IMG/VR virus record: IMGVR_UViG_3300025872_000046
Location: 19,468-83,467 of that record
From: a virus
DNA length: 64,000 nt
Strand: one strand, 5' to 3'
Shown: piece after piece, positions 1-64,000 of the stretch
How positions within the stretch are numbered: the stretch's first letter is position 1
How the letters are laid out: the number at the start of each line of letters is the position of its first letter
Made by a program: the position numbers and the translations under genes
The notes under the pieces: model-generated
Databases searched by the model: none
What the model saw: only the letters and a program-made list of their open reading frames with translations
Told to the model about the DNA's origin: nothing

Positions 1-2148
1 AAGATAGATCCTGCGGCGGTCACGGCCTTCACTGATGCATTGAATAGCGCTCTTGGAGACGTGATAATAGCGTTCGGTTACACCACCGCAGCTGGAGCTG
101 CGGCGGTGGTCGCGATGGTGGGGGCTGCCCTTCTTGCAAGCACTGGCGTCGCTGCCCTCAACATGATCATGACGTTCTTTGAAGTCGGTCTCTTCACTAC
201 CATCAATGAGATGAAGAGTAAGATCAAGCCCGATGAGGTTGCAACTTTCACAAAGAGCGCCACGTCAGCCCTGGGTGATGTGATCAATCTGTTCGGCTAC
301 GCAACGCTAGCCGGATTAGCTTCGGTGGGTGCTCTCCTCGGAGCTTGGACCTTGTCAGAGGCTGGCGTTAGCGCTATGAAAAACATAGGCAAGTTCTTCC
401 AAGAAGGACTAACTCCGCTGTTCAAGATGGACGGGGCACAAATCTCGTCTGCGGGTGAAATCATGGCAGGAGTTTCTTCCACTCTCAGACAGATCATCGA
501 TTCGATGGTGCTGTTGACAACTGCGGGAGAAATCCTCATTGCCAATGACATCGCAGGTTTGTTCGGTCTCGTCGATTCACCAATGCAGGTTGGATTCAGG
601 GCGATAGGAGGATTTCTCAAGAGCATCGAAAAAGACCTTGTCCCTTCATTGAAGGGAATAGCTGGCGTGAATGTTCCCACCGGTGTCGATCAGGTGGTCG
701 GTCTCATTGCCAACCTAATGTCAGGCATGGCACCTGCACTTGAGATGTTCATGAAAGTGCATGACAGTGCTGGCGGCTGGTTCACAAGCTCTGCTACGAA
801 GGCAGAGAACACTAAGAAGATGATAGACTCACTTGGAACGTTCATACAAACGATTAGCAAGTCAGCATCAAGCACATTCGCGATAATCATAGTGGCCGCA
901 AATTCTCTTACCGTCGATGAGGGCCTTCAAAAGAGATTCGAGATGGTCGCGAAGGCCGTCGATATGACGACGAAGTTGATCTCTTCATTCACTGGGATCC
1001 TGTCCGCTCTCCCTAAAATAGAAAAAGGCAAGGCTGACACCGCTGCGAGTGTCGCGAGGGCTTTCATTGATGCTCTCAACGCAATGAGGAGCGTCATCTT
1101 TGGACCGAACGGAATGATCAAGTCGATCACCAGTGAGATACCTCGAGTCATTGACATGATGAGGGGCGCAGCAGAAAAGCTTCCGAAGGATCCCAAGGAG
1201 CTAGCAAAACTCTCCAAGAGAGTGGAAGTGATCGGAAAGATCGTGGAAGCAATCGCTACGATGGGATCAACGCTCTCTGAACTCTCTGGAGCAATACCGC
1301 AATATGACGTAGTTGTCGGAAGCGGTAAGGATGCTAAAGTCATAAAGCGACAGATGACAAACATAAAGGGATACTTCGCGACAATCACAGAAGCCATCGG
1401 TCCACAGCTCCAGGTTCTCGCCAACAAGTTCATGGCCGTGCAGTTCACGATGGATCTCAAGAGCATGAGAGAGCAAGCGAAGAAGATCTACATCGTCATG
1501 AACACTTTCAAAGATCTAAGCCAATTTGTGTCTGGCATGCAGTTGAAGGACGTTACAACTAACGCAAAGAAGGACGTCCCAAGGAAGGAAACAATCGAAG
1601 AGGCAGTCACAAGAATATCGAACGCTGGCATGTGGGTTCTATCGGGAATGAGAGACATGTCAAACTGGATAAATCGCGGCGGAGGCGCAGAACAATTTGC
1701 AATTGACTCTTCCAACGTGCAAGCGGCACTAGCTGGAGTACCAGAAGCGTATGAAAAGATGACTACAACCTTTGACAAGATCAAGCCTGCATCGCAAGCT
1801 ATTGGGAGTTTCACAAAAGCAGCACAAGCTGAGATTGTCGAGCAGGTGAGAGACGCTGTTGTGAGTATGAATGAGCTTGACGAGATTCTAAAAGATCTTC
1901 ACATCGGTCCAATTGATGCAACAATCGACAGACTGGCGAAGAACATGGAAATCTCCAAGGAGAGCATCAGCATTAATCACAAGCCCATCAACATCAACCT
2001 GCAGATGCACGTCTCCTTCAAGGCTGAAGAGTTTACAAAGGACGTGTTCAAGGTCGCTGGTAAGCTGACTAAGGAAGGAAATTTCAACCTCAGCACATTC
2101 GCGAAGAAGCAATATGAAGAGGCAGAGAAGTCGAGGAGCGGAAGATGA
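1..2148 (+). CDS. Tail tape-measure protein (5' end outside window)
   Basis: The frame is open from base 1, so the gene starts upstream; 715 residues are visible. The visible N-terminus carries two tandem copies of a unit of about 73 residues. Each begins K-I-(D/K)-P, contains SALGDVI and an FGY, then an Ala/Gly-rich hydrophobic stretch and a FF-x-x-GL end; the copies start at bases 1 and 220. The rest is largely helical and Ala/Lys/Met-rich with hydrophobic patches. This composition, the internal repeats and the position directly upstream of baseplate genes fit a tail-length tape measure. The TTG at 40 is not a credible start, because the first repeat extends upstream of it. Product identity is inferred from context and composition, not from a diagnostic motif. 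Confidence 0.72.
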   Translation, partial: KIDPAAVTAFTDALNSALGDVIIAFGYTTAAGAAAVVAMVGAALLASTGVAALNMIMTFFEVGLFTTINEMKSKIKPDEVATFTKSATSALGDVINLFGYATLAGLASVGALLGAWTLSEAGVSAMKNIGKFFQEGLTPLFKMDGAQISSAGEIMAGVSSTLRQIIDSMVLLTTAGEILIANDIAGLFGLVDSPMQVGFRAIGGFLKSIEKDLVPSLKGIAGVNVPTGVDQVVGLIANLMSGMAPALEMFMKVHDSAGGWFTSSATKAENTKKMIDSLGTFIQTISKSASSTFAIIIVAANSLTVDEGLQKRFEMVAKAVDMTTKLISSFTGILSALPKIEKGKADTAASVARAFIDALNAMRSVIFGPNGMIKSITSEIPRVIDMMRGAAEKLPKDPKELAKLSKRVEVIGKIVEAIATMGSTLSELSGAIPQYDVVVGSGKDAKVIKRQMTNIKGYFATITEAIGPQLQVLANKFMAVQFTMDLKSMREQAKKIYIVMNTFKDLSQFVSGMQLKDVTTNAKKDVPRKETIEEAVTRISNAGMWVLSGMRDMSNWINRGGGAEQFAIDSSNVQAALAGVPEAYEKMTTTFDKIKPASQAIGSFTKAAQAEIVEQVRDAVVSMNELDEILKDLHIGPIDATIDRLAKNMEISKESISINHKPININLQMHVSFKAEEFTKDVFKVAGKLTKEGNFNLSTFAKKQYEEAEKSRSGR

Positions 2149-2372
2149 AGTACGACGAGAAGATTCGCAAAGAGCTTGCGAATGATAAGTTCTTCAAGGC
2201 CATCTACGATTCGATAAAGCCTGAAGAGCGTAAAGAGGTTGATGGAGCTGTCGACGAACTCATCAAGCTCGCTTCGTATGCACTGTCAAGCTTTCAAATG
2301 AAAGCCTCTGAATCTGACATCACTATGGAACAGATAGAATCAGCGATCAAGGATCGCACTGGGAGGAAGTGA
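2145..2372 (+). CDS. Small hypothetical protein between tape measure and tail protein
   Basis: It encodes 75 residues, charged and helical, with no recognised domain. The ATG overlaps the stop of the tape-measure gene (ATGA) and its own stop overlaps the start of the next gene, so it is translationally coupled in the tail operon. It may be a tail assembly factor, but that rests on position alone. Confidence 0.7.
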   Translation: MKYDEKIRKELANDKFFKAIYDSIKPEERKEVDGAVDELIKLASYALSSFQMKASESDITMEQIESAIKDRTGRK

Positions 2373-5300
2373 TGTCTAGCAAAGTCGATTCTAGCGATTA
2401 CATCGTTGATGAGATCACAAAGGACATCAAGGCGACTTCCAAAAAGACTCTCGCCGACTATCTCTCTTCGAGGACTCTTGGCGGAGCAGAGACATACGTC
2501 CAGCCCGGGCATGATGGCACTTACACCTACATGCCTCCGCGGCCCAACGAATTTAACATAGATTCGAGCACGGGTCCGACGGAGATTCACGCGTCAGCAG
2601 ACCATCACTCCCCCTCAGAGTCCACGCAACCAGCTTTTGCCGCTGACCTCACAGCGCACGCTGGAAATCCTACACTAGCCTCAGTCGTGAGTCTTGAGCC
2701 ATCTGCAAGAACAGGAATGTCTGCGGGTGCGACAGGTGGTCACCGTCTTCTGGAGACTGTTGCTGATGAAACGTCAGTGGCAAACTCAGAAATCTACAAC
2801 TCTGCTGACAGCGGCGTATTTTCGCAGAACTATAACTCACCAGAGAACGGAGCAGAGTACGGTCGCTCAGGAGAGAGTGGTTCACCCTACGACTCAGTGA
2901 AGACTGTCAGCGGCTTGGGAGACGGCTACACCGGATCGCCTGGAGTGCTCGGTCGAAATGGCGTCAATCTAAGATCAAGCGACACTGTTGCGAAACTTGG
3001 CGATTATCTCTCTAACCGCACTAGCAACGTCGTTCCTGAGCCGATTGTTGATGAATCGCAGGCTGACGGACTGTATCGGAGCAACACAACAAGAGCGAAC
3101 AACTACCCAATAGATCCGGGCAGCAATTATCCGGGCTCACCCATCGGAGCAGACGTCAAGCTGCAGGGTAAGTTTGCTGACGATGAAGCTCTGTCACGCG
3201 GTCGCTCGTATGAGCCTGGTCTTCGCAATACTGTCAAAGTTGTCCCATCTGCCGATCGATCAACGACTGTCGATGCTCCGAATGGAAATGATGTCCTAAA
3301 CTCAGAACCCATTGTCAAGCCCGCTGTCAGTAGCGTTCTCATGAGCAATCGCTTCAACTCTGATAATAAGTTCGCCAACATCGGTTACAAGAAGGCGATG
3401 CCGAGGGCACCGACGGGCAACACTCCGACTGACGGCGATGAGGACGTGTACACTGCGATGCGAAAGAAAGCCATCGCTGCGATGGAGTACGCTGCGTGGG
3501 GGGAGACGGGCGATAAGATAAACACTTCTCGTCTCGGTTTCGCATTCACTTCCTTGGCTCTCCCATTTGGTGCAATAGAAGAGAAGGAAGCGAAAATTGC
3601 GGATGTCGACAAGCTAAGAGTGGGAGCAGATAGAGCGAAGTACATTGCTCCGGGTGGAGGGCTCGTTGACCTCAACAACCCTGACACTGTCAGCATTGAT
3701 CCTCCCAATTTCGGTGGAGATGACACGGACATCGACAGGACAAGCGGATTGCAAGATTCATTTCTAGCCGCTGAGGTTGTTTACAACAACAGGTCATTCG
3801 GTCAGTTGAACAACTACCTCAGTCAATTCTCTGGCAGAGGGACTCTTGCGACAATACCACTCGCTCTTTTAGCCTATGCTGCGATCTTCATCGGTACAGT
3901 TGTACTTTCTCTCATTATCTCAATAGTCGTCAACAGGCTGCCACGTCCCGATGCACAGATCTCAGAGCTTCCGCGAGGTTCTGAGAGGGGAGCAGACTTC
4001 GGTAAGTTCCTGTTTGACGCAGACTCTGGTAGCGGAATCCTCGACGTTCTTAGAGTTTTAGGAAGTCTCATAGCGAAAGTGATGGGTCTCATGCAACCCT
4101 ACGAGAGTCCTTTCGACTCGGTCGCTGCAGACTTCATCGCGTACTTCTTCTCAGCCCTAGAGGGAGCCCTGTCAATCATCGGCATCAACACTGACAGTTT
4201 CACCGCCGGAAACATTGGCGGAGCGCTCCTGTCATCTGCTGCAAATATCGCGATAAATTTCGGAACAGCGCCGAGTTTCTATCTCATTCTAGTAAGGGAG
4301 ATCGCCAGGGACTTCTACTATATTGGACAGAAGCTCGGTCCAAAAACTGAGTCGAGCATACTGGGAATCCTGCAGGGCCTCGGCGGAATGAAGCTGACAA
4401 GATTTGTTGATACCTGTGCAAGGTTGGGGATCGTAAACTCTTATGCGAAGAACATCGACCCAGCTATCCAACCTGATGACCCTATAAGCACAAATCTAAT
4501 GTACATAGCGGGAGGAGATTCCAGCTCTCCCGCAACTCTTAGAACGAGTGCTTACAAAGCGGGTCAGGCAAGAGTTTCTAGATCACGTGAAGTTAAGGGT
4601 AGCAAGCGATTGGCATGGGCACACTCTTCCATCGGTTACACAAGAGCTGAGCTTGTGACCGATCAGGTTCTAAGAGCCTATGCGAATTACCCGATCAATG
4701 TGGGAAGCCAGGTCACTGGAACGGGAGCTCTTCGAAAGCTGAAGGCGAGGAAGGTCTTCAGTAGCGTGGGTAGGATTAGCGCTGAGGAACGAGAGTATCA
4801 TGAAAAGCTCTTAGACGGCGAGTACATGCCCTTTTACTTTCACGACCTTCGCACCAACGAGATTCTTTCATTCCATGCATTCCTGTCATCCATATCCGAC
4901 AGCTTCAGCGCTAACTACAACTCGACAGAGGGCTTCGGGAGAATGGATCCCGTCCAGACGTATAAGAATACGACGCGTAGCATTAGCTTCACCTTCACGG
5001 TTGTGGCCACGTCGAAGGACGATCACGACAACATGTGGTATTCTGTGAATAAGCTAGTCAACATGGTCTACCCGCAGTGGAGTGAGGGTGAGCAAATCAG
5101 CGGACTTTCGGGTGGTAAGAACCAGACTTTCACGCAGCCCTTCAGCCAGACGATTGCAGCGTCGCCGATGCTGCGGGTGAGAATAGGAGATGTGATCCAC
5201 AGCAACTATTCAAGATTCGCTTTGAGCAGAATCTTTGGGTTGGACAAGGCTGACTCAAAATTGCAGGATGTGTCGCTGGAAGTTCCTACCGCAGCAGTTG

Positions 5301-6190
5301 ATGCTGACATCACGAGTTTTGAGAAGAGCACATCAGGCGACCTCAAGGGCGTTAGCGATGTTGCGAAGACCGGCGTCGCAGCTGAAGCGGGCAGCACGGT
5401 TATAGTCGCCTCCAATGATCTCAACACTCCGCTAGACGGAGGAGTTCTCAACAACATCATCTACACACTCGCTGGAACTATTTCACTGCTGGTTAGTCCA
5501 GTCAGCGTTCTAGTCGAAGAGAACAAATACACGCTCTACAAGTCTGCTACTGATGCTGCCTTCCGACAAAATGGCAAGAAAGGCCTTGTAAGAATCATCG
5601 AAGGTAAGGTGGTCGCTTACTCAGTGGCGGAAAGCAACGAAACTAAGACTCCGGGCTCTAACATCATAGTGCAGCTTGACATGCCGTTGAAATTAGGAAT
5701 ATTGCAAGAAGAGTATGCGTATATCTCTTGCACGAAAGATCAAATCACCATCAGCACTGACTCAGTAGATCCGTCTGCAGGTCTCCCTCCGGGTCTTGCT
5801 GCTTTGCTCGGTCTTTCTTCACCGCCTGACGATGCCACGCAAGTTCTTGTGCAAAAGTTTCTCGATCCTACTACGAACGCCGTGGTTAGATCGTTCGAGC
5901 AAGGCTCAGGCGGCCGGGGTCTCGCGGGATTTATCACGCAGCTCGGAATGGAATACGGTTCAACGGACATAACTTGGACGACAGATGCCGGATCCAGGGC
6001 TCCTAACATGGTCACTGTATCAGTCTCGTTCACGCCGGTTCACGACATTCCGATGGGTCTCGCCGCGGACGGAACCGCAAGAGCAGTCGCATACCCTGTC
6101 GGCGACCTAACACGAAGAATGCATTTCCCAGACAGGGTCCAAGCAGACTACAGCCTACAACAACTGCGCAAGGTCGCTGAAACTAAATGA
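2372..6190 (+). CDS. Large tail/baseplate structural protein with one membrane-like segment
   Basis: It is 1272 residues long. ATG at 2372 overlaps the upstream stop by one base; a GTG three bases earlier is also possible. The first ~330 residues are Ser/Asn/Asp/Gly-rich and look disordered. A strongly hydrophobic segment (ALLAYAAIFIGTVVLSLIIS) lies near residues 495-515, with more hydrophobic helices up to about residue 660. The C-terminal third is beta-rich and contains SISFTFTVVATSKDDHDNMW followed by a conserved-looking YPQW. That arrangement resembles tail proteins that act with LysM baseplate components, and a small LysM-like gene follows directly. Assignment as virion tail/baseplate protein comes from position and this resemblance. 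The membrane-like segment could insert in the host membrane during injection, which is speculation. Confidence 0.6.
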   Translation: MSSKVDSSDYIVDEITKDIKATSKKTLADYLSSRTLGGAETYVQPGHDGTYTYMPPRPNEFNIDSSTGPTEIHASADHHSPSESTQPAFAADLTAHAGNPTLASVVSLEPSARTGMSAGATGGHRLLETVADETSVANSEIYNSADSGVFSQNYNSPENGAEYGRSGESGSPYDSVKTVSGLGDGYTGSPGVLGRNGVNLRSSDTVAKLGDYLSNRTSNVVPEPIVDESQADGLYRSNTTRANNYPIDPGSNYPGSPIGADVKLQGKFADDEALSRGRSYEPGLRNTVKVVPSADRSTTVDAPNGNDVLNSEPIVKPAVSSVLMSNRFNSDNKFANIGYKKAMPRAPTGNTPTDGDEDVYTAMRKKAIAAMEYAAWGETGDKINTSRLGFAFTSLALPFGAIEEKEAKIADVDKLRVGADRAKYIAPGGGLVDLNNPDTVSIDPPNFGGDDTDIDRTSGLQDSFLAAEVVYNNRSFGQLNNYLSQFSGRGTLATIPLALLAYAAIFIGTVVLSLIISIVVNRLPRPDAQISELPRGSERGADFGKFLFDADSGSGILDVLRVLGSLIAKVMGLMQPYESPFDSVAADFIAYFFSALEGALSIIGINTDSFTAGNIGGALLSSAANIAINFGTAPSFYLILVREIARDFYYIGQKLGPKTESSILGILQGLGGMKLTRFVDTCARLGIVNSYAKNIDPAIQPDDPISTNLMYIAGGDSSSPATLRTSAYKAGQARVSRSREVKGSKRLAWAHSSIGYTRAELVTDQVLRAYANYPINVGSQVTGTGALRKLKARKVFSSVGRISAEEREYHEKLLDGEYMPFYFHDLRTNEILSFHAFLSSISDSFSANYNSTEGFGRMDPVQTYKNTTRSISFTFTVVATSKDDHDNMWYSVNKLVNMVYPQWSEGEQISGLSGGKNQTFTQPFSQTIAASPMLRVRIGDVIHSNYSRFALSRIFGLDKADSKLQDVSLEVPTAAVDADITSFEKSTSGDLKGVSDVAKTGVAAEAGSTVIVASNDLNTPLDGGVLNNIIYTLAGTISLLVSPVSVLVEENKYTLYKSATDAAFRQNGKKGLVRIIEGKVVAYSVAESNETKTPGSNIIVQLDMPLKLGILQEEYAYISCTKDQITISTDSVDPSAGLPPGLAALLGLSSPPDDATQVLVQKFLDPTTNAVVRSFEQGSGGRGLAGFITQLGMEYGSTDITWTTDAGSRAPNMVTVSVSFTPVHDIPMGLAADGTARAVAYPVGDLTRRMHFPDRVQADYSLQQLRKVAETK

Positions 6191-6471
6191 GAAGATACAC
6201 GAGCTCAACTGTTTACAACCTCGGCAAGGCTCGCGGCGCTGCCAGATCACCTGGCGCGGTGTACGACGCAGTCCGCCTCGGCATCGTCCCAGCGTCCGTG
6301 AGAGTCACGCAGGAAGGCGAGAGAATTGACACTATCGCTGGAGAGGAATATGGCGACTCGACTCTCTGGTGGATCATCGCAGCCGCATCAGGCATAGGCT
6401 GGGGTCTGCAAATGCCGCCTGGGACTCGGCTGCTTGTACCAAATTTAGAGCAAGTGAGTAGGGTGATCTGA
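6187..6471 (+). CDS. LysM-like baseplate protein (T4 gp53-like)
   Basis: It encodes 94 residues, with ATG overlapping the preceding stop (ATGA). The middle has the LysM-type pattern seen in gp53 and XkdP-type baseplate proteins: ...GERIDTIAGEEYGDSTLWWI... followed by PPGTRLLVP. In T4, gp53 is a baseplate wedge component. Here it sits between a large tail protein and the hub protein, as expected. The LysM fold is inferred from this pattern; a role in peptidoglycan binding is possible but unproven. Confidence 0.72.
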   Translation: MRRYTSSTVYNLGKARGAARSPGAVYDAVRLGIVPASVRVTQEGERIDTIAGEEYGDSTLWWIIAAASGIGWGLQMPPGTRLLVPNLEQVSRVI

Positions 6472-9400
6472 TGGCTTTCACTACAAGACGTGATGTCTAT
6501 CTCGACGCAGTTGCAAAGTTGAAACCCTATCTGAACTCAACAAGCAAAGAAGATTTTGTAGCCGCGATTCTCACGGGACAAGATCTCATTGCGGCTAACA
6601 CTTCAACGGACATCGAATATAATCAAAGGACTGAATTTTTACAACGACTGCTCGGTCCGATAGTCGACGTTATCAACGGAGGCTATTATACTACCGAAAT
6701 ATTGGAACGTCTTGAAGAGGCGCTCAAGGGAACTGCGGACGGAGGCAAAAATCAAAGCGCTCAAAGAATCGCTGAGTTTATTCGTTTTACTCTCTCTACG
6801 AATGTAAACTCGCTTTACTCATCATCTGCTGAGGGCACGGTGGCCTTGGGGGCGCAACGTTTCCCTGAGTGCTTTAAAGCTAAAATCATAAACAGTGCTG
6901 GGGATTTGGCGCTTGCTCCTGAAATTGTTCTGGAATCCATAGCTACCCCGCAGGCTGGGTTTTGGGTCCCTATCGGTAACCCTTCACCCTCGAAGACGTC
7001 GACGCATGTCTCTGTGATCGAGGTTCTCAACTCGAATCTTGGGACTTCTGTGAGGGACACAACTGGTTTGAGCATCTTTGCCAGCCTCATTCCTACGCAT
7101 GTGATCTCAAGGGCTGTGCCCTATGTCTCTTTGAGAATTCACGGTGCGCCGACAACAGCTCAAGGTGAAGACGGTCGGATCTCCGCAAAGAGCATGAATC
7201 TCCTTCGCTACTTGAAGGGTGAGGTGCCGTGGAACTCTTCCAATCCCTCTGATGGAATCTTGGGATTTGAAGGTGAGACGGTTGCGGATGAAACAGGCAT
7301 CTATCCAACTCCGGGTGGGATGGAGCTCTTCACAGCCCCCCAAACGATGGTGTCCGATGAGTTGTGGACCGCGGGGTTCTCAAAATCCAAGCCCATCGAT
7401 AGATTTAGACCCCTGATGACGCTCACTAGTCTGTCTATTGACGTGGCCAGCGCCGCGGCAGGATTCATGTCTTTCAAGACTGCGAAGGCTGAGATCGTTC
7501 TTCATGACAGGGGTCGTCTTGCAGAGGTGGCACCATTTGTCAAGGCGGGTCTCTACGGCAGCACAGAGATTGAGATAGAGTACGGGTGGTCGATAGATGC
7601 TTCTGCGGGAAGGAAGGCGAGCCCCGCCGACGCCACCGCGGCGGCCGTGAGGGGCGAAGAGATGAGTGTAGGAGATGCAATTTACGGTGCAAGGCTCAAA
7701 GACGATACTCTTGCACAATTTGTTGACTCACTAAGAGTGACTGAGAAGTACATCGTTGTGAACTCGACCTTCAATTTTGATGATACCGGACAGGTCAACA
7801 TTTCGCTCGATCTTTCGATGAAGGGGGCTGCCGATGCCAGAAGTCTCGATATTACTGCTTCCACTCCAAGCACTGCGAAGGAGAGACTCAGGGCGATAAT
7901 AGAAGATCTTAATAGCACGCTTACGGGAACTTCAGAACAGCTGAAGTCGGTCATTCCTGAGAATCTTCTCGGAGCTGTCGCGAGCGAAGACGCCGTCTAC
8001 GCCCTAGATGAAAAACAGCTAAAGGAAGTTGCAGCTGACGTTAAAAAGTTCCAGAAGTCACGTTCGTCAGAAGCAAGCCTCTCTAGCATTGCTGCTAAAA
8101 TGAACGCTGCGCTTGCTGCGAACGAGGAAGCAAAGACCGCCGCTGTCAGAGCGGTGGATCAGATGTTCTCTAACATGGTCGTAGGTGCATCCGCGACCTT
8201 TCCAAGCTGTGAAGAAGAACTCGCTAGGAACTTCGGCGGAGGCACCGGCGCCGGCGGCGTGGTGCTCAACGACGCCGGTAATCTATGGCATTACAAAACC
8301 GCCAAGGGTGCGCTAGAATACTCGGGACTAAAGCCTCTTTCATCCGATGCGTACGAGGGCGGCGCAGTTTCTCTTGGAGCCGCCCTAGTCACTCTGGCAG
8401 GCAACCCACTACAAGCCTCTGGCAAATTTGACGAGATTCAATTCATCTTCAACAAGTTCAACGATAGAGCTGGTTTCATGAGAAGTCTGTCAACAGCTGC
8501 ATTCCCACTCGACTACAACAAGCTAAAGGACAGCGTTACAAAGCTCTATAAAGAAAATGTTAGAGTCTCAATTTCTCAGTTAATATCGGTAATCGCCGAC
8601 CAACACGTCGGAGACATCGCGCACCCAGCATACGGGTTCAGTACAGCGTATGACAAAGACGGCAAGCTCATAGAGCAGAAGCAGGGTGAGCCCAGTATAA
8701 TAGATCAGGCTCTAAAGAATGCCGGAATCCTGGACTCGCAATTTCAAAAACCACAGCTTTCTGTGCAGTTCGAGTGTGTGCCGCACTGGCAAAGAAAGGA
8801 AGAGACAATACTTCGAGTTTACGTCCGCGATGAGTCCTGCAGCGCATACCAAGAATATGCTGAAGCCATTACGGCTGGTAGATCTGATGTGACGAGATTC
8901 GTAGACATGGGAAGTATCTCTCCCAAGCATCCTCTGTTCACAAGAGGTTTCGTGACTAACGATTTGAGTAGTGCCGTGATTCTCAAAACACGCACAGATG
9001 TCTTCACAAAAATGCAATCCGAAGGAGTTCTCACCGCGGTGGCGACGACATCTGCAGCTCCTGATACGAGTGAGTGGAAAATAGATCTGAACGCGTTATT
9101 TAGGGCAGGTGATCCTCGCAAGCTGAAGTCCTTCATGCAGCGGGGACTGCCAGTCATACGCTACGGAAGCTCTGCAGGACTAGTCACTAACATCTCAGTG
9201 AGCAGCATCTCCGATCCGAGAATGAACACCGTGTCCATGTTGAGGAATAACGAAACTTCGGGTCAGGCTGAGAGTTCTGCTCGTGAAAGGGGTCTTCCTC
9301 TGCTCGTGAACGGAACCGAGGTCAACGTAGACATGGTGGGCTGTCCTATATTGAACTTTGGGCAGTCTTTCTACATTGACTTCGGCACGAACACTTCGAT

Positions 9401-10064
9401 AGACAACATTTACGTCTGCACTGGCCTCTCACACAAGATCACTCCGGGAGAGTTCACGACCACAGGAAAGTTTACCTTGAACGTTGGAGCCTTCGGCATA
9501 TACTCTTCTGCGGCGAGAGAGTTTAAGGTTGCGGCCTCACTTGCCCAACTCCTCGGCCGCGGCCCAGCCCCGGTCTCCGGGTCAGCGACGTCTTCAACTG
9601 CGACAACTCCGAAACCGACACCGATTGAAAGCCTCATGGGCACGGTCTCGCTAGATGACTTGTACACGCAGATTGAAGTAGTGAAGACCATCAACAGAGC
9701 GATCAGCGGGTTGAGGTTCTGGATGAGCACTGACGGGCAACCGGCTTCTAGCCTCTCGAAGTATTTCAAGCTCAACCTTGTGGGAGACTCACACATCGAG
9801 GTCGTCACTCCTGTCTCGACCTCTCCGCAGGGCCTCGCTTCACTTACACCTGAGCAAGAAAAGTACAGGTGTTATGAAATTGCGATTCCAACCACAAAAT
9901 CTGTGAACATACAACAAAAGGGATACTTGTACGATTTTTCGCCAAGGGGCGCGCCTCCTATCAAGCGAAATGTTCTCTACGTGAACATGGACGGCTTTGA
10001 CGCAGTGATCTCTGGTAAGAAAGAGGAAGTCGCTTCCATGAAAAGAGAAAGAAAGAGCCAGTGA
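6471..10064 (+). CDS. Baseplate hub-like structural protein
   Basis: It has 1197 residues. ATG overlaps the gp53-like stop (TGATGG). A beta-rich section near residues 345-375 (GLYGSTEIEIEYGW) resembles the first beta domain of hub proteins of the gp27/gpD family. A second such section near 950-1010 holds CPILNFGQSFYIDFGT and the conserved-looking pattern of hub C-terminal domains. Between them is a long Ala/Glu-rich helical insert. The protein is about three times the length of T4 gp27, so it may combine hub and additional wedge-like functions. Order tape measure - tail protein - LysM protein - hub supports the call. No lysozyme domain or HxH spike motif was seen. Confidence 0.62.
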   Translation: MAFTTRRDVYLDAVAKLKPYLNSTSKEDFVAAILTGQDLIAANTSTDIEYNQRTEFLQRLLGPIVDVINGGYYTTEILERLEEALKGTADGGKNQSAQRIAEFIRFTLSTNVNSLYSSSAEGTVALGAQRFPECFKAKIINSAGDLALAPEIVLESIATPQAGFWVPIGNPSPSKTSTHVSVIEVLNSNLGTSVRDTTGLSIFASLIPTHVISRAVPYVSLRIHGAPTTAQGEDGRISAKSMNLLRYLKGEVPWNSSNPSDGILGFEGETVADETGIYPTPGGMELFTAPQTMVSDELWTAGFSKSKPIDRFRPLMTLTSLSIDVASAAAGFMSFKTAKAEIVLHDRGRLAEVAPFVKAGLYGSTEIEIEYGWSIDASAGRKASPADATAAAVRGEEMSVGDAIYGARLKDDTLAQFVDSLRVTEKYIVVNSTFNFDDTGQVNISLDLSMKGAADARSLDITASTPSTAKERLRAIIEDLNSTLTGTSEQLKSVIPENLLGAVASEDAVYALDEKQLKEVAADVKKFQKSRSSEASLSSIAAKMNAALAANEEAKTAAVRAVDQMFSNMVVGASATFPSCEEELARNFGGGTGAGGVVLNDAGNLWHYKTAKGALEYSGLKPLSSDAYEGGAVSLGAALVTLAGNPLQASGKFDEIQFIFNKFNDRAGFMRSLSTAAFPLDYNKLKDSVTKLYKENVRVSISQLISVIADQHVGDIAHPAYGFSTAYDKDGKLIEQKQGEPSIIDQALKNAGILDSQFQKPQLSVQFECVPHWQRKEETILRVYVRDESCSAYQEYAEAITAGRSDVTRFVDMGSISPKHPLFTRGFVTNDLSSAVILKTRTDVFTKMQSEGVLTAVATTSAAPDTSEWKIDLNALFRAGDPRKLKSFMQRGLPVIRYGSSAGLVTNISVSSISDPRMNTVSMLRNNETSGQAESSARERGLPLLVNGTEVNVDMVGCPILNFGQSFYIDFGTNTSIDNIYVCTGLSHKITPGEFTTTGKFTLNVGAFGIYSSAAREFKVAASLAQLLGRGPAPVSGSATSSTATTPKPTPIESLMGTVSLDDLYTQIEVVKTINRAISGLRFWMSTDGQPASSLSKYFKLNLVGDSHIEVVTPVSTSPQGLASLTPEQEKYRCYEIAIPTTKSVNIQQKGYLYDFSPRGAPPIKRNVLYVNMDGFDAVISGKKEEVASMKRERKSQ

Positions 10065-10080
10065 AAACATTTCGACTTGA

Positions 10081-10090
10081 GACTATAGTC
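10081..10090. repeat. Perfect 10-bp palindrome ahead of polymerase gene
   Basis: GACTATAGTC reads identically on both strands. It lies 5 bases upstream of the GTG start of the family-A polymerase gene and contains a TATAGT -10-like hexamer. It might be an operator or promoter element, or chance. Confidence 0.35.
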
Positions 10091-10094
10091 AAGC

Positions 10095-11222
10095 GTGAGA
10101 GAAATAACTTTACTTCCGCAAGTGACAGGTTCGGGAAAGACAATCTCAATCAGGGAACGTCTGCAGACCCTCAAGAGTCCCCCAGAGGGCTCTTACTTAG
10201 TCGGGTCGACTTCTCCGGCCTCGACCTCACTCGAGGACCTTGTCACGGGTTTCTCGCTTGAGCTCCCACAGCTAGTCTCAAAAGAGATGCGAGCTGCTTA
10301 CGAGAAATATCTTGGTAGCAACGAGATCGATTGGAACCTCGCGCTTGGAGCGAGGGGTCTCGCTGCAGAGTTGAAGAGATATCGATCCGATGTGCTCGAG
10401 ATTGTTGAGGAAATGGAGTCTACGGGTTACGCAGAAGTCCTCATCAGGGGTCGCAGGATATTTGAGAACCTCCAACCGATCAGGGTTGATCCAGTGAGAG
10501 TGAGGTCTCTTGTCGATTCTGGTGAGCCTCTCGAGTCCTTCATTCCACCATCTGGCAATGAGTGCGAAAGGGTACGGTACACACACGGTACAAAGACGGG
10601 TCGGTTGAGGGTTGAGTCTGGTCCCCGCGTCCTCACCATGTCAAAGCAGCACAGGAATGTTCTCACGTCAAGGTATCCTGGTGGGAAAATTCTGAGCATT
10701 GACTTTGTCTCTCTTGAGCCCCGTCTCGCTCTCTTCGCAGTGGGCAAGAAGTCTGCTGGTGACGTTTATGACGAGATGTCGAGGCTGTCAGGCGAGTCTC
10801 GGGCAAAGACAAAGATAGCGACTCTCTCTTTCTTGTATGGCGCTGCCGCGACGGACGGAGTCGGCGACAGGCTCAAGCGACACGTCCGAGATTTCTTCAA
10901 CGTGAACGAGTTGCGCAGAAAGATTGAGGACTGTCAAGGTCGCAACGGCTACGGTAGGCCGCTTCAGGTCGAAGAGGAGCGTCTGCTAATACCTCACTGG
11001 GTGCAGTCAACTGCAGTGGACGTCTGCCTCCTCGGGTTCAGTGATCTTGCGCAGCGCCTCAGCGGTTTCGCTGACCCGCTTTTCCTCGTCCACGACGCGA
11101 TGTTCATTGACGTTCCCTCTGAGAACACTGGGATAATCTCAGAGATCGCATCTGAGGGAATAAAGGTTTCCCCTTACGGAAGGTTTCCCGTTTCTCTGAA
11201 TGGACTGGAGTTCACGGAATAG
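10095..11222 (+). CDS. Miniature family-A DNA polymerase (polymerase domain only)
   Basis: It encodes 375 residues from a GTG start; the start is uncertain because no clear RBS is seen. The family-A motifs appear in order: a TGRL motif (HGTKTGRLRVESGPRVL) near residues 167-185, motif A IDFVSLEPR near 200-210 (metal-binding Asp and the steric-gate Glu), motif B in R-AKTKIATLSFLYG near 235-250, and motif C as LVHDAMF near 335. Motif C reads HDA where Pol I has HDE. There is no 3'-5' or 5'-3' exonuclease domain, and fewer than 40 residues separate motifs A and B. It is far shorter than Pol I or T7 polymerase. A DnaE-type polymerase is encoded at 35089-38658, so this enzyme may fill gaps or process Okazaki fragments with the separate 5' nucleases. 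Activity is uncertain because of the motif C change. Confidence 0.83.
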   Translation: MREITLLPQVTGSGKTISIRERLQTLKSPPEGSYLVGSTSPASTSLEDLVTGFSLELPQLVSKEMRAAYEKYLGSNEIDWNLALGARGLAAELKRYRSDVLEIVEEMESTGYAEVLIRGRRIFENLQPIRVDPVRVRSLVDSGEPLESFIPPSGNECERVRYTHGTKTGRLRVESGPRVLTMSKQHRNVLTSRYPGGKILSIDFVSLEPRLALFAVGKKSAGDVYDEMSRLSGESRAKTKIATLSFLYGAAATDGVGDRLKRHVRDFFNVNELRRKIEDCQGRNGYGRPLQVEEERLLIPHWVQSTAVDVCLLGFSDLAQRLSGFADPLFLVHDAMFIDVPSENTGIISEIASEGIKVSPYGRFPVSLNGLEFTE

Positions 11223-11230
11223 TTATCGCC

Positions 11231-11731
11231 ATGGACACCTTGCAATTCATCAGACACCACACTCGTAAGATCCTCAGTGAGGAAGGGCCGAAGTACTCAA
11301 CGAGAAAAGGTCTTGGCGCAGGCAGAATCTCTGCGAAGGCGAGGCAATCACTCGGTCTTGCAGCCACGAATCCGACTGAGCTTCTTCGTCGGCTGAAGGT
11401 CGACAACTACAAGACAAAGGGAAACACCAAGCTCGATGAGGTCCTAAACTTCCTCATCGAGGTATTCACGAAGTCTGAGCTGGGCATCGCGTTTGAGAGG
11501 CCGCAGAAGGCAGACAAGGGAATCTCAATCCCAATAACAATGATCGCCGGTAAAACTCCAGCAGTGCCAAAGTCACAGGCACCTCGCTACGTGCAAGCGA
11601 CTCTTCTTGCCGCCACTTCAAATGGGCTGATAGATTTTGATTTTGTGAGAGACGACATCCAGCTCGGTGGCACGGGCAAAGAGCAGAAGGGAAGCGAGAA
11701 ATTTGCTGTCATAATCACCTACAAGGGTTGA
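11231..11731 (+). CDS. Hypothetical virion-type protein with N-terminal (L/I)xE motif
   Basis: It is 166 residues with no known domain. The N-terminus MDTLQFIRHHTRKILSEEG matches a short amphipathic helix ending in ILSE that recurs in many proteins of this phage. T4-type prohead proteases cut after (L/I)xE, so this may be a capsid-targeted or internal protein. A candidate -10 element (TAGTTA, 11220-11225) lies only 5 bases before the ATG and no RBS is evident. Confidence 0.65.
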   Translation: MDTLQFIRHHTRKILSEEGPKYSTRKGLGAGRISAKARQSLGLAATNPTELLRRLKVDNYKTKGNTKLDEVLNFLIEVFTKSELGIAFERPQKADKGISIPITMIAGKTPAVPKSQAPRYVQATLLAATSNGLIDFDFVRDDIQLGGTGKEQKGSEKFAVIITYKG

Positions 11732-11755
11732 ACTTCGACGGCAAGCTCTTAGAAT
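11728..11755 (+). promoter_or_regulatory. Candidate sigma-70-like promoter upstream of HD-like gene
   Basis: TTGAAC, 16-base spacer, TAGAAT. The -10 box ends 6 bases before the ATG at 11762, so a transcript would start at or very near the start codon (leaderless). The same TTGAAC-type -35 recurs before the SSB, RecA and DnaE genes. Confidence 0.5.
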
Positions 11756-11761
11756 CTTCTC

Positions 11762-12352
11762 ATGGAAGATCAACTCACTCAGCTCCAGGCCCGATACGAA
11801 AAGTTCTGCAAGCTCTCTCACTCTGCAGGTGAGGGGAGATCTTCACAAGTAAAGGAGATGGTAGAGTCTCTCGGTGAGAGGCTTCTCATGTGCCCAGGCT
11901 CTCTCAACGAGGGACAGCCCTGGAGCCGACCGGGCGGACTCATTGACCAGTCGATCGGCGTCACCATGAAGATGCGTTCCATCGCGAAAGCCCTGGAAAT
12001 CCAGGTCCCAACGGAGTCCCTCATCCTCGTGGGGCTCTTCCACAACATCGGCATGGTGGGCGGACCCCTCGAGGGTGAGGACTATCTCGTTGAGCAGGAC
12101 TCTGATTGGCATCGAAAGCAGGGCCGGCTCTACCGCTACAATGAGCATCTCCCGAAGATGCCGATCGCTCACAGGTCCCTCCACGTGCTACAGCACTTCG
12201 GTGTGTGCCTCTCAATGGACGAGTGGGTGGCAATTGCGACCTCGACGGGTCCCTCGAGGGAGGAGAATAGGTTCTACATCGGCTCTGAGCCGGACATTAG
12301 TGTACTTCTCACCCAGGCACGCCAGTGGATTCTCAAGGGGCATAATACTTAA
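11762..12352 (+). CDS. HD-superfamily-like protein (HN variant)
   Basis: It has 196 residues. The stretch LVGLFHNIGMVGG near residues 87-99 aligns with the LLHDLGKVG signature of HD phosphohydrolases, with Asn in place of the metal-binding Asp. A further His lies in PIAHRSLHVLQHF near 140-152. HD proteins hydrolyse nucleotides or cyclic nucleotides. The Asp-to-Asn change could weaken metal binding, so it may be a non-catalytic or divergent member. No RBS is visible; a promoter -10 box ends six bases before the ATG. It lies between a virion-type gene and replication genes. Confidence 0.5.
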   Translation: MEDQLTQLQARYEKFCKLSHSAGEGRSSQVKEMVESLGERLLMCPGSLNEGQPWSRPGGLIDQSIGVTMKMRSIAKALEIQVPTESLILVGLFHNIGMVGGPLEGEDYLVEQDSDWHRKQGRLYRYNEHLPKMPIAHRSLHVLQHFGVCLSMDEWVAIATSTGPSREENRFYIGSEPDISVLLTQARQWILKGHNT

Positions 12353-12355
12353 AGC

Positions 12356-12739
12356 ATGCACAGAGAACTACGGGCCATCATTCGAGAGATGATCGAGGAG
12401 ATCGAGGAGGAAGAGGGCCTCGACGAATTCTCTGGTGTCGCAGCTCTTGGCGGCGGTCCCGCCATGCCGCTCGGAACGGACGCTCACTATCCTGACTCAG
12501 AAATCGGGAAGAAGCGAAAGATCAAGGAGGCGAGCACAGTCTATTCTGCTGGCTCTGTCATAGTTTCTGGTGATTACGACGGAGACGGGAAACCTGATTC
12601 AACATTTGGGAAGGTCCCACGCACCCGTGAGCAGATGTACTATGACTCAGTCGAGAGACTCGCACGTTCATTCGGTGGGTCTGAAAGTCCTTTCGACTCT
12701 CATCACCACGTCAAGAAACATTTGACTCCGCGCTACTGA
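12356..12739 (+). CDS. Acidic hypothetical protein with Ca-binding-type loop
   Basis: It encodes 127 residues. The N-terminus (MHRELRAIIREMIEEIEEEE) has the recurring helix with IRE/IEE sites also found in other proteins of this phage. A DYDGDGKPD loop near residues 64-72 matches the DxDGDGxxD calcium-binding pattern seen in dockerin-like, thrombospondin-3-like and FG-GAP proteins. The C-terminal part is rich in Ser, Arg and His. It is probably virion-associated by the N-terminal motif; the function is unknown. Confidence 0.65.
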   Translation: MHRELRAIIREMIEEIEEEEGLDEFSGVAALGGGPAMPLGTDAHYPDSEIGKKRKIKEASTVYSAGSVIVSGDYDGDGKPDSTFGKVPRTREQMYYDSVERLARSFGGSESPFDSHHHVKKHLTPRY

Positions 12740-12764
12740 ACAACTCTACTACACTTTCTACAAT
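12736..12764 (+). promoter_or_regulatory. Candidate promoter of the SSB gene
   Basis: CTGAAC, 17-base spacer, TACAAT. The downstream bases CTCAATGT are identical to those after the TACAAT box at 59865, giving a shared 14-base string. The leader to the SSB start is about 80 bases. Confidence 0.55.
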
Positions 12765-12768
12765 CTCA

Positions 12769-12821
12769 ATGTGGATGGTTCCACAAAGAGGCATCCGGTA
12801 AGGGGCGACGCTTCCGGATGC
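12769..12821 (+). promoter_or_regulatory. SSB leader: 10-codon mini-ORF and two stem-loops
   Basis: An ATG at 12769 opens a ten-codon frame (MWMVPQRGIR, stop at 12799-12801). It overlaps a small hairpin (GTGGA-TGGT-TCCAC, 12771-12784) and runs into the left arm of a larger one (GCATCCGG 12791-12798 pairing with CCGGATGC 12814-12821). The mini-ORF stop lies directly after the left arm, so translating it would disrupt the large hairpin. This could control SSB expression, as T4 gp32 mRNA is controlled at its leader, but no mechanism is shown. Confidence 0.45.
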
Positions 12822-12852
12822 TAAACTCCCAACAATCAAGGACAAAAACAAC

Positions 12853-13680
12853 ATGGCAATCGATTTTGACGCAATCCGCAAGAAGCTCGGCCAGCTCTCC
12901 GGCCAGAACAAGAAGTCCGCAGTGACGTGGCGCCCCGAGGAGGGCAAGGACTACCAGGTCCGCATCATCGCCTTCCCGGACAACGACGGCCAGCCCTTCA
13001 AGGACCGCTGGTACTACTACGGCATCGGTGGTGACAAGGCTGGCGCTATCCTTGCTCCGTACCAGTTCGGTAAGAAGGATCCGATCCAAGACCTCATCAC
13101 GAAGCTCCGTGAGGACAACTCCGATGCTTCCCGCGAGCTCGCCAAGAAGCTCTACCCGAAGCTCCGCACCACTGCGGCGGTGGTTGTCCGCGGCGAGGAG
13201 GACAAGGGTGTCCGCCTCTGGTCCTTCGGCAAGATGATTTACCAGGACCTCCTGAAGCTCATGCTCGATGAGGATTACGGTGACATCACGGATCCCGAGG
13301 CCGGCCGCGATGTGAAGGTCTCCGTCAGCCGCGCTCCGGGCAAGGCGTTCGCGGATACGAAGGTGACTCCCCGCGCCACGCCGACTCCCCTCTCGAAGGA
13401 CTCGGCGCAGATGAAGCAGTGGCTCTCGGCGATCCCCCGCATGGAGGACTACGATGAGCTCCTCGGTGTGGAGGAGATCGAGAAGCGAGTGAATGACTGG
13501 CTCACGGGCGGTTCCTCCGAGACTCCTGCCGTGAAGGTCGAGACGAAGACCTCCTCGGCGGAAACCATCGATGATGACATCGCGGCGATGCGCTCCGGTG
13601 GCGGGGGCGGTGGGTCGAAGCCGAAGCCCAAGTCGAAGGCATTCGATGACCTCGATGACGCATTCGCAGAGCTCGAGTAG
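12853..13680 (+). CDS. Single-stranded DNA-binding protein (T4 gp32-like)
   Basis: It encodes 275 residues. The N-terminus FDAIRKKLGQLSGQNKK resembles the basic cooperativity segment of gp32-type proteins. A central OB-like core follows, with WRPEEGKDYQVRIIAFP and an aromatic cluster DRWYYYGIGG. The C-terminus has a flexible Gly/Lys/Pro linker (SGGGGGGSKPKPKSK) and a typical acidic tail (AFDDLDDAFAELE), which in SSBs recruits replication partners. It would coat single-stranded DNA in replication and recombination and work with RecA, helicase and 5' nuclease encoded just downstream. It has its own promoter, a structured leader and a strong hairpin after the stop, consistent with high expression. 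Codon use is noticeably more biased (C/G-ending) than in neighbours, as also seen in recA and the fibre gene at 28111. Confidence 0.85.
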   Translation: MAIDFDAIRKKLGQLSGQNKKSAVTWRPEEGKDYQVRIIAFPDNDGQPFKDRWYYYGIGGDKAGAILAPYQFGKKDPIQDLITKLREDNSDASRELAKKLYPKLRTTAAVVVRGEEDKGVRLWSFGKMIYQDLLKLMLDEDYGDITDPEAGRDVKVSVSRAPGKAFADTKVTPRATPTPLSKDSAQMKQWLSAIPRMEDYDELLGVEEIEKRVNDWLTGGSSETPAVKVETKTSSAETIDDDIAAMRSGGGGGGSKPKPKSKAFDDLDDAFAELE

Positions 13681-13702
13681 CTCAAACCGGCTCTAACGAG
13701 CC

Positions 13703-13736
13703 TTCACCCCGGGTTTCGGCCCGGGGTGAACACTTT
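13703..13736 (+). terminator. Hairpin terminator after SSB gene
   Basis: TTCACCCCGGG (13703-13713) pairs perfectly with CCCGGGGTGAA (13720-13730) around a six-base loop, followed by CACTTT. The U-tract is weak, so termination may be partial. The right arm overlaps the -35 box of the recA promoter. Confidence 0.7.
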
Positions 13737-13753
13737 AAGGCGCCGATTAGAAT
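13726..13753 (+). promoter_or_regulatory. Candidate promoter of the RecA gene
   Basis: GTGAAC, 16-base spacer, TAGAAT, followed after 8 bases by AGGAGG and the ATG at 13772. The -35 box is embedded in the 3' arm of the SSB terminator hairpin. Confidence 0.5.
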
Positions 13754-13771
13754 CAGTAAGCAGGAGGACAA

Positions 13772-14983
13772 ATGTCAAGAAGGAAGCTGCCCCTCACTGA
13801 GGGCACCACGAATCCCACCGATGACTTCACTTCGGATCTCATCGACTCTCTCAACCGGGACCTCGGCCACCGGGTCGCGTACAATCTCGCATCGGACCAG
13901 TCGCCCACCCACGTGAAGCGGTGGATCTCTACGGGTTCGAAGCAGCTCGATTACATTGTGGCGAATCGACGCGATGGTGGACTCCCCGAGGGTCGAATCG
14001 TCGAGATCTTTGGCCCGCCCTCGATCGGTAAGAGCCACATCGCGACTCACATTGCCCGCTCCACCCAGAAGATGGGCGGGATCGTGGTCTACATCGACAC
14101 CGAGAATGCCACGAACCCAGAGAACCTGCAGGCGCTCGGTGTCGACATCTCGAAGCGTTTCGTGTACGTCGATACTCACTGCACCGAAGAGGTCTTCGAC
14201 ATTGCCGAGAAGACGGTCCTGAAGGCGAAGGCGCTCAACAAGGACGTCCCCATCACCATCATCTGGGACTCGGTCGCTGCCTCCTCCCCGAAGGCTGAGC
14301 TCGAGGGTGCCTACGACAAGGACACCATCGGTCTCCAGGCCCGCGTGATCTCGAAGGCGATGCGCAAGATCACTGGCGTCATCGGTGACCAGTCCGTCCT
14401 CTTCGTCTGTCTCAATCAGATCCGCACGAAGATCGGTGTGATGTACGGAGACCCGACTGCGGTGCCGGGTGGCAACGCGATCCCGTTCCACTCCTCTGTC
14501 CGCATCAAGCTCGGTGCTGGACAGCAGATCAAGGGACCGAACGACTCTGTCATCGGCATCAACGTCTCCGCGAAGACGATCAAGAACAAGGTCGGGCCGC
14601 CCTTCCGCGCAGCGAGCTTCCGAATCATCTTCGGCAAGGGGATCGAGGAGCACGAGGAGATCTTTGACATCCTGCGTCAGCACGGTCCCGATATGGTCGA
14701 CAACCACCAGGTGACAGTCGAGGGCACGGGTGCCTGGAAGACTCTCAGCGTCGTCAATGAGAAGAACGAGAATGTCATCACGAAGAAGTTCCACAAGCCC
14801 GATTTCCTCGAGCTCATGAACGATCCGAAGTACAAGCCGTGGATCGACGGACTCCTCGAGCGTGCCATGACTCGAACTGCGCTGAAGGCTGAGGATGTCG
14901 ACATCGATCCTGAGTCCTACGAGGAAGTTCGCTCTCTCGCTGATCAACTCACCGAGTCTGGATACGATATCTCACCGGAATGA
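13772..14983 (+). CDS. recA: RecA/UvsX-type recombinase
   Basis: It encodes 403 residues with a strong AGGAGG RBS. Walker A is EIFGPPSIGKS (near 78-88), followed by VVYIDTENATNPE (the RecA YIDTE segment) and Walker B TIIWDSVAASSPKAELEG. LNQIRTKIGVMYGDPTAVPGG matches the conserved RecA LxQxR-K-GxxFGxPxxxxGG loop 2 region. It polymerises on single-stranded DNA and promotes strand exchange, for repair and recombination-dependent replication. The motif wording is closer to cellular RecA than to T4 UvsX. The next gene starts within its stop codon (ATGA), which couples it to the 5' nuclease. Confidence 0.93.
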   Translation: MSRRKLPLTEGTTNPTDDFTSDLIDSLNRDLGHRVAYNLASDQSPTHVKRWISTGSKQLDYIVANRRDGGLPEGRIVEIFGPPSIGKSHIATHIARSTQKMGGIVVYIDTENATNPENLQALGVDISKRFVYVDTHCTEEVFDIAEKTVLKAKALNKDVPITIIWDSVAASSPKAELEGAYDKDTIGLQARVISKAMRKITGVIGDQSVLFVCLNQIRTKIGVMYGDPTAVPGGNAIPFHSSVRIKLGAGQQIKGPNDSVIGINVSAKTIKNKVGPPFRAASFRIIFGKGIEEHEEIFDILRQHGPDMVDNHQVTVEGTGAWKTLSVVNEKNENVITKKFHKPDFLELMNDPKYKPWIDGLLERAMTRTALKAEDVDIDPESYEEVRSLADQLTESGYDISPE

Positions 14984-15954
14984 AAATGCAGGACGAACGC
15001 CCAGTCCTACTCATCGACGCCTACAACCTGTTCATTCGCAATTTCTGCGCTAACCCGCTGATGGCGGATGGACAGCACGTGGGCGGAGTTGTGGGGTTCC
15101 TACAGTCACTGAATTCTCTCATAGCTGCTCACAGGCCGAAGGAGTGCGTCGTCGTCTGGGAGGGTGGAGGTTCGACCCGGAGGCGGGACATCTATCCTGA
15201 CTACAAGGCAAAGCGTCGTCCCGTAAAGCTCAACAGGTTCCACGAGGGTGACATTCCAGACACTCTCGAGAACAGGAACTGGCAGGTGAAACTGCTCATC
15301 CACGTCATGAGGAACCTCCCGGTCAGGCAGGTCTACGTCTCTGACTGCGAGGCGGATGACGTCATCGGCTACCTCGCAAAATACTCATACTCACGATCAC
15401 GGGTGCTGATCGTCTCCTCAGATCATGATTACTTACAGCTGGTGGACGATCGGATCACGATATGGTCTCCTACACTGAGATCGATTGTGACGAGAGAGTC
15501 TGTCAAGGAGAAGACCGGGATATGGCCGCACAACCTTCTCGTCGCCCGCTGTTTCTGTGGCGACACATCAGACGCACTGCCGGGAGTGAAAGGTCTCGGT
15601 TTGAGGACGATGGTCAAGCGTTTCCCAGAGCTCGCTGGGGACGAAGAGGTAAAGCTCGAACAGATAATCGAGAAGGCGAGCTCCATGCCCGACAAGTCTC
15701 CCAAGGTTTACGCACAGGTGAAAAACAGCGCAGACCTGGGTAGAATGAACTGGAAATTGATGAAGTTGGATGTCTCGAACCTCAGCTGGAACCAAGTCTC
15801 GAAAGTGAACGGTGCAGTCGAAAACTCCCTTCCCGAAGGGAACAAGATTGAGCTCATACGTTCCTTAATCAAGGCTGGGATCAAGACATTCGACGTCGAT
15901 CGACTCTATCTCAACGCAACAGTAAACCTCAAGGCGGCAAAGCAGAATGTCTGA
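14980..15954 (+). CDS. 5'-3' exonuclease / flap endonuclease (RNase H-like, Pol I 5'-nuclease family)
   Basis: It has 324 residues. It opens with LLIDAYNLFIRNF (first active-site Asp), followed by RRRDIYPDYKAKRRP, the family YKxxR segment. SDCEADDVIGYLA supplies the acidic cluster and VSSDHDYLQL the SxDxDxxQL motif. The helix-hairpin-helix region is CGDTSDALPGVKGLGLRT. The enzyme would remove RNA primers and 5' flaps from Okazaki fragments. It lies in the recA-helicase operon, with ATGA overlap upstream and an 8-base overlap with the helicase gene. A second, divergent member is encoded at 54875-55693. Confidence 0.9.
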   Translation: MKMQDERPVLLIDAYNLFIRNFCANPLMADGQHVGGVVGFLQSLNSLIAAHRPKECVVVWEGGGSTRRRDIYPDYKAKRRPVKLNRFHEGDIPDTLENRNWQVKLLIHVMRNLPVRQVYVSDCEADDVIGYLAKYSYSRSRVLIVSSDHDYLQLVDDRITIWSPTLRSIVTRESVKEKTGIWPHNLLVARCFCGDTSDALPGVKGLGLRTMVKRFPELAGDEEVKLEQIIEKASSMPDKSPKVYAQVKNSADLGRMNWKLMKLDVSNLSWNQVSKVNGAVENSLPEGNKIELIRSLIKAGIKTFDVDRLYLNATVNLKAAKQNV

Positions 15955-17332
15955 GTTCAATCCGGGTGAAGCCCTGTTCAAGCAATACGGGAAGGCTTTC
16001 CAAGAGAAAATCTTCCAAGGTCTCTTGACTGACCACACGTGGGCAGCACAGATGACCGAGGTGATGAAGCCTGTCTACTTCGATCTCAAGTACCTCGCGT
16101 TTCTCAGCGACAAGTACTTCAAGTACCACACGAAGTACAAGGCTTTCCCGACGATGTCTCTCCTCATCTCGATCATCAAGGACGAGCTAAAGGAGCAGAA
16201 CAACGCTGTCCTCAAGGAACAGATCGTTGAGTACCTCGGTCGCATGCGGACTTCTCCCGACATGGGCGACATTGCCTATGTGAAGGACAAGTCACTCGAC
16301 TTCTGCAGAAAGCAGGCACTTCGTGAGGCGCTTGAGAAGTCCGTTGAGCTCATCTCAGGTGACAAGTACGATGCCGTTGTCGATCTCATGCGCAAGGCGG
16401 TTTCCGTCGGTCTACCCACTTCTGTCGGTCATGACTTCTTCGAGGATGCAGAGGCCCGCTTTGTGAAGATCAATCGTCTCGCTTGCCCGACTGGTCTCGA
16501 GCAGCTCGACCAGAAGACCGTTCTCAACGGTGGACTCGGTCGAGGTGAGCTCGGTGTCATTGTGGCGAACACTGGCGTCGGCAAGAGCCACATGCTGGTT
16601 GGACTCGGCGCGCAGGCTCTCAAGCTCGGCAAGAACGTCGTCCACTACACCTTTGAGCTCACAGAGACCGCGGTCGGAATCAGGTACGACTCTCACTTGA
16701 CTGGTATTGCTTCCAACGAAATCCAGGACTCGAAGCAGGAGGTCCTTGACAAGTACAAGGAGATGGATCTCGGAAAGCTCATCATCAAGGAATACCCGAC
16801 AGGCGCAGCGACGGTGAACACGATCCGCAATCACCTTGAGAAGCTCTCGCTCCGTGGCTTCACTCCCAGCATGCTGCTCATCGACTATGCAGACATCATG
16901 CGTTCGAGCCGTGAGTATGATGCCCTCCGCCTTGAGCTGAAGCTCATCTACGAGGAGCTTCGCAACCTTGCGATGGAGAGGAACATTCCGATCTGGACTG
17001 CCTCTCAGGCGAACAGGGATTCGTCGAACGCAGATGTTGTCGGTCTCGAGAATATGTCAGAATCTTACGGAAAGGCGATGGTCGCCGATGTGGTTCTCTC
17101 ACTCTCTCGAAAGCCGACCGAGAAGGCGACCGGAGCTGGCCGACTCTTCGTGGCTAAGAATCGAGCGGGTCGGGACGGAATTCTCTTCCCAGTTCACATT
17201 GACACAGCGCGATCCACAATCAAGATCTTGGAAGAGAGCGAACTTACTCTTCAGGAAGCGTTGAACCAAGATGACAACGACCGGAAGAAGCTGATCAAGG
17301 AAAAGTGGACCCAGGTGATGGGAGCGAAGTAA
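15947..17332 (+). CDS. DnaB-type replicative helicase (T4 gp41-like)
   Basis: It encodes 461 residues. The N-terminal ~150 residues form a helical domain. The RecA-like motor carries Walker A VIVANTGVGKSHM (near 206-216), Walker B MLLIDYADIM, and IPIWTASQANR with an arginine-finger-like segment FVAKNRAGRDG near the C-terminus. It would unwind duplex DNA 5'-3' at the fork as a hexamer. It overlaps the 5' nuclease gene upstream and the RNR gene starts in its stop (TAATG). No separate primase gene was recognised in this window. Confidence 0.9.
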   Translation: MSEFNPGEALFKQYGKAFQEKIFQGLLTDHTWAAQMTEVMKPVYFDLKYLAFLSDKYFKYHTKYKAFPTMSLLISIIKDELKEQNNAVLKEQIVEYLGRMRTSPDMGDIAYVKDKSLDFCRKQALREALEKSVELISGDKYDAVVDLMRKAVSVGLPTSVGHDFFEDAEARFVKINRLACPTGLEQLDQKTVLNGGLGRGELGVIVANTGVGKSHMLVGLGAQALKLGKNVVHYTFELTETAVGIRYDSHLTGIASNEIQDSKQEVLDKYKEMDLGKLIIKEYPTGAATVNTIRNHLEKLSLRGFTPSMLLIDYADIMRSSREYDALRLELKLIYEELRNLAMERNIPIWTASQANRDSSNADVVGLENMSESYGKAMVADVVLSLSRKPTEKATGAGRLFVAKNRAGRDGILFPVHIDTARSTIKILEESELTLQEALNQDDNDRKKLIKEKWTQVMGAK

Positions 17333-19821
17333 TGAACGAGACAACGAGGCAAACTGCACTTAGGGAGACATCCGCTTACTTCGAGGGTGATGAGCTCGCT
17401 CCAGACGTCTTCATGAAGTATGCGCTTCGCGACGCAGACGACGACCTAATCGAGACCAATCCGGACCAGATGCATCGTCGACTCGCGAAGGAGTTTGCCC
17501 GTATTGAGGCAAAGTATCCGAACCCGATGAGCGAAGACGAGATCTACGAGCTCCTGAAGGACTTCAAGGACGTCATCCCACAGGGTTCTCCGATGTCGGG
17601 CATCGGGAATTACTACCAACTGCAGAGCCTGTCAAACTGCTTCGTTATTGAGCAGCCACAGGACTCTTACGGTGGCATTCTCTTCACTGACCAGGAGCAG
17701 GTCCAGATCATGAAGCGCCGCGGCGGAGTCGGATTCGATGTCTCCACCATTCGCCCAAAGGGTCAGCCCACCACGAATGCTGCTCGGACGACTGATGGCA
17801 TCGGTGTCTTCATGGAGAGATTCTCTAACTCTACACGCGAGGTGGCGCAGGGCGGCCGACGTGGCGCTCTGATGCTCACGATTGACTGTCGCCACCCGGA
17901 GATCGAGACATTCATTGACATCAAGCGTGACCTGAAGAAGGTGACGGGCGCGAATATCTCTATCCGTTTCACGGACGAGTTCATGCAGGCGGTCGAGGGC
18001 AACACCGGTTTCTGCCTTCGCTGGCCGGTTGAGGCTCATCCCGAGGACGCAGAGATCGTCAAGATGGTCGACGCGAAGCAGATCTGGGATAAGTTCGTTG
18101 ATGCAGCCTGGGCTTCCGCGGAGCCTGGCGCTCTCTTCTGGGACACCATCGTCAACCAAGGAATCGTTGACTGCTATCGTGACGTCGGTTACAAGACGAT
18201 CTCTACCAATCCATGCGGTGAGATTCCTCTCAGTCCTTATGACTCGTGTCGTTTGATGGTCATTAATCTCACGTCCTTTGTAACCGATCCTTTCGGCGAC
18301 AGTCCTACGTTTGACTTCAATCGATTCAACACTGTGGTGATGAAGGCCCAGCGTCTCATGGACGACCTTGTCGATCTTGAGATTGAGTGCGTGGATCGAA
18401 TCCTCGAGAAGATCGAGAAGGACCCGCAGCCAGATCACGTGAAGCGGATTGAATGGGATCTCTGGCACAAGATCCGCGCGGCTGGTAAGAATGGTCGACG
18501 GACGGGTCTCGGCGTCACTGGACTCGGTGACGCTCTTGCAGCAATGAACATTCGCTACGGTGACGGTTGTTCGATCGACGCTACTCGTGAGATCTACAGA
18601 GCTCTCGCAATCGGAGCTCACCGTTCTTCACTCATCATGGCGAAGGAGCGCGGCGCTTTCCCAGCCTTCGACTATGAGAAGGAGAAGGACCATCTCTACC
18701 TGTGCAGGGTGATGTCAGCCTGCAATGGTGACAGCTATAATATGTGGAAGACCACTGGCCGCCGCAACATTGCCCTAACGACTACGGCGCCGGTTGGCTC
18801 AGTCTCCTGTCTTACCAGGACGACATCGGGTATCGAACCTGCATTCCTGCTCTCATACAAGCGTCGTCGTAAGATCACGCAGGGAGATCTCACGTCAAGG
18901 GTCGACTTTGTGGATCCGATGGGTGACAAGTGGCAGGAGTACACGGTCTACCACCACTGGTTCAAGAAGTGGATGGATCGTACGGGAAAGACCGACCCAA
19001 AGGAGAGCCCATACTGGGGAGCAACTGCGAACGACATCGATTGGGAAAAGTCGGTCGACATCCAGGCTGCGGCTCAGCAGTGGATCGATCACTCCATCTC
19101 TAAAACTTGCAACCTCCCGAACTCTGCTACACGTGAGATTGTGAATGACGTCTATATGAAGGCGTGGAAGTTCGGTTGTAAGGGTTTCACAGTCTACCGT
19201 GACGGATGTAGGACAGGCGTTCTGGTGCAGAATGATGAGCCCAAGAAGGAGAAGAAGTCAGAGGATGGGAGACTCACTCCCAGGAGGCCGAAGTCTCTTC
19301 ACTGCGACATTCACCGGGCCAACATCAGGAACGGTGAGAACACTGAGTCGTGGATGGTCCTCATAGGTCTCAACGATGGCAAGCCCTACGAAGTCTTCTG
19401 CGGCATTCCTGAGAATATCGAGATCCCGAAGCGATACAAATCAGGTTCCTTGATTAAAAATGGTAAGCGTGATGGTGTTGCCACATACAACCTCTCTGTC
19501 CCGGTCGGTGACGATGAGAATCTCGTCTTCAAGGACGTTGTCAACCTCTTCGACAATCCGACTCAAGGAGCGTTCACGAGGACTATATCACTGGCTCTCC
19601 GTCACGATGTCCCACTCCAGTACATCGTGGAACAACTACAGAAGGACAAGAACAGTGACATGTTCTCATACGCAAGAGTAATCGCAAGAGTTCTCAAGGG
19701 GTACATCAAGGATGGTACAAAGTCAAGCGAAAAGGGGTGCCCTGAGTGTGGTAACTCAGAGCTCGTCTATCAAGAGGGGTGCCTCTCTTGCAAGGCGTGT
19801 GGCTTCTCCAAGTGCAAGTGA
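17332..19821 (+). CDS. nrdJ: Class II (adenosylcobalamin-dependent) ribonucleotide reductase
   Basis: It encodes 829 residues from the ATG overlapping the helicase stop; an upstream GTG at 17305 would overlap the helicase more. Seen in order: LSNCFVIEQPQDS (first redox Cys), RRGGVGFDVSTIRP, the active-site NPCGE at residues 293-297 (Asn, radical-forming Cys and Glu), and TTTAPVGSVS for the phosphate-binding loop. The C-terminus is a zinc-ribbon-like tail CPECGNSELVYQEGC...CKAC...C, typical of NrdJ. It makes deoxynucleotides without oxygen or a small subunit, but needs B12 from the host. This fits the neighbouring nucleotide-supply genes. Confidence 0.92.
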   Translation: MNETTRQTALRETSAYFEGDELAPDVFMKYALRDADDDLIETNPDQMHRRLAKEFARIEAKYPNPMSEDEIYELLKDFKDVIPQGSPMSGIGNYYQLQSLSNCFVIEQPQDSYGGILFTDQEQVQIMKRRGGVGFDVSTIRPKGQPTTNAARTTDGIGVFMERFSNSTREVAQGGRRGALMLTIDCRHPEIETFIDIKRDLKKVTGANISIRFTDEFMQAVEGNTGFCLRWPVEAHPEDAEIVKMVDAKQIWDKFVDAAWASAEPGALFWDTIVNQGIVDCYRDVGYKTISTNPCGEIPLSPYDSCRLMVINLTSFVTDPFGDSPTFDFNRFNTVVMKAQRLMDDLVDLEIECVDRILEKIEKDPQPDHVKRIEWDLWHKIRAAGKNGRRTGLGVTGLGDALAAMNIRYGDGCSIDATREIYRALAIGAHRSSLIMAKERGAFPAFDYEKEKDHLYLCRVMSACNGDSYNMWKTTGRRNIALTTTAPVGSVSCLTRTTSGIEPAFLLSYKRRRKITQGDLTSRVDFVDPMGDKWQEYTVYHHWFKKWMDRTGKTDPKESPYWGATANDIDWEKSVDIQAAAQQWIDHSISKTCNLPNSATREIVNDVYMKAWKFGCKGFTVYRDGCRTGVLVQNDEPKKEKKSEDGRLTPRRPKSLHCDIHRANIRNGENTESWMVLIGLNDGKPYEVFCGIPENIEIPKRYKSGSLIKNGKRDGVATYNLSVPVGDDENLVFKDVVNLFDNPTQGAFTRTISLALRHDVPLQYIVEQLQKDKNSDMFSYARVIARVLKGYIKDGTKSSEKGCPECGNSELVYQEGCLSCKACGFSKCK

Positions 19822-20476
19822 AGAAGACGAAATCGAACAGGCTATTCGCAACCTAACACAACCGGGGTACGCAGTGAACTTCATCGCAGACGTTTCTAAT
19901 CACATCAAGGCAGTCGAGCTCAAGGTCGATCCGATCATCATCCGAGTGAACAAGTTCGACGAGGATTCGGCGAAGGAGTTTACCTCCCAGATGAGCATGG
20001 CACAGAACACGGGCCAGTCGGTGATCCCCATCGTCATCGACTCCTACGGCGGTCAGGTCTACTCCCTCATGGCAATGATCTCGGCGATCAAGGCCTCCCG
20101 AGTTCCGGTGGCCACCATCATCGAGGGCAAGGCAATGAGCTGCGGAGCGATCCTCTTCAGCTTCGGAGCTGAGGGGAAGCGTTACATGGACCCGGACGCG
20201 ACCCTCATGATCCACGACGTCTCCAGCGGCGCATGGGGCAAGGTCGAGGAGATCAAGGCCGACGCGAAGGAAGTCGAGCGCCTCAACAAGAAGGTCTACG
20301 AGATGATGGCTCGCAACTGCGGCAAGCCATCGGACTATTTCCTGAAGATGGTCCACGAGAGGGGTCACGCAGATTGGTACCTCGATGCAAATGAGGCGAA
20401 GGGTCACAACCTCGCCAACGAGCTTCGAATCCCGACTCTCACTTGTAAGATCAACCTCGATTACATCTTGGACTAA
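19799..20476 (+). CDS. ClpP-like serine protease
   Basis: The S14 pattern is clear: VIDSYGGQVYSLMAMISAI for the oxyanion-hole strand, EGKAMSCGAILFSFGAEGKR with the catalytic Ser (residue 114 from this start), DATLMIHD with the catalytic His (139), and ADWYLDANEA with an Asp (192) aligned to the catalytic Asp. All three triad residues are present. The start is uncertain. The frame is open further upstream inside the RNR gene; GTG at 19799 gives a 23-base overlap and GTG at 19874 would remove it. No Clp ATPase is encoded in the window. The protein may degrade host proteins with a host ATPase, or act in virion maturation. Confidence 0.85.
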   Translation: MASPSASEEDEIEQAIRNLTQPGYAVNFIADVSNHIKAVELKVDPIIIRVNKFDEDSAKEFTSQMSMAQNTGQSVIPIVIDSYGGQVYSLMAMISAIKASRVPVATIIEGKAMSCGAILFSFGAEGKRYMDPDATLMIHDVSSGAWGKVEEIKADAKEVERLNKKVYEMMARNCGKPSDYFLKMVHERGHADWYLDANEAKGHNLANELRIPTLTCKINLDYILD

Positions 20477-20478
20477 GC

Positions 20479-21513
20479 ATGAATATCGTAGCCGAGTACA
20501 TCTGGCAGGACGGAAGCCATCCGACCCACAAACTTCGAAGCAAGACAAAAATCCTGCAATACAGCGATGCAAACAAGCCTTTCGGAATAGAGGACATTCC
20601 TCGGTGGACCTTTGATGGCTCTTCCACCGGACAGGCTTCTGGTGACAGAAGTGACTGTCTTCTGATTCCCGCAAGATTTACTCTTGATCCCACTCGAGAG
20701 AAGAATCACGAGAGAGTCCACATTCTCGTCATCTGCGAGGTCTTCACCGCGGACATGAAGCCCCACGAGTCAAACACTCGCAGCAAGCTTCGTGAAGTTG
20801 TTGAGAAGACCCTTGACCACGAGCCCCTGTTCGGTATCGAGCAGGAGTACACGATGTTCAAGGACGGTCGGCCCCTCGGTTGGCCCACGGGTGGCTACCC
20901 TCCCCAGCAGGGTCCTTTCTACTGCGGTGTTGGATCCGATGAGGTCTTCGGTCGGGAGCTTGTCGAGGAGCACATGGCAGCATGTCTCGACTCCCGCATC
21001 GCCCTTTGCGGTATCAACGCCGAGGTGATGCCTGGCCAGTGGGAGTTCCAGATCGGAACTGCTGACGCTCTCACTGTCTCTGACCACCTCATCTTTGCAC
21101 GTTGGCTTCTCTACCGAATCGGCGAGAAGCACGGGATCACTGTGAAGCTTGATCCCAAGCCAGTCGCAGAGCTTAACGGTGCAGGAGCCCACACCAATTT
21201 CTCAACAAAGCGTATGCGTGAACCTGAGGGAATCTATGCTATCAAGGAAGCTTGCGAGCTGCTTCGCGTTCGTCACGAGCATCACATTGCTCACTACGGC
21301 CACGGTATTGAGCTTCGTCTCACGGGTCACCACGAGACATGCTCCTACAGAGAGTTCCGATACGGTGTGAGTGACAGAGGAGCCTCTATTCGGATACCTC
21401 TCCATGTGGCGCAAGAGGGCTGTGGATACCTCGAGGATCGTCGACCGTGCGCTAACGTTGATCCATACGTCGTGACCCGTCTGCTTCTTGAGGCGGTCTG
21501 CGGGGTGGAGTGA
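20479..21513 (+). CDS. Glutamine synthetase, type II (GSII, eukaryote-like)
   Basis: It has 344 residues, the usual GSII length. GSII signatures are intact: RWTFDGSSTGQASG, GIEQEYTMF, GWPTGGYPPQQGPFYCGVG, INAEVMPGQWEFQIG, NGAGAHTNFSTKRMR, RLTGHHET and SDRGASIRIP, then YLEDRRPCANVDPY. It condenses glutamate and ammonia to glutamine using ATP. Bacterial type I signatures are absent, so this is not a GlnA type I enzyme. It follows the ClpP-like gene by two bases and overlaps the next gene (GTGA). Glutamine would serve GlmS (61395-63212) and nucleotide synthesis. A GSII gene is an unusual phage cargo. Confidence 0.93.
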   Translation: MNIVAEYIWQDGSHPTHKLRSKTKILQYSDANKPFGIEDIPRWTFDGSSTGQASGDRSDCLLIPARFTLDPTREKNHERVHILVICEVFTADMKPHESNTRSKLREVVEKTLDHEPLFGIEQEYTMFKDGRPLGWPTGGYPPQQGPFYCGVGSDEVFGRELVEEHMAACLDSRIALCGINAEVMPGQWEFQIGTADALTVSDHLIFARWLLYRIGEKHGITVKLDPKPVAELNGAGAHTNFSTKRMREPEGIYAIKEACELLRVRHEHHIAHYGHGIELRLTGHHETCSYREFRYGVSDRGASIRIPLHVAQEGCGYLEDRRPCANVDPYVVTRLLLEAVCGVE

Positions 21514-21884
21514 AGCCAGCAAAGATAGAGCTGCTGACAAAAGTTGTAGCATGGAGATTCTTTTCCATGCTCTACGGATTCACGATAACCTACATCTTCA
21601 CCCACAGCGTGGGAGAGTCCGCAGGAATAGTCTTTCTGACGGGCTCAACACTCACCCTCCTTCAGTGGGTGTTTGAGATCATTTGGGACAGACACATTAG
21701 AGAGAGAATTAGGAATGCCCTTTCAAGAGAACAAGGTAGAGCTCATTGGTTGGTACGGTGGAGACGAGGCTCACGCACTTTCGGCTTGGACGAGCACGAG
21801 CAGGGACATCAGCCCAGAGAAGAGAAAGAGAGTTCCAGAGCTTTTGAAGATGCTCGCGGAGAACGGGCACGAGACGCCGTTTGA
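21510..21884 (+). CDS. Small membrane protein (DUF2061-like), overlapping thyX
   Basis: It encodes 124 residues from a GTG overlapping the GSII stop. The first ~70 residues follow the DUF2061 layout: a K-x-x-x-W-R-x-F start, a membrane helix with YGFTITYIFTHSVGESAGI, a second helix LTGSTLTLLQWVFEIIWDR, then a basic end. The last ~57 codons overlap the ThyX gene in another frame and read as a charged, low-quality tail. The gene may be real with an overprinted C-terminus. Confidence 0.55.
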   Translation: MKPAKIELLTKVVAWRFFSMLYGFTITYIFTHSVGESAGIVFLTGSTLTLLQWVFEIIWDRHIRERIRNALSREQGRAHWLVRWRRGSRTFGLDEHEQGHQPREEKESSRAFEDARGERARDAV

Positions 21885-22383
21885 GAAGAGCTCGATTCAC
21901 TTCCTCGTGACAGTGGACACTGCGACTCACATTCATCTCCTCAAGCATCGCATAGGCGTCTCAATCAATGCAGAGTCTGCTCGTTACAAGGAGCTCAAGG
22001 ACGACAAGTACGTGGTGCCGGATGACTGGCCCACTGTCGAGAAAGCGAAGTATATCGCATTCATGGAAGACGCGATAATGCGCTACCATGATACCCTTGA
22101 GCGTCTTGTGAAGGACGGGATGGATCGAAAGCGAGCCAAGGAGTCTGCCCGATTCTATCTGCCCTATGGCAACCAGGTGACGATGGACGTCATGTTCAAC
22201 TGGCGTTCCTTCAATCACTTTCTCAACCTGCGGATGAAGAGTGACGCTCAGAGGGAAGTGAGAGAGATCGCAGAGCAGATGCTCCAGCTCGTTGCCGGCA
22301 TCCCAACAAATCCGTTCAAGCACACGATCGAGGCGTTCGGTCTCGCTGACAGAGTCGAGGAAACTTTCCACCCACCTTACTGA
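21715..22383 (+). CDS. thyX: Flavin-dependent thymidylate synthase ThyX
   Basis: It encodes 222 residues from ATG 21715 with an AGGA just upstream; an upstream in-frame start at 21673 is less likely. The ThyX motif is LKHRIGVSINAESARY (RHRxxSxNxxSxRY-type, with K for the first R). NGHETPFEKSSIHFLV and the terminal Tyr-rich helix also fit the family. It converts dUMP to dTMP using FAD and NADPH. The gene overlaps the membrane-protein gene by 170 bases. A ThyA-family enzyme is encoded separately at 40275-41231. Confidence 0.92.
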   Translation: MPFQENKVELIGWYGGDEAHALSAWTSTSRDISPEKRKRVPELLKMLAENGHETPFEKSSIHFLVTVDTATHIHLLKHRIGVSINAESARYKELKDDKYVVPDDWPTVEKAKYIAFMEDAIMRYHDTLERLVKDGMDRKRAKESARFYLPYGNQVTMDVMFNWRSFNHFLNLRMKSDAQREVREIAEQMLQLVAGIPTNPFKHTIEAFGLADRVEETFHPPY

Positions 22384-22389
22384 CTGCAG

Positions 22390-22421
22390 TATAGTTATCG
22401 ATGGACGGGTAAACAGCCCGT
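22390..22421 (+). promoter_or_regulatory. Candidate late promoter and leader hairpin of endolysin gene
   Basis: TATAGTTA at 22390-22397 is followed by an ATG (22401) that opens a three-codon frame ending at 22412. A small stem (ACGGG 22405-22409 with CCCGT 22417-22421) follows. The RBS-like AAAGGA precedes the true ATG at 22435. No convincing -35 box is present. Confidence 0.4.
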
Positions 22422-22434
22422 AAAGGATAACAGC

Positions 22435-23235
22435 ATGCCGCCAGTTAAGCTCGTTCCAGTTGATCTCTCGATCGCATCGTCATACAACAAGTCAGGTGGG
22501 ACAGGTGGTCCCAGAGCAAATCTCACGCCCCTTGCCAAGCTGGGTAAGGCAGGAATTGCCCACCCCGAGATGGCACCGGCTCTCAAGGCACTCTCTGATG
22601 CAGTTGCTGCTGCAGGTGGTGATCTCCGAATCACTGAGTGCCACAGAGATGTTGCAGTCCAACAGGCTGCAAGGACAAAGTATGACAACTGGGTAAAGGC
22701 TGGCAAGCCGTCGCCCGGATCTGCAACCTGGAACGCCGCCACCATGAAGAACGCTTTCGTGGCTCTTCCGGGTCGCTCCGGTCACAATGCAGGCAGAAGC
22801 ATCGACGTTCACCTCTCAGAGCTCAAGTTCCCGGGTGTCCCTGCAGATAAGCAGCTTGACAAGCTCTGGGACCTCGCAATTCCTCTTGGCTGGAAGCCGA
22901 TCATCAAGACTGCGGACGAGGGAGCGAAGGAAGCCTGGCACTTTGACTTCTGGGGCGAGCTCACTGGCGTTCTCAACCGGCTCGGCTATGAGCAGGCCGC
23001 ACTCTGCGGCGCTCTCCTCGTTGGTCACGGCGATCTCCAGGGTTTCCCCGCGGTCACACAGGCCCTTCTTTGTCGTGCTGGATTCGATATTGGCAAGATC
23101 GACGGTGCTCTCGGTCCCAAGAGCATTGCCGCACTTTGTCTAGCCCTTGGGCTCGCAGAGGCTGTCGTGAAAGCGAAGATTACTGCAGGCGATGAGTCTA
23201 TCTGGGCTGCTCTCCTCGCTCTCCCAGTGAAGTAG
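22435..23235 (+). CDS. Endolysin: M15-type peptidase with peptidoglycan-binding domain
   Basis: It encodes 266 residues. The M15 zinc site is visible: GRSGHNAGRSIDVH gives His117 and Asp124, and EAWHFDF gives Glu166 and His169. The region LRITECHRDVAVQ precedes them as in D-Ala-D-Ala carboxypeptidase-type enzymes. The last ~80 residues (LLCRAGFDIGKIDGALGPKS) match a PG_binding_1 repeat. It would cleave peptide cross-links in the cell wall at lysis. No signal peptide is seen, so a holin is expected elsewhere. A virion-associated role is less likely. Confidence 0.88.
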   Translation: MPPVKLVPVDLSIASSYNKSGGTGGPRANLTPLAKLGKAGIAHPEMAPALKALSDAVAAAGGDLRITECHRDVAVQQAARTKYDNWVKAGKPSPGSATWNAATMKNAFVALPGRSGHNAGRSIDVHLSELKFPGVPADKQLDKLWDLAIPLGWKPIIKTADEGAKEAWHFDFWGELTGVLNRLGYEQAALCGALLVGHGDLQGFPAVTQALLCRAGFDIGKIDGALGPKSIAALCLALGLAEAVVKAKITAGDESIWAALLALPVK

Positions 23236-23254
23236 TCAAAGGGAGTCCACAAGT

Positions 23255-23282
23255 TTGTAAAGTCTCCGTCAGGATGTATTAT
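23255..23282 (+). promoter_or_regulatory. Candidate promoter of the DNA-glycosylase operon
   Basis: TTGTAA, 16-base spacer, TATTAT. A GGAGG RBS (23291-23295) and the TTG start at 23302 follow. Confidence 0.55.
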
Positions 23283-23301
23283 CTTGATACGGAGGTGAAG
23301 C

Positions 23302-23754
23302 TTGTGGACTCCCCCAAAGTACGGACTAATCCAAGAGAAGTACTGGCCTGATCCCTGGAAGATCCTTGTCTGCTGCCTCTGTCTCAACCTCACTACGAGG
23401 AAGCAGATGGAACCAGTTGTTGAAAGGATGTTCCAGCGATGGCCTGATGCAAAGTCTCTGTCAGAAGCTGATGACGCAGAGCTCACGGATGTCATCCGAA
23501 CTCTTGGCATGTGGAAGAAGCGCGTCAATACTCTGAAGAAGATGTCGGCCCAGTATCACGAGGGCAAGTGGAATGACGTCCTCCAGCTTCACGGAGTTGG
23601 GAAGTATGCCTCGGACGCGTACCGAATCTTCGTCCTCGGTGACTGGCGCAGCGTCCAGCCGCAGGACCACGCTCTCAATGACTACCACGACTTCCTGAAG
23701 AAGCACTACGGCGAGTCAGAACATCCGTCTGCCAACCACAACTTCACCTGTTGA
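23302..23754 (+). CDS. MBD4-like HhH-GPD DNA glycosylase
   Basis: It has 150 residues from a TTG start with a good GGAGG RBS. It matches the catalytic domain of vertebrate MBD4 over most of its length: GLIQEKYWPDPWKILVCCLC at the start, the hairpin-helix-hairpin LHGVGKYASDAYRIF (96-110), then SVQPQDHALNDYHDFL, whose Asp122 aligns with the catalytic Asp of MBD4. It lacks the Fe-S cluster of EndoIII/MutY and any methyl-CpG-binding domain. MBD4 removes T or U opposite G, the products of 5-methylcytosine or cytosine deamination. The same substrate here is inferred. It heads a group including an Fpg/Nei glycosylase. Confidence 0.85.
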   Translation: MWTPPKYGLIQEKYWPDPWKILVCCLCLNLTTRKQMEPVVERMFQRWPDAKSLSEADDAELTDVIRTLGMWKKRVNTLKKMSAQYHEGKWNDVLQLHGVGKYASDAYRIFVLGDWRSVQPQDHALNDYHDFLKKHYGESEHPSANHNFTC

Positions 23755-23761
23755 CGGGAAG

Positions 23762-23786
23762 ACACAAAAGTTTCACAAAATTGTGT
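23762..23786. promoter_or_regulatory. Inverted repeat upstream of small genes
   Basis: ACACAA and TTGTGT are separated by 13 bases; the right arm could also be a -35 box with AATTAA as -10. It may be an operator for the genes starting at 23829. Confidence 0.3.
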
Positions 23787-23828
23787 TCTCTGTTCATCCG
23801 ATGAATTAAAAAGAACAAGGAGGCTGGA

Positions 23829-24038
23829 ATGACCAATATCGAGCTTGCAGCAGTTCATACGGCTCTTCGGCTTGCACGTGAGCGTTGTGACAGCGAGGCA
23901 GGGTCGACGCCTCGTGATTGGGAGATCACCGCGCTGGCCAACATTGAGAATATGCTCGCTGAGGTCAACAGGACACCTCACGATGAACGACCCGCTCTCA
24001 TGGGATCTTTCAACGCTCGAAAGTGGCATTCGAGCTAG
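23829..24038 (+). CDS. Small hypothetical protein
   Basis: It encodes 69 residues with a clear AAGGAGG RBS. The protein is helical (ELAAVHTALRLARERC) and has no recognised domain. It overlaps the next gene by 56 bases. Confidence 0.6.
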   Translation: MTNIELAAVHTALRLARERCDSEAGSTPRDWEITALANIENMLAEVNRTPHDERPALMGSFNARKWHSS

Positions 24039-24321
24039 AGGAAGAGAAGACGTGCTACCGCTCTATCTCTTGCTCAACTTTTCTTTCGCTGACACTCTCA
24101 TCGGTACCTGTCAATTCTGGGGTGATGAGCCCCACTACATCTCAGCGGTGGGAAATTTCTCTGCCCACCACCAGGGAGACCTCCGCAGGACGGGCTTTGT
24201 CGGAACCACCGAGGTGTGGGAGGGAACGGGCCCAGTGTGGGTCATCTACACCGCAGAGAGTGCAAAGTCGAAGTACCAGTTCCGAGTCAACGGAAGCCTG
24301 CAAACCTGTGATCGATTCTAA
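23983..24321 (+). CDS. Hypothetical protein of 112 residues
   Basis: ATG 23983 is preferred because the in-frame codons upstream read as a Ser/Arg-rich shadow of the preceding gene. The product is beta-rich and aromatic (FWGDEPHYISAVGNFSAHHQ, YTAESAKSKYQFRVNG). No family is recognised. Its stop lies 9 bases before the Fpg gene and shares its AAGGAGG RBS region. Confidence 0.6.
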   Translation: MNDPLSWDLSTLESGIRARGREDVLPLYLLLNFSFADTLIGTCQFWGDEPHYISAVGNFSAHHQGDLRRTGFVGTTEVWEGTGPVWVIYTAESAKSKYQFRVNGSLQTCDRF

Positions 24322-24330
24322 GGAGGCGTT

Positions 24331-25122
24331 GTGCCCGAGGGTCCCGAAGTCGCAAACTTTGTCCGCTCCATCAACAGCTTCCTCGGTGAGGGTGACAGGC
24401 TTCTCTCAGTTACGCCACTATCAGGTCGCTACACGAAGAAGCCCATCGAGGGACTCGCCAACGTCCAGTTTCCTCTCACAATCGAGAGTGTGGGTTGCAA
24501 GGGCAAGTTCATCTACTGGACCTTCCAGGACACTGAAACAGTCATCTTCAACACTCTCGGGATGTCAGGTGCATGGTCAAACGCCCCTCGTCACGCAAGG
24601 GTGAAGTTCGAGACATCCGAGGGTGAACTGTACTTCAATGATCCGCGAAACTTCGGCACCCTAAAGTTCTGCAGCCGCAAGGACTTGAAGGTGAAGCTTG
24701 ATTCACTCGGCCCCGACATGCTCAACGAGATAGTGAAGCCTGCCACTTTCATCGAGAGGCTTCGAAAGCATCCTGAAGCGACCCTGGCTGAAGTCCTCAT
24801 GAGTCAGGGAATCGTCTCAGGAGTCGGAAACTACCTGAAGGCGGACTCTCTCTGGATGGCGAAACTCAGCCCATGGCGAAAGGTGAACCAGACGACAGAT
24901 GAGCAGCTCACAATTCTCTGTGAATCCGTGAAGGATGTCATCAAGACGGCGTACCTCAACGGTGGCTCCACCATCCTCACCTACAAGGGGTTCGACGGTG
25001 AGGAAGGGAAACACTCTATGCTTGTCTATGGCCGAAAGACGGACCCCAACGGCGAGACTGTGGTGTGCCAGGAGACCAAGGACGGTCGCACAACGTGGTG
25101 GGTTCCGCGAGTTCAGAGTTAA
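24331..25122 (+). CDS. Fpg/Nei-family DNA glycosylase with zincless finger
   Basis: It encodes 263 residues from GTG with AAGGAGG upstream. The mature N-terminus PEGPEV carries the catalytic Pro2 and Glu3. KGKF supplies the conserved Lys. FNDPRNFGTL and the H2TH segment SQGIVSGVGNYLKADSL follow. The C-terminal finger keeps the GRTTWWVP loop with its Arg but has only one Cys, so it is a zincless finger like NEIL1-type enzymes. It excises oxidised bases and cleaves the abasic site. Together with the MBD4-like enzyme it forms a two-enzyme base-excision group. Confidence 0.9.
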   Translation: MPEGPEVANFVRSINSFLGEGDRLLSVTPLSGRYTKKPIEGLANVQFPLTIESVGCKGKFIYWTFQDTETVIFNTLGMSGAWSNAPRHARVKFETSEGELYFNDPRNFGTLKFCSRKDLKVKLDSLGPDMLNEIVKPATFIERLRKHPEATLAEVLMSQGIVSGVGNYLKADSLWMAKLSPWRKVNQTTDEQLTILCESVKDVIKTAYLNGGSTILTYKGFDGEEGKHSMLVYGRKTDPNGETVVCQETKDGRTTWWVPRVQS

Positions 25123-25147
25123 ACAACTCTCCTCGGCTCATTACACT
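25119..25147 (+). promoter_or_regulatory. Candidate promoter of methyltransferase operon
   Basis: TTAAAC, 17-base spacer, TACACT; AAGGAG and ATG 25165 follow. Confidence 0.5.
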
Positions 25148-25164
25148 ATTTTGCAAGGAGCAAA

Positions 25165-25899
25165 ATGTTTGTGAAACCCACGCAAACTGTCAAGCAGTTT
25201 GACGGCAAGATCGTAACCTTCTTCACAGAGAACAAGCTGTGGGTGAAGGCGTATGAAAACGGAAAGAACGCGTGGGAGAAGCGCAACTGGGCATACGCAC
25301 AGAAGATCGTCCAGAAGCCCGACGTCGTTCTAGACATCGGTGCGAACATCGGTCAGGAGATGCTCTACTACACCGGTTGGGCGAATCGAATCATCTCATT
25401 TGAGCCCAATCCCGCGACCTTCGAGGTCCTCAAGCAGAACGTTGACCAGAACAACATCAAGAATGTGAGGCTCGAACAGTTGGGGGTCGGATCAGGTCCC
25501 GCGAAGGCTTTCATCAATCTCATCAGGGGCAACGAGGGAAGGTCCTTTGTGACCGCCGTTCCGACAAAAGTCTCACACGAGATCACGATTGTCGCCATCG
25601 ATGATGTTGACATTGGTGAGGGAAGTGTTGACTTCGTGAAGATGGACGTCGAGGGATTTGAACTCAGAGCCCTCCACGGAATGAAGAATCTCATCGACAA
25701 GCACAACCCAGTCTTTCAAATTGAGGCTCAGGACGAGAACCTGTCTCGTTGCGGAGTCACTTCTGTTGATATCTGGGACTTTTTCATTGATCGTGGCTAC
25801 GTGGCTACGATCAATACGGGCAGGACGATCAATAGGGAGCACGCTCTCACGAAGGACCGTCCTCGAGTAGACCTCTTCTTCAAGAAGCCAAAGGAGTGA
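25165..25899 (+). CDS. FkbM-family methyltransferase
   Basis: It has 244 residues. VVLDIGANIGQEMLYY is the SAM-binding motif I, IISFEPNPATFEVLKQN the FkbM EP motif, and VDFVKMDVEGFELRALHGM the family DVEG(x)E motif. FkbM enzymes O-methylate sugars or small molecules. In this phage the target could be a sugar on the host surface or on DNA; nothing in the sequence decides this. Confidence 0.85.
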   Translation: MFVKPTQTVKQFDGKIVTFFTENKLWVKAYENGKNAWEKRNWAYAQKIVQKPDVVLDIGANIGQEMLYYTGWANRIISFEPNPATFEVLKQNVDQNNIKNVRLEQLGVGSGPAKAFINLIRGNEGRSFVTAVPTKVSHEITIVAIDDVDIGEGSVDFVKMDVEGFELRALHGMKNLIDKHNPVFQIEAQDENLSRCGVTSVDIWDFFIDRGYVATINTGRTINREHALTKDRPRVDLFFKKPKE

Positions 25900-25901
25900 A
25901 T

Positions 25902-26120
25902 ATGCAGTACAGACTCTCTGATGAGACCATTTCTTCCATCGCAAAGCTCGTCCAGCTCGCCATCCTGACGGGCACGGACGTCGTTGACAATCTTCGCACT
26001 CTGCGTCTTGAAGCCCAGGGAGAGGAGCTCACCCCCACTTCCGAGTTCAACGAGAACTTCCAGAAGAATCTCGATGACCTTGCGCAGAAGGCTCTGGATC
26101 TCCAGAATGACGTCAACTGA
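25902..26120 (+). CDS. Small hypothetical protein upstream of dUTPase
   Basis: It encodes 72 residues from ATG 25902, seven bases after AAGGAG; a GTG at 25896 overlaps the previous stop. The helical sequence includes IAKLVQLAILTGTDVVDNLR and a Gln/Asn-rich end. It overlaps the dUTPase gene by 14 bases. No known domain. Confidence 0.65.
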   Translation: MQYRLSDETISSIAKLVQLAILTGTDVVDNLRTLRLEAQGEELTPTSEFNENFQKNLDDLAQKALDLQNDVN

Positions 26121-26490
26121 TGACAGGCTGACAGAGATCTTTCGCCTGCGTGAAGAGTTCATGCAGGCAATCTCAGAGAAGATGCCGGGCTATTATCCTG
26201 ACTGGCCGATAGACGTTTCCAAGAAGCAGAGCCAGGTCATCCTTCGCGATTCCGTCCTTCGAGGAGTCGAGGAGATGTTCGAAGCTCTTCAGCACCTGAA
26301 GAACTCGAAGCCCCATCGACAGACTGAGGTGGCTCATTTTGAGAGGGAGGAGTTCCTCGAGGAGATTGTCGACGCTTACAATTACTTCTTGACGACTCTG
26401 GTGCTGATTGGAATCAGTCCCGATGAGCTTCACGATGCTTACCGCAAAAAGCACGAAAAGATCTTAGAGCGTCTAAAAAACGGTTACTGA
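26107..26490 (+). CDS. All-alpha dUTPase / MazG-like NTP pyrophosphohydrolase
   Basis: It encodes 127 residues; ATG 26107 is chosen because upstream codons are an out-of-frame shadow. VEEMFEAL gives the ExxE metal motif and FLEEIVDAYNYFL the second acidic helix (ExxD). The ending YRKKHEKILERLKNGY matches dimeric dUTPase_2-type proteins. It probably hydrolyses dUTP (and perhaps dCTP) to monophosphate, giving dUMP for ThyX and keeping U out of DNA. Confidence 0.75.
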   Translation: MTSTDDRLTEIFRLREEFMQAISEKMPGYYPDWPIDVSKKQSQVILRDSVLRGVEEMFEALQHLKNSKPHRQTEVAHFEREEFLEEIVDAYNYFLTTLVLIGISPDELHDAYRKKHEKILERLKNGY

Positions 26491-26528
26491 GCTCGGGCTC
26501 TCAGGGATAATTACTCTGGGAGCTTGAG

Positions 26529-27704
26529 TTGTCTGCAAAGATTGCAAGAACTGAAGTAGAGAATCAGCTCTTCACCATCGTCAGAGACCCAAAGACGAAG
26601 TCGGTGAGGAGCATAACCACGCTCTACGACATGAAGATCGGCGTCGTAGAGAAGAAAGCGAACGTTCTCACGTCAGGAGACCTAACGGTCTATGGTAGCG
26701 CGTACTTTAAGGACGGTGTCGAGGGAGCGCTGACTCTCCCAAGCGGTGCGCCGACTGTTAGATCGGGCAACAACGTTACCATTGCGAATAACACTGACGG
26801 CAGCATCGTGATCAACGCGGAGGCAGACACGAGCTCCCTGACGGAGGAGTTTGCCCAAGTTCCGGGCCTCGTGGACTCCCTCTCAGCCCAAGTGTCATCC
26901 CTCGCGGCGACTGTGAGCTCATTCGCTTCGAGTCTCGGTTCGATCACGAACAATGTGACGACTCTACAGTCATCAGTCACGAACCTTCAGTCCACGACGA
27001 ACTTGATCGCAGGAAACGTCACCACACTCAACACATTCATAACGAGCACGTCTTCCTCTCTCGACACCAGGGTCACGGAAGTCTCGAGCTCCCTGTCAAA
27101 TTCGGTCACTGCGCTCTCTAGCTCTCTGTCTGGCAGCGTCTCAGCAATCTCTGGTTCACTGACGAGCCTGTCTGGTTCGCTCAGCGCGCTTGAGCTGAAG
27201 GTCTCTAACCTGAAGGGCGGCCTGGGGGTCGGTCTAGCCATGAATGAGCAGGTGGCGGGTGTGAGGGACGGAGTCAACAAGACGTTCAGCCTCTCACACG
27301 TCCCGTCTCCCCCTTCCTCTCTCATGCTGTTCCTCAACGGTCAGCTCCTCGCAGGGGGCAACGGATCTGATTTTCTTTCTATCGGTGACGAAGTAGTCCT
27401 ATCAGAGTTCATTCCCGCCCCCAATCTCGACGACGTCATACTGGCGATGTACTCCTACGAGGTCCCAGTGAAGTCGTACTCCATCAACGAGCCCATAACC
27501 AGCCTGACGATGGGAAATTCGGGATATGAGATCGAGCTCGCCAACGTTCCGTCACCACCAGATTCTCTCATGTTATTCATGAACGGCCAGCTCCTCACTG
27601 CAGGAGAAACAAATGATTACATTCTTTCGGGCAAGAATGTCGTTCTCGCAGTCTCACTAGTTGACATTCAAGAATCGAGATTTTTTGCGACGTACTCGTA
27701 TTAG
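26529..27704 (+). CDS. Tail-fibre-like virion protein with duplicated C-terminal domain
   Basis: It has 391 residues from a TTG start (GGGAG upstream). An N-terminal head is followed by a Ser/Leu/Val-rich heptad stretch near residues 100-230 that looks like a trimeric coiled coil or beta-helix shaft. Two related C-terminal domains follow, each with V-P-S-P-P-x-SLMLF(L/M)NGQLL, near residues 258 and 338. The gene at 28111 ends in a related NGQMM segment, suggesting a shared fibre-tip domain. The role in adsorption is inferred. Confidence 0.68.
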   Translation: MSAKIARTEVENQLFTIVRDPKTKSVRSITTLYDMKIGVVEKKANVLTSGDLTVYGSAYFKDGVEGALTLPSGAPTVRSGNNVTIANNTDGSIVINAEADTSSLTEEFAQVPGLVDSLSAQVSSLAATVSSFASSLGSITNNVTTLQSSVTNLQSTTNLIAGNVTTLNTFITSTSSSLDTRVTEVSSSLSNSVTALSSSLSGSVSAISGSLTSLSGSLSALELKVSNLKGGLGVGLAMNEQVAGVRDGVNKTFSLSHVPSPPSSLMLFLNGQLLAGGNGSDFLSIGDEVVLSEFIPAPNLDDVILAMYSYEVPVKSYSINEPITSLTMGNSGYEIELANVPSPPDSLMLFMNGQLLTAGETNDYILSGKNVVLAVSLVDIQESRFFATYSY

Positions 27705-27740
27705 TGTGCATGTAGTTTCGCGTGGTGCCTAATTGATAAC

Positions 27741-27968
27741 GTGGAAACAAAAACGCACTACACTACTGCTGACATCTCTCTCGCCGCCTTTCTGCTTATG
27801 AGAGGTGTGAGAATCATCTCAGCTACCAGGGAAAAAGGGAAATTCGTTTTTGAGTTTGATGATGCAGAAAATAGAGCTTTAGAACTTTCTCAAGAATACA
27901 TACTCTCAGAGTATCCACGCTATGACGCTTCATTGCGTCAGGTGAAGAGAATGCTCTACGGGCCATGA
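27741..27968 (+). CDS. DUF5659-like small protein
   Basis: It encodes 75 residues from GTG. TADISLAAFLLMRGVRIISA and FVFEFDDAENRALEL follow the DUF5659 pattern (a hydrophobic LxLxAFLxxxG start, then a phenylalanine-rich strand and a helix). This small family is common in phages and its function is unknown. It lies between two fibre genes. Confidence 0.6.
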   Translation: METKTHYTTADISLAAFLLMRGVRIISATREKGKFVFEFDDAENRALELSQEYILSEYPRYDASLRQVKRMLYGP

Positions 27969-28015
27969 GCCCAGTCCATGTTGAGTCGAGTCGCGAACCG
28001 CTAAGGGCTACGAGC

Positions 28016-28080
28016 CTGGACGACGGAAAGATTTTGGACCACGCGTCCAGTCAACGTACTCAGTGACTCGGTAGTCACTG
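28016..28080 (+). promoter_or_regulatory. Structured leader of major fibre/structural gene
   Basis: The 142-base gap 27969-28110 contains CTGGAC (28016-28021) that can pair with GTCCAG (28045-28050), and a perfect hairpin CAGTGACT-CGGT-AGTCACTG (28061-28080). AGGGAAGGG lies ahead of the ATG at 28111. These stems may stabilise the mRNA. No cloverleaf could be drawn and no strong promoter was found. Confidence 0.45.
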
Positions 28081-28110
28081 GGATCACTCCAACCGACAGG
28101 GAAGGGAATC

Positions 28111-29784
28111 ATGGCACGTACACAACTCAGACTAGACTCTATTACAGGGTCGCTTTCAAGCATCGAGGCTGCCGCCTCTGGTACCATCGCGGCGGCGCCG
28201 AGCGCTATTGCCGCGGGCGACCTTGAGGCAGTTCTCGGACAATTTGCTGGCGCCATCAAGCGCATCCACGGTGCAGGCGCGTTCACCAATCAGGTGGCGG
28301 GACTCTTCACCCAGGCGACCACCATCAAGGGTGGCGACTTCAAGGTTCAGGACGGCTCGGCGAACGACAAGTTCACTGTGGGCAACGCTACTGGCTCCGT
28401 GACCGGTTCTGCTGGCGCGAAGTTCAATGCTGATCTCGACGTCGGCGCCACCGCGAAGATTGTGGGTGACGTCACCGTTTCTTCTGGCGACGTGATCCTC
28501 AACAAGGCTGTCGAAGCGAAGGTCTCTACTGCTAACGATCTCAAGTTCTCACCCGCTGGTGGCAAGAAGATCGTTGCGGACCTCGGAAGCCTCGGTGGTG
28601 AGAAGCTCTCCATCCAGTTCGGCGGTGCAGAGAAGGCGAAGTTCGAGTCTGCGGGCACGACTCTCGCTGGTCCTCTCACGGTCAACGATCTCTCGAACAC
28701 TGCTGGTGCGATCGTCTTCCACGATAGCACGAAGAAGCTTATCGACAACGCTGGGCTGAAGTACGACGCCCCGAACAGCGTCTTCGTTGCTCCCAAGCTC
28801 CAGGGCACCAACCTCACTGCTACGCAGGTCACTTACGTTGACACCGACAAGAGCATCATTTCTGACGCTGGCATGACCTACGCGGCAGGGACAGGTCTCA
28901 CTCTCAGCAAGGACCTCAGCGCTCGCAGCGGCTCCTTCTTGGGTGACCTCACTGTTACCGGTGACCTGAACATCATGGGTTCGACGACTTACGTCAACAC
29001 CCAGGACCTTCTGGTGAAGGACGCGAAGATCGTCATCTCCTCGGGCTCGATCGTTAACGGAGCAGGTATCTACCTCGGTTCCGATTCGAACGTCGATGAG
29101 AGCATCCGCTGGACGACGGCTGATGGTGGCAAGTGGATCGCCTCTGACAAGTTTGCCGCGGATACCATCCAGGCTCTGGACCTCAGTTCGGCTCCGGTCG
29201 CTGTTGACCCTTCTGGTAACCTCGTCGAGATGGACTTCGCCGACTGGGTTCTCGGCACCGCCAATCAGGTGATCGTCACTGGCAGCGGAACCGATCTCCA
29301 CGGCATCACCCTCAGCCTGCCCCAGAGCATCAATACCTCCGCGACTGTCCAGTTCGGCAAGGTGTTCATCGACGGTGCTACCGCATCTGACGCCTACATC
29401 GACGGTGGAAGCCAGTACCTCCAGCTCGGCTACAACGGTGGTTCGATCACCGTTGCTCAGTCTGGCCAGACGTCACTCGTTGGCTTCACCTCGACTTCGA
29501 TCATCGGCGCTCTCAATGAGCTCGCTGCCGGTGGCGGCGGTGGCAAGGGCAAGTGGTCCAAGGCGATACTCGGCGCCGTGCCCTCCCCCGATGCCTCGAT
29601 CGTGGATATGTCTGCAGCGATGGGATCTAACGTCTTCCCGTCGGACCTCACACGCGTTGACATCTACCTGAACGGCCAGATGATGACTTCGACAGCAGAC
29701 TACTCGATCTCTGCTGGAGGTGCCTCCGTCGACTTCACGTTCGACGTGGCCATCGACGACGTGGTTGTGGTTGTCATCCGCTGA
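28111..29784 (+). CDS. Major tail-fibre-like structural protein
   Basis: It has 557 residues, rich in Gly, Ala, Ser, Thr and beta-strand patterns such as VGDVTVSSGDVILN and LTVTGDLNIMGSTTYVNT, typical of phage fibre and virion surface proteins. A Gly stretch (AAGGGGGKGKW) near residue 480 leads to a C-terminal domain with VDIYLNGQMM, related to the repeated domain of the gene at 26529. Codons are strongly biased, the leader has a stem-loop and a strong terminator follows, all consistent with an abundant virion protein. Confidence 0.68.
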   Translation: MARTQLRLDSITGSLSSIEAAASGTIAAAPSAIAAGDLEAVLGQFAGAIKRIHGAGAFTNQVAGLFTQATTIKGGDFKVQDGSANDKFTVGNATGSVTGSAGAKFNADLDVGATAKIVGDVTVSSGDVILNKAVEAKVSTANDLKFSPAGGKKIVADLGSLGGEKLSIQFGGAEKAKFESAGTTLAGPLTVNDLSNTAGAIVFHDSTKKLIDNAGLKYDAPNSVFVAPKLQGTNLTATQVTYVDTDKSIISDAGMTYAAGTGLTLSKDLSARSGSFLGDLTVTGDLNIMGSTTYVNTQDLLVKDAKIVISSGSIVNGAGIYLGSDSNVDESIRWTTADGGKWIASDKFAADTIQALDLSSAPVAVDPSGNLVEMDFADWVLGTANQVIVTGSGTDLHGITLSLPQSINTSATVQFGKVFIDGATASDAYIDGGSQYLQLGYNGGSITVAQSGQTSLVGFTSTSIIGALNELAAGGGGGKGKWSKAILGAVPSPDASIVDMSAAMGSNVFPSDLTRVDIYLNGQMMTSTADYSISAGGASVDFTFDVAIDDVVVVVIR

Positions 29785-29811
29785 TGACATGACCCTCGGT
29801 TGACGAGGGGG

Positions 29812-29845
29812 CGGCGGGGGACTTCGGTCCCCCGCCGTTTACTTT
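29812..29845 (+). terminator. Strong intrinsic terminator after fibre gene
   Basis: CGGCGGGGGAC (29812-29822) pairs perfectly with GTCCCCCGCCG (29827-29837) around a TTCG tetraloop, followed by TTTACTTTTA. Confidence 0.88.
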
Positions 29846-29870
29846 TAACATCAATTTTTAGATTCAAGAA

Positions 29871-30347
29871 ATGAAGTACGAAGAGATAGAAACCAGAGTC
29901 AGCGAGATCGAAGAGATCTCAACAATGCTGAGGAACACTCTGGAAAGAGCAAGGTCTGAATTCGTTGAGTCTCAAGTCGAGATGCGGTTCATCAGGCAAT
30001 TAGGAGAGATTGAGAGATTCGCTGTCGGTCTGCTAGAGTCCGCAAAGAAATCGACCTCACAAGAAGAGCTCAATTCCATTTTCGTCACAGGCATCGAAAA
30101 GATGATAGAGCATGCAAGGGTTGAGTCAACCAAGATCAAGGAGAAGCTGCCAGCTATGAGAGAGAGAGTTGCTGTCCTCGAATCATTCTCTAGCTTTCTC
30201 GATGACAAGAAAGTGACTCTCATCGGGAAGAAAGAAGCTATTGAGAGAGTTATCAACGAAGAAGGCGATCCACGACACCCCGAGAAGATTTCGACTCTCA
30301 GAGAAGCCGAACGAGTTAGAAAGAACAGAAAGCAAAACGATAGTTAG
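29871..30347 (+). CDS. Coiled-coil hypothetical protein
   Basis: It encodes 158 residues, mostly charged helix with heptad-like spacing (ETRVSEIEEISTMLRNTLER and later MRERVAVLESFSSFLDDKK). No known family. It starts the operon that leads to the J-domain protein and the glycine-rich adhesin. Confidence 0.65.
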   Translation: MKYEEIETRVSEIEEISTMLRNTLERARSEFVESQVEMRFIRQLGEIERFAVGLLESAKKSTSQEELNSIFVTGIEKMIEHARVESTKIKEKLPAMRERVAVLESFSSFLDDKKVTLIGKKEAIERVINEEGDPRHPEKISTLREAERVRKNRKQNDS

Positions 30348-30361
30348 CAAGGGAGGCTATC

Positions 30362-30610
30362 TTGTCAGAAAATCTTCAAATTGTCCTTTGCGCTCTAGCG
30401 ATCATCTCGGCAGAGTATACTGTCATCGCAGTCTCTTCTCTTGTCTCCAAGATCGTGATCGCTAATTTCGTGCGTGATCTCGGCGAGCTCACGAGGTCAA
30501 GAGAGACAAAGCGTGAGTGTCAAGCGGTGGAGGAGAAGATCGTTGCTCGCTACCGGCAGTCATTCCTCTGGCCACTTGAGATCTGGAAAGAGTATAAGCG
30601 GAGAAAATGA
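30362..30610 (+). CDS. Small membrane-anchored hypothetical protein
   Basis: It encodes 82 residues from TTG with GGGAGG upstream. One N-terminal hydrophobic helix (IVLCALAIISAEYTVIAVSS) is followed by a basic, charged tail ending KEYKRRK. Its stop overlaps the next start (ATGA). Confidence 0.6.
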   Translation: MSENLQIVLCALAIISAEYTVIAVSSLVSKIVIANFVRDLGELTRSRETKRECQAVEEKIVARYRQSFLWPLEIWKEYKRRK

Positions 30611-31395
30611 TGTCAAGGGCCTCGTCCCTCGCAAAAGCCCTCAGAGATCTCAAGGATGAGAGGGATGAAGTTTCTGAGAGAAAGGCGGCCTACGATCACG
30701 ATGTGAACAGGGCGATTGTGGCCCTCTCTCGTTTCACGAAGATAGTCGAAAGGGAAAGCTCGCCTGACATTAGACGGCCTGTCGGTGAGCAAAATCCCCC
30801 AGAGTCTTCACACCCACCGCCTCCACCACCTCCACTAGAAGAGGATGAAGCGACTGGTGAGATTCCTGCTGATTCGACGCCTGGGTGGGCAAAGAAAGCC
30901 TACAGGATGATCGCGCTCAAGACGCATCCAGACAGGATAGGCAACGATGAAAGGCTCACTGACAATCAGCGCGAAAGGCTCATCTCTCTATATAGAGAAG
31001 CAACTTCAGCGTATCACGAGAAGAAATATGAGTCTCTTGCTGAGGTCGCTGCAGAACTTGAGATTGAAGTGGAGATCCCCACTGCAGAGCTGGAGAGGGC
31101 TCTGGAGTCAAAGATAAGATCGATCAGGGATGAGATCGAGGGATCTCAGAAGACGATTAGCTGGCACTGGGGTATCTCTTTCGGTGACACGCAAAAGCGA
31201 ATTCAAGTTTTGCATGCTTGTTGCAGGGTAATGCAGATACCTACACCAGATGATGATGTCCTCAAAGACATCATTGTGAAGCTCGAGTCTGAGCCCGAGT
31301 TCGACATCGTCGATAGACTCGGAAGAGTTCGCAGGATAAAGTCTGGCGCTGAGCGGAGGAAACTCGGCACACGCCCTGAGAAAAGGATACGATAA
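30607..31395 (+). CDS. J-domain (DnaJ-like) protein
   Basis: It has 262 residues. After a helical N-terminus and a polyproline linker (HPPPPPPP, near 69-76), the segment WAKKAYRMIALKTHPDR (near 94-110) carries the diagnostic HPD triad between J-domain helices II and III. Helix III follows in RLISLYREATSAYHEKKY. J-domains stimulate Hsp70 ATPase. No Hsp70 gene is present here, so it would recruit host DnaK. The position among fibre genes suggests a role in folding or assembling fibres, which is inference. Confidence 0.78.
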   Translation: MMSRASSLAKALRDLKDERDEVSERKAAYDHDVNRAIVALSRFTKIVERESSPDIRRPVGEQNPPESSHPPPPPPPLEEDEATGEIPADSTPGWAKKAYRMIALKTHPDRIGNDERLTDNQRERLISLYREATSAYHEKKYESLAEVAAELEIEVEIPTAELERALESKIRSIRDEIEGSQKTISWHWGISFGDTQKRIQVLHACCRVMQIPTPDDDVLKDIIVKLESEPEFDIVDRLGRVRRIKSGAERRKLGTRPEKRIR

Positions 31396-31404
31396 GGAGC
31401 TAAA

Positions 31405-32490
31405 ATGCCACCCACAAGGATCAGAGGTCTGCAGGTTGCCGACAACAGTCTCGGGCCCGCTGACATTGTCTACTCACTCGATGATGCTTACGATAACGGC
31501 GGGGTGGGAACGGGTCGAACGATCACTGCAGACTCAGGGGCTGTCACCATTAACGCTGGCACGGGCGTAGCCCTCATCATAACGGGAAGTATCAGCGCCC
31601 AGAATTTCAACATACCCTCATCTTTCCTTGGTGATGCGTCAGACGGTTCGGCGACTCTCGATGGTTCTGCTTCTGTAAGTTGGGCGTCGAGAGTGGGCTC
31701 CGTCTATACGATGACCCGCGATGCCTACCTTCGCGATCTCACGATCAACTCGGGGGTGACACTTCGGGTTGCTGGGTTTCTCCCTTTTGTGAAAGGGACC
31801 CTGACGAACAACGGAACCTACGAGGCGAAGGGTAACGATGCGACAAACGCCACGGCAGGTGGAGCAATCTCCAACCAGGGGTCCTGGAACTACTCAACCG
31901 GCGGGGGAGGAAACGGCGGCGGTCCGACGACCGGAAACGCTGCGGGTTCGAATGCGTCAGGAGCTGGCTCGAACTCCATCGGCGGAAGCGGCGGCGGGGG
32001 CGGCGGCGCGGGCGCTCAAGCGGGTGGAACTGGTAACACCACTGTTGCCCCTGTTGCAGTGGTGACAGGCTGGCGTGACATCGGTTTCTTTGTTCGACGT
32101 AGAGTTTTCAACGTCGCAACCGTGCAATCAATAAACGGTTCGGGCGGCGGCGGTGGTGGGGCTGTCAACGGCGACGGTGTCAATTCTGGGACGGGCGGCG
32201 GCGGTGGCGGAGGGGCGGCGAACTGCTACGTTTTCTGTGACTCCCTTAATAACGCTGGAACAATTCGTGCAATCGGTGGGAACGGTGCAAATGGAACATC
32301 AGCAGGTGGTACTACAAAAGCCGGCGGCGGCGGTGGCGGCGCAGGCGGCGGAGTCATCGTTGCAGCAAACACGGTCATCAATCTTGGAACAGTTTCATCA
32401 GTGGGGGGCGCCTTCGGAAATGGCGCAAATGGCGGCACCACCGGCGCCGCAGGCACTGCTGGGACAGTTCTCATTCTAACGGGGTCATAG
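31405..32490 (+). CDS. Glycine-rich tail-fibre adhesin
   Basis: It has 361 residues. Residues 1-150 are beta-rich. The C-terminal half holds several long Gly runs (such as GGSGGGGGGAGAQAGG, GSGGGGGG, TGGGGGGG, AGGGGGGAGGG) separated by short variable loops. This is the arrangement of distal adhesins such as S16 gp38, in which polyglycine-II helices pack into a sandwich and the loops contact the receptor. Receptor recognition is inferred from this. Confidence 0.68.
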   Translation: MPPTRIRGLQVADNSLGPADIVYSLDDAYDNGGVGTGRTITADSGAVTINAGTGVALIITGSISAQNFNIPSSFLGDASDGSATLDGSASVSWASRVGSVYTMTRDAYLRDLTINSGVTLRVAGFLPFVKGTLTNNGTYEAKGNDATNATAGGAISNQGSWNYSTGGGGNGGGPTTGNAAGSNASGAGSNSIGGSGGGGGGAGAQAGGTGNTTVAPVAVVTGWRDIGFFVRRRVFNVATVQSINGSGGGGGGAVNGDGVNSGTGGGGGGGAANCYVFCDSLNNAGTIRAIGGNGANGTSAGGTTKAGGGGGGAGGGVIVAANTVINLGTVSSVGGAFGNGANGGTTGAAGTAGTVLILTGS

Positions 32491-32491
32491 T

Positions 32492-32689
32492 ATGGAAACA
32501 ACAGTCACACTCAATCAGACAGTCCAGAATCCTGAGAATCGGACTCTCAGCTTTAACAGCGAGATAGTCTGCGGAGTCACTCTTACTTCTCAGCCTGACG
32601 GTACGGCTAGCGTAACGTTCAAGGTGACACCGGAGATTGAGGAAGCTCTCATCAGGACTCTCAGGTCTTCACTCGGTCAGAGCTCTTAG
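32492..32689 (+). CDS. Small hypothetical protein after adhesin
   Basis: It encodes 65 residues starting two bases after the adhesin stop. It has a Thr/Val-rich beta pattern (TASVTFKVTPEIEEALIRTL). It may be a fibre chaperone or accessory subunit by position; no domain is recognised. Confidence 0.6.
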   Translation: METTVTLNQTVQNPENRTLSFNSEIVCGVTLTSQPDGTASVTFKVTPEIEEALIRTLRSSLGQSS

Positions 32690-32720
32690 AATTTTACATT
32701 CTGATTCATGAGGCCATTAA

Positions 32721-33749
32721 ATGAACTCAATTAAAGAACTTCGTCAGTTGGTAAGGGCCTACCTCAGTGAGGGTGGTCTAAAACTTCCTCCTGAGCACCG
32801 TAGAGATCTCACACCGTCATTAGTGAGAGAAGCGGGCGGAGTCTACAGAGAATTTTTAAAAGGGTTCAATGAATGGCTCAAGTCGAGAGGCAAGGCTCCG
32901 CTCGATCCCATTCGTCCGACAGGCTCTGCAACTCACGCTGAGAGAGACATTGTCGATCGTCCGAGCGCGACTTACGGTGACATCGACTACCTTGTCTCCT
33001 TCCCGGTCGACTACACTGGAAAGGATCTGACAGAGAGGAGGAAAGAGGAGGCTCTCACAGTCAGAGAATACACCGATCTCCTCACCGAGTACCTCACGAC
33101 GGTCAGGCCCCCAATGGTCGACGTCGATCTCACTGTGGGCGGTCACCCACTCATGATCATTGTCAAAGTCCCTTCAGGCGGTCTGGCGCAAGTTGATACA
33201 GTCGTTACGCATCCAAGCTATTCAGAGTGGATGAAGGGTCGCTACACTCCCGAGCGCGGTATCAAGGGCTATGTCACCGGTAACCTCTACAAGGCTCTCG
33301 GTGACTACCTCGTCCTCACTATCGGCACTGAGGGTGTGATGGCTCGTCTAAAGGACGGTGAGAGGGTCCCCTCCAAGTTCAGGGCCGGCATCACCTACCA
33401 CTCCGTCTCTACAGACTTCAGGAGCTTCTTCAGGGACATCGCGGACTACGTCATCGAGGGAGCCTACGTCGCTGACCCTCTCCTCGAACAATATCCGGGA
33501 TTGAACCCAGACGATGTAAACATATCAGAACTTGCTTATGGTATTGTAGGACTGGCAAGGACAATGGAGAAAGCCGGTGATGTTGATTCGAGGGAGATGC
33601 TGACGACAATCTACGATTCCTTCGTAGAGGGAATGGACGAGAATGTTGGAAGGAAGCTCTCCAAGGACATCACTCCTGAACAGGAGGCAAAGATGAGGAA
33701 GCTCAACGTCACGCAGGGTGAGAGGGTCCGCCAGATCTTCGGAGTCTAA
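32721..33749 (+). CDS. Nucleotidyltransferase-like protein with N-terminal (L/I)xE peptide
   Basis: It has 342 residues. RPTGSATHAERDIVDRPS then TYGDIDYLVSFP gives a GS followed by D-I-D, the signature of polymerase-beta-type nucleotidyltransferases, and a later VDVDLTV could be the third acidic strand. The substrate is unknown. The N-terminus IKELRQLVRAYLSEGG has the recurring helix ending LSE|G, suggesting packaging into the head and cleavage. A TACATT box (32695-32700) and a short frame from ATG 32708 precede it. Confidence 0.62.
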   Translation: MNSIKELRQLVRAYLSEGGLKLPPEHRRDLTPSLVREAGGVYREFLKGFNEWLKSRGKAPLDPIRPTGSATHAERDIVDRPSATYGDIDYLVSFPVDYTGKDLTERRKEEALTVREYTDLLTEYLTTVRPPMVDVDLTVGGHPLMIIVKVPSGGLAQVDTVVTHPSYSEWMKGRYTPERGIKGYVTGNLYKALGDYLVLTIGTEGVMARLKDGERVPSKFRAGITYHSVSTDFRSFFRDIADYVIEGAYVADPLLEQYPGLNPDDVNISELAYGIVGLARTMEKAGDVDSREMLTTIYDSFVEGMDENVGRKLSKDITPEQEAKMRKLNVTQGERVRQIFGV

Positions 33750-33750
33750 C

Positions 33751-34392
33751 TTGAACTGGTTCACCAGCGACCTCCACCTGAACCATGAGAACATTCTGAA
33801 ATACTGCTCCCGCCCCTTCGAGTCTCTGGGAGCCATGAATGCCGCGCTAATCGAGCGCTGGAATGAGACGGTCAAAGAGGAAGACACTGTGTACGTCGTC
33901 GGTGACGTATTTCTCGGAGATGCAGGGGCGGGAGCGGGACTAGTGAGGAAGCTTCGGGGCAAGAAGATCCTCATCAGGGGAAACCACGACAGGTCTCATC
34001 GGACTATGCTCGATTCGGGCTTTGACGAGGTCTGGCAACGGAAGACCATCAGTCTCCTCGATGGAAGGAGCGCTCTCCTCTGTCACAAGCCACTGCCAGA
34101 GTCTGTCCTCGACCACGTTGCTCTACAGATTCACGGTCATCGACACGAAGGTCCCGTCGTCAGCGGCAAGAGAGTGAACGTCTGCGTGGATCTCTGGGGC
34201 TATCGACCAATCTCAGAGAGTGAAATCTGCTCCCTTCGTCTCGGACCGAAGGGTCCCGGGAGCGTGACCGCCGAGGTCGTGGGCGACATGATAGAGATAA
34301 AAGCCTCAGTGAAAAAGGAGGACATGGATGGTCTCCTCGACCATCTCCAGTGTTTCTCCCGTACAATCTGGGATAACAAGAGGAAGGAGTAA
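33751..34392 (+). CDS. Calcineurin-like metallophosphoesterase
   Basis: It encodes 213 residues from TTG one base after the previous stop; the motif begins at once (NWFTSDLHLNH), so upstream starts are unnecessary. VYVVGDVFLG, LIRGNHD, LLCHKPLP and LQIHGHRHEG complete the DxH...GDxx...GNHD...H...GHxH set that binds two metals. NVCVDLWGYRPIS matches the common phage subfamily. It would hydrolyse a phosphomonoester or phosphodiester; the substrate is unknown. Confidence 0.85.
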   Translation: MNWFTSDLHLNHENILKYCSRPFESLGAMNAALIERWNETVKEEDTVYVVGDVFLGDAGAGAGLVRKLRGKKILIRGNHDRSHRTMLDSGFDEVWQRKTISLLDGRSALLCHKPLPESVLDHVALQIHGHRHEGPVVSGKRVNVCVDLWGYRPISESEICSLRLGPKGPGSVTAEVVGDMIEIKASVKKEDMDGLLDHLQCFSRTIWDNKRKE

Positions 34393-34401
34393 AGGATATC
34401 C

Positions 34402-34632
34402 ATGGCTCTCTCACCCGAGAACATCCAGATCATCAGAGAGAAGGCCCGCGAGGCGGGTGATCACCTGAAGGGCAGGCTGCCGCCATGCAAGTTTTTGAAG
34501 GTTCGGAACTCATATGCGCACATTTACGAGCGCCTGAAGTCGCGCCTCGGTCGAAGCTATAAGGACTGCGACGATTCTGAGGTCCCCCGTATACTCGAGA
34601 TGATCGAGTGGTATCGTAATAACCCCTGCTGA
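34402..34632 (+). CDS. Small hypothetical protein
   Basis: It encodes 76 residues, basic and helical, with two Cys (PPCKFLK, KDCDD) and a C-terminal WYRNNPC. No recognised domain. It starts 9 bases after the phosphoesterase gene. Confidence 0.6.
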   Translation: MALSPENIQIIREKAREAGDHLKGRLPPCKFLKVRNSYAHIYERLKSRLGRSYKDCDDSEVPRILEMIEWYRNNPC

Positions 34633-34641
34633 GGAAAAATC

Positions 34642-34848
34642 ATGGAAGCCGGAAAGACCAGAGTTCGAGTGATTGATGAGTACGGCAATAAGTGCGCCGT
34701 TGGTACCTACTACGGGCAGGGAGTGCCCGCTGCTGAGGTGAAGGCCGAGCGACCGCACCTCATCCACTACGCCGTCCTCGTTGGGAATGAGCTTCGCTAC
34801 TATGCGACGGGTTTCCACACCCTGCAGCTCGCTCCCAGCGGCGAATGA
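34642..34848 (+). CDS. Small hypothetical protein
   Basis: It encodes 68 residues with a beta-rich pattern (TRVRVIDEYGNKCAVGTYYG) and GAGGAAA upstream. The next gene overlaps its stop (ATGA). No family recognised. Confidence 0.6.
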   Translation: MEAGKTRVRVIDEYGNKCAVGTYYGQGVPAAEVKAERPHLIHYAVLVGNELRYYATGFHTLQLAPSGE

Positions 34849-35045
34849 AGCCGGGGGACGTTGTCCGCTTCATAGCAGGCAGCCCAGAGGTTCTCTACGT
34901 GGTCCTGAAGGGTCCGTACGAACACTCTGAACTGTCTCAGTTTCGCATCACTGAGGTGAGCGTCGTCTACGACGTCTACTCAGCGGGCGGAGGCGTGTTC
35001 ACTGCCGTGAAGCGTGAGCTGTTGGAAATTGTCAAGCGCTGCTGA
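34845..35045 (+). CDS. Small SH3-like hypothetical protein
   Basis: It encodes 66 residues. MKPGDVVRFIAGSPEVLYVV has the look of a small SH3-like beta-barrel (PGDVVR). Function unknown. Its stop region holds the -35 box for dnaE. Confidence 0.58.
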   Translation: MKPGDVVRFIAGSPEVLYVVLKGPYEHSELSQFRITEVSVVYDVYSAGGGVFTAVKRELLEIVKRC

Positions 35046-35070
35046 ACACATCACACCTCAATTCTACAGT
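35042..35070 (+). promoter_or_regulatory. Candidate promoter of the DnaE-type polymerase gene
   Basis: CTGAAC, 17-base spacer, TACAGT; AAGGAG and ATG 35089 follow. The -35 box matches that of the SSB gene. Confidence 0.55.
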
Positions 35071-35088
35071 ATCTCTCAAGGAGAAAGA

Positions 35089-38000
35089 ATGGTGAATCCG
35101 CCCTCTCGATTCGTGGGTCTACACTCTCACGACGGTGCGAGTACTTTTGACGGTCTAAGCTTGCCGCAAGAGCACATCGACTTCTGTCGTGAGAACGGAC
35201 TAGACGCTTGGTCGATGACGAACCACGGTCACATGAACTCCTTCGGCCACGCCTGGCTTCATACTGATAAGCTGCGGAAGGCTGGCGGCAACTTCAAGCT
35301 CATTCCGGGCTGCGAGATGTACCTCCACCCAGACCTTGATGAGTGGAGACGAGATCTCGACCGCTCGAAGGGAATCGTGAATGAGGACGTCATCACTCCC
35401 CTCTCTGCTGAGAAGGACGAGAATGATGAGACGACTGCGGTGACTGTCGAGGAGGTCGCCTCTCTCACGATGGAGAATGAGGAGGAGACTAAGTCAACGA
35501 AGTTCTACAACCCTGTGACACGTCGACACCACCTTGTTGTCATTCCGAAGACCTCTGCAGCGCTGGAGAGGTTGTTCGGTCTCGTGTCGAAGTCGTACTC
35601 CGATGGTTTCTACCGTTTCCCACGCATCGATTACAAGATGCTGAAGGAAGCTGCGAAGGGCGACTTCTTCGTCTCGACTGCCTGCATCGGCGGGCCTCTC
35701 GCCTGGGAAGTCTTCCAGGAGATGCAGGGTGTAGAATTTGACCAGCTCAGCTGGCGTCTTCTCGATGACAAGAGTCTAATGAACAGGACCATGTCCCGAA
35801 TCGGTTCAACCTGGGACCGGATCGTCGATGCCGTCGGTCGCGAGAATGCTCACCTCGAGCTCCAGTTCAACAAGCTTCCGGCCCAGCACTTGGCGAATCG
35901 AGCCCTCATCGAATTTGCCCGACGTGAGGGGATCACCGACAAGCTCGTGGTCACCTGTGACTCTCACTACGCACGTCCTGAGCACTGGCGTGAACGTGAG
36001 ATCTACAAGAAGCTCGGCCGGCTCAACTTCGAGGCGTTCAATCCTGACTCTCTTCCAAAGTCGAAGGACGAGCTCAAGTGCGAACTCTACCCGAAGAATG
36101 CGAAGCAGGTCTGGGAGACCTACATGGAGACCCGCGGCGAGGCGGATTTCTATGATGACGTGATGGTGAAGGACGCCGTGGAGCGGACCTGGGACATCGC
36201 TCACAATTCGATTGGAGACGTCCAGCCCGATAAGTCTGTCAAGCTTCCGACCTACATCATCCCCGAGGGGAAGACGGCGATCGAGGCTCTCACGGAATCC
36301 GTGAAGGAGGGGCTGAAGAAGAAAGGGCTCCACACGAACAAGGAGTATGTCCAACGCGCAGTTTACGAGCTGAAGGTCATCAAGGACAAGGACTTCGCCT
36401 CGTACTTCCTCACGATGAAGGAGATCATCGGCCTCGCAAAGACAAAGATGTTCGTCGGTCCCGGTCGAGGTTCGGCTGCCGGTTCGGTTGTCTGCTACGT
36501 TCTCGGCATCACTGACGTGGATCCGATCAAGTACGATCTCCTCTTCGAGCGGTTCCTCTCTCCTGACCGTGAGGGCTTGCCTGACATCGATACCGACATC
36601 GAGAACCGAGACCAGCTCCTCGATCTGCTCAGGACCAACTTCGGCACTGAGAACATCATTCCGATCTCGAACTACAACACCTTCAAGCTCAAGTCTCTCA
36701 TTCGAGACATCTCGAGGTTCTACGGTCTTCCCCTCGATGAGGTGAACGAGGCGTTGAAGACGGTCGACGTGGATGTCGTCAATGCGACGAAGAAGGTCGG
36801 TGACGATAAGAACCTCTTCGTCCTCACCTACGAAGACTCTTATGAGCACTCGAAGCCGTTCAAGGACTTCATCGATCGGTATCCTCACATTGGCGAGAGC
36901 GTCAAGGTCCTCTTCAGGCAGAACAAGTCGCTCGGTCGTCATGCGGGTGGCGTAATCGTTTCCGAGAGGATCTCTGAGCGGATGCCCCTCATCGCCGCCA
37001 GAGGCGAGCAGCAGACCCCTTGGGTCGAGGGCATGAACTACAAGCACCTCGAAATGCTTGGGTGGGTGAAGTTCGACCTCCTCGGTCTTGAAACTCTGCG
37101 AATCATTCGACGTTCGATCGAGCTCATCCTCCGTCGTCACAAGGGAATTGAGAACCCGACGTTCGATCAGGTTCGAGCCTGGTTCGATGAGAACATGGCG
37201 AACGAGGTGATCGACTTCAACGACCAGAAGGTGTATGAGAACGTCTACCACCAGGCGACGAAGCGCACTCCAGGAGTCTTCCAGCTCACTTCCGGTGGAG
37301 CCCAACGACTCTTCCAGAAGGCGAAGCCGAGGTCTCTCGTTGACATCGCTACACTAACTTCGATCTATCGTCCCGGTCCCCTCGCAGCACACGTTGACAA
37401 GCTCTACCTCGAGGCGAAGGCGAATCCCTACGCGATCGACTACAAGCACCCTCTCATCAAGCAGGTACTCGAACCGACATTCGGCTGCATCATCTTCCAG
37501 GAACAGCTGATGGCCCTCTGTAACGTGGTGGCCGGGTTCCCGAAGTCAGAGTGCGACAAGGTCCGAAAGAACATCCTGAAGCGTCAGGGCGGCAATCCTG
37601 AAGAGTCGATGAAGAAGGCGAAGGCGATGAAGGATTCCTTCGTCCAGGGCGCAGTGAAGAACGGAGTGAAGGAGGACATCGCCTCGAAGCTCTGGGATGA
37701 TATTCTCTTCTTCGCAGGTTACGGGTTCAACGCATCTCACGCAATCTCCTACGCGATGGACTCCTACTACTGCGCCTGGCTGCTCACCTACTACGAGGCT
37801 GAGTGGCTCTGCGCATACATGGAGTCCATGATCGGCAGCCCAGAGGCGAGGGCAAAGGCGATCGCTGACATCAAGTCCTTCGGGTATGAGATCGGCAAGG
37901 TCGACATCAACGAATCTGGAATGGACTGGGAGATCTCAAAGACGAGGAAGTCATTCATCCCCTCATTCTCCACTCTGAAGTCTGTCGGTCGAGCGGCGAT

Positions 38001-38658
38001 TGAGGAGATCCTTGAGTTCCGACCCTACACTGACGTGAAGAGCCTCCTCTATGATGATCGAGGAATCTGGAAGAACTCGAAGTTCAACCGACGGGCCCTC
38101 GAGGCGCTGATCAAGATGGGAGCCTTCGAGTCTCTGCCCTTCGTCGGCCCCGGTTGCTTCTTCAGCTCCTACAAGCACATGTACCACTGCATCATTGAGA
38201 ACCAGCACCTCATCAGGAAGGCGACGAAGAAGGACCCGCAGATGGGTTGGAAGAAGCTGCAGGAAATTGCGGTGGAGACGTGGGGCATGGAAGAATGGAC
38301 AAGGCGAGAGCTTGCCCTCTTCCAGAAGGAGATCGTTGGCTCTGTCGATGCGGTGAGCCTCATCCCTAATGATGTGAGAGAGCGCCTCGAGAAGAACGAC
38401 GTGAGGTCCACTGATCACTGGACAGCGCTCGACCTCTACTGGTTCGTGGTGAAGGCAACGACAATGAAGAAGACAAAGAAGGGCAAGCCCTATCTCCTCC
38501 TCGATGTCGTCGGTGAGTCTGGCATCTCGAAGCGGATGTACATGTGGGACTGGGACGGTCGGGCAGAGTTCGAACCTTACACTGCGTGCCTCGGTGAGGT
38601 TGACAGCTCTGACTTTGGGCTTAGTGTTCGATTGCGCAAGATGAAAATCTTGGGGTGA
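35089..38658 (+). CDS. dnaE: DNA polymerase III alpha-type replicase (DnaE-like)
   Basis: It has 1189 residues; ATG 35089 follows AAGGAG. The N-terminal PHP domain begins LHSHDGASTFDG, and the TDHG motif of active PHP sites reads TNHG, so it is probably not catalytic. The polymerase core has GPGRGSAAGSVVCYVLGI and LPDIDTDIENR (residues ~497-507) with two catalytic Asp. Next come GVIVSERI, KFDLLGLETL, GVFQLTSGGAQRLF and CIIFQEQLM, then FNASHAISYAM. A C-terminal OB-like region (KKGKPYLLLDVVGE) follows. It would be the processive replicase. No proofreading epsilon-type exonuclease or clamp gene was recognised in this window. The enzyme coexists with a small family-A polymerase. Confidence 0.95.
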   Translation: MVNPPSRFVGLHSHDGASTFDGLSLPQEHIDFCRENGLDAWSMTNHGHMNSFGHAWLHTDKLRKAGGNFKLIPGCEMYLHPDLDEWRRDLDRSKGIVNEDVITPLSAEKDENDETTAVTVEEVASLTMENEEETKSTKFYNPVTRRHHLVVIPKTSAALERLFGLVSKSYSDGFYRFPRIDYKMLKEAAKGDFFVSTACIGGPLAWEVFQEMQGVEFDQLSWRLLDDKSLMNRTMSRIGSTWDRIVDAVGRENAHLELQFNKLPAQHLANRALIEFARREGITDKLVVTCDSHYARPEHWREREIYKKLGRLNFEAFNPDSLPKSKDELKCELYPKNAKQVWETYMETRGEADFYDDVMVKDAVERTWDIAHNSIGDVQPDKSVKLPTYIIPEGKTAIEALTESVKEGLKKKGLHTNKEYVQRAVYELKVIKDKDFASYFLTMKEIIGLAKTKMFVGPGRGSAAGSVVCYVLGITDVDPIKYDLLFERFLSPDREGLPDIDTDIENRDQLLDLLRTNFGTENIIPISNYNTFKLKSLIRDISRFYGLPLDEVNEALKTVDVDVVNATKKVGDDKNLFVLTYEDSYEHSKPFKDFIDRYPHIGESVKVLFRQNKSLGRHAGGVIVSERISERMPLIAARGEQQTPWVEGMNYKHLEMLGWVKFDLLGLETLRIIRRSIELILRRHKGIENPTFDQVRAWFDENMANEVIDFNDQKVYENVYHQATKRTPGVFQLTSGGAQRLFQKAKPRSLVDIATLTSIYRPGPLAAHVDKLYLEAKANPYAIDYKHPLIKQVLEPTFGCIIFQEQLMALCNVVAGFPKSECDKVRKNILKRQGGNPEESMKKAKAMKDSFVQGAVKNGVKEDIASKLWDDILFFAGYGFNASHAISYAMDSYYCAWLLTYYEAEWLCAYMESMIGSPEARAKAIADIKSFGYEIGKVDINESGMDWEISKTRKSFIPSFSTLKSVGRAAIEEILEFRPYTDVKSLLYDDRGIWKNSKFNRRALEALIKMGAFESLPFVGPGCFFSSYKHMYHCIIENQHLIRKATKKDPQMGWKKLQEIAVETWGMEEWTRRELALFQKEIVGSVDAVSLIPNDVRERLEKNDVRSTDHWTALDLYWFVVKATTMKKTKKGKPYLLLDVVGESGISKRMYMWDWDGRAEFEPYTACLGEVDSSDFGLSVRLRKMKILG

Positions 38659-38686
38659 TTGATAGAATGAATCTGAAGGAGAAAGT

Positions 38687-39754
38687 ATGAAGATCGGTTA
38701 CAGCTTCTGGGGTTACCTCACGCCGTTTGAGGAGAACAACATCGTTGCGACACCTGACGGCGAACGTGGCAACCGGGTTGACTTCGTTGATGAGATGTTG
38801 AAGCGTGGCCACAAGGTCACAAGGCTCCAAATCCAAAGAGATGAGAAGCCATACAAGGGCGTTGAGCTCCACGCCGACGGCGGGTTTCCTGATGTCGATG
38901 TCGCTTACTTTGAGTGGCGTTGGCCAACTTGGAAGAATGATGTCTCAATCGGTGGAGACAAGGCAACCGAGCCAGACTATCGACGGCAGATGGCTTGCCT
39001 CGAGCACTATCACAGCAGGGGCGTGCCCATCATCATCCACGACGGCGACCTCAAGATGACTCCCGAAGAGGAGCTCATGTTTCCCAACGCAGTCCTCACC
39101 GATGCTTGCGTCAATTCCAGAGTGCAGACTCGAAAGAGATTGACGCTTCCGTGGTGCAATTATCTCAATCGTCGACTGAAGACAGTCCCTTACTCGTACA
39201 ACTACACTTATGTGGGCAACAACTACGAGCGCGACAAGCAGTTCAAGAAGTACTACGGCATGCCCGCTCGGGGCCTCCGCGACCGGGGCGTCCAGACGAT
39301 GGTCCACGGCAACTGGCTCGAACGCAGTCCAGAGCGCAGGGATCCTGCTGAGCTCCTCACGGAAAATCCCTACGTCTCGTTCGGTGGACGTCTCGCATAC
39401 AACGAGATCTTCGATGCCTTCAACCGTTCCATCGCGGTGACTCACATCACGAAGGATGAGTACACTCCATACGGCAACATCACTGGTCGCTTCATGGAGT
39501 CCGTCATGGCTGGCACCGTGGCTCTCATCCCGAGCGAGTACATCCACGCTCGTCCGGTGGGTCTCGGTGAGTTCGTCGTTGACAGTCCAGAAGACATCAT
39601 CCGCTGCGTCAACATCCTCAACAACATGTCTGCCAATGACCGGCACCAGATTGTGCAGGAACAGGAACGCGCTCTACGTAAGGTTGTAGACATTCGACCT
39701 GAGCATAGAGTTGATATCATCGAGGCAGTTGCCAAGGGAGAGATCAAGGCATGA
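38687..39754 (+). CDS. Glycosyltransferase-like protein (GT-B type)
   Basis: It encodes 355 residues with GAAGGAG upstream. The N-terminal half has a Rossmann-like start (MKIGYSFWGYL...RGHKVTRLQ) and PIIIHDGDLKM. The C-terminal half has VSFGGRLAYNEIFDAF and YGNITGRFMESVMAGTVALI, a late GT-B pattern where the donor sugar nucleotide binds, then a helical end. Its stop overlaps the kinase gene (ATGA). Operon neighbours are a dNMP kinase and a ThyA-family enzyme, so DNA-base glycosylation is one candidate job; host-surface or protein glycosylation is the alternative. Confidence 0.65.
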   Translation: MKIGYSFWGYLTPFEENNIVATPDGERGNRVDFVDEMLKRGHKVTRLQIQRDEKPYKGVELHADGGFPDVDVAYFEWRWPTWKNDVSIGGDKATEPDYRRQMACLEHYHSRGVPIIIHDGDLKMTPEEELMFPNAVLTDACVNSRVQTRKRLTLPWCNYLNRRLKTVPYSYNYTYVGNNYERDKQFKKYYGMPARGLRDRGVQTMVHGNWLERSPERRDPAELLTENPYVSFGGRLAYNEIFDAFNRSIAVTHITKDEYTPYGNITGRFMESVMAGTVALIPSEYIHARPVGLGEFVVDSPEDIIRCVNILNNMSANDRHQIVQEQERALRKVVDIRPEHRVDIIEAVAKGEIKA

Positions 39755-40278
39755 AAAGAAATGTTCTATGCAGTTTCGAGGGTGTGGACCGAACGGGAAA
39801 GTCGGAGATTGCTCAAGAGCTCTCTCGACAGCTCGGAGTCCCATACTTCAAGAATACGGGTGAGTGGTCAACAGACCTCAAGGACCCATCATATTTCAAG
39901 AATCTTCTCGTCTATGGCGGCACGTTCCTCATCGACTTCATCCACCAGACGCAGCCTGATGCGATCCTTGATCGGCACTATCCGTCAGAGTGGGTCTACT
40001 CTCGCTTCTTCAATCGTGAGACGAACGAGGAAGTTGTCCGTAAGATTGACGAGAAGTTTGCTGAAGCGGGCGGCAAGATTATCCTTTGCCGCCGCAAGAG
40101 CTACAATGGGATCCAGGATGACCTTCATACCTACGTTGACAGTAACGTTCTCGAGGGGCTCGATCGGCTTTACGATGAGTTCACGAAGTGGACAAAGTGC
40201 CCGGTCCTCACGGTCTGGGTCGATGATGAAGACCTCAGCCGTGAAGTGAAGGAAATTCGGGAGTGGTTGAGCGCATGA
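39751..40278 (+). CDS. Deoxynucleoside-monophosphate (thymidylate-type) kinase
   Basis: It has 175 residues. The P-loop is CSFEGVDRTGKSEIA, with LDRHYPSEWVYSRFF carrying the DR(Y/H) motif and IILCRRK a later strand. These fit the dTMP kinase superfamily. It would convert dTMP, or a modified dCMP made by the next gene, to the diphosphate. It overlaps both neighbours by ATGA. Confidence 0.8.
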   Translation: MKRNVLCSFEGVDRTGKSEIAQELSRQLGVPYFKNTGEWSTDLKDPSYFKNLLVYGGTFLIDFIHQTQPDAILDRHYPSEWVYSRFFNRETNEEVVRKIDEKFAEAGGKIILCRRKSYNGIQDDLHTYVDSNVLEGLDRLYDEFTKWTKCPVLTVWVDDEDLSREVKEIREWLSA

Positions 40279-41231
40279 AGTCGTATGAAAGTTTCACTCG
40301 AGCCTACGTGGACCTCTGTCGTCTCATCAGAGATGAACATGAGTTTGAGTCGGCCCCTCGGGGGATGAAGATAAAGGAGAGCCTCGGTGTCCAGTTTCGT
40401 ATCAAGAATCCTCGCGACCGTCTCCCTCTGGTTGCGGCTCGAAACTTCTCGGCCGCGTACTTCGTTGCGGAAACGCTCTGGTACCTGTCAGGATCCGATT
40501 CCACTGCATGGATCTCCCGGTACGCTTCCTTCTGGAAGAACATCACAGACGACGGTGTGACGGCGAACTCCGCCTACGGTGCTCGAATCTTCCGTCCGCA
40601 TGACAGGATTGCTAACAGAGGAATTGTGCAGTGGGATTACGTGAAGGAGGAGCTCCGAAAGGACCCTGACTCCCGTCGAGCGGTCATCCACATCAGGACC
40701 CCGGACGACTCCCTCCACGCAGTGAAGGATGTCCCATGCACTCTCGCCCTCCAGTTCTTCATCCGTGAGGGCAAGCTTCATCTCCACGTCAACATGCGAT
40801 CCAGCGACATCATCCTCGGGATCGCTTATGATGTCCCTGCTTTCACGATGATGCAGGAGATCATGGCAAACGAGCTGGGCGTCGGTCTTGGTGAGTACGT
40901 CCACACTTCAAACTCTCTTCACTGTTATGAAAGAGACTTTGAGATGCTGGACGCAATCGCTAATGACGAGGATGCGAAAGGTTGTCCCATGATGCCCCTG
41001 CCTGAAGTCTTCCCAACAGAGAAGCTTCTTGCCTATGAAGGGATGGTCTGGGGTTTGGGCGAGGCTGAGCTTAGGGACGGAGTCCACGAGATGGGAAGAG
41101 AAGAACAGCTCGTGAGAGACTGGACGCTGGTTCTTGGAAGTTTCAGAGCGAGGAAGCTGAAGGATGATCGACTCGCAAAGATCCAGCTTCTTTCTACTTC
41201 TGACAGAGTTTACCACTTCTACAATAGGTGA
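40275..41231 (+). CDS. ThyA-family enzyme, likely dCMP methylase/hydroxymethylase type
   Basis: It encodes 318 residues; ATG overlaps the kinase stop. Family residues are intact: Glu66 in AETLWYL, catalytic Cys155 in DVPCTLALQF, RSSD (175-178), and SLHCY (His216, Tyr218). The position that is Asn177 in E. coli thymidylate synthase is Asp186 here (LGIAYDVPAF). Asn prefers dUMP; Asp at this site is found in T4 dCMP hydroxymethylase and makes thymidylate synthase accept dCMP. With ThyX encoded separately, an enzyme making 5-hydroxymethyl- or 5-methyl-dCMP is the better reading. Ordinary thymidylate synthesis is not excluded. Confidence 0.85.
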   Translation: MKSYESFTRAYVDLCRLIRDEHEFESAPRGMKIKESLGVQFRIKNPRDRLPLVAARNFSAAYFVAETLWYLSGSDSTAWISRYASFWKNITDDGVTANSAYGARIFRPHDRIANRGIVQWDYVKEELRKDPDSRRAVIHIRTPDDSLHAVKDVPCTLALQFFIREGKLHLHVNMRSSDIILGIAYDVPAFTMMQEIMANELGVGLGEYVHTSNSLHCYERDFEMLDAIANDEDAKGCPMMPLPEVFPTEKLLAYEGMVWGLGEAELRDGVHEMGREEQLVRDWTLVLGSFRARKLKDDRLAKIQLLSTSDRVYHFYNR

Positions 41232-41234
41232 GAT

Positions 41235-42230
41235 ATGAAAGCGCTAGTTACTGGTGGGGCAGGTTTTATCGGGTCCAATCTAGTTCACAGTCTTGTGCAA
41301 CTTGGCTGGACTGTCGATGTTGTCGATGACATGTCAAACGGCAGGATTGAATTTCTCGAAGGTGTCAATTTTCGAGTAGTCCCTGGGTTCCTGCTGGATC
41401 AATATGAAGAAAAGTATGAGCCCAATCGAGAAGGGCAGGTTCTTGTTGTCGAGGCTGACATGGAGATTCCCGGGATCCTCAAGAGAATCAGCGCGGGCAA
41501 GTATGACACTGTTTTTCATCTCGCGGCAAACCCACGAGTAGAGTACACTGTACAGCATCCGGCTGCGACGACTGACGTGAACTGCACACGGACGCTCTCG
41601 CTTCTTGAGGCAGTGCAAACTTCTCCAACTCCTGTCCGCTTTGTCTTCTCTTCGACCTGCGCAGTGTACGGCGATGCGAAGATCATCCCCACGAGCGAGA
41701 GCGCTGAGAAGCTGCCACTCTCCCCATACGGTCTGCAGAAGTCCTACGTTGAGGACTACATTCACATCGCAAATCGCCTGCACGGTCTCGACGCTGTCTG
41801 CCTGCGTTACTTCAATGTCTACGGTCCTCGACAGGTTGCCGACTCGGCTTACGCAACAGCGATTACGGCATGGTGCAATCGAGTGAAGGAGGGTAAGCCT
41901 CTCCGTTCTGATGGCGACGGTGAACAGTCACGTGACATGGTGTTTGTTGGTGACATTGTAGGGGCGAACATTCTCGCCGCGACAAGGGTCGAGAAGTTCA
42001 ACGGTGAGCGCATCAACATCGGAGCTGGTGAGAGATTCACGAACAATAAGATCCTCAACATGTTTCGTGAGCGCTTCAAGGACATTGAGATCGTTCACGC
42101 TCCCCCTCGACCGGGTGACGTTCGACACACTCTGAGTGACATTCGATACGCTGGAGAGCAGCTCGGATACACACCGCAGACCAAGTTCGAAGACGGACTC
42201 AGGCTCACCTGGGAATGGTGGGGTCTCTAA
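41235..42230 (+). CDS. NAD-dependent sugar-nucleotide epimerase/dehydratase
   Basis: It has 331 residues. TGGAGFIGSNLV is the NAD-binding GxxGxxG, FVFSSTCAVYG holds the catalytic Ser/Thr, and SPYGLQKSYVE the YxxxK pair. RYFNVYGPRQ and a C-terminal substrate-binding part fit extended SDR enzymes acting on UDP- or GDP-sugars (GalE/WbpP type). It would prepare an activated sugar, possibly for the glycosyltransferase upstream. Confidence 0.85.
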   Translation: MKALVTGGAGFIGSNLVHSLVQLGWTVDVVDDMSNGRIEFLEGVNFRVVPGFLLDQYEEKYEPNREGQVLVVEADMEIPGILKRISAGKYDTVFHLAANPRVEYTVQHPAATTDVNCTRTLSLLEAVQTSPTPVRFVFSSTCAVYGDAKIIPTSESAEKLPLSPYGLQKSYVEDYIHIANRLHGLDAVCLRYFNVYGPRQVADSAYATAITAWCNRVKEGKPLRSDGDGEQSRDMVFVGDIVGANILAATRVEKFNGERINIGAGERFTNNKILNMFRERFKDIEIVHAPPRPGDVRHTLSDIRYAGEQLGYTPQTKFEDGLRLTWEWWGL

Positions 42231-42637
42231 TGGCAGCCCCAAAGGAAGCGTGGACGAGCAGGTCTACCCGAGAATCAAAGCCCTGGGGCGATACAATCGT
42301 CTGGCACGCTCTACAATCGATACATGGCAAGGTGATCACGATACACGAGGGCTGCAGGACGAGCCTGAAGTATCACAACATCAAATCAGAAGTTTTCTTT
42401 GTCCTCAGCGGGACCGTGAGGGTCACTTACGGAAATTCGAGGACTCTGAAGGACAGCGAAAAGCATCCATACAAGACGAACTTACTGAAGACGGGCGATA
42501 CTTTCATCGTCCAATCAGAGTGTCCCTATCGCTTTGAGGCTCTCGAAGACTCCCGTCTCATCGAGGTCGGAGACAGAGTAGACGATACACCCATCAGAGT
42601 CGAGGACGACTATGGCCGTGCGAAGAAAGAGTCATGA
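42230..42637 (+). CDS. Cupin-fold protein (mannose-6-phosphate isomerase C-terminal-like)
   Basis: It encodes 135 residues; ATG overlaps the epimerase stop (TAATG). KPWGDTIVWHA resembles the start of GMP/PMI cupins, with SLKYHNIKSEVFFVLSGTVRV as cupin motif 1 and TGDTFIVQSECPYRF as motif 2. It may isomerise or bind a sugar phosphate or sugar nucleotide with the epimerase. Catalytic status is unclear because motif 1 has few metal ligands. Confidence 0.7.
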   Translation: MAAPKEAWTSRSTRESKPWGDTIVWHALQSIHGKVITIHEGCRTSLKYHNIKSEVFFVLSGTVRVTYGNSRTLKDSEKHPYKTNLLKTGDTFIVQSECPYRFEALEDSRLIEVGDRVDDTPIRVEDDYGRAKKES

Positions 42638-42677
42638 ATCTTCTTTAGCGCATTACCTGCTTTCACTTCGAGGTCTG

Positions 42678-43097
42678 TTACCCTGACAAGTCTGAGAGAA
42701 TGAGACGCGAACCACTCATCCTGCTTCCTGTCTTGCTCCCACTTTCCAACTCTACCAATGTCTCTCGGTTTGCTCGACTCTCTACTCCGTACCTGTCAAG
42801 AAGAGTCTTCTTGATCTTGTCCCTTGTCTCCTTGAGCTGCATCGGGTTTTCTACTCCGTGAAGCTCAAGCATCTTCTTCTTGGCGAGGTTGTACCCCTCC
42901 CTTCCGACCCTGATGGACTCACCCCTGCATCGCCTACTGCAGAAAGTCAATCCGCTGGAGGAGTGACTGGCGTTAGCGGGTCTCTTGTCATAGGTGGTCT
43001 TGCAAAAATCGCATAGATATCGAAGGACGACGTTGATCTGCTTTGACTGCTCACCGTTCTTCTTGACCCTTGGGATCTCGATCCTCTCTATGAACAT
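42678..43097 (-). CDS. Remnant of a homing-endonuclease-type protein
   Basis: It encodes 139 residues on the minus strand, one of only two genes so placed. CDFC...FCSRRC is a zinc-ribbon-like pair. KKKMLELHGVENPMQLKETR followed by KKTLLDRYGVESR is the repeated YG-type DNA-binding module found next to nuclease domains in free-standing phage endonucleases. No GIY-YIG, HNH or PD-(D/E)XK core remains, and the C-terminal ~30 residues (Ser/Gly/Arg-rich) look like readthrough of truncated DNA. It is convergent with the cupin gene and divergent from thymidine kinase, typical of an inserted selfish gene now degraded. Confidence 0.6.
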   Translation of the reverse strand: MFIERIEIPRVKKNGEQSKQINVVLRYLCDFCKTTYDKRPANASHSSSGLTFCSRRCRGESIRVGREGYNLAKKKMLELHGVENPMQLKETRDKIKKTLLDRYGVESRANRETLVELESGSKTGSRMSGSRLILSDLSG

Positions 43098-43148
43098 TTT
43101 GCCTCCTGTTATTAGATGTTCTCAACATTGATGTGGAGTGGAAAGACT

Positions 43149-43724
43149 ATGATAAAGAAGTCACGGAAGTCACGGATGAACAAAGAGTTTGTAATTTATT
43201 GCGGTCCCATGTGGTCGGGGAAGACCACAAGGTTGACTGCCGCAGTCGAGCGGCACCGCATCAGGCAGACTGAGGTTCTCTGTTTCAAGCCCGACATCGA
43301 CGGTAGGTACGCGGCAAGCTCCATCGTCACCCACTCAGGCTCGAGGATGGATGCTCTTTCAGTGAGCAAGGGAGAGCAGATAGTCCAACACGTCGCAGAT
43401 CGAAGACCCGAGGTCGTTGCCGTTGACGAGGCGTTCATGATCGAAGGATGCGCCGATGCGTTGATAGAGATTTTCAAGAGGGGCGTCTCGGTCTACGTAT
43501 CGTCCATCGAGTTGTCGGCCAACTTGAAGTCATTTAGCGAGATAGAAAGGATGATGCCTTTTGCGACGAGGGTCGAGAAGTGCACGGCAGTATGTGTCTC
43601 CTGCGGAGATGACGCTGCTCTCACTCATCGAAGGGTTCCGTCTCTCGAAGAGATCTTGGTGGGTGGAGCAGATAGTTATGAACCGATGTGCTGGACTTGT
43701 CACCCACTTGCTAGCATCACCTAA
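43149..43724 (+). CDS. tdk: Thymidine kinase (type II)
   Basis: From ATG 43149 it has 191 residues; ATG 43176 (182 residues) is also plausible. VIYCGPMWSGKTTRL is the P-loop, CFKPDIDGRY and IVTHSG follow, VVAVDEAFM is Walker B, and the lasso zinc site is CVSCGD...CWTC. It phosphorylates thymidine for dTMP salvage. The frame extends upstream to 43116 and there encodes a second MWSGKT peptide with different codons, next to the endonuclease remnant. Confidence 0.9.
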   Translation: MIKKSRKSRMNKEFVIYCGPMWSGKTTRLTAAVERHRIRQTEVLCFKPDIDGRYAASSIVTHSGSRMDALSVSKGEQIVQHVADRRPEVVAVDEAFMIEGCADALIEIFKRGVSVYVSSIELSANLKSFSEIERMMPFATRVEKCTAVCVSCGDDAALTHRRVPSLEEILVGGADSYEPMCWTCHPLASIT

Positions 43725-43730
43725 ATGATG

Positions 43731-43759
43731 TTGTTCAACTAGCAAGAGTGGCTTACAGT
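43731..43759 (+). promoter_or_regulatory. Candidate promoter of DHH phosphoesterase gene
   Basis: TTGTTC, 17-base spacer, TACAGT, ending 11 bases before ATG 43771. Confidence 0.5.
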
Positions 43760-43770
43760 ATACAGGACGG

Positions 43771-44613
43771 ATGGACATGATACTTGAGCCAACTTCGGTC
43801 GACCTCGTCATCTACCACGCAAATTGCACCGACGGTTTCGGAGCGGCATACGCAGCGTGGAAGCTCCTCGGTGACAGGGCCGAGTATCACGCTGCAAAGT
43901 ATGGGGAATCACCTCCCGATGTGAAGGGGAAGAATGTCGTGGTTCTCGACTTCTCCTATGACAACCAGACGACAAAGCTCCTCATGAAGGAAGCAAAGGG
44001 ATTCCTCATCATCGACCACCACAAGTCGGCGATGGTCGAGCTCCACGACGTCTCCTGCACCCGCTTTGACATGACGCACAGCGGAGCGATGCTCGCCTGG
44101 AACTTCTTCCACCCGGGTAAGGAGGCTCCCCGGATGATCAAGTTCATCGAGGACCGTGACCTCTGGAAGTGGGAGATTCCCTACTCGAAGGAGTTCTCCG
44201 CAGCCTTCGACATGGTGCCATTCGATTTCGAGGAGTTCGACAAGTACCTCGACGACTCGGCTGTCGACTCTGCACAGGAGCGCGGAGCCTACATCCTCGC
44301 CTACTCGAAGACGGTGATCTCCAAGATCTCGAAGAACGCCCACTCACGGAAGCTCGGCGGCAAGGACGTCCTCGTGGTGAACTCACCCCACTGGATGTCG
44401 GAGATCGGAGCGGCCCTCTCCCCCAAGTGCGACTTTGCGGTGATCTGGTACTACGATCACGAGACGAGACAGGTGAAGGTGAGCCTCCGAGCCCACCACG
44501 ACGACTCGGACGTGAGTGAGGTCGCAAAGAAGTACGGGGGCGGCGGTCACCGGAAGGCTGCCGGATTTGCCCTTCCGCCCGACACCAGCATCGAGACGAT
44601 CTTCGACAAGTGA
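43771..44613 (+). CDS. DHH/DHHA1 phosphoesterase
   Basis: It has 280 residues. YHANCTDGFGAAYAAW (motif I), VVVLDFSYD (II) and FLIIDHHKSAM (DHH motif III) coordinate two metals. KVSLRA then VAKKYGGGGHRKAAGFALP is the DHHA1 GGGH substrate-binding motif. Relatives are NrnA-type oligoribonucleases/pAp phosphatases and RecJ-like nucleases. It probably degrades short oligonucleotides or signalling nucleotides; which one cannot be told here. Confidence 0.85.
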   Translation: MDMILEPTSVDLVIYHANCTDGFGAAYAAWKLLGDRAEYHAAKYGESPPDVKGKNVVVLDFSYDNQTTKLLMKEAKGFLIIDHHKSAMVELHDVSCTRFDMTHSGAMLAWNFFHPGKEAPRMIKFIEDRDLWKWEIPYSKEFSAAFDMVPFDFEEFDKYLDDSAVDSAQERGAYILAYSKTVISKISKNAHSRKLGGKDVLVVNSPHWMSEIGAALSPKCDFAVIWYYDHETRQVKVSLRAHHDDSDVSEVAKKYGGGGHRKAAGFALPPDTSIETIFDK

Positions 44614-44628
44614 ACGGAGTGACCACCA

Positions 44629-45108
44629 GTGACTACTTCTGACGATGATAAGGTAATCCACATCAATGACTTCATCGATTCTCAGAGAGACACAGAGAGC
44701 CCAATGAGACCCACCTGGGATCAGGTGTGGATGGAAACTGCAAAGATACTTTCACGAAGGTCACTGGATCCGAGGTTCCAAGTCGGAGCCGTCATAGTCG
44801 CAGAGGACAACACGCAGGTCCTCGCGGTGGGGTACAACGGTGACCACAGGGGCGGACCAAATTCCGTGGAGTCCACCGAACCCGGACAATCTGGGTTCAT
44901 CCACGCCGAGATCAACGCCCTCATAAAGTGCGACTTCAACCATCCGAAGGCGAAGAAGATGTACCTCACCCTCTCTCCCTGTCGTCAGTGCGCGAAGGCG
45001 ATCATCAACGGTGGGGTGAGGGAAGTTGTGTACCTTGAAGAATATAGGGACACAAGCGGGGTAAAGTTGCTCATAGAATCCGGCCTAACAGTCCGTCGAT
45101 ATAGATAG
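44629..45108 (+). CDS. dCMP deaminase-type cytidine deaminase
   Basis: It encodes 159 residues from GTG. HAEINAL supplies the zinc His and catalytic Glu, SPCRQCAKAIING the two zinc Cys, with NGDHRGGPN before them as in dCMP deaminases. It makes dUMP from dCMP for ThyX. In a phage that uses modified dCMP it would also lower the normal dCMP pool. Confidence 0.88.
   Translation: MTTSDDDKVIHINDFIDSQRDTESPMRPTWDQVWMETAKILSRRSLDPRFQVGAVIVAEDNTQVLAVGYNGDHRGGPNSVESTEPGQSGFIHAEINALIKCDFNHPKAKKMYLTLSPCRQCAKAIINGGVREVVYLEEYRDTSGVKLLIESGLTVRRYR
45100..45107 (+). promoter_or_regulatory. Candidate late promoter element TATAGATA
   Basis: The octamer resembles the T4 late consensus TATAAATA. It lies about 45 bases before the start of the virion-type operon at 45153. 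The same octamer precedes the gene at 63711. Confidence 0.4.
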
Positions 45109-45152
45109 TTAGCATCTGGTAAGTGTATCAGTGGACTGAGAGGTTGTCACAA

Positions 45153-47354
45153 ATGAGAGTAGAACGCATTCACAGCTCTTCTGCAGCATCTGAGTTGCTG
45201 ATGAGAGAAAGCATTCGAAATGCTTCGCTACTATTCCTTTTAAGCGAGGATAGCAAGAGCAAGGGTGCTGATGACCCACCTGAAGATGATAAAGGGGGCG
45301 ACCCAGCCGCTGATCCCGCAGCCGACGATGAAGATTCTGAGCTAGACTCTTTCTTTGACAGCCAAGGCAACCAGGCAATTAAGGACCTCGACAAGATGCT
45401 TAAGGTCCTACAAGCAAAATCAGAGTCGGGGGCTGTTGCGCTGTTTCCGGGAGTGACCAAGCTCGTGCAGAACGGAAAGTCACGGGTCGTTGCCTCGATT
45501 ACAAACGCGGATGATTCTGAGAAGATGGTTGCGGCCATTTCAAGCCTCAAGCTCTTTCTCGCTTCTATTTCTTATCTCCTTGCCTCCACAGCGAAGAGAG
45601 TGAAAGAGGCTGGGAAGGACAAGGATGATCAAACAGTCGCGACCACACTGGGAGACGGCGATGAGGCGAAGGGGAAGTCAGAGCTGCAGAAGCTCATCGC
45701 TTCGAAGTTCGCTCCCGCTCCTGCGGCGTGGAAGGCGATCCGCGCCATTAAGTCTGCACTCAACATCGAGGAGGGTAGACGAGCGCAGCTCACAGTTCCC
45801 CAAGATCTCAATGATGACATGTTCCTCGAGGCAGTAACCAACGACGCAGATCTACTCAACGAGGGTCTGCTGGACTGGTTCATGGGTCTCTTTAAGAGCG
45901 ACGCTCCTCCTGCTGGCAAGGCATCAGTCAAGGCTCTGACCACCCTATTCAAGGGGCCAATTGACACAGTTCTTCTAGACGATCTTTCCAAGGCAAGCTC
46001 AAAGGACATCCACAACCTCGTGATGAAGAATGTCGGGTTCTTCAAGAGCTTTGTCACTAACCCACCGAAGGTTACACCGCCCACTGCTGGTGGCGGCGGC
46101 AGCGACAAGGGCGGCGGCGGCGACGGTGGCGGCGGTGGAGGGGGGTCCAGCGGTGGCGGTGGCGCCCCCACAACTTCAGACGTTAAGAACGTAACCGACA
46201 TAAGCAGCGCTGATCGTTCGAAAATATCGAGCTCTCTCGAGGACGAATACGGGAGCAAGATCTCTCAAGCGTTCATTGAAATCGCAACAGGAAAGAAAAA
46301 GCTCGAAGAATTTGACGGTACCATGAAAGAGATACTGTCTGTCCTCATCAAGAGTCTCTCGACTCAGGTAGACAAGGGCGAAAAGCCGAACACTGGTGCT
46401 GTGACCGACGCTGTCAATACGCAGGTCCTCAATATCAAGCCAGATGTCCAGAGTTTCATCAAGGATCTCATCGGTGATGAGGGTTTCAACAGCCTGACAA
46501 AAGCTCTTCTCGGTGACTCGGAAGCGCGAAAGGCCCTTCGTCTCGAGACAGCTCATCGTCAAACAACTCTCAAACTGATTGAATCATCGTTGTCAAGAAA
46601 GTCTCTTTCTTTCCTCTTTGAGGGTGAAATGCCCGAGAAGGTAAAGACTGTCCTTGTGAAAGCTGTCGAGCCCCACGTAAAGGGAGGTAAGAAGCCTGAA
46701 GAGGTCGCCCAACAAATCTTCGATAAAATCACTGGAGGGAAAGCAGGTGGGTCATCGGGAGATGATGATAAGCCAGCGGGCACAAAGGGCAACGCAAAGC
46801 AGGCAGAGTACAAAGGAAAATTCGTAAAAGCTTCAGACGGTGAAGTTTACAAGATGGGTGATCAAATCGGATGGTACCCGGTCAAGAAAAGAAAAAATCC
46901 AGCGGTCGATGCTCAAAAACTCACAATGAAGATTGTGAAAGAGCTCAACCAGCTCGCGAAGGATGGAAAGTTCACAGACAAAGATGGCAACGCGACTAAA
47001 ACTGAGAGTGATGAGCCGAAGAGGGGCGAAATTCGTAAGGTCGACGGCAAGGACATGATAAGCCTCGGGCTTGCAGCAGCAGGTGTCGAGAAAGGAAAGA
47101 GGCAGGGCGTCCTCGACGCAGTGAAGAAGTCATTGAAGCAATCTGGCAAGCTCGGTCTTGATGGCAGCGGATACCCTCTTGGTGGAGAAGAAGTGCAAAA
47201 TGTCGCGAAGCCCATCCTCGATGCCGCAAGTCAACTTGGGATGAAGAAGCAAGCAGATAGAAAGGCCGGTCTTGCAGATCGCCTCATCGAATCAGAGCAA
47301 GTGAGCGACTCACTGATCATTGAACGCTGGCAACGCCTCGCGGGGATACTCTAA
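45153..47354 (+). CDS. Large virion-type protein with repeated (L/F)xE motifs and Gly linker
   Basis: It has 733 residues from ATG 45153; GTG 45123 is an alternative. Residues 18-33 (RESIRNASLLFLLSED) and ~475-492 (SLSRKSLSFLFEGE) carry the same basic-hydrophobic helix ending LxE, also present in the protein at 48553. The central part is acidic and helical. A poly-Gly/Ser linker (GGGGSDKGGGGDGGGGGG) lies near 312-340. The C-terminus ends IIERWQRLAGIL, echoed by MAKLAGLLREG in the protein at 54016. It looks like an internal head or virion protein cleaved into pieces. No enzyme domain seen. Confidence 0.68.
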   Translation: MRVERIHSSSAASELLMRESIRNASLLFLLSEDSKSKGADDPPEDDKGGDPAADPAADDEDSELDSFFDSQGNQAIKDLDKMLKVLQAKSESGAVALFPGVTKLVQNGKSRVVASITNADDSEKMVAAISSLKLFLASISYLLASTAKRVKEAGKDKDDQTVATTLGDGDEAKGKSELQKLIASKFAPAPAAWKAIRAIKSALNIEEGRRAQLTVPQDLNDDMFLEAVTNDADLLNEGLLDWFMGLFKSDAPPAGKASVKALTTLFKGPIDTVLLDDLSKASSKDIHNLVMKNVGFFKSFVTNPPKVTPPTAGGGGSDKGGGGDGGGGGGGSSGGGGAPTTSDVKNVTDISSADRSKISSSLEDEYGSKISQAFIEIATGKKKLEEFDGTMKEILSVLIKSLSTQVDKGEKPNTGAVTDAVNTQVLNIKPDVQSFIKDLIGDEGFNSLTKALLGDSEARKALRLETAHRQTTLKLIESSLSRKSLSFLFEGEMPEKVKTVLVKAVEPHVKGGKKPEEVAQQIFDKITGGKAGGSSGDDDKPAGTKGNAKQAEYKGKFVKASDGEVYKMGDQIGWYPVKKRKNPAVDAQKLTMKIVKELNQLAKDGKFTDKDGNATKTESDEPKRGEIRKVDGKDMISLGLAAAGVEKGKRQGVLDAVKKSLKQSGKLGLDGSGYPLGGEEVQNVAKPILDAASQLGMKKQADRKAGLADRLIESEQVSDSLIIERWQRLAGIL

Positions 47355-47851
47355 TGCGTAAGTTCAAGCCGAAAGACATTATCCGTCTCATGCGTGAGGA
47401 GTACGAGGAAAGACTGAAGAGCCAGCTCAATGAGATGGAGATCTTCGATTCCCGTGGCAAGCTCATCATCGGGAAGGACCTGAAGGTGAAGCACGAGCCT
47501 TCGGGCTTCATCTACACTGTGAAGGGAGTGACCGGCGAGCCCGGTGACGCAAAGATTGTCCTCCGCTCTCCCGAGGAACCGAGGGTTGAGCCCCCAGCCG
47601 ACGAGGTTCCAAAGACTGCGAGACCTCCCTCACAGCAAAAGCCAAGTGAGATCCCAGGAATCGCTGTCCCACCGCTCAGGGATGAGGTCCTCGAAGACTC
47701 GGACCCTGAGAAGGACGAAGAAAAGGAAGACAAACGAGACTATGGAAGGAAGGCTCACCCGAAGGAGAAGGCTCCTCCAAGGGAAGACAAGGGGGAGACG
47801 ATGTTCGTCGTCGACCAGAAAGAGTTTGAGAAGCACTACAAGGAGGCCTGA
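47354..47851 (+). CDS. Charged, proline-rich virion-type protein
   Basis: It encodes 165 residues; ATG overlaps the previous stop. The N-terminus KPKDIIRLMREEYEERL has the shared helix with MRE sites. A short beta-rich segment (GKLIIGKDLKVKHEPSGFIY) follows, then a long Pro/Glu/Lys-rich disordered tail. Internal protein by analogy with neighbours. Confidence 0.65.
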   Translation: MRKFKPKDIIRLMREEYEERLKSQLNEMEIFDSRGKLIIGKDLKVKHEPSGFIYTVKGVTGEPGDAKIVLRSPEEPRVEPPADEVPKTARPPSQQKPSEIPGIAVPPLRDEVLEDSDPEKDEEKEDKRDYGRKAHPKEKAPPREDKGETMFVVDQKEFEKHYKEA

Positions 47852-48556
47852 GTGAAGATCAGCGAGAAGTTCCTTGAGAACGTTGTCAGTGAGGCGCTGG
47901 CAGAGGTCTCAGCCCCGGGTCGCCCACAAAAGAGGGTAGACGAGGCCTACGTCGTCCAAACTAAGAAGTTTGACGTGAAGACTGAGTCTCTCTCCGAGAA
48001 GAGCAAGAAGGCTCACCAGGAGCTGATGGATGGGTACATCAAGGCTCTCAACGAGGTCTCTGCCCAATTAGATACTGCTGACAGAGAAAGCTCGAACCCA
48101 AACAATTCTACATTCCGCAGCCTGAAGGTTGACGAAGCACACAACATCAATGCCTCATTCCTTCATGGAATGTTCTTCGATAACATCGGTTCACTCTCTT
48201 CAAAGGTTACTGTGGATTCGATCTCCTATATGCGCCTCGCCCGGGATTTCGGAGACTTCAACAAGTGGCAGAAGGACTTCATCGCCTGCGGTCTCGCCGC
48301 GAGGAACGGGTGGGTCGTCACCTGCTACAACACTTTCCTCAAGCGCTACATTAACGTCGTCGTTGACCTCCACTCCGGGAACGTGCCCTTCGGCTGCATG
48401 CCAGTGATCGTCGTTGACTGCTGGGAGCACACCTACTATCGTGACTACCTGAAGGACCGCAAGTCCTACATCTTCGCGATGATGAAGGAGCTCAACTGGG
48501 ACAAGATCGAGGAGCGATTCGATAAGACTGAAAGAGTCGCAAAGGTGATGACATGA
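47852..48556 (+). CDS. Fe/Mn superoxide dismutase homologue with N-terminal (L/I)xE peptide
   Basis: It has 234 residues from GTG directly after the previous stop. The C-terminal domain is typical: VIVVDCWEHTYYRDY (metal-binding Asp189 and His193), then RKSYIFAMMKELNWDKIEERF. FLHGMFFDNI supplies His105. The first His ligand (His55 in KKAHQELMDGYIKALN) is one residue out of register with SodB, so its role is less sure. The enzyme would convert superoxide to hydrogen peroxide and oxygen. The extra N-terminus (ENVVSEALAEVSAPG) resembles the cleavable peptides of neighbouring virion genes, suggesting it is packaged. Confidence 0.75.
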   Translation: MKISEKFLENVVSEALAEVSAPGRPQKRVDEAYVVQTKKFDVKTESLSEKSKKAHQELMDGYIKALNEVSAQLDTADRESSNPNNSTFRSLKVDEAHNINASFLHGMFFDNIGSLSSKVTVDSISYMRLARDFGDFNKWQKDFIACGLAARNGWVVTCYNTFLKRYINVVVDLHSGNVPFGCMPVIVVDCWEHTYYRDYLKDRKSYIFAMMKELNWDKIEERFDKTERVAKVMT

Positions 48557-49017
48557 GAAAGATTCTTAGAGAAGCACAGGCTCCCGAGGTCGGACCTGAA
48601 AAGTCCCTCGATGCGCAGGTCCTCGCCTTCTTCACGAAGGCCGAGCGAGCCTCGATCGGTAGCGCCGCCGCGAGAGACCCACTCGATGCAACGAGTGTTG
48701 AAGAGTCGATCCGTAGGAAGTCGATGAGATTCCTCTTCGAGGCCGATGAGGAGGCTGCGGATGGCAAGCCTGAAATCAACCTTGAGACCTTCGCTTCGGA
48801 GGTTGCTCGACTGATAGAGAATGCAGAGTACCTGCTAGACATCAAGGGAACCGTCCTGCAGATGGCAGAGAACTATGTGAAGAACTCTTATGATGAGGAG
48901 ACGTCTGACAGTCTCTTGGAAATTCTCGACAAGGAATACAGCATCAGCGCAGAAGCTAAACAAGAGGAAGAAGCAAATACTAATTTTGCTGTAGGTGCAA
49001 GGACTCCCACTGCGTGA
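48553..49017 (+). CDS. Virion-type protein with two candidate cleavage motifs
   Basis: It encodes 154 residues; ATGA overlap upstream. The start MRKILREAQAPE gives LRE|A. VEESIRRKSMRFLFEADEE near residues 48-66 repeats the SIRRKSxxFLFE motif of the protein at 45153. The remainder is acidic helix. Function unknown. Confidence 0.65.
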   Translation: MRKILREAQAPEVGPEKSLDAQVLAFFTKAERASIGSAAARDPLDATSVEESIRRKSMRFLFEADEEAADGKPEINLETFASEVARLIENAEYLLDIKGTVLQMAENYVKNSYDEETSDSLLEILDKEYSISAEAKQEEEANTNFAVGARTPTA

Positions 49018-49274
49018 ATAAGACTGAATCGGCTCGAAGATCCATCCACACGATAGTCTCAGAAGAGAAGCACATCTCTTTCAAGACTGCGTGCATACAA
49101 CAGAAGATAACGATGCAGGATTTTCTTGAAGAGTGCATCAATCACTTTCTTGATGGTGACGAAGACTTCGTCAAATTCGCTTCAGAAATAGCCAGGATGA
49201 AGAGAGAGAAAGTCATCAAGAGGGTGACGCAGACGGATGCGGATGCTGTCTACAAAGCTATCAGCGGAGGGTGA
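49014..49274 (+). CDS. Small RHH-like hypothetical protein
   Basis: It encodes 86 residues from GTG overlapping the previous stop. HISFKTACIQQKITMQDFLE then a helix resembles a ribbon-helix-helix DNA-binding fold. It also has HTIVSEE near the start. DNA binding is a weak inference. Confidence 0.55.
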   Translation: MNKTESARRSIHTIVSEEKHISFKTACIQQKITMQDFLEECINHFLDGDEDFVKFASEIARMKREKVIKRVTQTDADAVYKAISGG

Positions 49275-49517
49275 ATGTTCCCGTTTGACATTTTCTTCAA
49301 GAGAAAAGAAGACGAGAGAGTAAAGCAGCTAGAAAAGAGAGTGGAAGATCTCGAGAGAGCTCTCGTAGAGTTCTCAGTCAACTTTAGAAAGCTCGCCTCT
49401 CTAAGCCTCAAGACGGGAGAGGAGCTTGAGAATTTATTAAATTACGTGAAGCGTAACGAGGGCAGTGCAAAAATGCAAGTCGGACCCTCCAAGAAGTCTG
49501 ATGACTTCTACAACTGA
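49275..49517 (+). CDS. Small coiled-coil protein
   Basis: It encodes 80 residues starting right after the previous stop. VKQLEKRVEDLERALVEF shows heptad spacing; the C-terminus is polar. No known family. Confidence 0.6.
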   Translation: MFPFDIFFKRKEDERVKQLEKRVEDLERALVEFSVNFRKLASLSLKTGEELENLLNYVKRNEGSAKMQVGPSKKSDDFYN

Positions 49518-49552
49518 GACGAATAGTTATTCGAGGCTGCGGAGTTTTCAAA

Positions 49553-49915
49553 GTGAAGAGCAAGCTGAAAATCACGACCCGGGAAAGCGCGATAAGGTCG
49601 ATCCTTCGCGAGGCCCTCGCCACCACAACTGGCACCACACCACACGGCAAGGATGAGAAACAGCAGCTAACCGTTCCTTCTCGCCTTCCGATAAATCCGA
49701 GTGATCAGACTGCAACTCAACTTCACACGCAGAGACCGCCTGTCGAGGATCCAGAGTTTGTCCCATCGAACCAAGTTGAGCTTGGAAAGGCGATGGATGC
49801 TCTCTCAAAGCTGGTTCCAGATAGTCAAATAGAAAAGTTCTACAGACAATTTGTGGCCCTGGTTGACAAGGCTGGTGAGGAAGACGCAGAGGGAACGGCT
49901 GAGCTGGGAGGCTGA
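49553..49915 (+). CDS. Virion-type protein with N-terminal ILRE motif
   Basis: It encodes 120 residues from GTG. TRESAIRSILREALATT is the shared basic helix ending LRE|A. The middle is Pro/Gln/Thr-rich, the C-terminus helical and acidic. An AATAGTTA box lies at 49522-49529, 23 bases before the start. Confidence 0.6.
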   Translation: MKSKLKITTRESAIRSILREALATTTGTTPHGKDEKQQLTVPSRLPINPSDQTATQLHTQRPPVEDPEFVPSNQVELGKAMDALSKLVPDSQIEKFYRQFVALVDKAGEEDAEGTAELGG

Positions 49916-49916
49916 G

Positions 49917-50267
49917 TTGCAATTGAAGACGCTACTTCGTGAGTATCTCGAGGAAAAGTCAGCTCCGACCCCGACGACTCGCTATGACTTCCTTCCAAAT
50001 TTTGGCGTCGGCGGCCATAGCCTTCCAGTATCAGTCGAAAAAGTTCCGTGGTCAAGAAACGACGAGCTGGACAGGACAATAAGGTTCGAGAGACGTGAAG
50101 ACTTACAAGATTTTGTCAACTGTTATCTTGAGCTTGAAGAGGAAATGGGAATCTACACCACCCTGACAGTGAAGGGTTTGCAAGTGAGTGTGAAGTCTGA
50201 GACATCACTCGACTCCCGCTTCAGAAACATGATAGAAGAGATTGCAAGTGAAACTAGAGGATATTGA
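49917..50267 (+). CDS. Virion-type protein with N-terminal LLRE/LEE motif
   Basis: It encodes 116 residues. TTG 49917, one base after the previous stop, is chosen because the product then starts with the shared motif (LQLKTLLREYLEEKSAP). A longer frame from 49851 exists. A beta segment (MGIYTTLTVKGLQVSVKS) lies in the C-terminal part. Unknown function. Confidence 0.58.
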   Translation: MQLKTLLREYLEEKSAPTPTTRYDFLPNFGVGGHSLPVSVEKVPWSRNDELDRTIRFERREDLQDFVNCYLELEEEMGIYTTLTVKGLQVSVKSETSLDSRFRNMIEEIASETRGY

Positions 50268-50637
50268 CGGCGAAGTCTACATCACTGACTCGCTCAAGGA
50301 ATCTCTGCAAGCGAGCATAGAGACAAGTAGCTTTCAAAAATACACGGTCACAGTGGGCAGTACTGCTGTAGGAGTGCTGAAGGGTTACAGGAGCTATCCA
50401 CCCGTAATAGAAATAGATTTTGAGTGCACGACAGACCCGGGAACTTTGATAACTCTGGTCGCTGGACAGAGACTCAGCATTGCAGGCATAGACCTCGGCT
50501 TCGACTATAGCATCGGAGAAGTTTCTTGCAATATCGAAACTCTACGTTGCAAGTTGAGGGCAATACATATCGAAGAGGTGGAAGATGAGCGAAGAGAATC
50601 AGACCTTCGAGTTCGACAAGTTCATGGAGTCGATTGA
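50242..50637 (+). CDS. Hypothetical beta-rich protein
   Basis: It encodes 131 residues from TTG 50242 (GTG 50248 also possible), overlapping the previous gene. Strands such as YTVTVGSTAVGVLKGY and VIEIDFECTTDPGTLITLV suggest a beta fold; the C-terminus is charged. The start of the next gene lies inside it. Confidence 0.55.
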   Translation: MQVKLEDIDGEVYITDSLKESLQASIETSSFQKYTVTVGSTAVGVLKGYRSYPPVIEIDFECTTDPGTLITLVAGQRLSIAGIDLGFDYSIGEVSCNIETLRCKLRAIHIEEVEDERRESDLRVRQVHGVD

Positions 50638-50758
50638 GAAGAGAGAGCAGATGTCACCGGCAGAAAACAGGACGCCCGTCGATGATAAGACTGACGCTCG
50701 CAGATACATCGAGCGCTATCGTGAGCTCCCACAGAACAGGACACGCTATCAAAGATGA
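50585..50758 (+). CDS. Small 57-residue prohead-core-like protein
   Basis: A short frame from ATG 50585 with GAGGTGGAAG upstream encodes a charged, Arg/Glu/Gln-rich peptide (MSEENQTFEFDKFMESIEKR ... YRELPQNRTRYQR). It overlaps the previous gene by 53 bases and shares ATGA with the next. Its composition recalls small prohead-core proteins of T4-like phages; that is inference. Confidence 0.5.
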   Translation: MSEENQTFEFDKFMESIEKREQMSPAENRTPVDDKTDARRYIERYRELPQNRTRYQR

Positions 50759-51672
50759 GACGTCTGCACCTAAACAGGGACACAGACCTTCTGCGCGCCC
50801 TCATAGTCATTCAAGAAGACAGCTCTAGCGAAAAAGACAAGCAAGAGCGGATGGTTCGTCGTCTCAAGGGTGAAAGGATCGATGAGAAAGACGAAGAGGA
50901 GGGCGGAGACGAGGGCGGTGAAGAGGGTGGTGAAGAGGAAGGTGGAGGAGAAGAGTCTGGTGAAGAAGGCGGCGAGGAAGGTGGCGAAGACAAGAAGGAG
51001 CCGAAGAAAGGCGGAAAGCTTGCAGGAGCCAAGAGACTCGAGGATGCAGAGCTCAAGCCGGGTCAAGCTCCCACGACCAAAGACATTGCTCAGAGAATAA
51101 ACTTCATCAGGGCTGGAGCCTCTTTGAAGGATGAGAAGGTAAAAAGAGACATCGCGACGTGGATCGCTCAGCTAAAAGAGCCAGAGCGTCTCGCTGTCTA
51201 CACTACGCTGGATGCTCTTGCTCAAATCGTTCTTGGTCGCAAATCTGCAGCCGAGGCTCCGACCTTCTCAAGTCCCGGGAATCTCGAGATTAGCGGTGGT
51301 TCTGAGGAGAAAGCAGCGTCGCAACCCGCTCCAGCTCGCTCTGCTCCTGCTCCCGTGAAGAAACAGTCTGCGGGTCCCGTTCCCATCACTGTCGGTGAGG
51401 GTGTGGTGAAGAAGCTCAAGGAGATCGACGTTCCTGTGAGATCAGGTAGAGTTGTTCCGTTCGGCTCCAAGTCGCACATAGCCGACATTGAATCGAGGAT
51501 AGATGACCTAAAGAGGATCCGCTCTTATCAAGAAAGGAACTCTGATACTCATCACGCGCTCGGCCTCGCGATCAACGCATTGAAGAAGCAGCTCGCTGCA
51601 GCTCAGAGGATGAATGGTAGCGGCAACCCGAGAGTGCAGCCCGTTCCTCCAATGGTGGAGAAGCAGAAGTGA
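50755..51672 (+). CDS. Acidic Glu/Gly-repeat virion-type protein
   Basis: It has 305 residues. Residues ~42-80 are an almost pure Glu/Gly tract (GGEEGGEEEGGGEESGEEGG), then a basic stretch and a helical domain near 100-160. The C-terminus has SHIADIESRIDDLKRI as possible coiled coil. Such acidic tracts are seen in prohead core proteins. The Glu/Gly tract is also prone to slippage. Function unknown. Confidence 0.62.
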   Translation: MRRLHLNRDTDLLRALIVIQEDSSSEKDKQERMVRRLKGERIDEKDEEEGGDEGGEEGGEEEGGGEESGEEGGEEGGEDKKEPKKGGKLAGAKRLEDAELKPGQAPTTKDIAQRINFIRAGASLKDEKVKRDIATWIAQLKEPERLAVYTTLDALAQIVLGRKSAAEAPTFSSPGNLEISGGSEEKAASQPAPARSAPAPVKKQSAGPVPITVGEGVVKKLKEIDVPVRSGRVVPFGSKSHIADIESRIDDLKRIRSYQERNSDTHHALGLAINALKKQLAAAQRMNGSGNPRVQPVPPMVEKQK

Positions 51673-52934
51673 AAGAGTCTGAGCTCAGGGGCTACATTAG
51701 GAAAGAGATTCTGCTTGCAGAAGCAGCAGGAGACTTTTCTGCCCAAGACATCAAGGACGTTTGGAAGTCATTCACTGACGTGTTTAGAGTCTTTGGGACT
51801 GCGATAAAGTCCCTGCTCTCAGTCCTCGTTCTGAATGTTGAGCTCATCTTTCGCACCGACCCCCAAGCAATTGAAGAAGCCTTTAGGAAATATGACGCTC
51901 GAGCGGGGGAAGTCGCGATGGAGTATAACACCATCATCGGTCCGATCAAGGAGCAGTTCGGCGAAGTCGAGCCGCTTCTCTTTGTCGCCAATCCGGGCGC
52001 GTATGTCGCTTACCAATTCGCAAAGGAGGGAAGCAGCGGCTTCGTGGGGCCTCGCACCTTCCTGAAGGACGTCGGCGTCGATGTTGAGAACTCCAAGTGG
52101 CTTTCATGGGCTAAGACAGCGATGAACCTTGACTTGGACGATCCGAAAGACAGAGCAACGGCAGACACACTCGGCATTGCTGCTGGGATGAGCGCCACTG
52201 CTGGAACTGCTGCGAGTCCCGAGAGGATGGAGGCGACTCAAAAGAAAATCCAGCAAACTCTCGACAACATTTTCGGACTCCTCTCACGTCAGACTGAGGG
52301 TGTAATCCTCGAGCAAAAGGGAGAAAGCATTCCTTCCATGCTGTCGAAGTTCTACTCAGAGGGGTTGAAGAATTTTCCGCCTGAGACTTTTGGGGTCGAC
52401 AGCGAAGCCGTGAGTAAGGTGGTGAAGCTAAAGCGTGAAGAAGCCGACTCCTTTGCTAGAACTCTCGAAGCTCCGGTCTCTTTCTTGCAGAAGCTTGCAG
52501 CCGCAAAAACTATCGAGCAAGTGAAGTCTGCAATTGAAACTCTCAATGGTACACCCTATTCCATCGACGGCGTGAAACAGCTCACGCCCGAATTCTTGGA
52601 ATCTTCTGCAAAGAAGGCCGTCGATGCTGCAAAGAAGAAGAACAAGATTGACGATCTTTTCAAGCAGATCGGAATAAAAACTCCAGAGAAAGAAGAGCAG
52701 ATGATAGAGGCTGTGAAAGCTTACCAGCTTCGCAACCTTCTCGGCAAGACAGTAGTTGATGCTAAGGCATCGATAGTGAAGCAGACTGAAGAGCTTCGTA
52801 AGCAATATCTCGAAAAATATCAATCTGACACGCCTCTAGACACGCTGGAGAAAGTTGCTCCTGGTTCTGAGCTCGAGAAAACTGTGAAGGCAGGTATTGA
52901 AAAAATACGGAACGCAGGTAAACGCGGCGCGTAG
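51669..52934 (+). CDS. Virion-type protein with N-terminal LLAE motif
   Basis: It has 421 residues from GTG overlapping the previous stop. KESELRGYIRKEILLAEAAG is the shared N-terminal helix ending LAE|A. The remainder is mostly helical with a hydrophobic patch (VFGTAIKSLLSVLVLNVELI) near residues 40-58. No known domain. Confidence 0.62.
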   Translation: MKESELRGYIRKEILLAEAAGDFSAQDIKDVWKSFTDVFRVFGTAIKSLLSVLVLNVELIFRTDPQAIEEAFRKYDARAGEVAMEYNTIIGPIKEQFGEVEPLLFVANPGAYVAYQFAKEGSSGFVGPRTFLKDVGVDVENSKWLSWAKTAMNLDLDDPKDRATADTLGIAAGMSATAGTAASPERMEATQKKIQQTLDNIFGLLSRQTEGVILEQKGESIPSMLSKFYSEGLKNFPPETFGVDSEAVSKVVKLKREEADSFARTLEAPVSFLQKLAAAKTIEQVKSAIETLNGTPYSIDGVKQLTPEFLESSAKKAVDAAKKKNKIDDLFKQIGIKTPEKEEQMIEAVKAYQLRNLLGKTVVDAKASIVKQTEELRKQYLEKYQSDTPLDTLEKVAPGSELEKTVKAGIEKIRNAGKRGA

Positions 52935-52951
52935 ATTCATTATCATCAATC

Positions 52952-53299
52952 ATGAGCAAGAAAAAGAGTAACTGGGTTCCCGAAATCCTCTACGAGGACG
53001 ATTCGCAGATTCCCTTCATTGAGGTTCCAGAGGGGGAAGACGATCCTGCCCTCCTCTTCATCTTTATCAACAGGAAGACAGGAGAGACTGAGCCTGGACC
53101 TGAGGGTGAGGAGCTTCCCGTCTATGACATGGAGCTCAGGCAATTTGCTGACCTCAGCATCCTCTCTGCGAAGCTCGCCCCTGATGAGTATGACAGGGTC
53201 CGCGCGGCACTCGGCCTCGAGAAGAGGGCGGACGCTGCGAAGAAGGGCAAGGAGATAACGCAGAACGTCGCTGCAAAGGTGAATGGCAAGCTCGAGTAG
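52952..53299 (+). CDS. Hypothetical acidic protein
   Basis: It encodes 115 residues. The N-terminal half is acidic and beta-rich (ALLFIFINRKTGETEPG); the C-terminus is helical and basic. No RBS is evident; AT-rich CATTAT lies 8 bases before ATG. Unknown family. Confidence 0.6.
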   Translation: MSKKKSNWVPEILYEDDSQIPFIEVPEGEDDPALLFIFINRKTGETEPGPEGEELPVYDMELRQFADLSILSAKLAPDEYDRVRAALGLEKRADAAKKGKEITQNVAAKVNGKLE

Positions 53300-53327
53300 C
53301 TGTACACGCTCTCTGCTGGGGTACAAT
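53300..53327 (+). promoter_or_regulatory. Candidate promoter of PD-(D/E)XK gene
   Basis: CTGTAC, 16-base spacer, TACAAT; CAGGAGCG and ATG 53346 follow. Confidence 0.45.
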
Positions 53328-53345
53328 ACCTTACAGGAGCGAAAC

Positions 53346-53993
53346 ATGTACCTCTCGAAAAAAGCTGCAACTGCCTCACTCCGTTCTATGCGTGACTTCT
53401 ATCGTGACCTCTCCTCTGTCTTCAAGAAGCACGACATGTCCATCGAGGGCAACACAGGGAGAAGGAACGCTCTCCTCAGTCAGGCCCAGGAACACTATTT
53501 CTCTCGTGAGTTGAAGTCTCTGTATCCGACCACGGAGAACGATGGTCGAACGGGAAAGCCCGACATCCTCATCCCTGAGATCGGGGTGGAGCTTGAGTGC
53601 AAGCTCACCACTCCGTCCCCGACGGGTGGGATCACATTCCAGGCAGACAAGGAGTGTTTCGGCGACAGTGGGAAGGACTTCCTCTATGTCATCGCCGACG
53701 ACTCCTTCGAGAAGTTTGCAGTGTTGCACTTCAAGTCACTGCAGCGCTCTGATTTTAGTCACCACATCGAGTCTTCGAAGGGAAAGGTTCGGATGCGAAA
53801 GTCCCTCACTTTCGATCGTTGCACCGTCCTCCACGGCTCCTACGAGCCCCGCTCTTCCACGATGCTCAAGAAGATTGAAGCAGAGCTCTCGGTGAAGAGG
53901 CCAGGCACCAAGACATACCAGAAGCTCCTCGAGAGGAAGAAGTATTGGGAGGAGTCGAATGAATCCTTCAGTGTGGAACTCACTCCTGTGTAA
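53346..53993 (+). CDS. PD-(D/E)XK nuclease-like protein
   Basis: It encodes 215 residues; ATG 53346 has an AGGAG RBS. GRTGKPDILIPEIGVELECK gives PD...ExK, the core metal site of this nuclease fold, followed by a strand (ITFQADKE) and FLYVIADD. It might be a repair or structure-specific nuclease, or attack host DNA. Substrate unknown. Confidence 0.65.
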   Translation: MYLSKKAATASLRSMRDFYRDLSSVFKKHDMSIEGNTGRRNALLSQAQEHYFSRELKSLYPTTENDGRTGKPDILIPEIGVELECKLTTPSPTGGITFQADKECFGDSGKDFLYVIADDSFEKFAVLHFKSLQRSDFSHHIESSKGKVRMRKSLTFDRCTVLHGSYEPRSSTMLKKIEAELSVKRPGTKTYQKLLERKKYWEESNESFSVELTPV

Positions 53994-54015
53994 TACATAG
54001 AGACTGGAGGATCTC

Positions 54016-54363
54016 ATGCAATTTGATAGAAGCCGCATGGCCAAGCTCGCCGGACTTCTGAGAGAGGGTGTCGAGGAACCTGATAAGGTTGACGAAACTG
54101 ATCATCAAGAAGCTGACAGGGTCGATGAGGCCAACGTCGATGAGTGTGGCGGTGGCATGTACGAGATTGATGAGGCTGGAGTGCAGGAAATCGAGGAGAG
54201 CTTTGACCTCCGCAAGGCGATCCGCGACGAGCTCAAGCGCGCCCTTGCCAAGAGGGATGACGCCACTTCCCGCTACACTTCAGGTCAGGTCTTTGGCAAG
54301 CGCACGAGAGCCACTCCCGGCACTGTCACGATGGGATTCCCAGGGATTGGCTTCAAGCGCTGA
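54016..54363 (+). CDS. Virion-type protein with LLRE motif
   Basis: It encodes 115 residues; TGGAGGATC RBS. FDRSRMAKLAGLLREGVEE is the shared motif (LRE|G). The middle is Asp/Glu-rich, and DLRKAIRDELKRALAKR near residues 63-80 is a second amphipathic basic helix. C-terminus Gly/Thr-rich. Confidence 0.62.
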   Translation: MQFDRSRMAKLAGLLREGVEEPDKVDETDHQEADRVDEANVDECGGGMYEIDEAGVQEIEESFDLRKAIRDELKRALAKRDDATSRYTSGQVFGKRTRATPGTVTMGFPGIGFKR

Positions 54364-54392
54364 TTGAACATCCTGGGTGACCAGGATACCAT
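54364..54392 (+). promoter_or_regulatory. Promoter-like element with hairpin filling its spacer
   Basis: TTGAAC, 17 bases, TACCAT. The spacer is almost exactly a perfect hairpin, ATCCTGG-GTGA-CCAGGAT (54370-54387). The -10 box ends 6 bases before ATG 54399. This may be a regulated leaderless promoter or a terminator stem without a U-tract. Confidence 0.42.
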
Positions 54393-54398
54393 CTCAAC

Positions 54399-54821
54399 AT
54401 GGAAAAGCTTCATGTTGGTCAGGTGGTGTTCATTCTCCTGCGGGAAGATCACAGAATCGCTCCCGTGCAGGTCGTCGAGGAAGTTGTCCATCGCAAGCTC
54501 GGTGGTGAGGAGACCAAGTACTTTGTGAGAGCCAGTCCGCAGGCAAAGGCGAAAGTCATGCCGCTGGAGGTCACAAAGGAGAAGGTCTTCCTCACCGTCG
54601 AGGATGCTCGCGTCTACATGCTAGAGAACGCGACCAAGGCGATCGAGGGAATCTGCGATGACGCCGAGAAGTTTGCCGCCTCTTTTGAGGCTGAGGCTCC
54701 CTCTCCCCTCTCTGCCGAAGTGAAGGCGACGGCACCCGCCCGCACCCTACAAGAGTTGAGCACCCAGAGAGTGAGGATGCCGGACGGTGAATGGGTGAAT
54801 GTGAATGTGAAGGTCGGGTAA
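54399..54821 (+). CDS. Hypothetical protein of 140 residues
   Basis: It begins with a beta-rich segment (LHVGQVVFILLREDHRIAPV), continues with a helix and ends with RVRMPDGEWVNVNVKVG. No RBS is seen in front. No family recognised. Confidence 0.6.
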   Translation: MEKLHVGQVVFILLREDHRIAPVQVVEEVVHRKLGGEETKYFVRASPQAKAKVMPLEVTKEKVFLTVEDARVYMLENATKAIEGICDDAEKFAASFEAEAPSPLSAEVKATAPARTLQELSTQRVRMPDGEWVNVNVKVG

Positions 54822-54859
54822 CAAAAAGTTGCCCAGAAGGTGTTCTCGTGTCCAGATGT

Positions 54860-54874
54860 GATTAAGATCTAATC
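54860..54874. repeat. Short inverted repeat abutting second 5' nuclease gene
   Basis: GATTA-AGATC-TAATC ends directly at the ATG at 54875. It may be an operator; if translation starts at 54893 it would lie in the leader. Confidence 0.3.
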
Positions 54875-55693
54875 ATGGAAGGAAGGAATCACATGGAAGT
54901 CCAAAGCCCTGTCCTCGTCATTGACTTCAACAACATGGTCCACCGCGCACGCGCCGGCTTTAGCAAGGGCGACCACGCGATCACCTACACTTTCTTCCTC
55001 ATGCTGCGGAAGACGGTGGAGAAGTTCTCACCCTCGCGGGTCTACATCGTCAAGGAGGGCAGGCCCCAGCGCCGCCACGATGCCTTCGGCGAGTACAAGG
55101 CGAACCGCTCCTCGGCAGGCGACGACTTCTGGCGCCAGCACGGTGACATCGTCAGCATCCTCACCACGATGCCGGTCGAAATTGTCCGCCACCCCCAGCG
55201 GGAGTGTGACGACACCATCGCTCACCTCGTCCGCAACGTCCACAAGGATGAGTCCTGCGTCATCGTCTCCACCGACACTGACTTCATCCAGCTCCTCACA
55301 CACGGTGACGAACGAATTCGACTCTGGAACCCCGGCAAGGAAGTCTGGGTCCAGCCCTTCGCATGTGACTACGTGAGGTGGAAGTCCCTCGTCGGCGATG
55401 GCTCGGACAACATTCCCGGCTTCAAGGGGGTCGGGGGCAAGACCGCCGAGAAACTCATCAACGACGAGTCTCGCCTCAATGAGTTTCTCAGTGAGCCCGG
55501 CCGCCGTGAACAGTACGAGCGCAATCTCTTCCTCATCGCCTTCCACGAGATCGAGGACGAGCTCGAGCGCACCCCCACCAACCCAGAGTGGACCACGACC
55601 CGCACTGCTTTCATCGAGCGCGGTTTCTGGTCGATTGCCAACGACAAGTCCTGGCAGAAGTACACCAACACTTTCAACACGATCGCACGATAG
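54875..55693 (+). CDS. Second 5'-3' exonuclease / flap endonuclease
   Basis: It has 272 residues (ATG 54893 gives 266). LVIDFNNMVHRARAG, RRHDAFGEYKANR, RECDDTIAHL and VSTDTDFIQLLT are the acidic and YKxxR motifs. LVGDGSDNIPGFKGVGGKTA is the helix-3-turn-helix DNA-binding loop. It resembles the Pol I 5' nuclease more closely than the protein at 14980 does. Having two may split primer removal from nuclease attack on host DNA or from recombination. Confidence 0.88.
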   Translation: MEGRNHMEVQSPVLVIDFNNMVHRARAGFSKGDHAITYTFFLMLRKTVEKFSPSRVYIVKEGRPQRRHDAFGEYKANRSSAGDDFWRQHGDIVSILTTMPVEIVRHPQRECDDTIAHLVRNVHKDESCVIVSTDTDFIQLLTHGDERIRLWNPGKEVWVQPFACDYVRWKSLVGDGSDNIPGFKGVGGKTAEKLINDESRLNEFLSEPGRREQYERNLFLIAFHEIEDELERTPTNPEWTTTRTAFIERGFWSIANDKSWQKYTNTFNTIAR

Positions 55694-55701
55694 GAGAACA
55701 G

Positions 55702-57721
<2,020 letters not shown>

Positions 57722-57734
57722 TTGCGCTGGCCTA

Positions 57735-57788
57735 TTCCAATCTGTATCACAATATGGTACAATCTTAAAGGTTGGAAAAGGTCCAACC
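57735..57788 (+). promoter_or_regulatory. Candidate promoter and leader hairpin of sigma-factor gene
   Basis: TTCCAA, 17-base spacer, TACAAT (57758-57763), then a perfect stem GGTTGGA (57770-57776) with TCCAACC (57782-57788). The RBS CGGAG and ATG 57808 follow. The stem may act on mRNA stability or translation. Confidence 0.45.
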
Positions 57789-57807
57789 AAACCCCCACGG
57801 AGACCGG

Positions 57808-58578
57808 ATGGCTGATACTCTGACTCACTTCTTCAAGGACGTTGGTAAGCACACTCTTCTCACCCGAGAGGATGAGGCACGGCTGGCGCAGCGGATCGAG
57901 GCAGGTGACAAGCGTGCCAGGGAGATCTTCATCCAGTCAAACCTCCGACTGGCGATCTCCATCGCGAAGCGGTACATGAACAAGGGCTGCTCCTTCGAGG
58001 ACCTCATCCAGGAGTCCAACATCGGCCTCATCAAGGCGGTGGACCGGTTCGACTGGCGCCGAGGCTTCAAGTTCAGTACCTACGCTTCGTGGTGGATTCG
58101 CCAGTCGGTCCGCCGGCATGTGACCGACCAGTCCTGCAACATCCGGATGCCTGCTTCGGCCAACGCGTTCTACTACCGCGCCAAGATGATGATTCAGGAC
58201 TACACTGCAGAGTTCGGCTCTCCCCCGAACGATGATGAGGTGGCTGAGTTCATGGGGGTCTCTCTCAACAAGTACCTCTCTCTCATGAACACCTACCGCG
58301 GCACGCTCTCTCTCGATGCTCCGGCAATGTCTGGCGACGCCGACGGTCCTCGCCTCCACGAGACGATCGCCGATCACAACCAGCACGACCCCATCGAATC
58401 GATGGACCGCGAGAAGGTGGTCGCCATTGTCCGTGAGGCCCTCGCCTCCCTCACTCCCCGCGAGGAGAAGGTCATCCGTCTCCGCTTCGGCATCTCGGAG
58501 GAGCCAGATGACAGTGACAACTATCCAATCTCTCAGGAAGAAATCAACGCTCTCGATTCCCGCCTCGGAGGTGTCTAA
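57808..58578 (+). CDS. Sigma-70-family factor lacking region 4.2
   Basis: It has 256 residues. Region 1.2 (LTREDEARLAQRIEAGDKRA), region 2 (SNLRLAISIAKRYMNKG, FEDLIQESNIGLIKAVDRFD, GFKFSTYASWWIRQSVRR) and region 3 are clear. Region 4.1 is present (LTPREEKVIRLRFGIS, 215-230), but the protein then ends in a polar tail, with no helix-turn-helix for -35 recognition. In region 2.4 Gln99 matches Gln437 of E. coli sigma-70, while the Thr440 position is Arg. It resembles T4 gp55, which lacks region 4 and reads only a -10-like late promoter. The next gene, coupled by TAATG, encodes a separate region-4-like HTH. Confidence 0.88.
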   Translation: MADTLTHFFKDVGKHTLLTREDEARLAQRIEAGDKRAREIFIQSNLRLAISIAKRYMNKGCSFEDLIQESNIGLIKAVDRFDWRRGFKFSTYASWWIRQSVRRHVTDQSCNIRMPASANAFYYRAKMMIQDYTAEFGSPPNDDEVAEFMGVSLNKYLSLMNTYRGTLSLDAPAMSGDADGPRLHETIADHNQHDPIESMDREKVVAIVREALASLTPREEKVIRLRFGISEEPDDSDNYPISQEEINALDSRLGGV

Positions 58579-58877
58579 TGTCCATGCCCAAGGGTCATCG
58601 TTCCCAGCACGGTTACTCCACCGTCTCCTCTGACATCGGTCTCGGTTTCCGAGAGATCGCGGAGAAGATGACGGAGAGCGGCGATGAGATGAATCACGCC
58701 ACTGCCCGCAACGTCCTCCTCCGTGGCCTCATGAAGGTCTCCCGTCCCCTCCTCGCCCTTCACGGCAAGTCTGGCACCGAGCTCGACCATGAGTCCTGGC
58801 GGGTGGCCAGCGACCCCCGCTTCCAGGAGGCGATGATGGACATCATCTCTGATGAGATTCGGAAGCGGAACAAGTGA
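58578..58877 (+). CDS. Small HTH protein resembling sigma region 4.2
   Basis: It encodes 99 residues; ATG overlaps the sigma stop. Residues 22-55 (LGFREIAEKM ... MNHATARNVLLRGLMKVSR) have the order of sigma region 4.2: a first helix with REIAEKM, a turn with a short insertion, and a recognition-type helix followed by a basic helix. The C-terminal third is helical and ends RKRNK. It could bind the RNA polymerase flap and DNA in trans, as sigma-4-like coactivators do (T4 gp33, RsoA of Bacillus), but it could also be an independent transcription regulator. Confidence 0.62.
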   Translation: MSMPKGHRSQHGYSTVSSDIGLGFREIAEKMTESGDEMNHATARNVLLRGLMKVSRPLLALHGKSGTELDHESWRVASDPRFQEAMMDIISDEIRKRNK

Positions 58878-59140
58878 GACCCTTCCTCGTTCCGCCGAAC
58901 CTCGCTGAGGAGACAGAGCTCCTCGAGGCCCTCGAGTGGGATGAGGAAGCCCTCTCCCAGGTCATCGAAAAGTGCAAGGCCTCTCTCTCGGGACTTGACA
59001 CCGAGTCGCAGGCAGCAAAGTCCCTAAAGGACCTCCACGAAGAGCTAGTTACCGAGAGGGGAGAGCATGTCGCTCGTCTCGCGATTACACTCTTTCTGAA
59101 AAGAGCCATACAATACAGCACAGAGGAGATTGAAGCATGA
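58874..59140 (+). CDS. Hypothetical helical protein
   Basis: It encodes 88 residues from GTG overlapping the HTH gene stop. It is acidic and helical (AEETELLEALEWDEEALSQV). It is coupled both ways (GTGA, ATGA). It may act with the transcription proteins by operon position only. Confidence 0.6.
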   Translation: MRPFLVPPNLAEETELLEALEWDEEALSQVIEKCKASLSGLDTESQAAKSLKDLHEELVTERGEHVARLAITLFLKRAIQYSTEEIEA

Positions 59141-59469
59141 CACCATGGGAGAATTTCATCACGAGGCGTAGGATTGACGTGAATGCGTTCATCACCCGCA
59201 ACTCCCTCACGACGAGAGAGACCTTCCTCGCCCACCTCAGAGAGCACGGCGTCCTGCCGCCTCCGGAGGAGACGATCAACGCACTGTTCCCTCCTCCACT
59301 AGAGGTGAAGATTGAAGCCGCCAAAGCACCCGAAAAGAAGGAAGGACTTACCGCCGAGGATACTGCTCCCCCACGGAGCGACACTCGTGCGGGAAAGCGG
59401 AATAGTGGAGCTACCAGTGGGGTCGTTCCTGTTGAAGATCGAGGCGGCGAAGATTCCAGCGCTGGCTGA
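59137..59469 (+). CDS. Hypothetical protein, C-terminal half overlapping next gene
   Basis: It encodes 110 residues. Residues 1-60 look genuine (ITRRRIDVNAFITRN, FLAHLREHGVLPPPEETIN). After KIEAAK the sequence becomes Ser/Gly/Asp-rich and overlaps the next gene by 53 bases. Confidence 0.55.
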   Translation: MTPWENFITRRRIDVNAFITRNSLTTRETFLAHLREHGVLPPPEETINALFPPPLEVKIEAAKAPEKKEGLTAEDTAPPRSDTRAGKRNSGATSGVVPVEDRGGEDSSAG

Positions 59470-59599
59470 CATCTTTGATGATCTTGCAAGCGTCCTGACC
59501 GCCGGCGGCACCTTCAGCGAGGGTGAGTGCCCGACCTGCGGGTCATTCCACGAAGAGTTCATCTACCAACCACCCGAAGAAGAGTTCGGGCCCAACTAG
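59417..59599 (+). CDS. Small zinc-hairpin-like protein
   Basis: It encodes 60 residues from GTG 59417 (GGAG six bases before); GTG 59405 or 59387 are alternatives. CPTCGSFHEEF looks like one half of a zinc site. FLLKIEAAKIP repeats the KIEAAK of the preceding protein with different codons. Confidence 0.5.
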   Translation: MGSFLLKIEAAKIPALADIFDDLASVLTAGGTFSEGECPTCGSFHEEFIYQPPEEEFGPN

Positions 59600-59611
59600 A
59601 GAGAAGAAGCA

Positions 59612-59839
59612 ATGGCAGATACAGTAGTCAAGGAGTTCATGGAGCGTCTCACCTCGATCGAGAATGAGATGAAGCTTCTCAGCGATGACCGCAAGGCTCT
59701 CGTGGAGGAGTACAAGGACAAGATTGACATGAAGGCACTCAGCGCGGCGATCCGCATCGTCCGCATCAAGGCGAAGCTCGGCGCTTCTGAGCCCGAGTGC
59801 GAAAACTACATCGACCAGATTGACGGTCGAGTCGTCTGA
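59612..59839 (+). CDS. GapR-like (DUF2312) DNA-binding protein
   Basis: It encodes 75 residues with GAGAGAAG upstream. VKEFMERLTSIENEMKLLSD followed by VEEYKDKIDMKALSAAIRIV matches the GapR pattern (K-x-F-x-R-I-x-x-L-E and a later KxxxDxKALRxxIRLR). GapR of Caulobacter clamps overtwisted DNA. The phage protein may organise or support replicating DNA. It is shorter than most family members. Confidence 0.6.
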   Translation: MADTVVKEFMERLTSIENEMKLLSDDRKALVEEYKDKIDMKALSAAIRIVRIKAKLGASEPECENYIDQIDGRVV

Positions 59840-59842
59840 TTG

Positions 59843-59870
59843 TTGTAAACCGGGGACACCGGAATACAAT
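59843..59870 (+). promoter_or_regulatory. Candidate promoter of small basic protein gene
   Basis: TTGTAA, 16-base spacer, TACAAT, followed by CTCAATGT identical to the SSB promoter. A small stem GGAAA-TGG-TTTCC lies at 59884-59896 in the leader. Confidence 0.6.
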
Positions 59871-59931
59871 CTCAATGTCGGAAGGAAATGGTTTCCAACC
59901 GGCGATCAACAAAGCAAGGAGCAAAGTACAC

Positions 59932-60123
59932 ATGTTCGTCAGCAATCGCACCCCCATTGGCATCCGCGTTACCAACACCAATGAGACCATCATCCGCGTT
60001 CCGGTCCAGCGCTCCGGCTATGCCGTGGTCCGCTACAACGGCCGGTACTTCCAGGTCCGTGGTGGTCCCAACACCCGCCCCTACATCAGCGGCGACGACA
60101 CGGACGCTCAGGGTCGCACCTGA
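59932..60123 (+). CDS. Small abundant beta-type protein
   Basis: It encodes 63 residues. ATG 59932 is chosen because it lies within the expected transcript and has AAGGAG upstream. ATG 59875 in the same frame would fall at or before the likely transcription start. The protein is beta-rich and Arg/Tyr/Val-rich (IGIRVTNTNETIIRVPVQRS, AVVRYNGRYFQVRGG). Own promoter and strong terminator suggest high expression. Unknown role; RNA or DNA binding is possible. Confidence 0.62.
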   Translation: MFVSNRTPIGIRVTNTNETIIRVPVQRSGYAVVRYNGRYFQVRGGPNTRPYISGDDTDAQGRT

Positions 60124-60143
60124 TCGACTGAGGCACTAGCCTC

Positions 60144-60181
60144 CACCGGCCTGGCGTTTTTGCCAGGCCGGTGTTGTTTTT
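60144..60181 (+). terminator. Strong intrinsic terminator
   Basis: CACCGGCCTGGC (60144-60155) pairs perfectly with GCCAGGCCGGTG (60162-60173), followed by TTGTTTTTA. Confidence 0.93.
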
Positions 60182-60227
60182 ACCTCGTGAGTGTATATGT
60201 AAGGATTGTTCGTTGGAGAAAATTCAT

Positions 60228-60653
60228 ATGTCAACCCGTCTTACAGAGTCTCGTCTCCGCAAGATCATCAGACAGGAAATCAATGAGATGGGATCACCAC
60301 TCGTTTCATCCGACCCAGAGGGCTCCATCGCTGAGCCATTCGTCAAAGGACTGAAGTACCAATCAGCCGCTGCAATGAGAAATGCAGGGAACCGTCTCTT
60401 TGACAAGCTCGCATCCACAAAGCATCCAAGGTCACCATCGGGTAGCTCGTACGGCGTAATGATAATGTCTGCCCTTCGTGATCCCAAGTACTCGATGGCA
60501 GCCCTCAAGACGTTCAACGATTTCGCGAACAAGATGGGACTCAACACTGATATGATGGATGACTCCATAAAGCGTTCCGTCTGGGATGACTTGTGCACTG
60601 ATGCCAGGACCGGTGAGAAAAGGCCAGGGGCCATCCCTTGGTCACGTACCTGA
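60228..60653 (+). CDS. Virion-type protein with N-terminal RKIIRQE motif
   Basis: It encodes 141 residues from ATG 60228 (TTGGAGAA upstream). It begins STRLTESRLRKIIRQEINEM, nearly the same as the next protein's start. The remainder is helical and Met-rich. A TATATGTA box lies at 60194-60201. Function unknown. Confidence 0.65.
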   Translation: MSTRLTESRLRKIIRQEINEMGSPLVSSDPEGSIAEPFVKGLKYQSAAAMRNAGNRLFDKLASTKHPRSPSGSSYGVMIMSALRDPKYSMAALKTFNDFANKMGLNTDMMDDSIKRSVWDDLCTDARTGEKRPGAIPWSRT

Positions 60654-60683
60654 ACTTTCAATTTCAGCATAGGAGAAAATCAA

Positions 60684-61319
60684 ATGGCAATCCGTCTTAC
60701 AGAGTCACGTCTTCGCCAGATCATCCGTGAGGAGGCTGCAAAGCTTTCACGTCGTCCACGTTCCCGCCGTCTACGCGAGAGCTTTTACCAGAATCTCGAC
60801 CTCCCCCAGACCATTCAGGAGATTATCGCGTTTACGAACCCACACGCTTCTGATCTTCGTACCATCAGGTCATACATCGGGATGGGAGACGCCGAGGGAG
60901 CAATGGGCATCCTCCTCCAAATCCTCGGTGGCGCAGAGGACGACCCAGACACAGCCGAGATGGCTTCACTGGTTTCAATGCAACTCCAGCCTATGGACGA
61001 CGACCAGATTCTCGACGTCCTGAGTCAGGTCGAAGAGTTCCAGGACACCCCTGAGACATGGGCACAGGCGGCTGCTCTCGATCGACTCGGTAGCAGGGGG
61101 GGAGCTGATACTGTAGCAGCAGCCCAGAAGATGGCACCGCTCTTTGCCTCTTCAATTCCAAAGAGATCTATCGATTATGCAAGAAAGACGGGTAAGACTG
61201 ATAGACTTTCTGCCCAGATCATGAAGCACCCAGACTACATCAAGCTTGCAAAGCAGCACGGTTCCATGCCGAGCAACCATCTCGCTAACGAGATAATAAG
61301 AATCCTTGTGGGTAGATAG
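60684..61319 (+). CDS. Virion-type protein with N-terminal RQIIREE motif
   Basis: It encodes 211 residues with AGGAGAAA upstream. The start AIRLTESRLRQIIREEAAKL is followed by a very basic stretch (SRRPRSRRLRESF). The body is acidic and helical. It shares its N-terminus with the previous gene but not the rest, as expected for a mobile targeting peptide. Confidence 0.65.
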   Translation: MAIRLTESRLRQIIREEAAKLSRRPRSRRLRESFYQNLDLPQTIQEIIAFTNPHASDLRTIRSYIGMGDAEGAMGILLQILGGAEDDPDTAEMASLVSMQLQPMDDDQILDVLSQVEEFQDTPETWAQAAALDRLGSRGGADTVAAAQKMAPLFASSIPKRSIDYARKTGKTDRLSAQIMKHPDYIKLAKQHGSMPSNHLANEIIRILVGR

Positions 61320-61360
61320 CGTATCCGTGGCGTCAGCGTGTGCATGGACATCTGACTTCG

Positions 61361-61388
61361 TGTACACCTGCGCTCCTCGCGTTATAGT
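61361..61388 (+). promoter_or_regulatory. Candidate leaderless promoter of glmS
   Basis: TGTACA, 16-base spacer, TATAGT, ending 6 bases before ATG 61395. No RBS precedes the ATG. Confidence 0.5.
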
Positions 61389-61394
61389 CCTTTC

Positions 61395-63212
61395 ATGTGT
61401 GGAATCGTAGGTTACATCGGCAAGAAGCAGGCAACCCCAATCCTCATCGAGGGCCTCCGGCGTCTGGAGTATCGTGGATACGACAGCGCCGGAATCGCCG
61501 TTTTTGATGGCGGACACATCGTGACATCGAAGGCTCTCGGTCAGGTGAAGTTCCTGGCTGAGAACGCGAACCTCGAGGGCAGGGCGGGGGTCGGTCACAC
61601 GAGGTGGGCGACACACGGTGGCGTCACCATCCCGAACACCCACCCTCATACAGACATGAGTGGGAACATTGCGGTTGTCCACAACGGGATCATCGAGAAC
61701 TACGCGGAACTGAGAAACCAGCTCACTGCAGAGGGTGCTGCTTTCCTCTCAGAGACGGACACAGAGGTCATCCCTCACCTCATCAGGAAGCACTACAGGG
61801 GCGACCTCCTCGCCGCCCTCCTCGAGACCCTCCCTCTACTCAGGGGGACTTACGGGATCGCAGTTGTCTCCTCACTCAGTCCGAGGACGATCCTCGTGGC
61901 ACGGAATGGATCGCCCATCGTAATCGGTGTCGGGAAGGGTGAGAACTGGATTGCATCAGACTCATCCGCGTTTGCTCAGCACACGAGAGAAGTCGTCTAC
62001 CTCGAGGACGGTGATGTCGCCTCAGTGACGATGGAGGGCTGGGAGATCGAGAAGCACGGTGGATCCCTCGCGGCAAGGAGGGCGGTGACGATCTCAGAGG
62101 AGTGGGTTGACGCTGAGAAGGGTAACCACCCGCACTTCATGCTGAAGGAGATCTACGAGCAGCCCACGACTCTCCGACGCTGCATGACTGGTCGTCTCCT
62201 CGAGAACACCGCGAAGCTGGGTGGCATCAACCTGACACCGAGAGAGATCGTCAACCTCCAGAACCTCGGCATCGTCTCCTGTGGGACCTCTTACCACGCT
62301 GGCCTGGTCGCAGCACACGCCTTCGAGGAGCTGGCTGGTCTGAGGACGAACGCAGAGATTGCCTCGGAGCTGAGATACCGCAACCCGCCCATCGGGACTG
62401 ACGATCTCTACCTCGGCGTCTCCCAGTCCGGTGAGACTGCGGACACCCTCCACGCCCTCAGGATGGTGAAGTCACGGGGAGCCCATGTCGCAGGTGTCAT
62501 CAACGTGGTGGGATCGACAATCGCGAGGGAGTGTGGGCAGGGAGTCTACATCCACAGCGGGCCTGAGCAGGCGGTCGCATCCACGAAAGCCTTCACCTCA
62601 CAGGTCACCGCACTCCTCCTCCTTGCCCTCTCCTTCGGGACGACACGAGGTCTCTCCTCGGTGGAGGGATGGCGGGTCTCGAAGGCTCTCGGTGAGATTC
62701 CCGAGGCTGTGAATCGCTGGCTGGACGGTGGGCCAGAGATAGTGAGGGAGGTCGCACAGTCTGTCTACGGAGCAAAGCAGGTCTTCTTCATCGGCAGGGG
62801 AGTCTCTGCTCCCGTGGCAATGGAAGGCGCTCTGAAGCTGAAGGAGATCTCCTACATCCCTTCCTTCGCTTATCCTGCCGGAGAGATGAAGCACGGTCCC
62901 ATTGCCCTCATCGACAGTGAGACTCCGCTCATCGCCATCGTTCCCAAGGACCAGTGGCGCGACAAGACGGTCTCCAACATCATCGAGGCGAAGGCGAGGG
63001 GCGCGAAGATCATCTCAATCGCCGACCCCCTTGATGAGGAGGTCGAGGCGTTGAGCGACCACTTCATCCCCGTCCCCGGAGCGGGCCACCACCTCGCTAG
63101 CCCACTTCTCACCGTCATCCCACTCCAGCTTCTCGCCTACGAGGTAGCGAACCTGCTCGGTAGGGACATCGACCGTCCCAGGAACCTCGCGAAGTCCGTC
63201 ACCGTGGAGTGA
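61395..63212 (+). CDS. glmS: Glutamine--fructose-6-phosphate aminotransferase (GlmS)
   Basis: It has 605 residues, the full bacterial length. Cys2 (MCGIVGYIG) is the glutaminase nucleophile after Met removal; TRWATHGG, HNGIIENY and SDTEV-type SETDTEVI follow. The isomerase half has two SIS domains with SCGTSYHAG, SQSGETADT, GPEQAVASTKAFTSQ and EGALKLKEISYI, and ends with the typical PRNLAKSVTVE. It makes glucosamine-6-phosphate from fructose-6-phosphate and glutamine. The ATG lacks an RBS and sits just after a -10 box. It could feed UDP-GlcNAc for glycosylation, with glutamine from the GSII gene. Confidence 0.96.
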   Translation: MCGIVGYIGKKQATPILIEGLRRLEYRGYDSAGIAVFDGGHIVTSKALGQVKFLAENANLEGRAGVGHTRWATHGGVTIPNTHPHTDMSGNIAVVHNGIIENYAELRNQLTAEGAAFLSETDTEVIPHLIRKHYRGDLLAALLETLPLLRGTYGIAVVSSLSPRTILVARNGSPIVIGVGKGENWIASDSSAFAQHTREVVYLEDGDVASVTMEGWEIEKHGGSLAARRAVTISEEWVDAEKGNHPHFMLKEIYEQPTTLRRCMTGRLLENTAKLGGINLTPREIVNLQNLGIVSCGTSYHAGLVAAHAFEELAGLRTNAEIASELRYRNPPIGTDDLYLGVSQSGETADTLHALRMVKSRGAHVAGVINVVGSTIARECGQGVYIHSGPEQAVASTKAFTSQVTALLLLALSFGTTRGLSSVEGWRVSKALGEIPEAVNRWLDGGPEIVREVAQSVYGAKQVFFIGRGVSAPVAMEGALKLKEISYIPSFAYPAGEMKHGPIALIDSETPLIAIVPKDQWRDKTVSNIIEAKARGAKIISIADPLDEEVEALSDHFIPVPGAGHHLASPLLTVIPLQLLAYEVANLLGRDIDRPRNLAKSVTVE

Positions 63213-63683
63213 CTAGTCCTGAACCTCTGACTTCATCCTCTGCTGGAGCTTGTAGACGAAAGTCTCATGCTTGTTCGCCGTAGCTGCGAGGAAGTCATTG
63301 AGTCCGAGAGAGAGCTGGCCTGCGCTCTCAAGGGTCCTGAAGAGCTCTTCAGTGACGCTGACAAAATCCTTCTCGACCTGGAAGGCCGTCGAAGCGATGC
63401 CGAGAGCCGTCGACCCAGTCGGACAGGGATAACGCTCTACGACCTGGCACGCTATCGACAGCGTCGGTAGGACGGCTGCGCAAGCCTCTATGTTGCTCAG
63501 CCCCACCGCCTTCTCGATTGTCCCGTCTATGAGACCGAGGTAGTCTGTGTAGATGTCAGAGTAGAGGTCATGGTCGCCAGGGAATCCGACCCCCCTCGTC
63601 ACGTGGTGCGCCGAGTGAAACCAGTGGTAGGCTCCGCGGAGGAAGCCAATGTAAGCGGTGAGGTAGTCAGAGCAGTCGTTCAT
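63213..63683 (-). CDS. Dps/ferritin-like protein
   Basis: It encodes 156 residues on the minus strand; ATG at 63683-63681 is preferred over longer frames. AYHWFHSAHHVTRGVGFPGD followed by DLYSDIYTDYLGLIDGTIEK matches the first two helices of Dps-like proteins found in large phages, where His, Asp and Glu form the ferroxidase site. The last helix ends FVYKLQQRMK. It may store iron and protect DNA from peroxide. Its stop codon abuts the glmS stop with no base between. Confidence 0.68.
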   Translation of the reverse strand: MNDCSDYLTAYIGFLRGAYHWFHSAHHVTRGVGFPGDHDLYSDIYTDYLGLIDGTIEKAVGLSNIEACAAVLPTLSIACQVVERYPCPTGSTALGIASTAFQVEKDFVSVTEELFRTLESAGQLSLGLNDFLAATANKHETFVYKLQQRMKSEVQD

Positions 63684-63685
63684 GG

Positions 63686-63693
63686 TATAGATA
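63686..63693 (+). promoter_or_regulatory. Candidate late promoter element TATAGATA
   Basis: It is the same octamer as at 45100-45107, 17 bases before ATG 63711, within the divergent gap between the Dps-like gene and the last gene. Confidence 0.4.
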
Positions 63694-63710
63694 TAGCAAC
63701 GGAGCGTGAC

Positions 63711-64000
63711 ATGGCATTCGACAAGAAAAAGTCTGAGGACATCAGCAGGGTCCTCGAGTCTCTGCGGGGACCCTACCTCGGCCAAGACATTCCACAGGAG
63801 TCAGTTGAGCTTGTGGAGACCCTGACAGTCGGTGACCTCATCATCGAGTTCGGTTTCAACGTGGACCAGGCCGCGGAGGTCCTCCGCAACATCCAGCTCA
63901 CGAGGAAGAAGAACCTCCTCCCCGGCTTCAGGGTGAACGAGAAGCCCATCAAGGAATCGAAGCTAATCGGCAGGCTCCGGAAGATCATCAAGGAGTGCGG
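63711..64000 (+). CDS. Incomplete gene at window end
   Basis: The frame is open from ATG 63711 (GGAGCG upstream) to the end of the window, giving at least 96 residues. The start is MAFDKKKSEDISRVLESLRG; a helical segment (VGDLIIEFGFNVDQAAEVLR) follows, and the last visible residues are ESKLIGRLRKIIKEC, similar to the shared basic helix of the virion-type proteins. Function unknown. Confidence 0.6.
   Translation, partial: MAFDKKKSEDISRVLESLRGPYLGQDIPQESVELVETLTVGDLIIEFGFNVDQAAEVLRNIQLTRKKNLLPGFRVNEKPIKESKLIGRLRKIIKEC

Follow-up and report, generated by a model that had tools for sequence, protein, structure and literature searches.

Here we present a phage-encoded, stand-alone glycosylase homologue of the HhH-GPD superfamily, which by sequence and by fold forms a sister branch of MBD4, and is not MBD4 itself. 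We lean, with modest confidence, towards the reading that it acts as a monofunctional glycosylase on 5-substituted cytosine that has deaminated opposite G, that its action would be followed by strand opening by the Fpg/Nei-type protein encoded next to it, and that the two serve a phage repair island. For a phage with every cytosine substituted at C5, deamination gives T or 5-hydroxymethyluracil rather than U, and ordinary uracil repair may miss these products; the literature that we searched held no answer to how fully C5-substituted phages handle deaminated cytosine. The window, as we call the whole stretch of DNA analysed, comprises 64,000 nucleotides of an 83,467-base viral record, in which the gene is the sole copy of its kind (Table 1).

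Table 1. Features of the window discussed in the text
Feature	Position	Strand	Remarks
Hairpin, 3' arm containing the TTG start of the glycosylase gene	23241..23314	+	
MBD4-like HhH-GPD DNA glycosylase	23302..23754	+	150 aa; Q11, Y102, D122, L30
Fpg/Nei-type glycosylase homologue	24331..25122	+	linked neighbour, downstream of the MBD4-like gene
MazG/dUTPase-like nucleotide pyrophosphohydrolase	25984..26490	+	
ThyX, flavin-dependent thymidylate synthase	21673..22383	+	the phage's own dTMP source
Glycosyltransferase, GT-B fold	38687..39754	+	nearest structure T4 beta-glucosyltransferase
Thymidylate-kinase-like dNMP kinase	39751..40278	+	weak match
ThyA-family enzyme	40263..41231	+	Asp190 at TS position 177; likely dCMP hydroxymethylase
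GalE-type nucleotide-sugar epimerase	41235..42230	+	
Cupin	42215..42637	+	mannose-6-phosphate-isomerase-like
dCMP deaminase	44629..45108	+	

The gene and its start region

The open reading frame is confirmed as real, and chance is excluded. Its TTG start at 23302 is preceded by a ribosome-binding-like GGAGGTG just 5' and by an in-frame stop at 23296, and the gene is under purifying selection, with nucleotide differences at the three codon positions of 3, 2 and 43 against a relative of 95% amino acid identity and of 10, 6 and 61 against one of 90%. The start codon lies within a highly stable hairpin (-42.8 kcal/mol, z -7.5). Conserved regulation by this hairpin was considered and rejected, since it is poorly kept in relatives, being found in part in L006 and L007 and not at all in L008.

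Family and fold

An earlier note, made from the sequence alone, had claimed a match to the vertebrate MBD4 catalytic domain through the HhH and catalytic Asp region, and both parts of that claim are borne out. In a phmmer search of the PDB, all 15 listed MBD4 sequences matched residues 2-136 of the protein at 1.2e-33 to 1.7e-32, and the next true glycosylases, MutY and the archaeal G-T enzyme 1kea, followed at about 0.003; a profile built from 21 relatives gave 1.4e-43 for MBD4 against 2.5e-15 for EndoIII. Comparison of the AlphaFold model (pLDDT 93.4) with solved structures placed 16 MBD4 entries at Z 22.8-23.8 and the next, 1kea, at Z 13.8, and Foldseek separated MBD4 (E 5.3e-11) from the next family (9e-4) in the same way. 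MBD4 structures with G:T and with G:5hmU (4evv, 4ew0, 4e9h) fit the model equally well.

Against the Pfam HhH-GPD model (PF00730) the protein scores 31.7 bits, above the cut-off of 26.2, and it has the catalytic Asp, a counterpart of which is found in 88 of 88 homologues. Its scores against the Endonuclease III equivalog TIGR01083 (29.2 bits, cut-off 211.7) and the MutY equivalog TIGR01084 (20.2 bits, cut-off 286.5) fall far below. The profile search against MBD4 and the EndoIII, MutY and MIG families that the note had proposed thus leaves MBD4 nearest, with neither EndoIII nor AlkA closer, and on these score gaps we rejected membership of the EndoIII, MutY, MIG or AlkA groups. The counterparts of MBD4 Gln449, Tyr540 and Asp560 are Q11, Y102 and D122; Arg468, the arginine finger, is replaced by Leu30, and the reading frame opens at the catalytic domain, with no N-terminal methyl-CpG-binding domain. 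Because the arginine finger is absent, we name the protein MBD4-like and not MBD4.

Neighbouring genes and the probable type of cytosine modification

The Fpg/Nei homologue downstream has one Cys within its last 40 residues and no zinc-finger Cys set, and its nearest solved entries are 3a45 and 3a46 (7.5e-34), which we take to be mimivirus Nei1. Immediately 3' of its gene is that of an FkbM-family methyltransferase (25165-25899), and the phage also encodes a GroEL/Cpn60 chaperonin (55875-57476).

The earlier note had linked the glycosylase to the ThyA-family enzyme of the window. The nearest solved relative of this enzyme is the CMP 5-hydroxymethylase MilA (1.1e-42), against 1.4e-24 for thymidylate synthase, and its Asp190 occupies the column of E. 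coli TS Asn177. With Asn177 absent and the equivalogs among the matches listed all below cut-off, it is not a thymidylate synthase by this test; Asp at position 177 with MilA nearest places it in the dCMP/CMP hydroxymethylase branch. According to the available text of the MetaGPA study, an enzyme with Asp in place of Asn177 takes dCMP instead of dUMP, and this change is a mark of cytosine-modified viral contigs (PMC8670742). Judged from its sequence, the enzyme is likely a dCMP hydroxymethylase.

The adjoining glycosyltransferase gave no useful PDB match by sequence and no match to the protein of locus L026. In the comparison of its model (pLDDT 79.8, built from seven sequences), T4 beta-glucosyltransferase took Foldseek ranks 1-3, with a top Z of 23.4 against at most 21.8 for other GT-B enzymes; since GT-B folds score high generally, we treat this match as a lead and not as proof. 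The glycosyltransferase is present in 6 of 48 deaminase loci, in all six with the ThyA homologue alongside. DHFR was not found in the window's record. A DHFR match was obtained in 5 of 32 records, all Xp12-type; because no match came from 6 of the 11 Xp12-type records searched, DHFR was rejected as a clean marker of methylase versus hydroxymethylase and is suggestive only.

Taken together, a MilA-nearest, Asp-type ThyA homologue, an adjoining glycosyltransferase and the lack of a DHFR match favour sugar-bearing 5-hydroxymethylcytosine over 5-methylcytosine, and the former would be the likelier modification in this phage. The proposed tie between the ThyA-family enzyme and methylated cytosine therefore stands as to the type of base, to which Asp190 and MilA point, but not as to the substituent, for which the neighbours indicate 5-hydroxymethylcytosine with a sugar. 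The window also encodes a glutamine synthetase homologue (20479-21513) and a GATase and SIS protein of the glucosamine-6-phosphate synthase kind (61395-63212), which could be an amino-sugar source for DNA or capsid glycosylation.

Relatives, AXL1 and Xp12

Eight matches to the glycosylase were found in 50,697 phage records, including AXL_1, DoCa6, YB23, Donnerlittchen and the cyanophage S-TIM54. Three of the first four are filed under Bradleyvirinae (YB23 is unplaced below class), and in all four the glycosylase gene lies two genes ahead of an Asp177-type ThyA. AXL1 gp65 is 35% identical to the window protein, and its nearest PDB family is MBD4 (1.1e-13), ahead of EndoIII (0.0012). The available text of the AXL1 report names a relative of gp65 only in Xp12, assigns it no function and makes no link to MBD4, and it also records that AXL1 DNA was cut by 5 of 31 enzymes (PMC9206674); this text is our one source for the Xp12 homologue. 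Cytosine in Xp12 DNA is 100% 5mC according to the part of PMC7653180 available, which announces a detailed Xp12 analysis for publication elsewhere. The MBD4 likeness suggests a function for this unexplained AXL1/Xp12 protein. In AXL_1 (L003 34806-36058), two conserved genes, phrog_34935 and phrog_11422, stand immediately 5' of the MBD4-like gene.

Altogether 151 viral loci matched the glycosylase, of which 80 were kept, seven of them in contigs already in the set. When 84,980 prokaryote species were scanned by pattern, three loci came up, one of them convincing (L121/G094:C5). It sits on a 305-kb contig that is filed as a Methylococcaceae MAG, also carries an Asp-type ThyA and could be a jumbo phage; among 150 genomes of the same phylum, a profile search found the glycosylase in G094 alone. 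Within these scans of 84,980 species and 150 genomes, the family looks viral among prokaryotes. A phage MBD4-type enzyme was not found in the literature searched, and subscription papers could describe one.

Association with ThyA and with Fpg/Nei genes

The link to a ThyA gene is strongest in the placement of the glycosylase gene. In all 11 AXL1/Xp12-type records (four named phages and seven viral contigs) it precedes an Asp177 ThyA on the same strand by 775-1026 bp, and in an unrelated lineage (L026, L027) the glycosylase, a small protein, a protein of 350-359 aa and an Asp-type ThyA are encoded in one run. Every readable ThyA row in the first set of homologue-bearing records has the Asp (17/17, a count outside which falls L040, which ends before the key residue), as do further homologue-bearing records (G078, G087, G088, G090, G092 and the MAG contig G094:C5). 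A second ThyA place occurs in G087, G088, G090 and G092; of the ThyA genes at this place, the two read (L124 in G092 and L125 in G089) have the Asn, and no other type is seen in G089. This residue reading left out G091 and, separately, loci L126-L129.

The chief rival of the modified-cytosine reading, which we regard as rather unlikely, is that the protein is a general G:U/G:T glycosylase of a phage repair island, which deals with ordinary cytosine deamination and misincorporation and has no tie to modified cytosine. It draws on the records that lack the expected partners: ThyA (PF00303) is absent in 74 of 95 homologue-bearing records, some longer than 100 kb, although many records in these counts are fragments (it is present in 13/21, 0/50 and 8/24 by set), and no C5 cytosine methyltransferase (PF00145) was found in the chosen set of 50. 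These counts led us to reject two ideas: that a cytosine-type ThyA is common to every homologue-bearing phage, and that the ThyA-less relatives derive 5mC from a C5 DNA methyltransferase. The steady neighbours of the gene are repair and pool-cleaning genes, namely a MazG-like family (39/80 loci), Fpg/Nei (28/80) and a family, presumably UV-endonuclease-like, near 10 of the 80.

The window's own phage set, 48 records picked by dCMP deaminase, gave a similar picture in Fisher tests that ignore the relatedness of the phages. ThyA accompanied the glycosylase in 8 of 15 positive records and occurred in 13 of 33 negative ones (both 8, glycosylase alone 7, ThyA alone 13, neither 20), which is not significant (p=0.28, relatedness uncorrected). 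Fpg/Nei was present in 12 of the 15 and 7 of the 33 (both 12, glycosylase alone 3, Fpg/Nei alone 7, neither 26; p=1.8e-4, relatedness uncorrected); in a narrower set of 28 records the association had p=0.06, likewise uncorrected. Among the glycosylase-negative records that were read in the window's phage set, ThyA was Asp-type in 13 of 13, as it also is where the glycosylase is present, and the general rule that Asp177 marks glycosylase-bearing phages was accordingly rejected.

In L148 and L149, close relatives of the window, the glycosyltransferase-ThyA pair between the polymerase and the epimerase is missing and the glycosylase is retained, and DLP4, PaMx28 and Elanor (close Xp12 relatives) and RDJL Phi 1 carry an Asp177 ThyA yet are absent from the glycosylase matches. 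The ThyA cassette thus comes and goes, and Fpg/Nei is the steadier partner. Across close relatives (window 38687-42637 compared with L148, L149 and L161-L164), the genes for the glycosyltransferase and ThyA, which lie between those for PolC and the epimerase, are either both there or both missing, and the pair resembles a swappable modification cassette.

The link to the ThyA gene drawn in the earlier note therefore lacks statistical significance in the window's phage set and is much better supported by gene order in the Xp12/AXL1-type records. What tells against a general glycosylase is that the gene stands, operon-like, before an Asp177 ThyA in two lineages that are unrelated, and that the available text of PMC9206674 reports a homologue in Xp12.

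Active site and the missing arginine finger

The roles of the MBD4 residues are taken from PMC12073362, in which Q449 and Y540 read the thymine, D560 is catalytic and R468 is the arginine finger. In 88 distinct phage homologues whose columns were read, the counterparts of Q449, Y540 and D560 are kept in 87, 88 and 88, and the R468 column holds Leu in 73, Gln in 12, Cys in three and Arg in none. The base pocket is therefore that of MBD4 and the wedge is not. An Arg stands three residues past the R468 column in 70 of the 88. Human R468 mutants are inactive, such changes disabling the enzyme (PMC12073362); as the finger is lost in every phage homologue read, G:T activity is not to be assumed, this loss being the strongest argument against doing so. 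The phage family is thereby a natural experiment on the purpose of the MBD4 arginine finger.

The same replacement underlies a second rival, in our view clearly improbable, by which specificity has shifted from that of MBD4: without a finger the estranged G would go unread, and the enzyme would act on another lesion or opposite any partner. The Arg three positions further on and the inactive human mutants fit such a shift, but the near-complete conservation of the thymine-edge Gln and Tyr argues against it, as does the fact that the wedge in other glycosylases is Q, L, Y or N (PMC12073362). That the protein is a weapon which strips bases from the DNA of the host or of rival phages is very improbable: DNA glycosylases can take part in phage-host conflict according to the available text of PMC11078745, but this one has the pocket of a mismatch repair enzyme, and its neighbours are repair genes.

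Proposed role

On the reading that we favour, repair of deaminated 5-substituted cytosine, the glycosylase would flip a 5-substituted uracil opposite G into a pocket lined by main-chain atoms together with Q11 and Y102, and a water activated by D122 would then cut off the base. The Fpg/Nei homologue next door probably opens the abasic site, and a phage or host polymerase and a ligase would complete the repair. The target in this phage would be 5-hydroxymethyluracil (T and U too) opposite G, arising from deamination of 5-hydroxymethylcytosine; in the Xp12-type relatives the enzyme would act on T opposite G, with 5-methylcytosine as the source of the T. A wider proposal, possible but one that we put forward only tentatively, is that finger-less MBD4-like glycosylases are widespread and, in the prokaryotic world, almost wholly viral, that they guard phage genomes with C5-modified cytosine against deamination, Xp12 included, and that they read the orphan G in some other way.

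Comparison with known systems

The vertebrate MBD4 catalytic domain aligns over its whole length with the window protein at 37-38% identity, with Z of 23.8, and the phage protein keeps its catalytic Asp and its thymine-reading Gln and Tyr. Unlike MBD4, it consists of the catalytic domain alone, has Leu for R468 and Ala for K562, and is phage-borne. The MthMIG-type thymine-DNA glycosylase (1kea), EndoIII and MutY have the HhH-GPD fold in common with it, at Z about 13-14, but their sequence matches, about 0.003 or worse, are far weaker than that of MBD4. At 150 aa, the window protein presumably stops short of the position of their iron-sulphur tail. AXL1 gp65, described as an 'ENDO3c domain protein' of a Bradleyvirinae phage, and its reported Xp12 homologue belong to the same branch; unlike the window gene, that for gp65 lies just 5' of a ThyA of the Xp12 type, which is accompanied by DHFR and dCMP deaminase. 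Like the cytosine pathway of T4, the window has an Asp177-type ThyA homologue adjoining a GT-B enzyme for which T4 BGT is the best structural match. Unlike T4, with its dCMP hydroxymethylase and beta-glucosyltransferase, the window has a ThyA homologue closer to MilA, and an epimerase, a cupin and a kinase in addition.

Follow-up and report, generated by a model that had tools for sequence, protein, structure and literature searches.

A candidate cytosine hypermodification cassette with a distant homologue of T4 DNA beta-glucosyltransferase in an uncultured tailed phage

Does a compact group of five phage genes serve to produce a modified cytosine and to glycosylate it in DNA? The question arose from a first-pass annotation of 64,000 nt of IMG/VR record IMGVR_UViG_3300025872_000046 (positions 19,468-83,467; this whole stretch is hereafter the window), which had described five consecutive and mostly overlapping genes at 38687-42637. 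This layout was confirmed: all five open reading frames are intact, lie on the plus strand and contain no internal stops, and their junctions measure −4, −16, +3 and −16 bases. From 5' to 3' they encode a glycosyltransferase-like protein (GT; 38687..39754, 355 aa), a thymidylate-kinase-like P-loop nucleotide kinase (39751..40278, 175 aa; P-loop GVDRTGKS at residue 11), a ThyA-family protein (40263..41231, 322 aa), an extended-SDR protein resembling nucleotide-sugar 4-epimerases (41235..42230, 331 aa; GGAGFIG at residue 7, YGLQK at residue 165) and a single-domain cupin resembling the C-terminal part of phosphomannose isomerase (42215..42637, 140 aa; PF07883/PF01050). We consider it likely, at roughly three chances in four, that the cassette is a cytosine hypermodification module of an uncultured tailed phage, by which 5-hydroxymethyl-dCMP would be made, phosphorylated, incorporated and glycosylated.

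Conserved neighbours, likewise on the plus strand, are a C-family DNA polymerase III alpha subunit upstream (35014..38658) and a thymidine kinase (43116..43724), a DHH phosphoesterase (43771..44613) and a dCMP deaminase (44629..45108) downstream. The window also encodes ThyX (Thy1, PF02511; 21673..22383, plus strand), an independent thymidylate synthase. A weakly matching all-alpha, dUTPase_2-like NTP pyrophosphatase (25984..26490, plus strand) might, with low confidence, clear dCTP or dUTP; no clear counterpart of the T4 gp56 dCTPase was found. The gene grouping of the cassette recurs in many related viral contigs, with ThyA identities down to about 50%, and a DNA-level search among phage isolates returned no relatives.

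The glycosyltransferase and its acceptor

The GT gave a weak Pfam match to PF13524 (E 1.7e-4), which lies under the curated cut-off, and plain membership of that family was rejected. A protein search of 50,697 records of phage isolates yielded no match to the GT family. Among all PDB sequences, the family profile (A7) recovered only T4 DNA beta-glucosyltransferase (BGT; E 1e-7, next hit 0.72), and hhalign gave 95% (E 3e-8) for the GT against this enzyme. Sequence similarity is limited to the C-terminal, UDP-binding half, in which Arg268 and Glu271 correspond to BGT Arg269 and Glu272 and are invariant in 26 sequences, whereas no sequence match covers the N-terminal acceptor half, the DNA-binding and base-flipping part of BGT. 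An AF2 model of the GT (pLDDT 79) aligned with T4 BGT (1qkj) over the whole chain with a TM-score of 0.62; in a Foldseek search with this model, several GT-B enzymes that do not act on DNA ranked alongside BGT. By these comparisons the GT is a new family that is distantly homologous to T4 BGT, with, as in the T4 pathway, a DNA polymerase nearby, and we propose that it puts a sugar on 5-hydroxymethylcytosine (5hmC).

Similar arrangements exist in Enterococcus phages VPE25 and VFW and Lactobacillus phage ATCCB, where an Asp-type ThyA with the same signature lies near a T4 BGT homologue, and VPE25 cytosines are resistant to bisulfite (PMC4999554). However, their transferases belong to the T4 BGT family proper, and the window GT has no match there. 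ATCCB additionally carries a UDP-galactopyranose mutase. Such a mutase, or a UDP-arabinopyranose-mutase-like protein, also adjoins the transferase in some other subclades of the GT family. Neither a UDP-galactopyranose mutase nor an RGP-type mutase was found beside the GT in the window, so that a furanose mutase was rejected for this stretch. The mutase of the related contig G007 was rejected as support for the sugar of the window, since it is part of a distinct polysaccharide cluster that includes further glycosyltransferases.

The cellular relatives of the GT bear on its acceptor. They occur in clusters of actinobacteria, next to MilA-like ThyA, carbamoyltransferase, APH, phosphatase and SAH-hydrolase-like genes; in three cases the GT gene lies immediately before that of a ThyA which shares 48-53% identity with MilA, the CMP hydroxymethylase. 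As these appear to be nucleoside-metabolite clusters, the acceptor of the family could be a nucleotide. The GT would then act before replication, in the manner of nucleoside-antibiotic pathways, with 5-hydroxymethyl-dCMP (or dCTP) as its acceptor, and the adjoining kinase would phosphorylate the bulky glycosylated nucleotide before its use by the polymerase. The kinase (PHROG 761, thymidylate kinase, E 7.6e-10) is indeed conserved with the GT, and a related phage carbamoyltransferase modifies 5hmC in DNA and also accepts 5hmdCTP (PMC8670742). Yet the kinase accompanies other transferase types too and is thus not specific to a glycosylated nucleotide, and the only sequence relative of the GT in the PDB acts on DNA. 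We therefore regard glycosylation at the nucleotide level as unlikely and favour transfer to 5hmC in DNA.

The ThyA-family enzyme and its predicted substrate

The ThyA-family protein matches PF00303 (E 1.6e-34) and shows the ThyA fold with nucleophile Cys159 and catalytic Glu70. It had been annotated with Asp at the position that decides between dUMP and dCMP, and our alignment agrees: Asp190 (numbered from the GTG start at 40263, or 186 if translation begins with the ATG at 40275) is the counterpart of E. coli Asn177, T4 gp42 Asp179 and MilA Asp186. Asp occupies this site in 54 of 54 distinct phage ThyA sequences and in 53 bacterial homologues; the phage count is partly biased, as one of the two peptide patterns (YDVPAFT) of the A2 scan, from which most phage sequences came, includes the deciding Asp, while GT-based scans for ThyA neighbours are free of this bias. 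Conservation of the gene grouping down to about 50% ThyA identity, together with Asp in all collected phage sequences, indicates that the cassette is more than a chance arrangement.

The residue signature extends well beyond this Asp (Glu70, Trp91, Tyr105, Arg138/139, Asp156, Cys159, Thr160, Ser180, Asp182, Asp190, His220, Tyr222) and shares the catalytic residues of T4 gp42 (T4 Cys148, Asp179, Asp145, Ser94, Ser169, Arg123 and Asp171). Asp156 corresponds to T4 Asp145, the D145N mutant of which is dead (PMC6400193); E. coli thymidylate synthase has Leu here (Leu143), a site at which every homologue has Asp. Thr160 occupies the site of E. coli His147, the second position at which modified and unmodified phage contigs differ (PMC8670742), and Thr is likewise found in T4 gp42, MilA and VPE25. 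Ser stands in the column of T4 Ser94, which like T4 Asp145 serves to activate water, and Ile replaces E. coli Trp83. Among solved structures, MilA, which acts in mildiomycin biosynthesis, is nearest in sequence, with a score of 149 bits against at most 90 for thymidylate synthases. It differs at the sites for the pentose and phosphate, where MilA has Ala176 and Lys133 for ribose and the window Ser180 and Arg138 for deoxyribose; the MilA exchanges A176S/K133R switch its preference from CMP to dCMP (PMC5175136). The protein thus carries the full deoxycytidylate hydroxymethylase signature, comprising the Asp and the residues that select deoxyribose, activate water and contact folate. Most likely it is a dCMP 5-hydroxymethylase, predicted to form 5-hydroxymethyl-dCMP from dCMP. 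In the ThyA tree it falls within its own clade of 40 sequences (SH-aLRT 99), unlike T4 gp42, which lies elsewhere on a very long branch.

Two other dCMP-using enzymes of the same superfamily had to be weighed, namely a dCMP 5-methylase, which would lead to 5mC, and a 5-hydroxy-dCMP synthase, as the RB69-type enzyme has been named (PMC13390438), which would lead to an ether-linked sugar on 5-hydroxycytosine. The arabinosyl-5-hydroxycytosine pathway of RB69/Mosigvirus (PMC6024577, PMC13390438) resembles the present locus in combining a ThyA-superfamily dCMP enzyme, sugar-supply genes, a thymidylate kinase and a transferase in one region. The RB69 enzyme, however, lacks the folate-contact and water-activating residues found in the window: at the sites of T4 Trp82, Asp145 and Asp171 the window has Trp, Asp and Asp, whereas RB69 ORF048c, the one reference sequence for this type, has Ala, Glu and Asn. 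The 5mC type was represented by a single sequence as well, AXL1, a relative of the 5mC phage Xp12 used in its place, which has Asn at the T4 145 site and Pro at the E. coli 147 site, where the window has Asp and Thr. Both activities are therefore improbable, and hydroxymethylation of dCMP is retained as the predicted reaction.

Conserved coupling and exchange of the transferase slot

ThyA lies within the fetched flank in 30 of 34 viral GT loci; of the remaining four, three are truncated at a contig end and one has its ThyA at another place on the contig. Asp-type ThyA also accompanies the GT at 53 of 58 bacterial loci. In the 40-sequence ThyA clade each cassette has exactly one protein in the transferase slot, which is a GT in 25, a carbamoyltransferase in seven and another transferase-like protein in eight. 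This alternation, with never two per cassette, fits a hydroxyl handle on cytosine. The carbamoyltransferase of these sister cassettes is of the type known from the 5hmC carbamoyltransferase pathway (MetaGPA, PMC8670742), in which an Asp-type ThyA likewise lies beside a tailoring transferase, together with a dCMP deaminase. By contrast, the slot of the window holds a GT, and no carbamoyltransferase homologue was detected in the window or contig L012. For one of the other slot proteins (A8), the name glycosyltransferase would be a guess from its position, as neither Pfam nor the PDB nor a profile comparison connected it with the window GT.

The carbamoyltransferase cassettes keep the epimerase (PF01370, E 8e-52), and L080 and L081 keep the cupin too, while searches run without a positive control found no A7- or A8-type GT on these contigs. 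The epimerase may consequently not serve the GT. As glycan pathways often include cupins and epimerases, and G007 carries a polysaccharide cluster of its own, it could be argued that the GT, the epimerase and the cupin work on a surface glycan or in glycosylation of the virion and lie near nucleotide genes by chance, with the ThyA enzyme making plain 5hmC. We judge this quite improbable because the GT and Asp-type ThyA are kept together across phages and bacteria, the slot alternates with a carbamoyltransferase and the GT resembles a DNA glucosyltransferase. A conventional operon for dTMP synthesis, with a variant ThyA and unmodified DNA, suggested by the neighbouring thymidine kinase, dCMP deaminase and thymidylate-kinase-like protein, is highly improbable, given Asp at the E. 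coli Asn177 and Leu143 sites in every homologue and ThyX (found in 21 of 24 contigs searched, including that of the window), with which the ThyA-family enzyme need not make dTMP.

A predicted route to glycosylated cytosine and its implications

From the gene order, the hydroxymethylase residues, the homology to T4 BGT, the conserved coupling, ThyX and the exchangeable slot we infer the following route. The ThyA-family enzyme would convert dCMP and methylene-tetrahydrofolate to 5-hydroxymethyl-dCMP, which the adjacent kinase, a candidate (hydroxymethyl-)dCMP kinase, would raise to the triphosphate together with host or other kinases. The phage DNA polymerase III would build this nucleotide into DNA in place of dC, and the GT would glycosylate the hydroxymethyl group, most likely once the DNA has been synthesised. 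The epimerase may supply or tune the nucleotide sugar, in the simplest case by converting UDP-glucose to UDP-galactose. The sugar may shield the DNA from host nucleases. A search for a Tet_JBP oxygenase, the TET/JBP route to 5hmC, gave no match but had no working positive control.

The order proposed in the first-pass annotation, in which a modified dCMP is made, phosphorylated and glycosylated as a base in DNA, is thus supported at the level of sequence by hydroxymethylase residues beyond the Asp, ThyX, the BGT homology and the carbamoyltransferase replacement in sister phages. This core cytosine route is the best-supported reading. The epimerase cannot be assigned to the GT alone, as carbamoyltransferase cassettes keep it too, and nothing found backs a role of the cupin. 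The cupin profile matched nothing in the PDB. Its fold matches cupins in general and its candidate metal-binding His varies among relatives (H/N/Y); a metal-dependent phosphomannose isomerase was accordingly rejected.

The cytosine route would be a variant of T4-type hypermodification; this phage differs from T4 in encoding its own nucleotide-sugar epimerase, a cupin, a separate ThyX and a C-family polymerase. Tentatively, it may be speculated that the family decorates 5hmC in DNA with a furanose (galactofuranose or arabinofuranose, as the adjacent mutases of several subclades would suggest), as an interchangeable module shared with actinobacterial nucleoside clusters, with glycosyl and carbamoyl groups swapped on the same hydroxymethylcytosine and galactosyl- or galactofuranosyl-5hmC in the phage of the window.

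The findings point towards a family of DNA glycosyltransferases that had no match among the phage isolates searched; its gene neighbours lead one to expect non-glucose sugars on viral DNA. They also connect a phage DNA-modification module with clusters of actinobacteria through a common set of hydroxymethylase, transferase, carbamoyltransferase and epimerase. In the conserved slot, the decoration of 5hmC by sugar, carbamoyl or other groups appears to be swapped between close relatives. If true, the family would offer new enzymes for 5hmC labelling, and hypermodification would be a modular, fast-changing means of counter-defence.

Locus and ThyA-family protein

The window comes from a linear viral contig of 83,467 bp in IMG/VR, of which it covers bases 19,468-83,467. 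Its cassette (38687-42637, + strand) encodes a glycosyltransferase-like protein (GT), a kinase, a ThyA-family protein, an SDR epimerase and a cupin, which are consecutive and mostly overlapping, as described in the first-pass annotation; all five genes are intact, with junctions of -4, -16, +3 and -16 bases. A C-family DNA polymerase gene directly adjoins upstream, genes for thymidine kinase, a DHH phosphoesterase and dCMP deaminase lie downstream, and this order is repeated in several related contigs. Between cupin and thymidine kinase the run is broken by a short ORF weakly similar to homing endonucleases (42678-43097, -), which looks like a mobile insertion because the gap varies (~11 bases in locus L003, ~870 in L002). 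The kinase is a thymidylate-kinase-like P-loop protein whose profile hits to SP-beta YorR and deoxyguanosine kinase are weak. The cupin model (pLDDT 88) matched general cupins, and its candidate metal-binding His varies among relatives. Elsewhere, the window encodes a Fe/Mn superoxide dismutase C-terminal domain (47852-48556), a GroEL-like chaperonin (55875-57476) and an RNA polymerase sigma factor (57772-58578).

The solved structures nearest to the ThyA-family protein by sequence are MilA CMP 5-hydroxymethylases (149 bits; thymidylate synthases reach at most 90 bits). The literature supplies three separable residue tests for this family: base (Asp for cytosine, Asn for uracil, E. coli position 177), sugar (Ser/Arg for deoxyribose, Ala/Lys for ribose; PMC5175136) and hydroxymethyl versus methyl transfer (T4 Asp145 and Ser94, E. 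coli Leu143; PMC6400193). MetaGPA adds a second position separating modified from unmodified contigs (PMC8670742). The Asp previously proposed at the dUMP/dCMP-deciding site is present (Asp190), together with Ser180/Arg138 at the sugar sites, Asp156 at the hydroxymethyl site and Thr160 at the second MetaGPA position. Equivalents occur in 54 of 54 distinct phage homologues, save one with Ser for Thr160, the Asp count being partly biased since many homologues were gathered with two peptide patterns, one including this Asp. The 5mC-type AXL1 carries Asn and Pro at the Asp156 and Thr160 sites. RB69 ORF048c is the sole ThyA-like gene in the RB69 modification region and on that basis was equated with the 5-hydroxy-dCMP synthase of PMC13390438; it has lost Trp82, Asp145 and Asp171 (T4 numbering). 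ThyX is encoded on 21 of 24 contigs searched, including the window contig, and dTMP therefore has a separate source. The window protein is predicted to be a dCMP 5-hydroxymethylase, with a probability of roughly 0.85.

Glycosyltransferase and its probable acceptor

The GT matched Pfam only weakly, and its family had no tblastn match among 50,697 phage records. Against all PDB sequences, a profile of 26 relatives found T4 DNA beta-glucosyltransferase (BGT; E 1e-7), no other sequence having an E-value under 0.7; profile-profile comparison with the T4, VPE25 and ATCCB BGTs agreed (95%, E 3e-8). The invariant Arg268 and Glu271 align with BGT Arg269 and Glu272, and the predicted GT-B fold matched T4 BGT (TM 0.62) among other GT-B enzymes. 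Because sequence likeness to BGT is confined to the donor-binding half, we infer, rather than observe, that the acceptor would be DNA.

Action on 5-hydroxymethyl-dCMP or -dCTP before polymerisation is a less likely alternative that the cellular relatives keep alive. A single scan across GTDB genomes yielded 58 GT loci, nearly all actinobacterial and 24-35% identical. An Asp-type ThyA is present in 53 of them, usually accompanied by a carbamoyltransferase and an epimerase, and these clusters resemble nucleoside-metabolite pathways. A conserved actinobacterial cluster (L111-L168, e.g. L165:2778-12959) combines a MilA-like ThyA, a NodU/TobZ-type carbamoyltransferase, the window's GT family and an epimerase with an APH-type phosphotransferase, a histidine phosphatase and a SAH-hydrolase-like gene, and is possibly an undescribed nucleoside pathway. 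At L115:6001-7715, L121:6001-7823 and L153:2875-4628, a ThyA sharing 48-53% identity with MilA comes straight after the GT relative; its ribose-site residues are Lys and Gly, and it likely uses CMP.

Tailoring slot and proposed sugar supply

Among viral GT loci, 30 of 34 have ThyA inside the fetched flank; of the remainder, three are truncated where the contig stops, and in L055 an Asp-type ThyA lies at another place on the contig. In the ThyA-family tree, the window falls within a 40-sequence clade (SH-aLRT 99) with exactly one tailoring candidate per cassette: a GT in 25, a carbamoyltransferase in seven and another protein in eight (a PF13524 protein in one, members of a single unclassified family in seven). 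On this tree, the GT label by itself requires at least nine changes, or seven trusting well-supported branches only. Carbamoyltransferases of the slot-occupying family modify 5hmC in DNA and 5hmdCTP (PMC8670742). A free hydroxyl on cytosine would allow groups of different chemistry to replace one another at a single slot, as seen here. The unclassified family (~430 aa; L068:3719-5023, L072:4689-5999 and five others), without Pfam or PDB match, is possibly a new transferase. An ATP-grasp/HAD-like protein is also encoded in carbamoyltransferase cassettes (L011:4287-8014 and related loci), as is an uncharacterised protein of 215-230 aa that adjoins most of these carbamoyltransferases.

GT subclades differ in their neighbours, which may be a UDP-galactopyranose mutase (an eight-row clade, 100/100, and separately L084), a second SDR, an RGP protein or none, as in the window's group; this pattern fits a sugar donor matched to the GT. 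The phage-borne RGP-family protein (plant UDP-arabinopyranose mutase family; L055:4205-5263, PF03214, E 1.7e-46) lies two genes upstream of a GT relative. For the window, the simplest guess is UDP-galactose made via the epimerase, but retention of the epimerase in carbamoyltransferase cassettes counts against it, as does the result of searches of those contigs, run without a positive control, which detected neither GT type. Far from its modification cassette, the related viral contig G007 carries a polysaccharide-type cluster (L171) with a UDP-galactopyranose mutase, two glycosyltransferases and UDP-sugar dehydrogenase-like and epimerase genes. A further amino-sugar gene in the window (61395-63212) encodes a GlmS-like protein (glutamine amidotransferase and SIS domains, PHROG 13807).

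Cytosine hypermodification, in which a modified dCMP would be phosphorylated and the base glycosylated, as first proposed, is supported as the best reading of the cassette. Hydroxymethylation of dCMP itself is already known; what is new is the GT family, together with the exchangeable slot and the sugar-supply genes.

Follow-up and report, generated by a model that had tools for sequence, protein, structure and literature searches.

The window analysed here is a 64,000-nucleotide stretch of viral DNA, bases 19468-83467 of an 83,467-bp IMG/VR record that is itself a fragment. Its forward strand carries a gene for a 256-aa sigma factor, followed at once by a gene for a 99-residue protein that we call the partner (table 1). 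The original prediction had described the two genes as coupled through TAATG, and this proved correct: the shared A ends the stop codon of the sigma gene and begins the start codon of the partner.

Table 1. Features of the sigma-partner locus and its neighbours, in window coordinates.
Feature	Position	Strand	Basis or remark
Phage GroEL	55875..57476	+	Conserved neighbour, 52/66 loci
82-aa ORF just upstream of sigma (about 82-83 aa)	57473..57721	+	Conserved neighbour, 41/66 loci
RpoD-like sigma factor, 256 aa	57808..58578	+	ATG 57808, stop TAA 58576-58578; comprises regions 1.2 to 4.1 and an acidic tail, no region 4.2
Sigma region 1.2, residues 3-35	57814..57912	+	Pfam Sigma70_r1_2, E 2.6e-11
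Sigma region 2, residues 42-109 (-10 recognition, melting)	57931..58134	+	Pfam Sigma70_r2, E 2.7e-22
Sigma region 3, residues 127-198	58186..58401	+	Pfam Sigma70_r3, E 2e-8
Sigma region 4.1, LTPREEKVIRLRFGI	58438..58494	+	Pfam Sigma70_r4, profile positions 1-26 of 50
Acidic C-terminal sigma tail, 27 residues	58495..58575	+	Tail alignment and shuffle control
TAATG stop/start overlap	58576..58580	+	GGAGG ribosome-binding site, 58567-58571
Partner, 99 aa, member of the unnamed family A2 (66 sequences)	58578..58877	+	AF2 model, pLDDT 84.8
Partner helix-turn-helix, predicted (helices 24-33 and 40-61)	58647..58760	+	Alignment and AF2 model; G35, H40, R44, N45 invariant
Partner C-terminal two-helix segment (66-98), predicted	58773..58871	+	Q83 invariant (DPRFQ motif)
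88-aa ORF after partner	58874..59140	+	By eye like the ~97-aa ORF cluster of 26/66 loci (example L004)
110-aa ORF (W..FI.RR)	59137..59469	+	By eye like the ~112-aa cluster of 47/66 loci and the ORF that follows the L110 fusion

Several other genes of the window can be recognized. Two 5'-3' exonuclease genes (14980-15954 and 54875-55693) both match phrog_107, the second heading the GroEL-sigma cluster, and an SSB and a UvsX-like recombinase are combined with a phrog_405 DNA polymerase (12853-14980 and 35014-38658). Beyond the pair, at 61395-63212, lies a phage GlmS-like glutamine:fructose-6-phosphate aminotransferase with SIS and glutamine amidotransferase domains. The hexamer TACAAT occurs 14 times on the forward and twice on the reverse strand (for example at 12759, 41220, 57758 and 59865), sometimes in the gaps before genes, and two of the copies are followed by CTCAATGT; some of the strand excess may come from Tyr-Asn codon pairs.

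By its similarities the 256-aa protein is classed in the sigma-70 family, among the primary, RpoD-like sigmas. In such proteins, regions 1.2 to 4.1 provide core binding and opening of the -10 element, while region 4 is commonly regarded as a single domain that links the beta flap to the -35 element. Regions 1.2, 2 and 3 gave near-full-length Pfam matches and the best hit among PDB sequences was RpoD (E 2.3e-50), in an alignment that stops at residue 235. Sigma70_r4, in turn, matched over positions 1-26 of 50 only and below the Pfam cut-off, so that this profile found no complete region 4 with a -35-reading helix-turn-helix (HTH) in the protein. The original prediction that the sigma lacks the region 4.2 HTH thus holds, with one correction: the chain does not end immediately after region 4.1 but continues into an acidic tail. 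Across an alignment of 66 sigma homologues (A3), residues L215, E219, R226, F227 and G228 of region 4.1 are invariant, which suggests that region 4.1 still packs against something.

Split sigmas throughout stop shortly past the motif LR.RFG[IL], usually with an acidic tail of 11-30 residues after region 4.1. The tails carry a motif, (F/Y)-x-(I/V/L)-(T/S)-x-x-E, that lines up with the pattern F-x-[IVL]-T-x-E with which the canonical recognition helix begins. An HHalign comparison of tails and recognition helix scored 15.7, a value reached by none of 60 column shuffles (maximum 8.65, with at least one shuffle re-using the previous score). The tail may be the decayed half of region 4.2, with a remnant of the recognition helix, or it may be a contact for the partner, or merely a common helix-start pattern.

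A sigma that ends before its upstream DNA-reading part is common to a large group of uncultured phages. An IMG/VR search with the window's sigma yielded 21 relatives; a partner homologue is the next gene in ten of them (L002-L011) and follows a small intervening ORF in L013. A search with the partner profile gave 93 relatives, of which 80 were kept. With the window, the collection comprises 92 locus records and 68 distinct partner sequences, only exact repeats having been removed and some contigs recurring between searches. The same pair, which the original prediction had suggested looking for in related phages, recurs: a truncated sigma lies upstream of the partner on the same strand in all 92 records. 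In 54 of the 68 distinct cases the spacing of the genes falls between an overlap of 23 nt and a gap of 31 nt; in the other 14 the gap is 178-488 nt.

As a control anchored on the sigma instead of the partner, three scans returned 154 loci with 121 distinct sigmas. Counting as full-length those with a single region-4 match reaching the HTH, we found 68 truncated and 52 full-length proteins (L014 by eye), and one cut by a contig end (L212). The partner and the full-length sigma are mutually exclusive: a partner gene lies beside 66 of the 68 truncated sigmas and beside none of the 52 full-length ones (Fisher p ~4e-32, uncorrected for shared phylogeny, so that the loci do not count as independent events). 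One of the scans was queried with sigmas of partner-bearing loci and favours that clade; the contrast between truncated and full-length sigmas still holds. Relatives with a full sigma in one frame next to the partner, which would have spoken against the original prediction, did not appear in these scans. For two truncated sigmas, L154 and L160, no partner could be detected; their records measure 12 and 37 kb. These two sigmas are alike, end in LKYGIK and by eye have a dUTPase-like ORF as the next gene.

Only the fact that the two frames overlap in the window would fit a frameshift, a sequencing error or a decayed gene. The identical split is kept in 66 distinct partner-bearing sigmas and in all three relative frames; frameshift or decay is therefore refuted and has next to no probability left. 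The original prediction had likewise argued against a simple frameshift.

Turning to the partner, the AF2 model of the isolated protein is all-helical, with helices at residues 24-33, 40-61, 66-77 and 80-98. The four invariant residues of its HTH (table 1) are so across 66 partners that are 26-72% identical to the window's partner, which suggests a fixed DNA target. The protein has no counterpart in named families: there were no Pfam matches at E<=1 and no NCBIfam matches at E<=0.01 for the window's partner, PHROGs gave a best E of only 0.16, and no match at E<=1 was found among 50,697 named phage records, in which divergent members of the family likewise gave chance-level matches only (E 1-6). 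Structure searches with the isolated model were similar in outcome. Foldseek returned 13 PDB matches, none at E<=0.001, the top VIA hit (Z 4.9) was an unrelated dimerisation domain, and the best BFVD match, A0A6J7X3V2 (E 0.049, probability 1.00), is an unnamed phage protein. The possibility that the partner belongs to an unrelated regulator family, which would have undone the original prediction, thus found no named family to attach to.

The original prediction also held that the partner's HTH follows the layout of region 4.2. It can indeed be laid on region 4.2 with the conserved positions matching, R44 and N45 falling on what we take to be R588 and Q589 of sigma70, but the turn is about five residues longer. 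Profile comparison did not support the identity itself. HHalign gave P 0.12-0.18, not significant, with region-4 alignments of 10, 16 and 45 sequences, and several controls (50 unrelated neighbour families and a reversed profile) outscored the partner-region 4 comparison, the best at 22.4 against 12.4. Sigma70_r4_2 matched four of the 66 partners, at a best E of 0.06. Identity of the partner with region 4.2 is accordingly not supported by sequence, HHalign doing no better than with unrelated families or a reversed profile, and as far as these profiles reach the partner is not detectably homologous to region 4.2.

A structural model gives a different indication. We modelled the pair from L006 as a single chain with the stop codon read as Gln, using an alignment whose 94 further rows are mostly sigma-only or partner-only; the AF2 chain had a pLDDT of 89.3 and a pTM of 0.57. 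Residues 1-320 align with solved sigma chains to near their C-termini, at an rmsd of 11-12 Å over long alignments (8x6f_E 97-367: Z 20.2, rmsd 12.3, 267 aligned; 6omf_F: 272 aligned). The sigma part, with its tail trimmed, is 252 residues long, and partner residues ~25-66 would therefore supply the region-4.2 end. Judging from these alignment ranges and lengths, the partner HTH would occupy the 4.2 slot of the fused model, although AlphaFold may be filling that slot by memory. The proposal that the partner stands in for region 4.2 is partly supported, by the position that the model suggests but not by homology.

One natural fusion was found. In L110 a single 357-aa frame comprises sigma region 2 to region 4.1, a linker of ~25 residues and the partner HTH. 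The sigma-70 superfamily profile TIGR02937 covers region 4.1 of this protein and extends as far as residue 282, where the HTH begins. L110 is one of only three loci from genome collections and comes from contig VFKM01000012.1 of a Flavobacteriales MAG, a binning that is no proof of host. The ORF directly past the fusion (6323-6622) resembles by eye the window's 110-aa ORF. Being nearly always adjacent to the sigma and once fused to it, the partner is the best candidate for packing on region 4.1.

Packing of this kind could also describe an anti-sigma factor or an appropriator of region 4.1, in which case the partner would switch the sigma off or block host promoters and would not be a promoter-reading subunit. 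The protein is small, co-transcribed with the sigma, all-helical and without homology to region 4.2, as that reading would have it. Anti-sigmas normally pair with full sigmas, however, whereas each sigma with a partner has lost region 4.2; this loss and the L110 fusion both point to a positive subunit, and we regard an inhibitory role as quite improbable.

Searching whole records with Pfam Sigma70_r4 revealed a second candidate for the missing part, which the original prediction had missed. Small ORFs (open frames of 66-190 aa) far from the sigma match mainly the 4.2 half of the profile. In 17 aligned members of this family (A5; L261-L266 and L269-L279; for example L264:1360-1632, + strand) we see a four-cysteine motif of variable spacing, absent in L276, and the pattern TLQEIG...TRMRICQIEK. 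Matches to Sigma70_r4 (E 1e-8 to 3e-10) were above the cut-off in all six members tested; comparison with PDB sigma-A region 4 gave E 1.1e-7 and HHalign against region 4 a probability of 97.7 with E 2e-12. By profile similarity these proteins are true region 4.2, here called free 4.2, and they show no significant profile similarity to the partner. Separately, five split-sigma records contain a 335-358 aa ORF with a region-4.2-like HTH (L280-L283, G020:C1:175727).

The free 4.2 keeps what we take to be the R584-, R586- and Q589-like positions of sigma70, while M and C presumably stand at E585 and R588, and should therefore prefer an element other than TTGACA. The existence of a canonical free 4.2 also reduces the need for the partner to read the -35 element. 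The family has 201 relatives in IMG/VR and no match at E<=0.01 in the 50,697 phage records.

We examined the distribution of the free 4.2 in 80 records, none of which is known to be complete. It was found in 17 of the 49 viral split-sigma records and in 15 of the 16 that reach at least 200 kb (the exception being G055). In the 29 full-sigma records it was absent (0 of 4 at >=200 kb), the profile matching only the sigma's own region 4.2. One MAG (G064) has it on a 305,838-bp contig together with the sigma-partner pair of L108. The window's own record, which is a fragment, yielded no free 4.2, but L027, a relative of the window on a 257-kb record (G017), has one (L264).

These observations raise the question of whether the unlinked cysteine protein, and not the partner, is the missing region 4.2 of the split sigma, leaving the partner as a gp33-like third component that holds the beta flap or acts as a recruiter and does not read DNA. 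The free protein carries exactly the lost half-domain, with significant homology, its distribution follows the split sigmas as described, and G090 combines it with a truncated sigma and no partner that we could find alongside (the sigma there is a 191-aa protein with region 2, encoded at L398:1399-1971 in a - strand frame, that stops past region 4.1). Looked at from the other side the association is looser: among the 28 records of at least 58 kb with a free 4.2, five hold the partner and split sigma, one (G090) the other short sigma, and 22 have no RpoD-like sigma at E<=0.001; a full sigma occurs in none of the 28. Moreover, in the seven records where the distance was measured, 117-184 kb of linear sequence separate the free 4.2 from the sigma, compared with 18-46 kb between it and a gp55-like sigma in eleven records, and no free 4.2 was found in the MAG of L110. 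We therefore consider this assignment unlikely.

The gp55-like sigma, likewise missed by the original prediction, emerged from weak region-2 matches that led to a family of ~240-aa proteins (A6; L259, L260, L419, L420, L422, L423, L424; loci L426-L505) with at least 537 relatives. Its only clear PHROG match, for one of seven members, is phrog_234, late sigma transcription factor. Several A6 proteins end in -DIF, possibly a clamp-binding tail; the gp45 clamp family had no match in any of the ten records searched. Among the 80 contigs kept, A6 and the free 4.2 occur together on 11, four of which also hold the split sigma (the overlap being read by hand).

Since most of the 28 records with a free 4.2 have no RpoD-like sigma, and since the free 4.2 shares contigs with A6, it may serve the gp55-like sigma, the split sigma, or both. 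If it served the late, gp55-like sigma exclusively, the split sigma and its partner would work alone and there would be two separate systems. The shared contigs, and the fact that these two genes are the nearer genome neighbours, favour such a division; on the other hand, T4 gp55 works without region 4.2, A6 proteins could have an HTH of their own, and distance says little. We see this as possible, if somewhat doubtful, and it is compatible with most of the explanation we prefer.

Our preferred explanation, to which we give an even chance, is that the pair forms a two-subunit sigma factor in which the partner would be an obligate subunit at the region-4/beta-flap position, in place of region 4.2, with the free 4.2 as an alternative. 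The truncation, the linkage, the mutual exclusion between partner and full sigmas, the single natural fusion, and the presence and distribution of the free 4.2 are all shown; from the sequences and models we infer the docking site, DNA reading, module exchange and timing in infection, as follows. The sigma body (regions 1.2-4.1) would bind host RNA polymerase and read and melt the -10 element. The co-translated partner would dock at region 4.1 and the beta flap, where region 4.2 would otherwise sit, and from there its HTH would touch or read upstream DNA. Region 4 would then have come apart into individual modules: the partner would be the resident module, and either the split or the gp55-like sigma could take up the free 4.2 instead. 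A stronger version, in which two exchangeable -35 modules, the co-translated non-homologous HTH protein and the unlinked true 4.2, can each complete the same sigma body (1.2-4.1), seems to us rather unlikely.

Sigma factors made of two chains are already known. SigO-RsoA of Bacillus subtilis likewise divides sigma function between two small proteins of one operon, but it separates sigma-2 from a whole sigma-4, whereas the phage proteins keep regions 1.2-4.1 together and are split inside region 4; and, unlike in SigO-RsoA, the phage partner has no detectable sigma homology. To our knowledge neither this system nor T4 gp55/gp33 nor SPO1 gp34/gp33 splits inside region 4 while keeping region 4.1. 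In a table of PMC10141391 the domains are attributed to SigO and RsoA the other way round.

The original prediction also drew a parallel with T4 gp55/gp33, which act with the clamp gp45. In that system a sigma without region 4 is accompanied by a small protein that sits on the beta flap where sigma-4 would be, and PMC7892883 describes gp33 as structurally unrelated to sigma-4 and, alone, as not binding DNA. The parallel may hold for the place taken by gp33, but not for sequence, as HHalign aligned the partner and gp33 over seven columns with P 0.16, showing no similarity. Further differences are that gp55 consists of a sigma-2 homology domain and a helix-loop-helix, where the phage split sigma is RpoD-like up to region 4.1, and that the partner, in contrast to a gp33 that alone does not bind DNA, has a predicted HTH. 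The late-sigma genes 33 and 34 of SPO1 resemble the pair in being two overlapping genes, of ~100 and ~200 aa by annotation. Their order is reversed, gp34 matches region 2 and weakly region 4, and gp33 is Pfam Phage_Gene33, to which the partner shows no profile similarity. For group-2 jumbo phages, PMC7824862 describes 'minimal' single-HTH sigmas beside fuller RpoD-like ones and gp33 orthologues, and by that description the free 4.2 may be related in kind to the 'minimal' sigma; the parts of that paper available mention no sigma cut between 4.1 and 4.2 and no partner.

Neither the sigma-partner pair nor the free cysteine 4.2 is described in the open-licence literature searched, and papers elsewhere could contain them. 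The arrangement was originally proposed as new; as far as that literature goes it is so, as a probable two-subunit sigma cut inside region 4 with region 4.1 kept, and the unlinked true 4.2 is unexpected, although the partner is not demonstrably the region 4.2 that the proposal made it. A break between 4.1 and 4.2, a non-homologous neighbour and a region 4.2 in trans together offer a natural test of whether -35 recognition is detachable and exchangeable. Profiles built from the families can also be used to look for three little-characterised transcription proteins in a large group of uncultured phages that collections of isolates have missed. If the exchange of modules is real, a swap would direct one and the same sigma to a second class of promoters in the course of infection.
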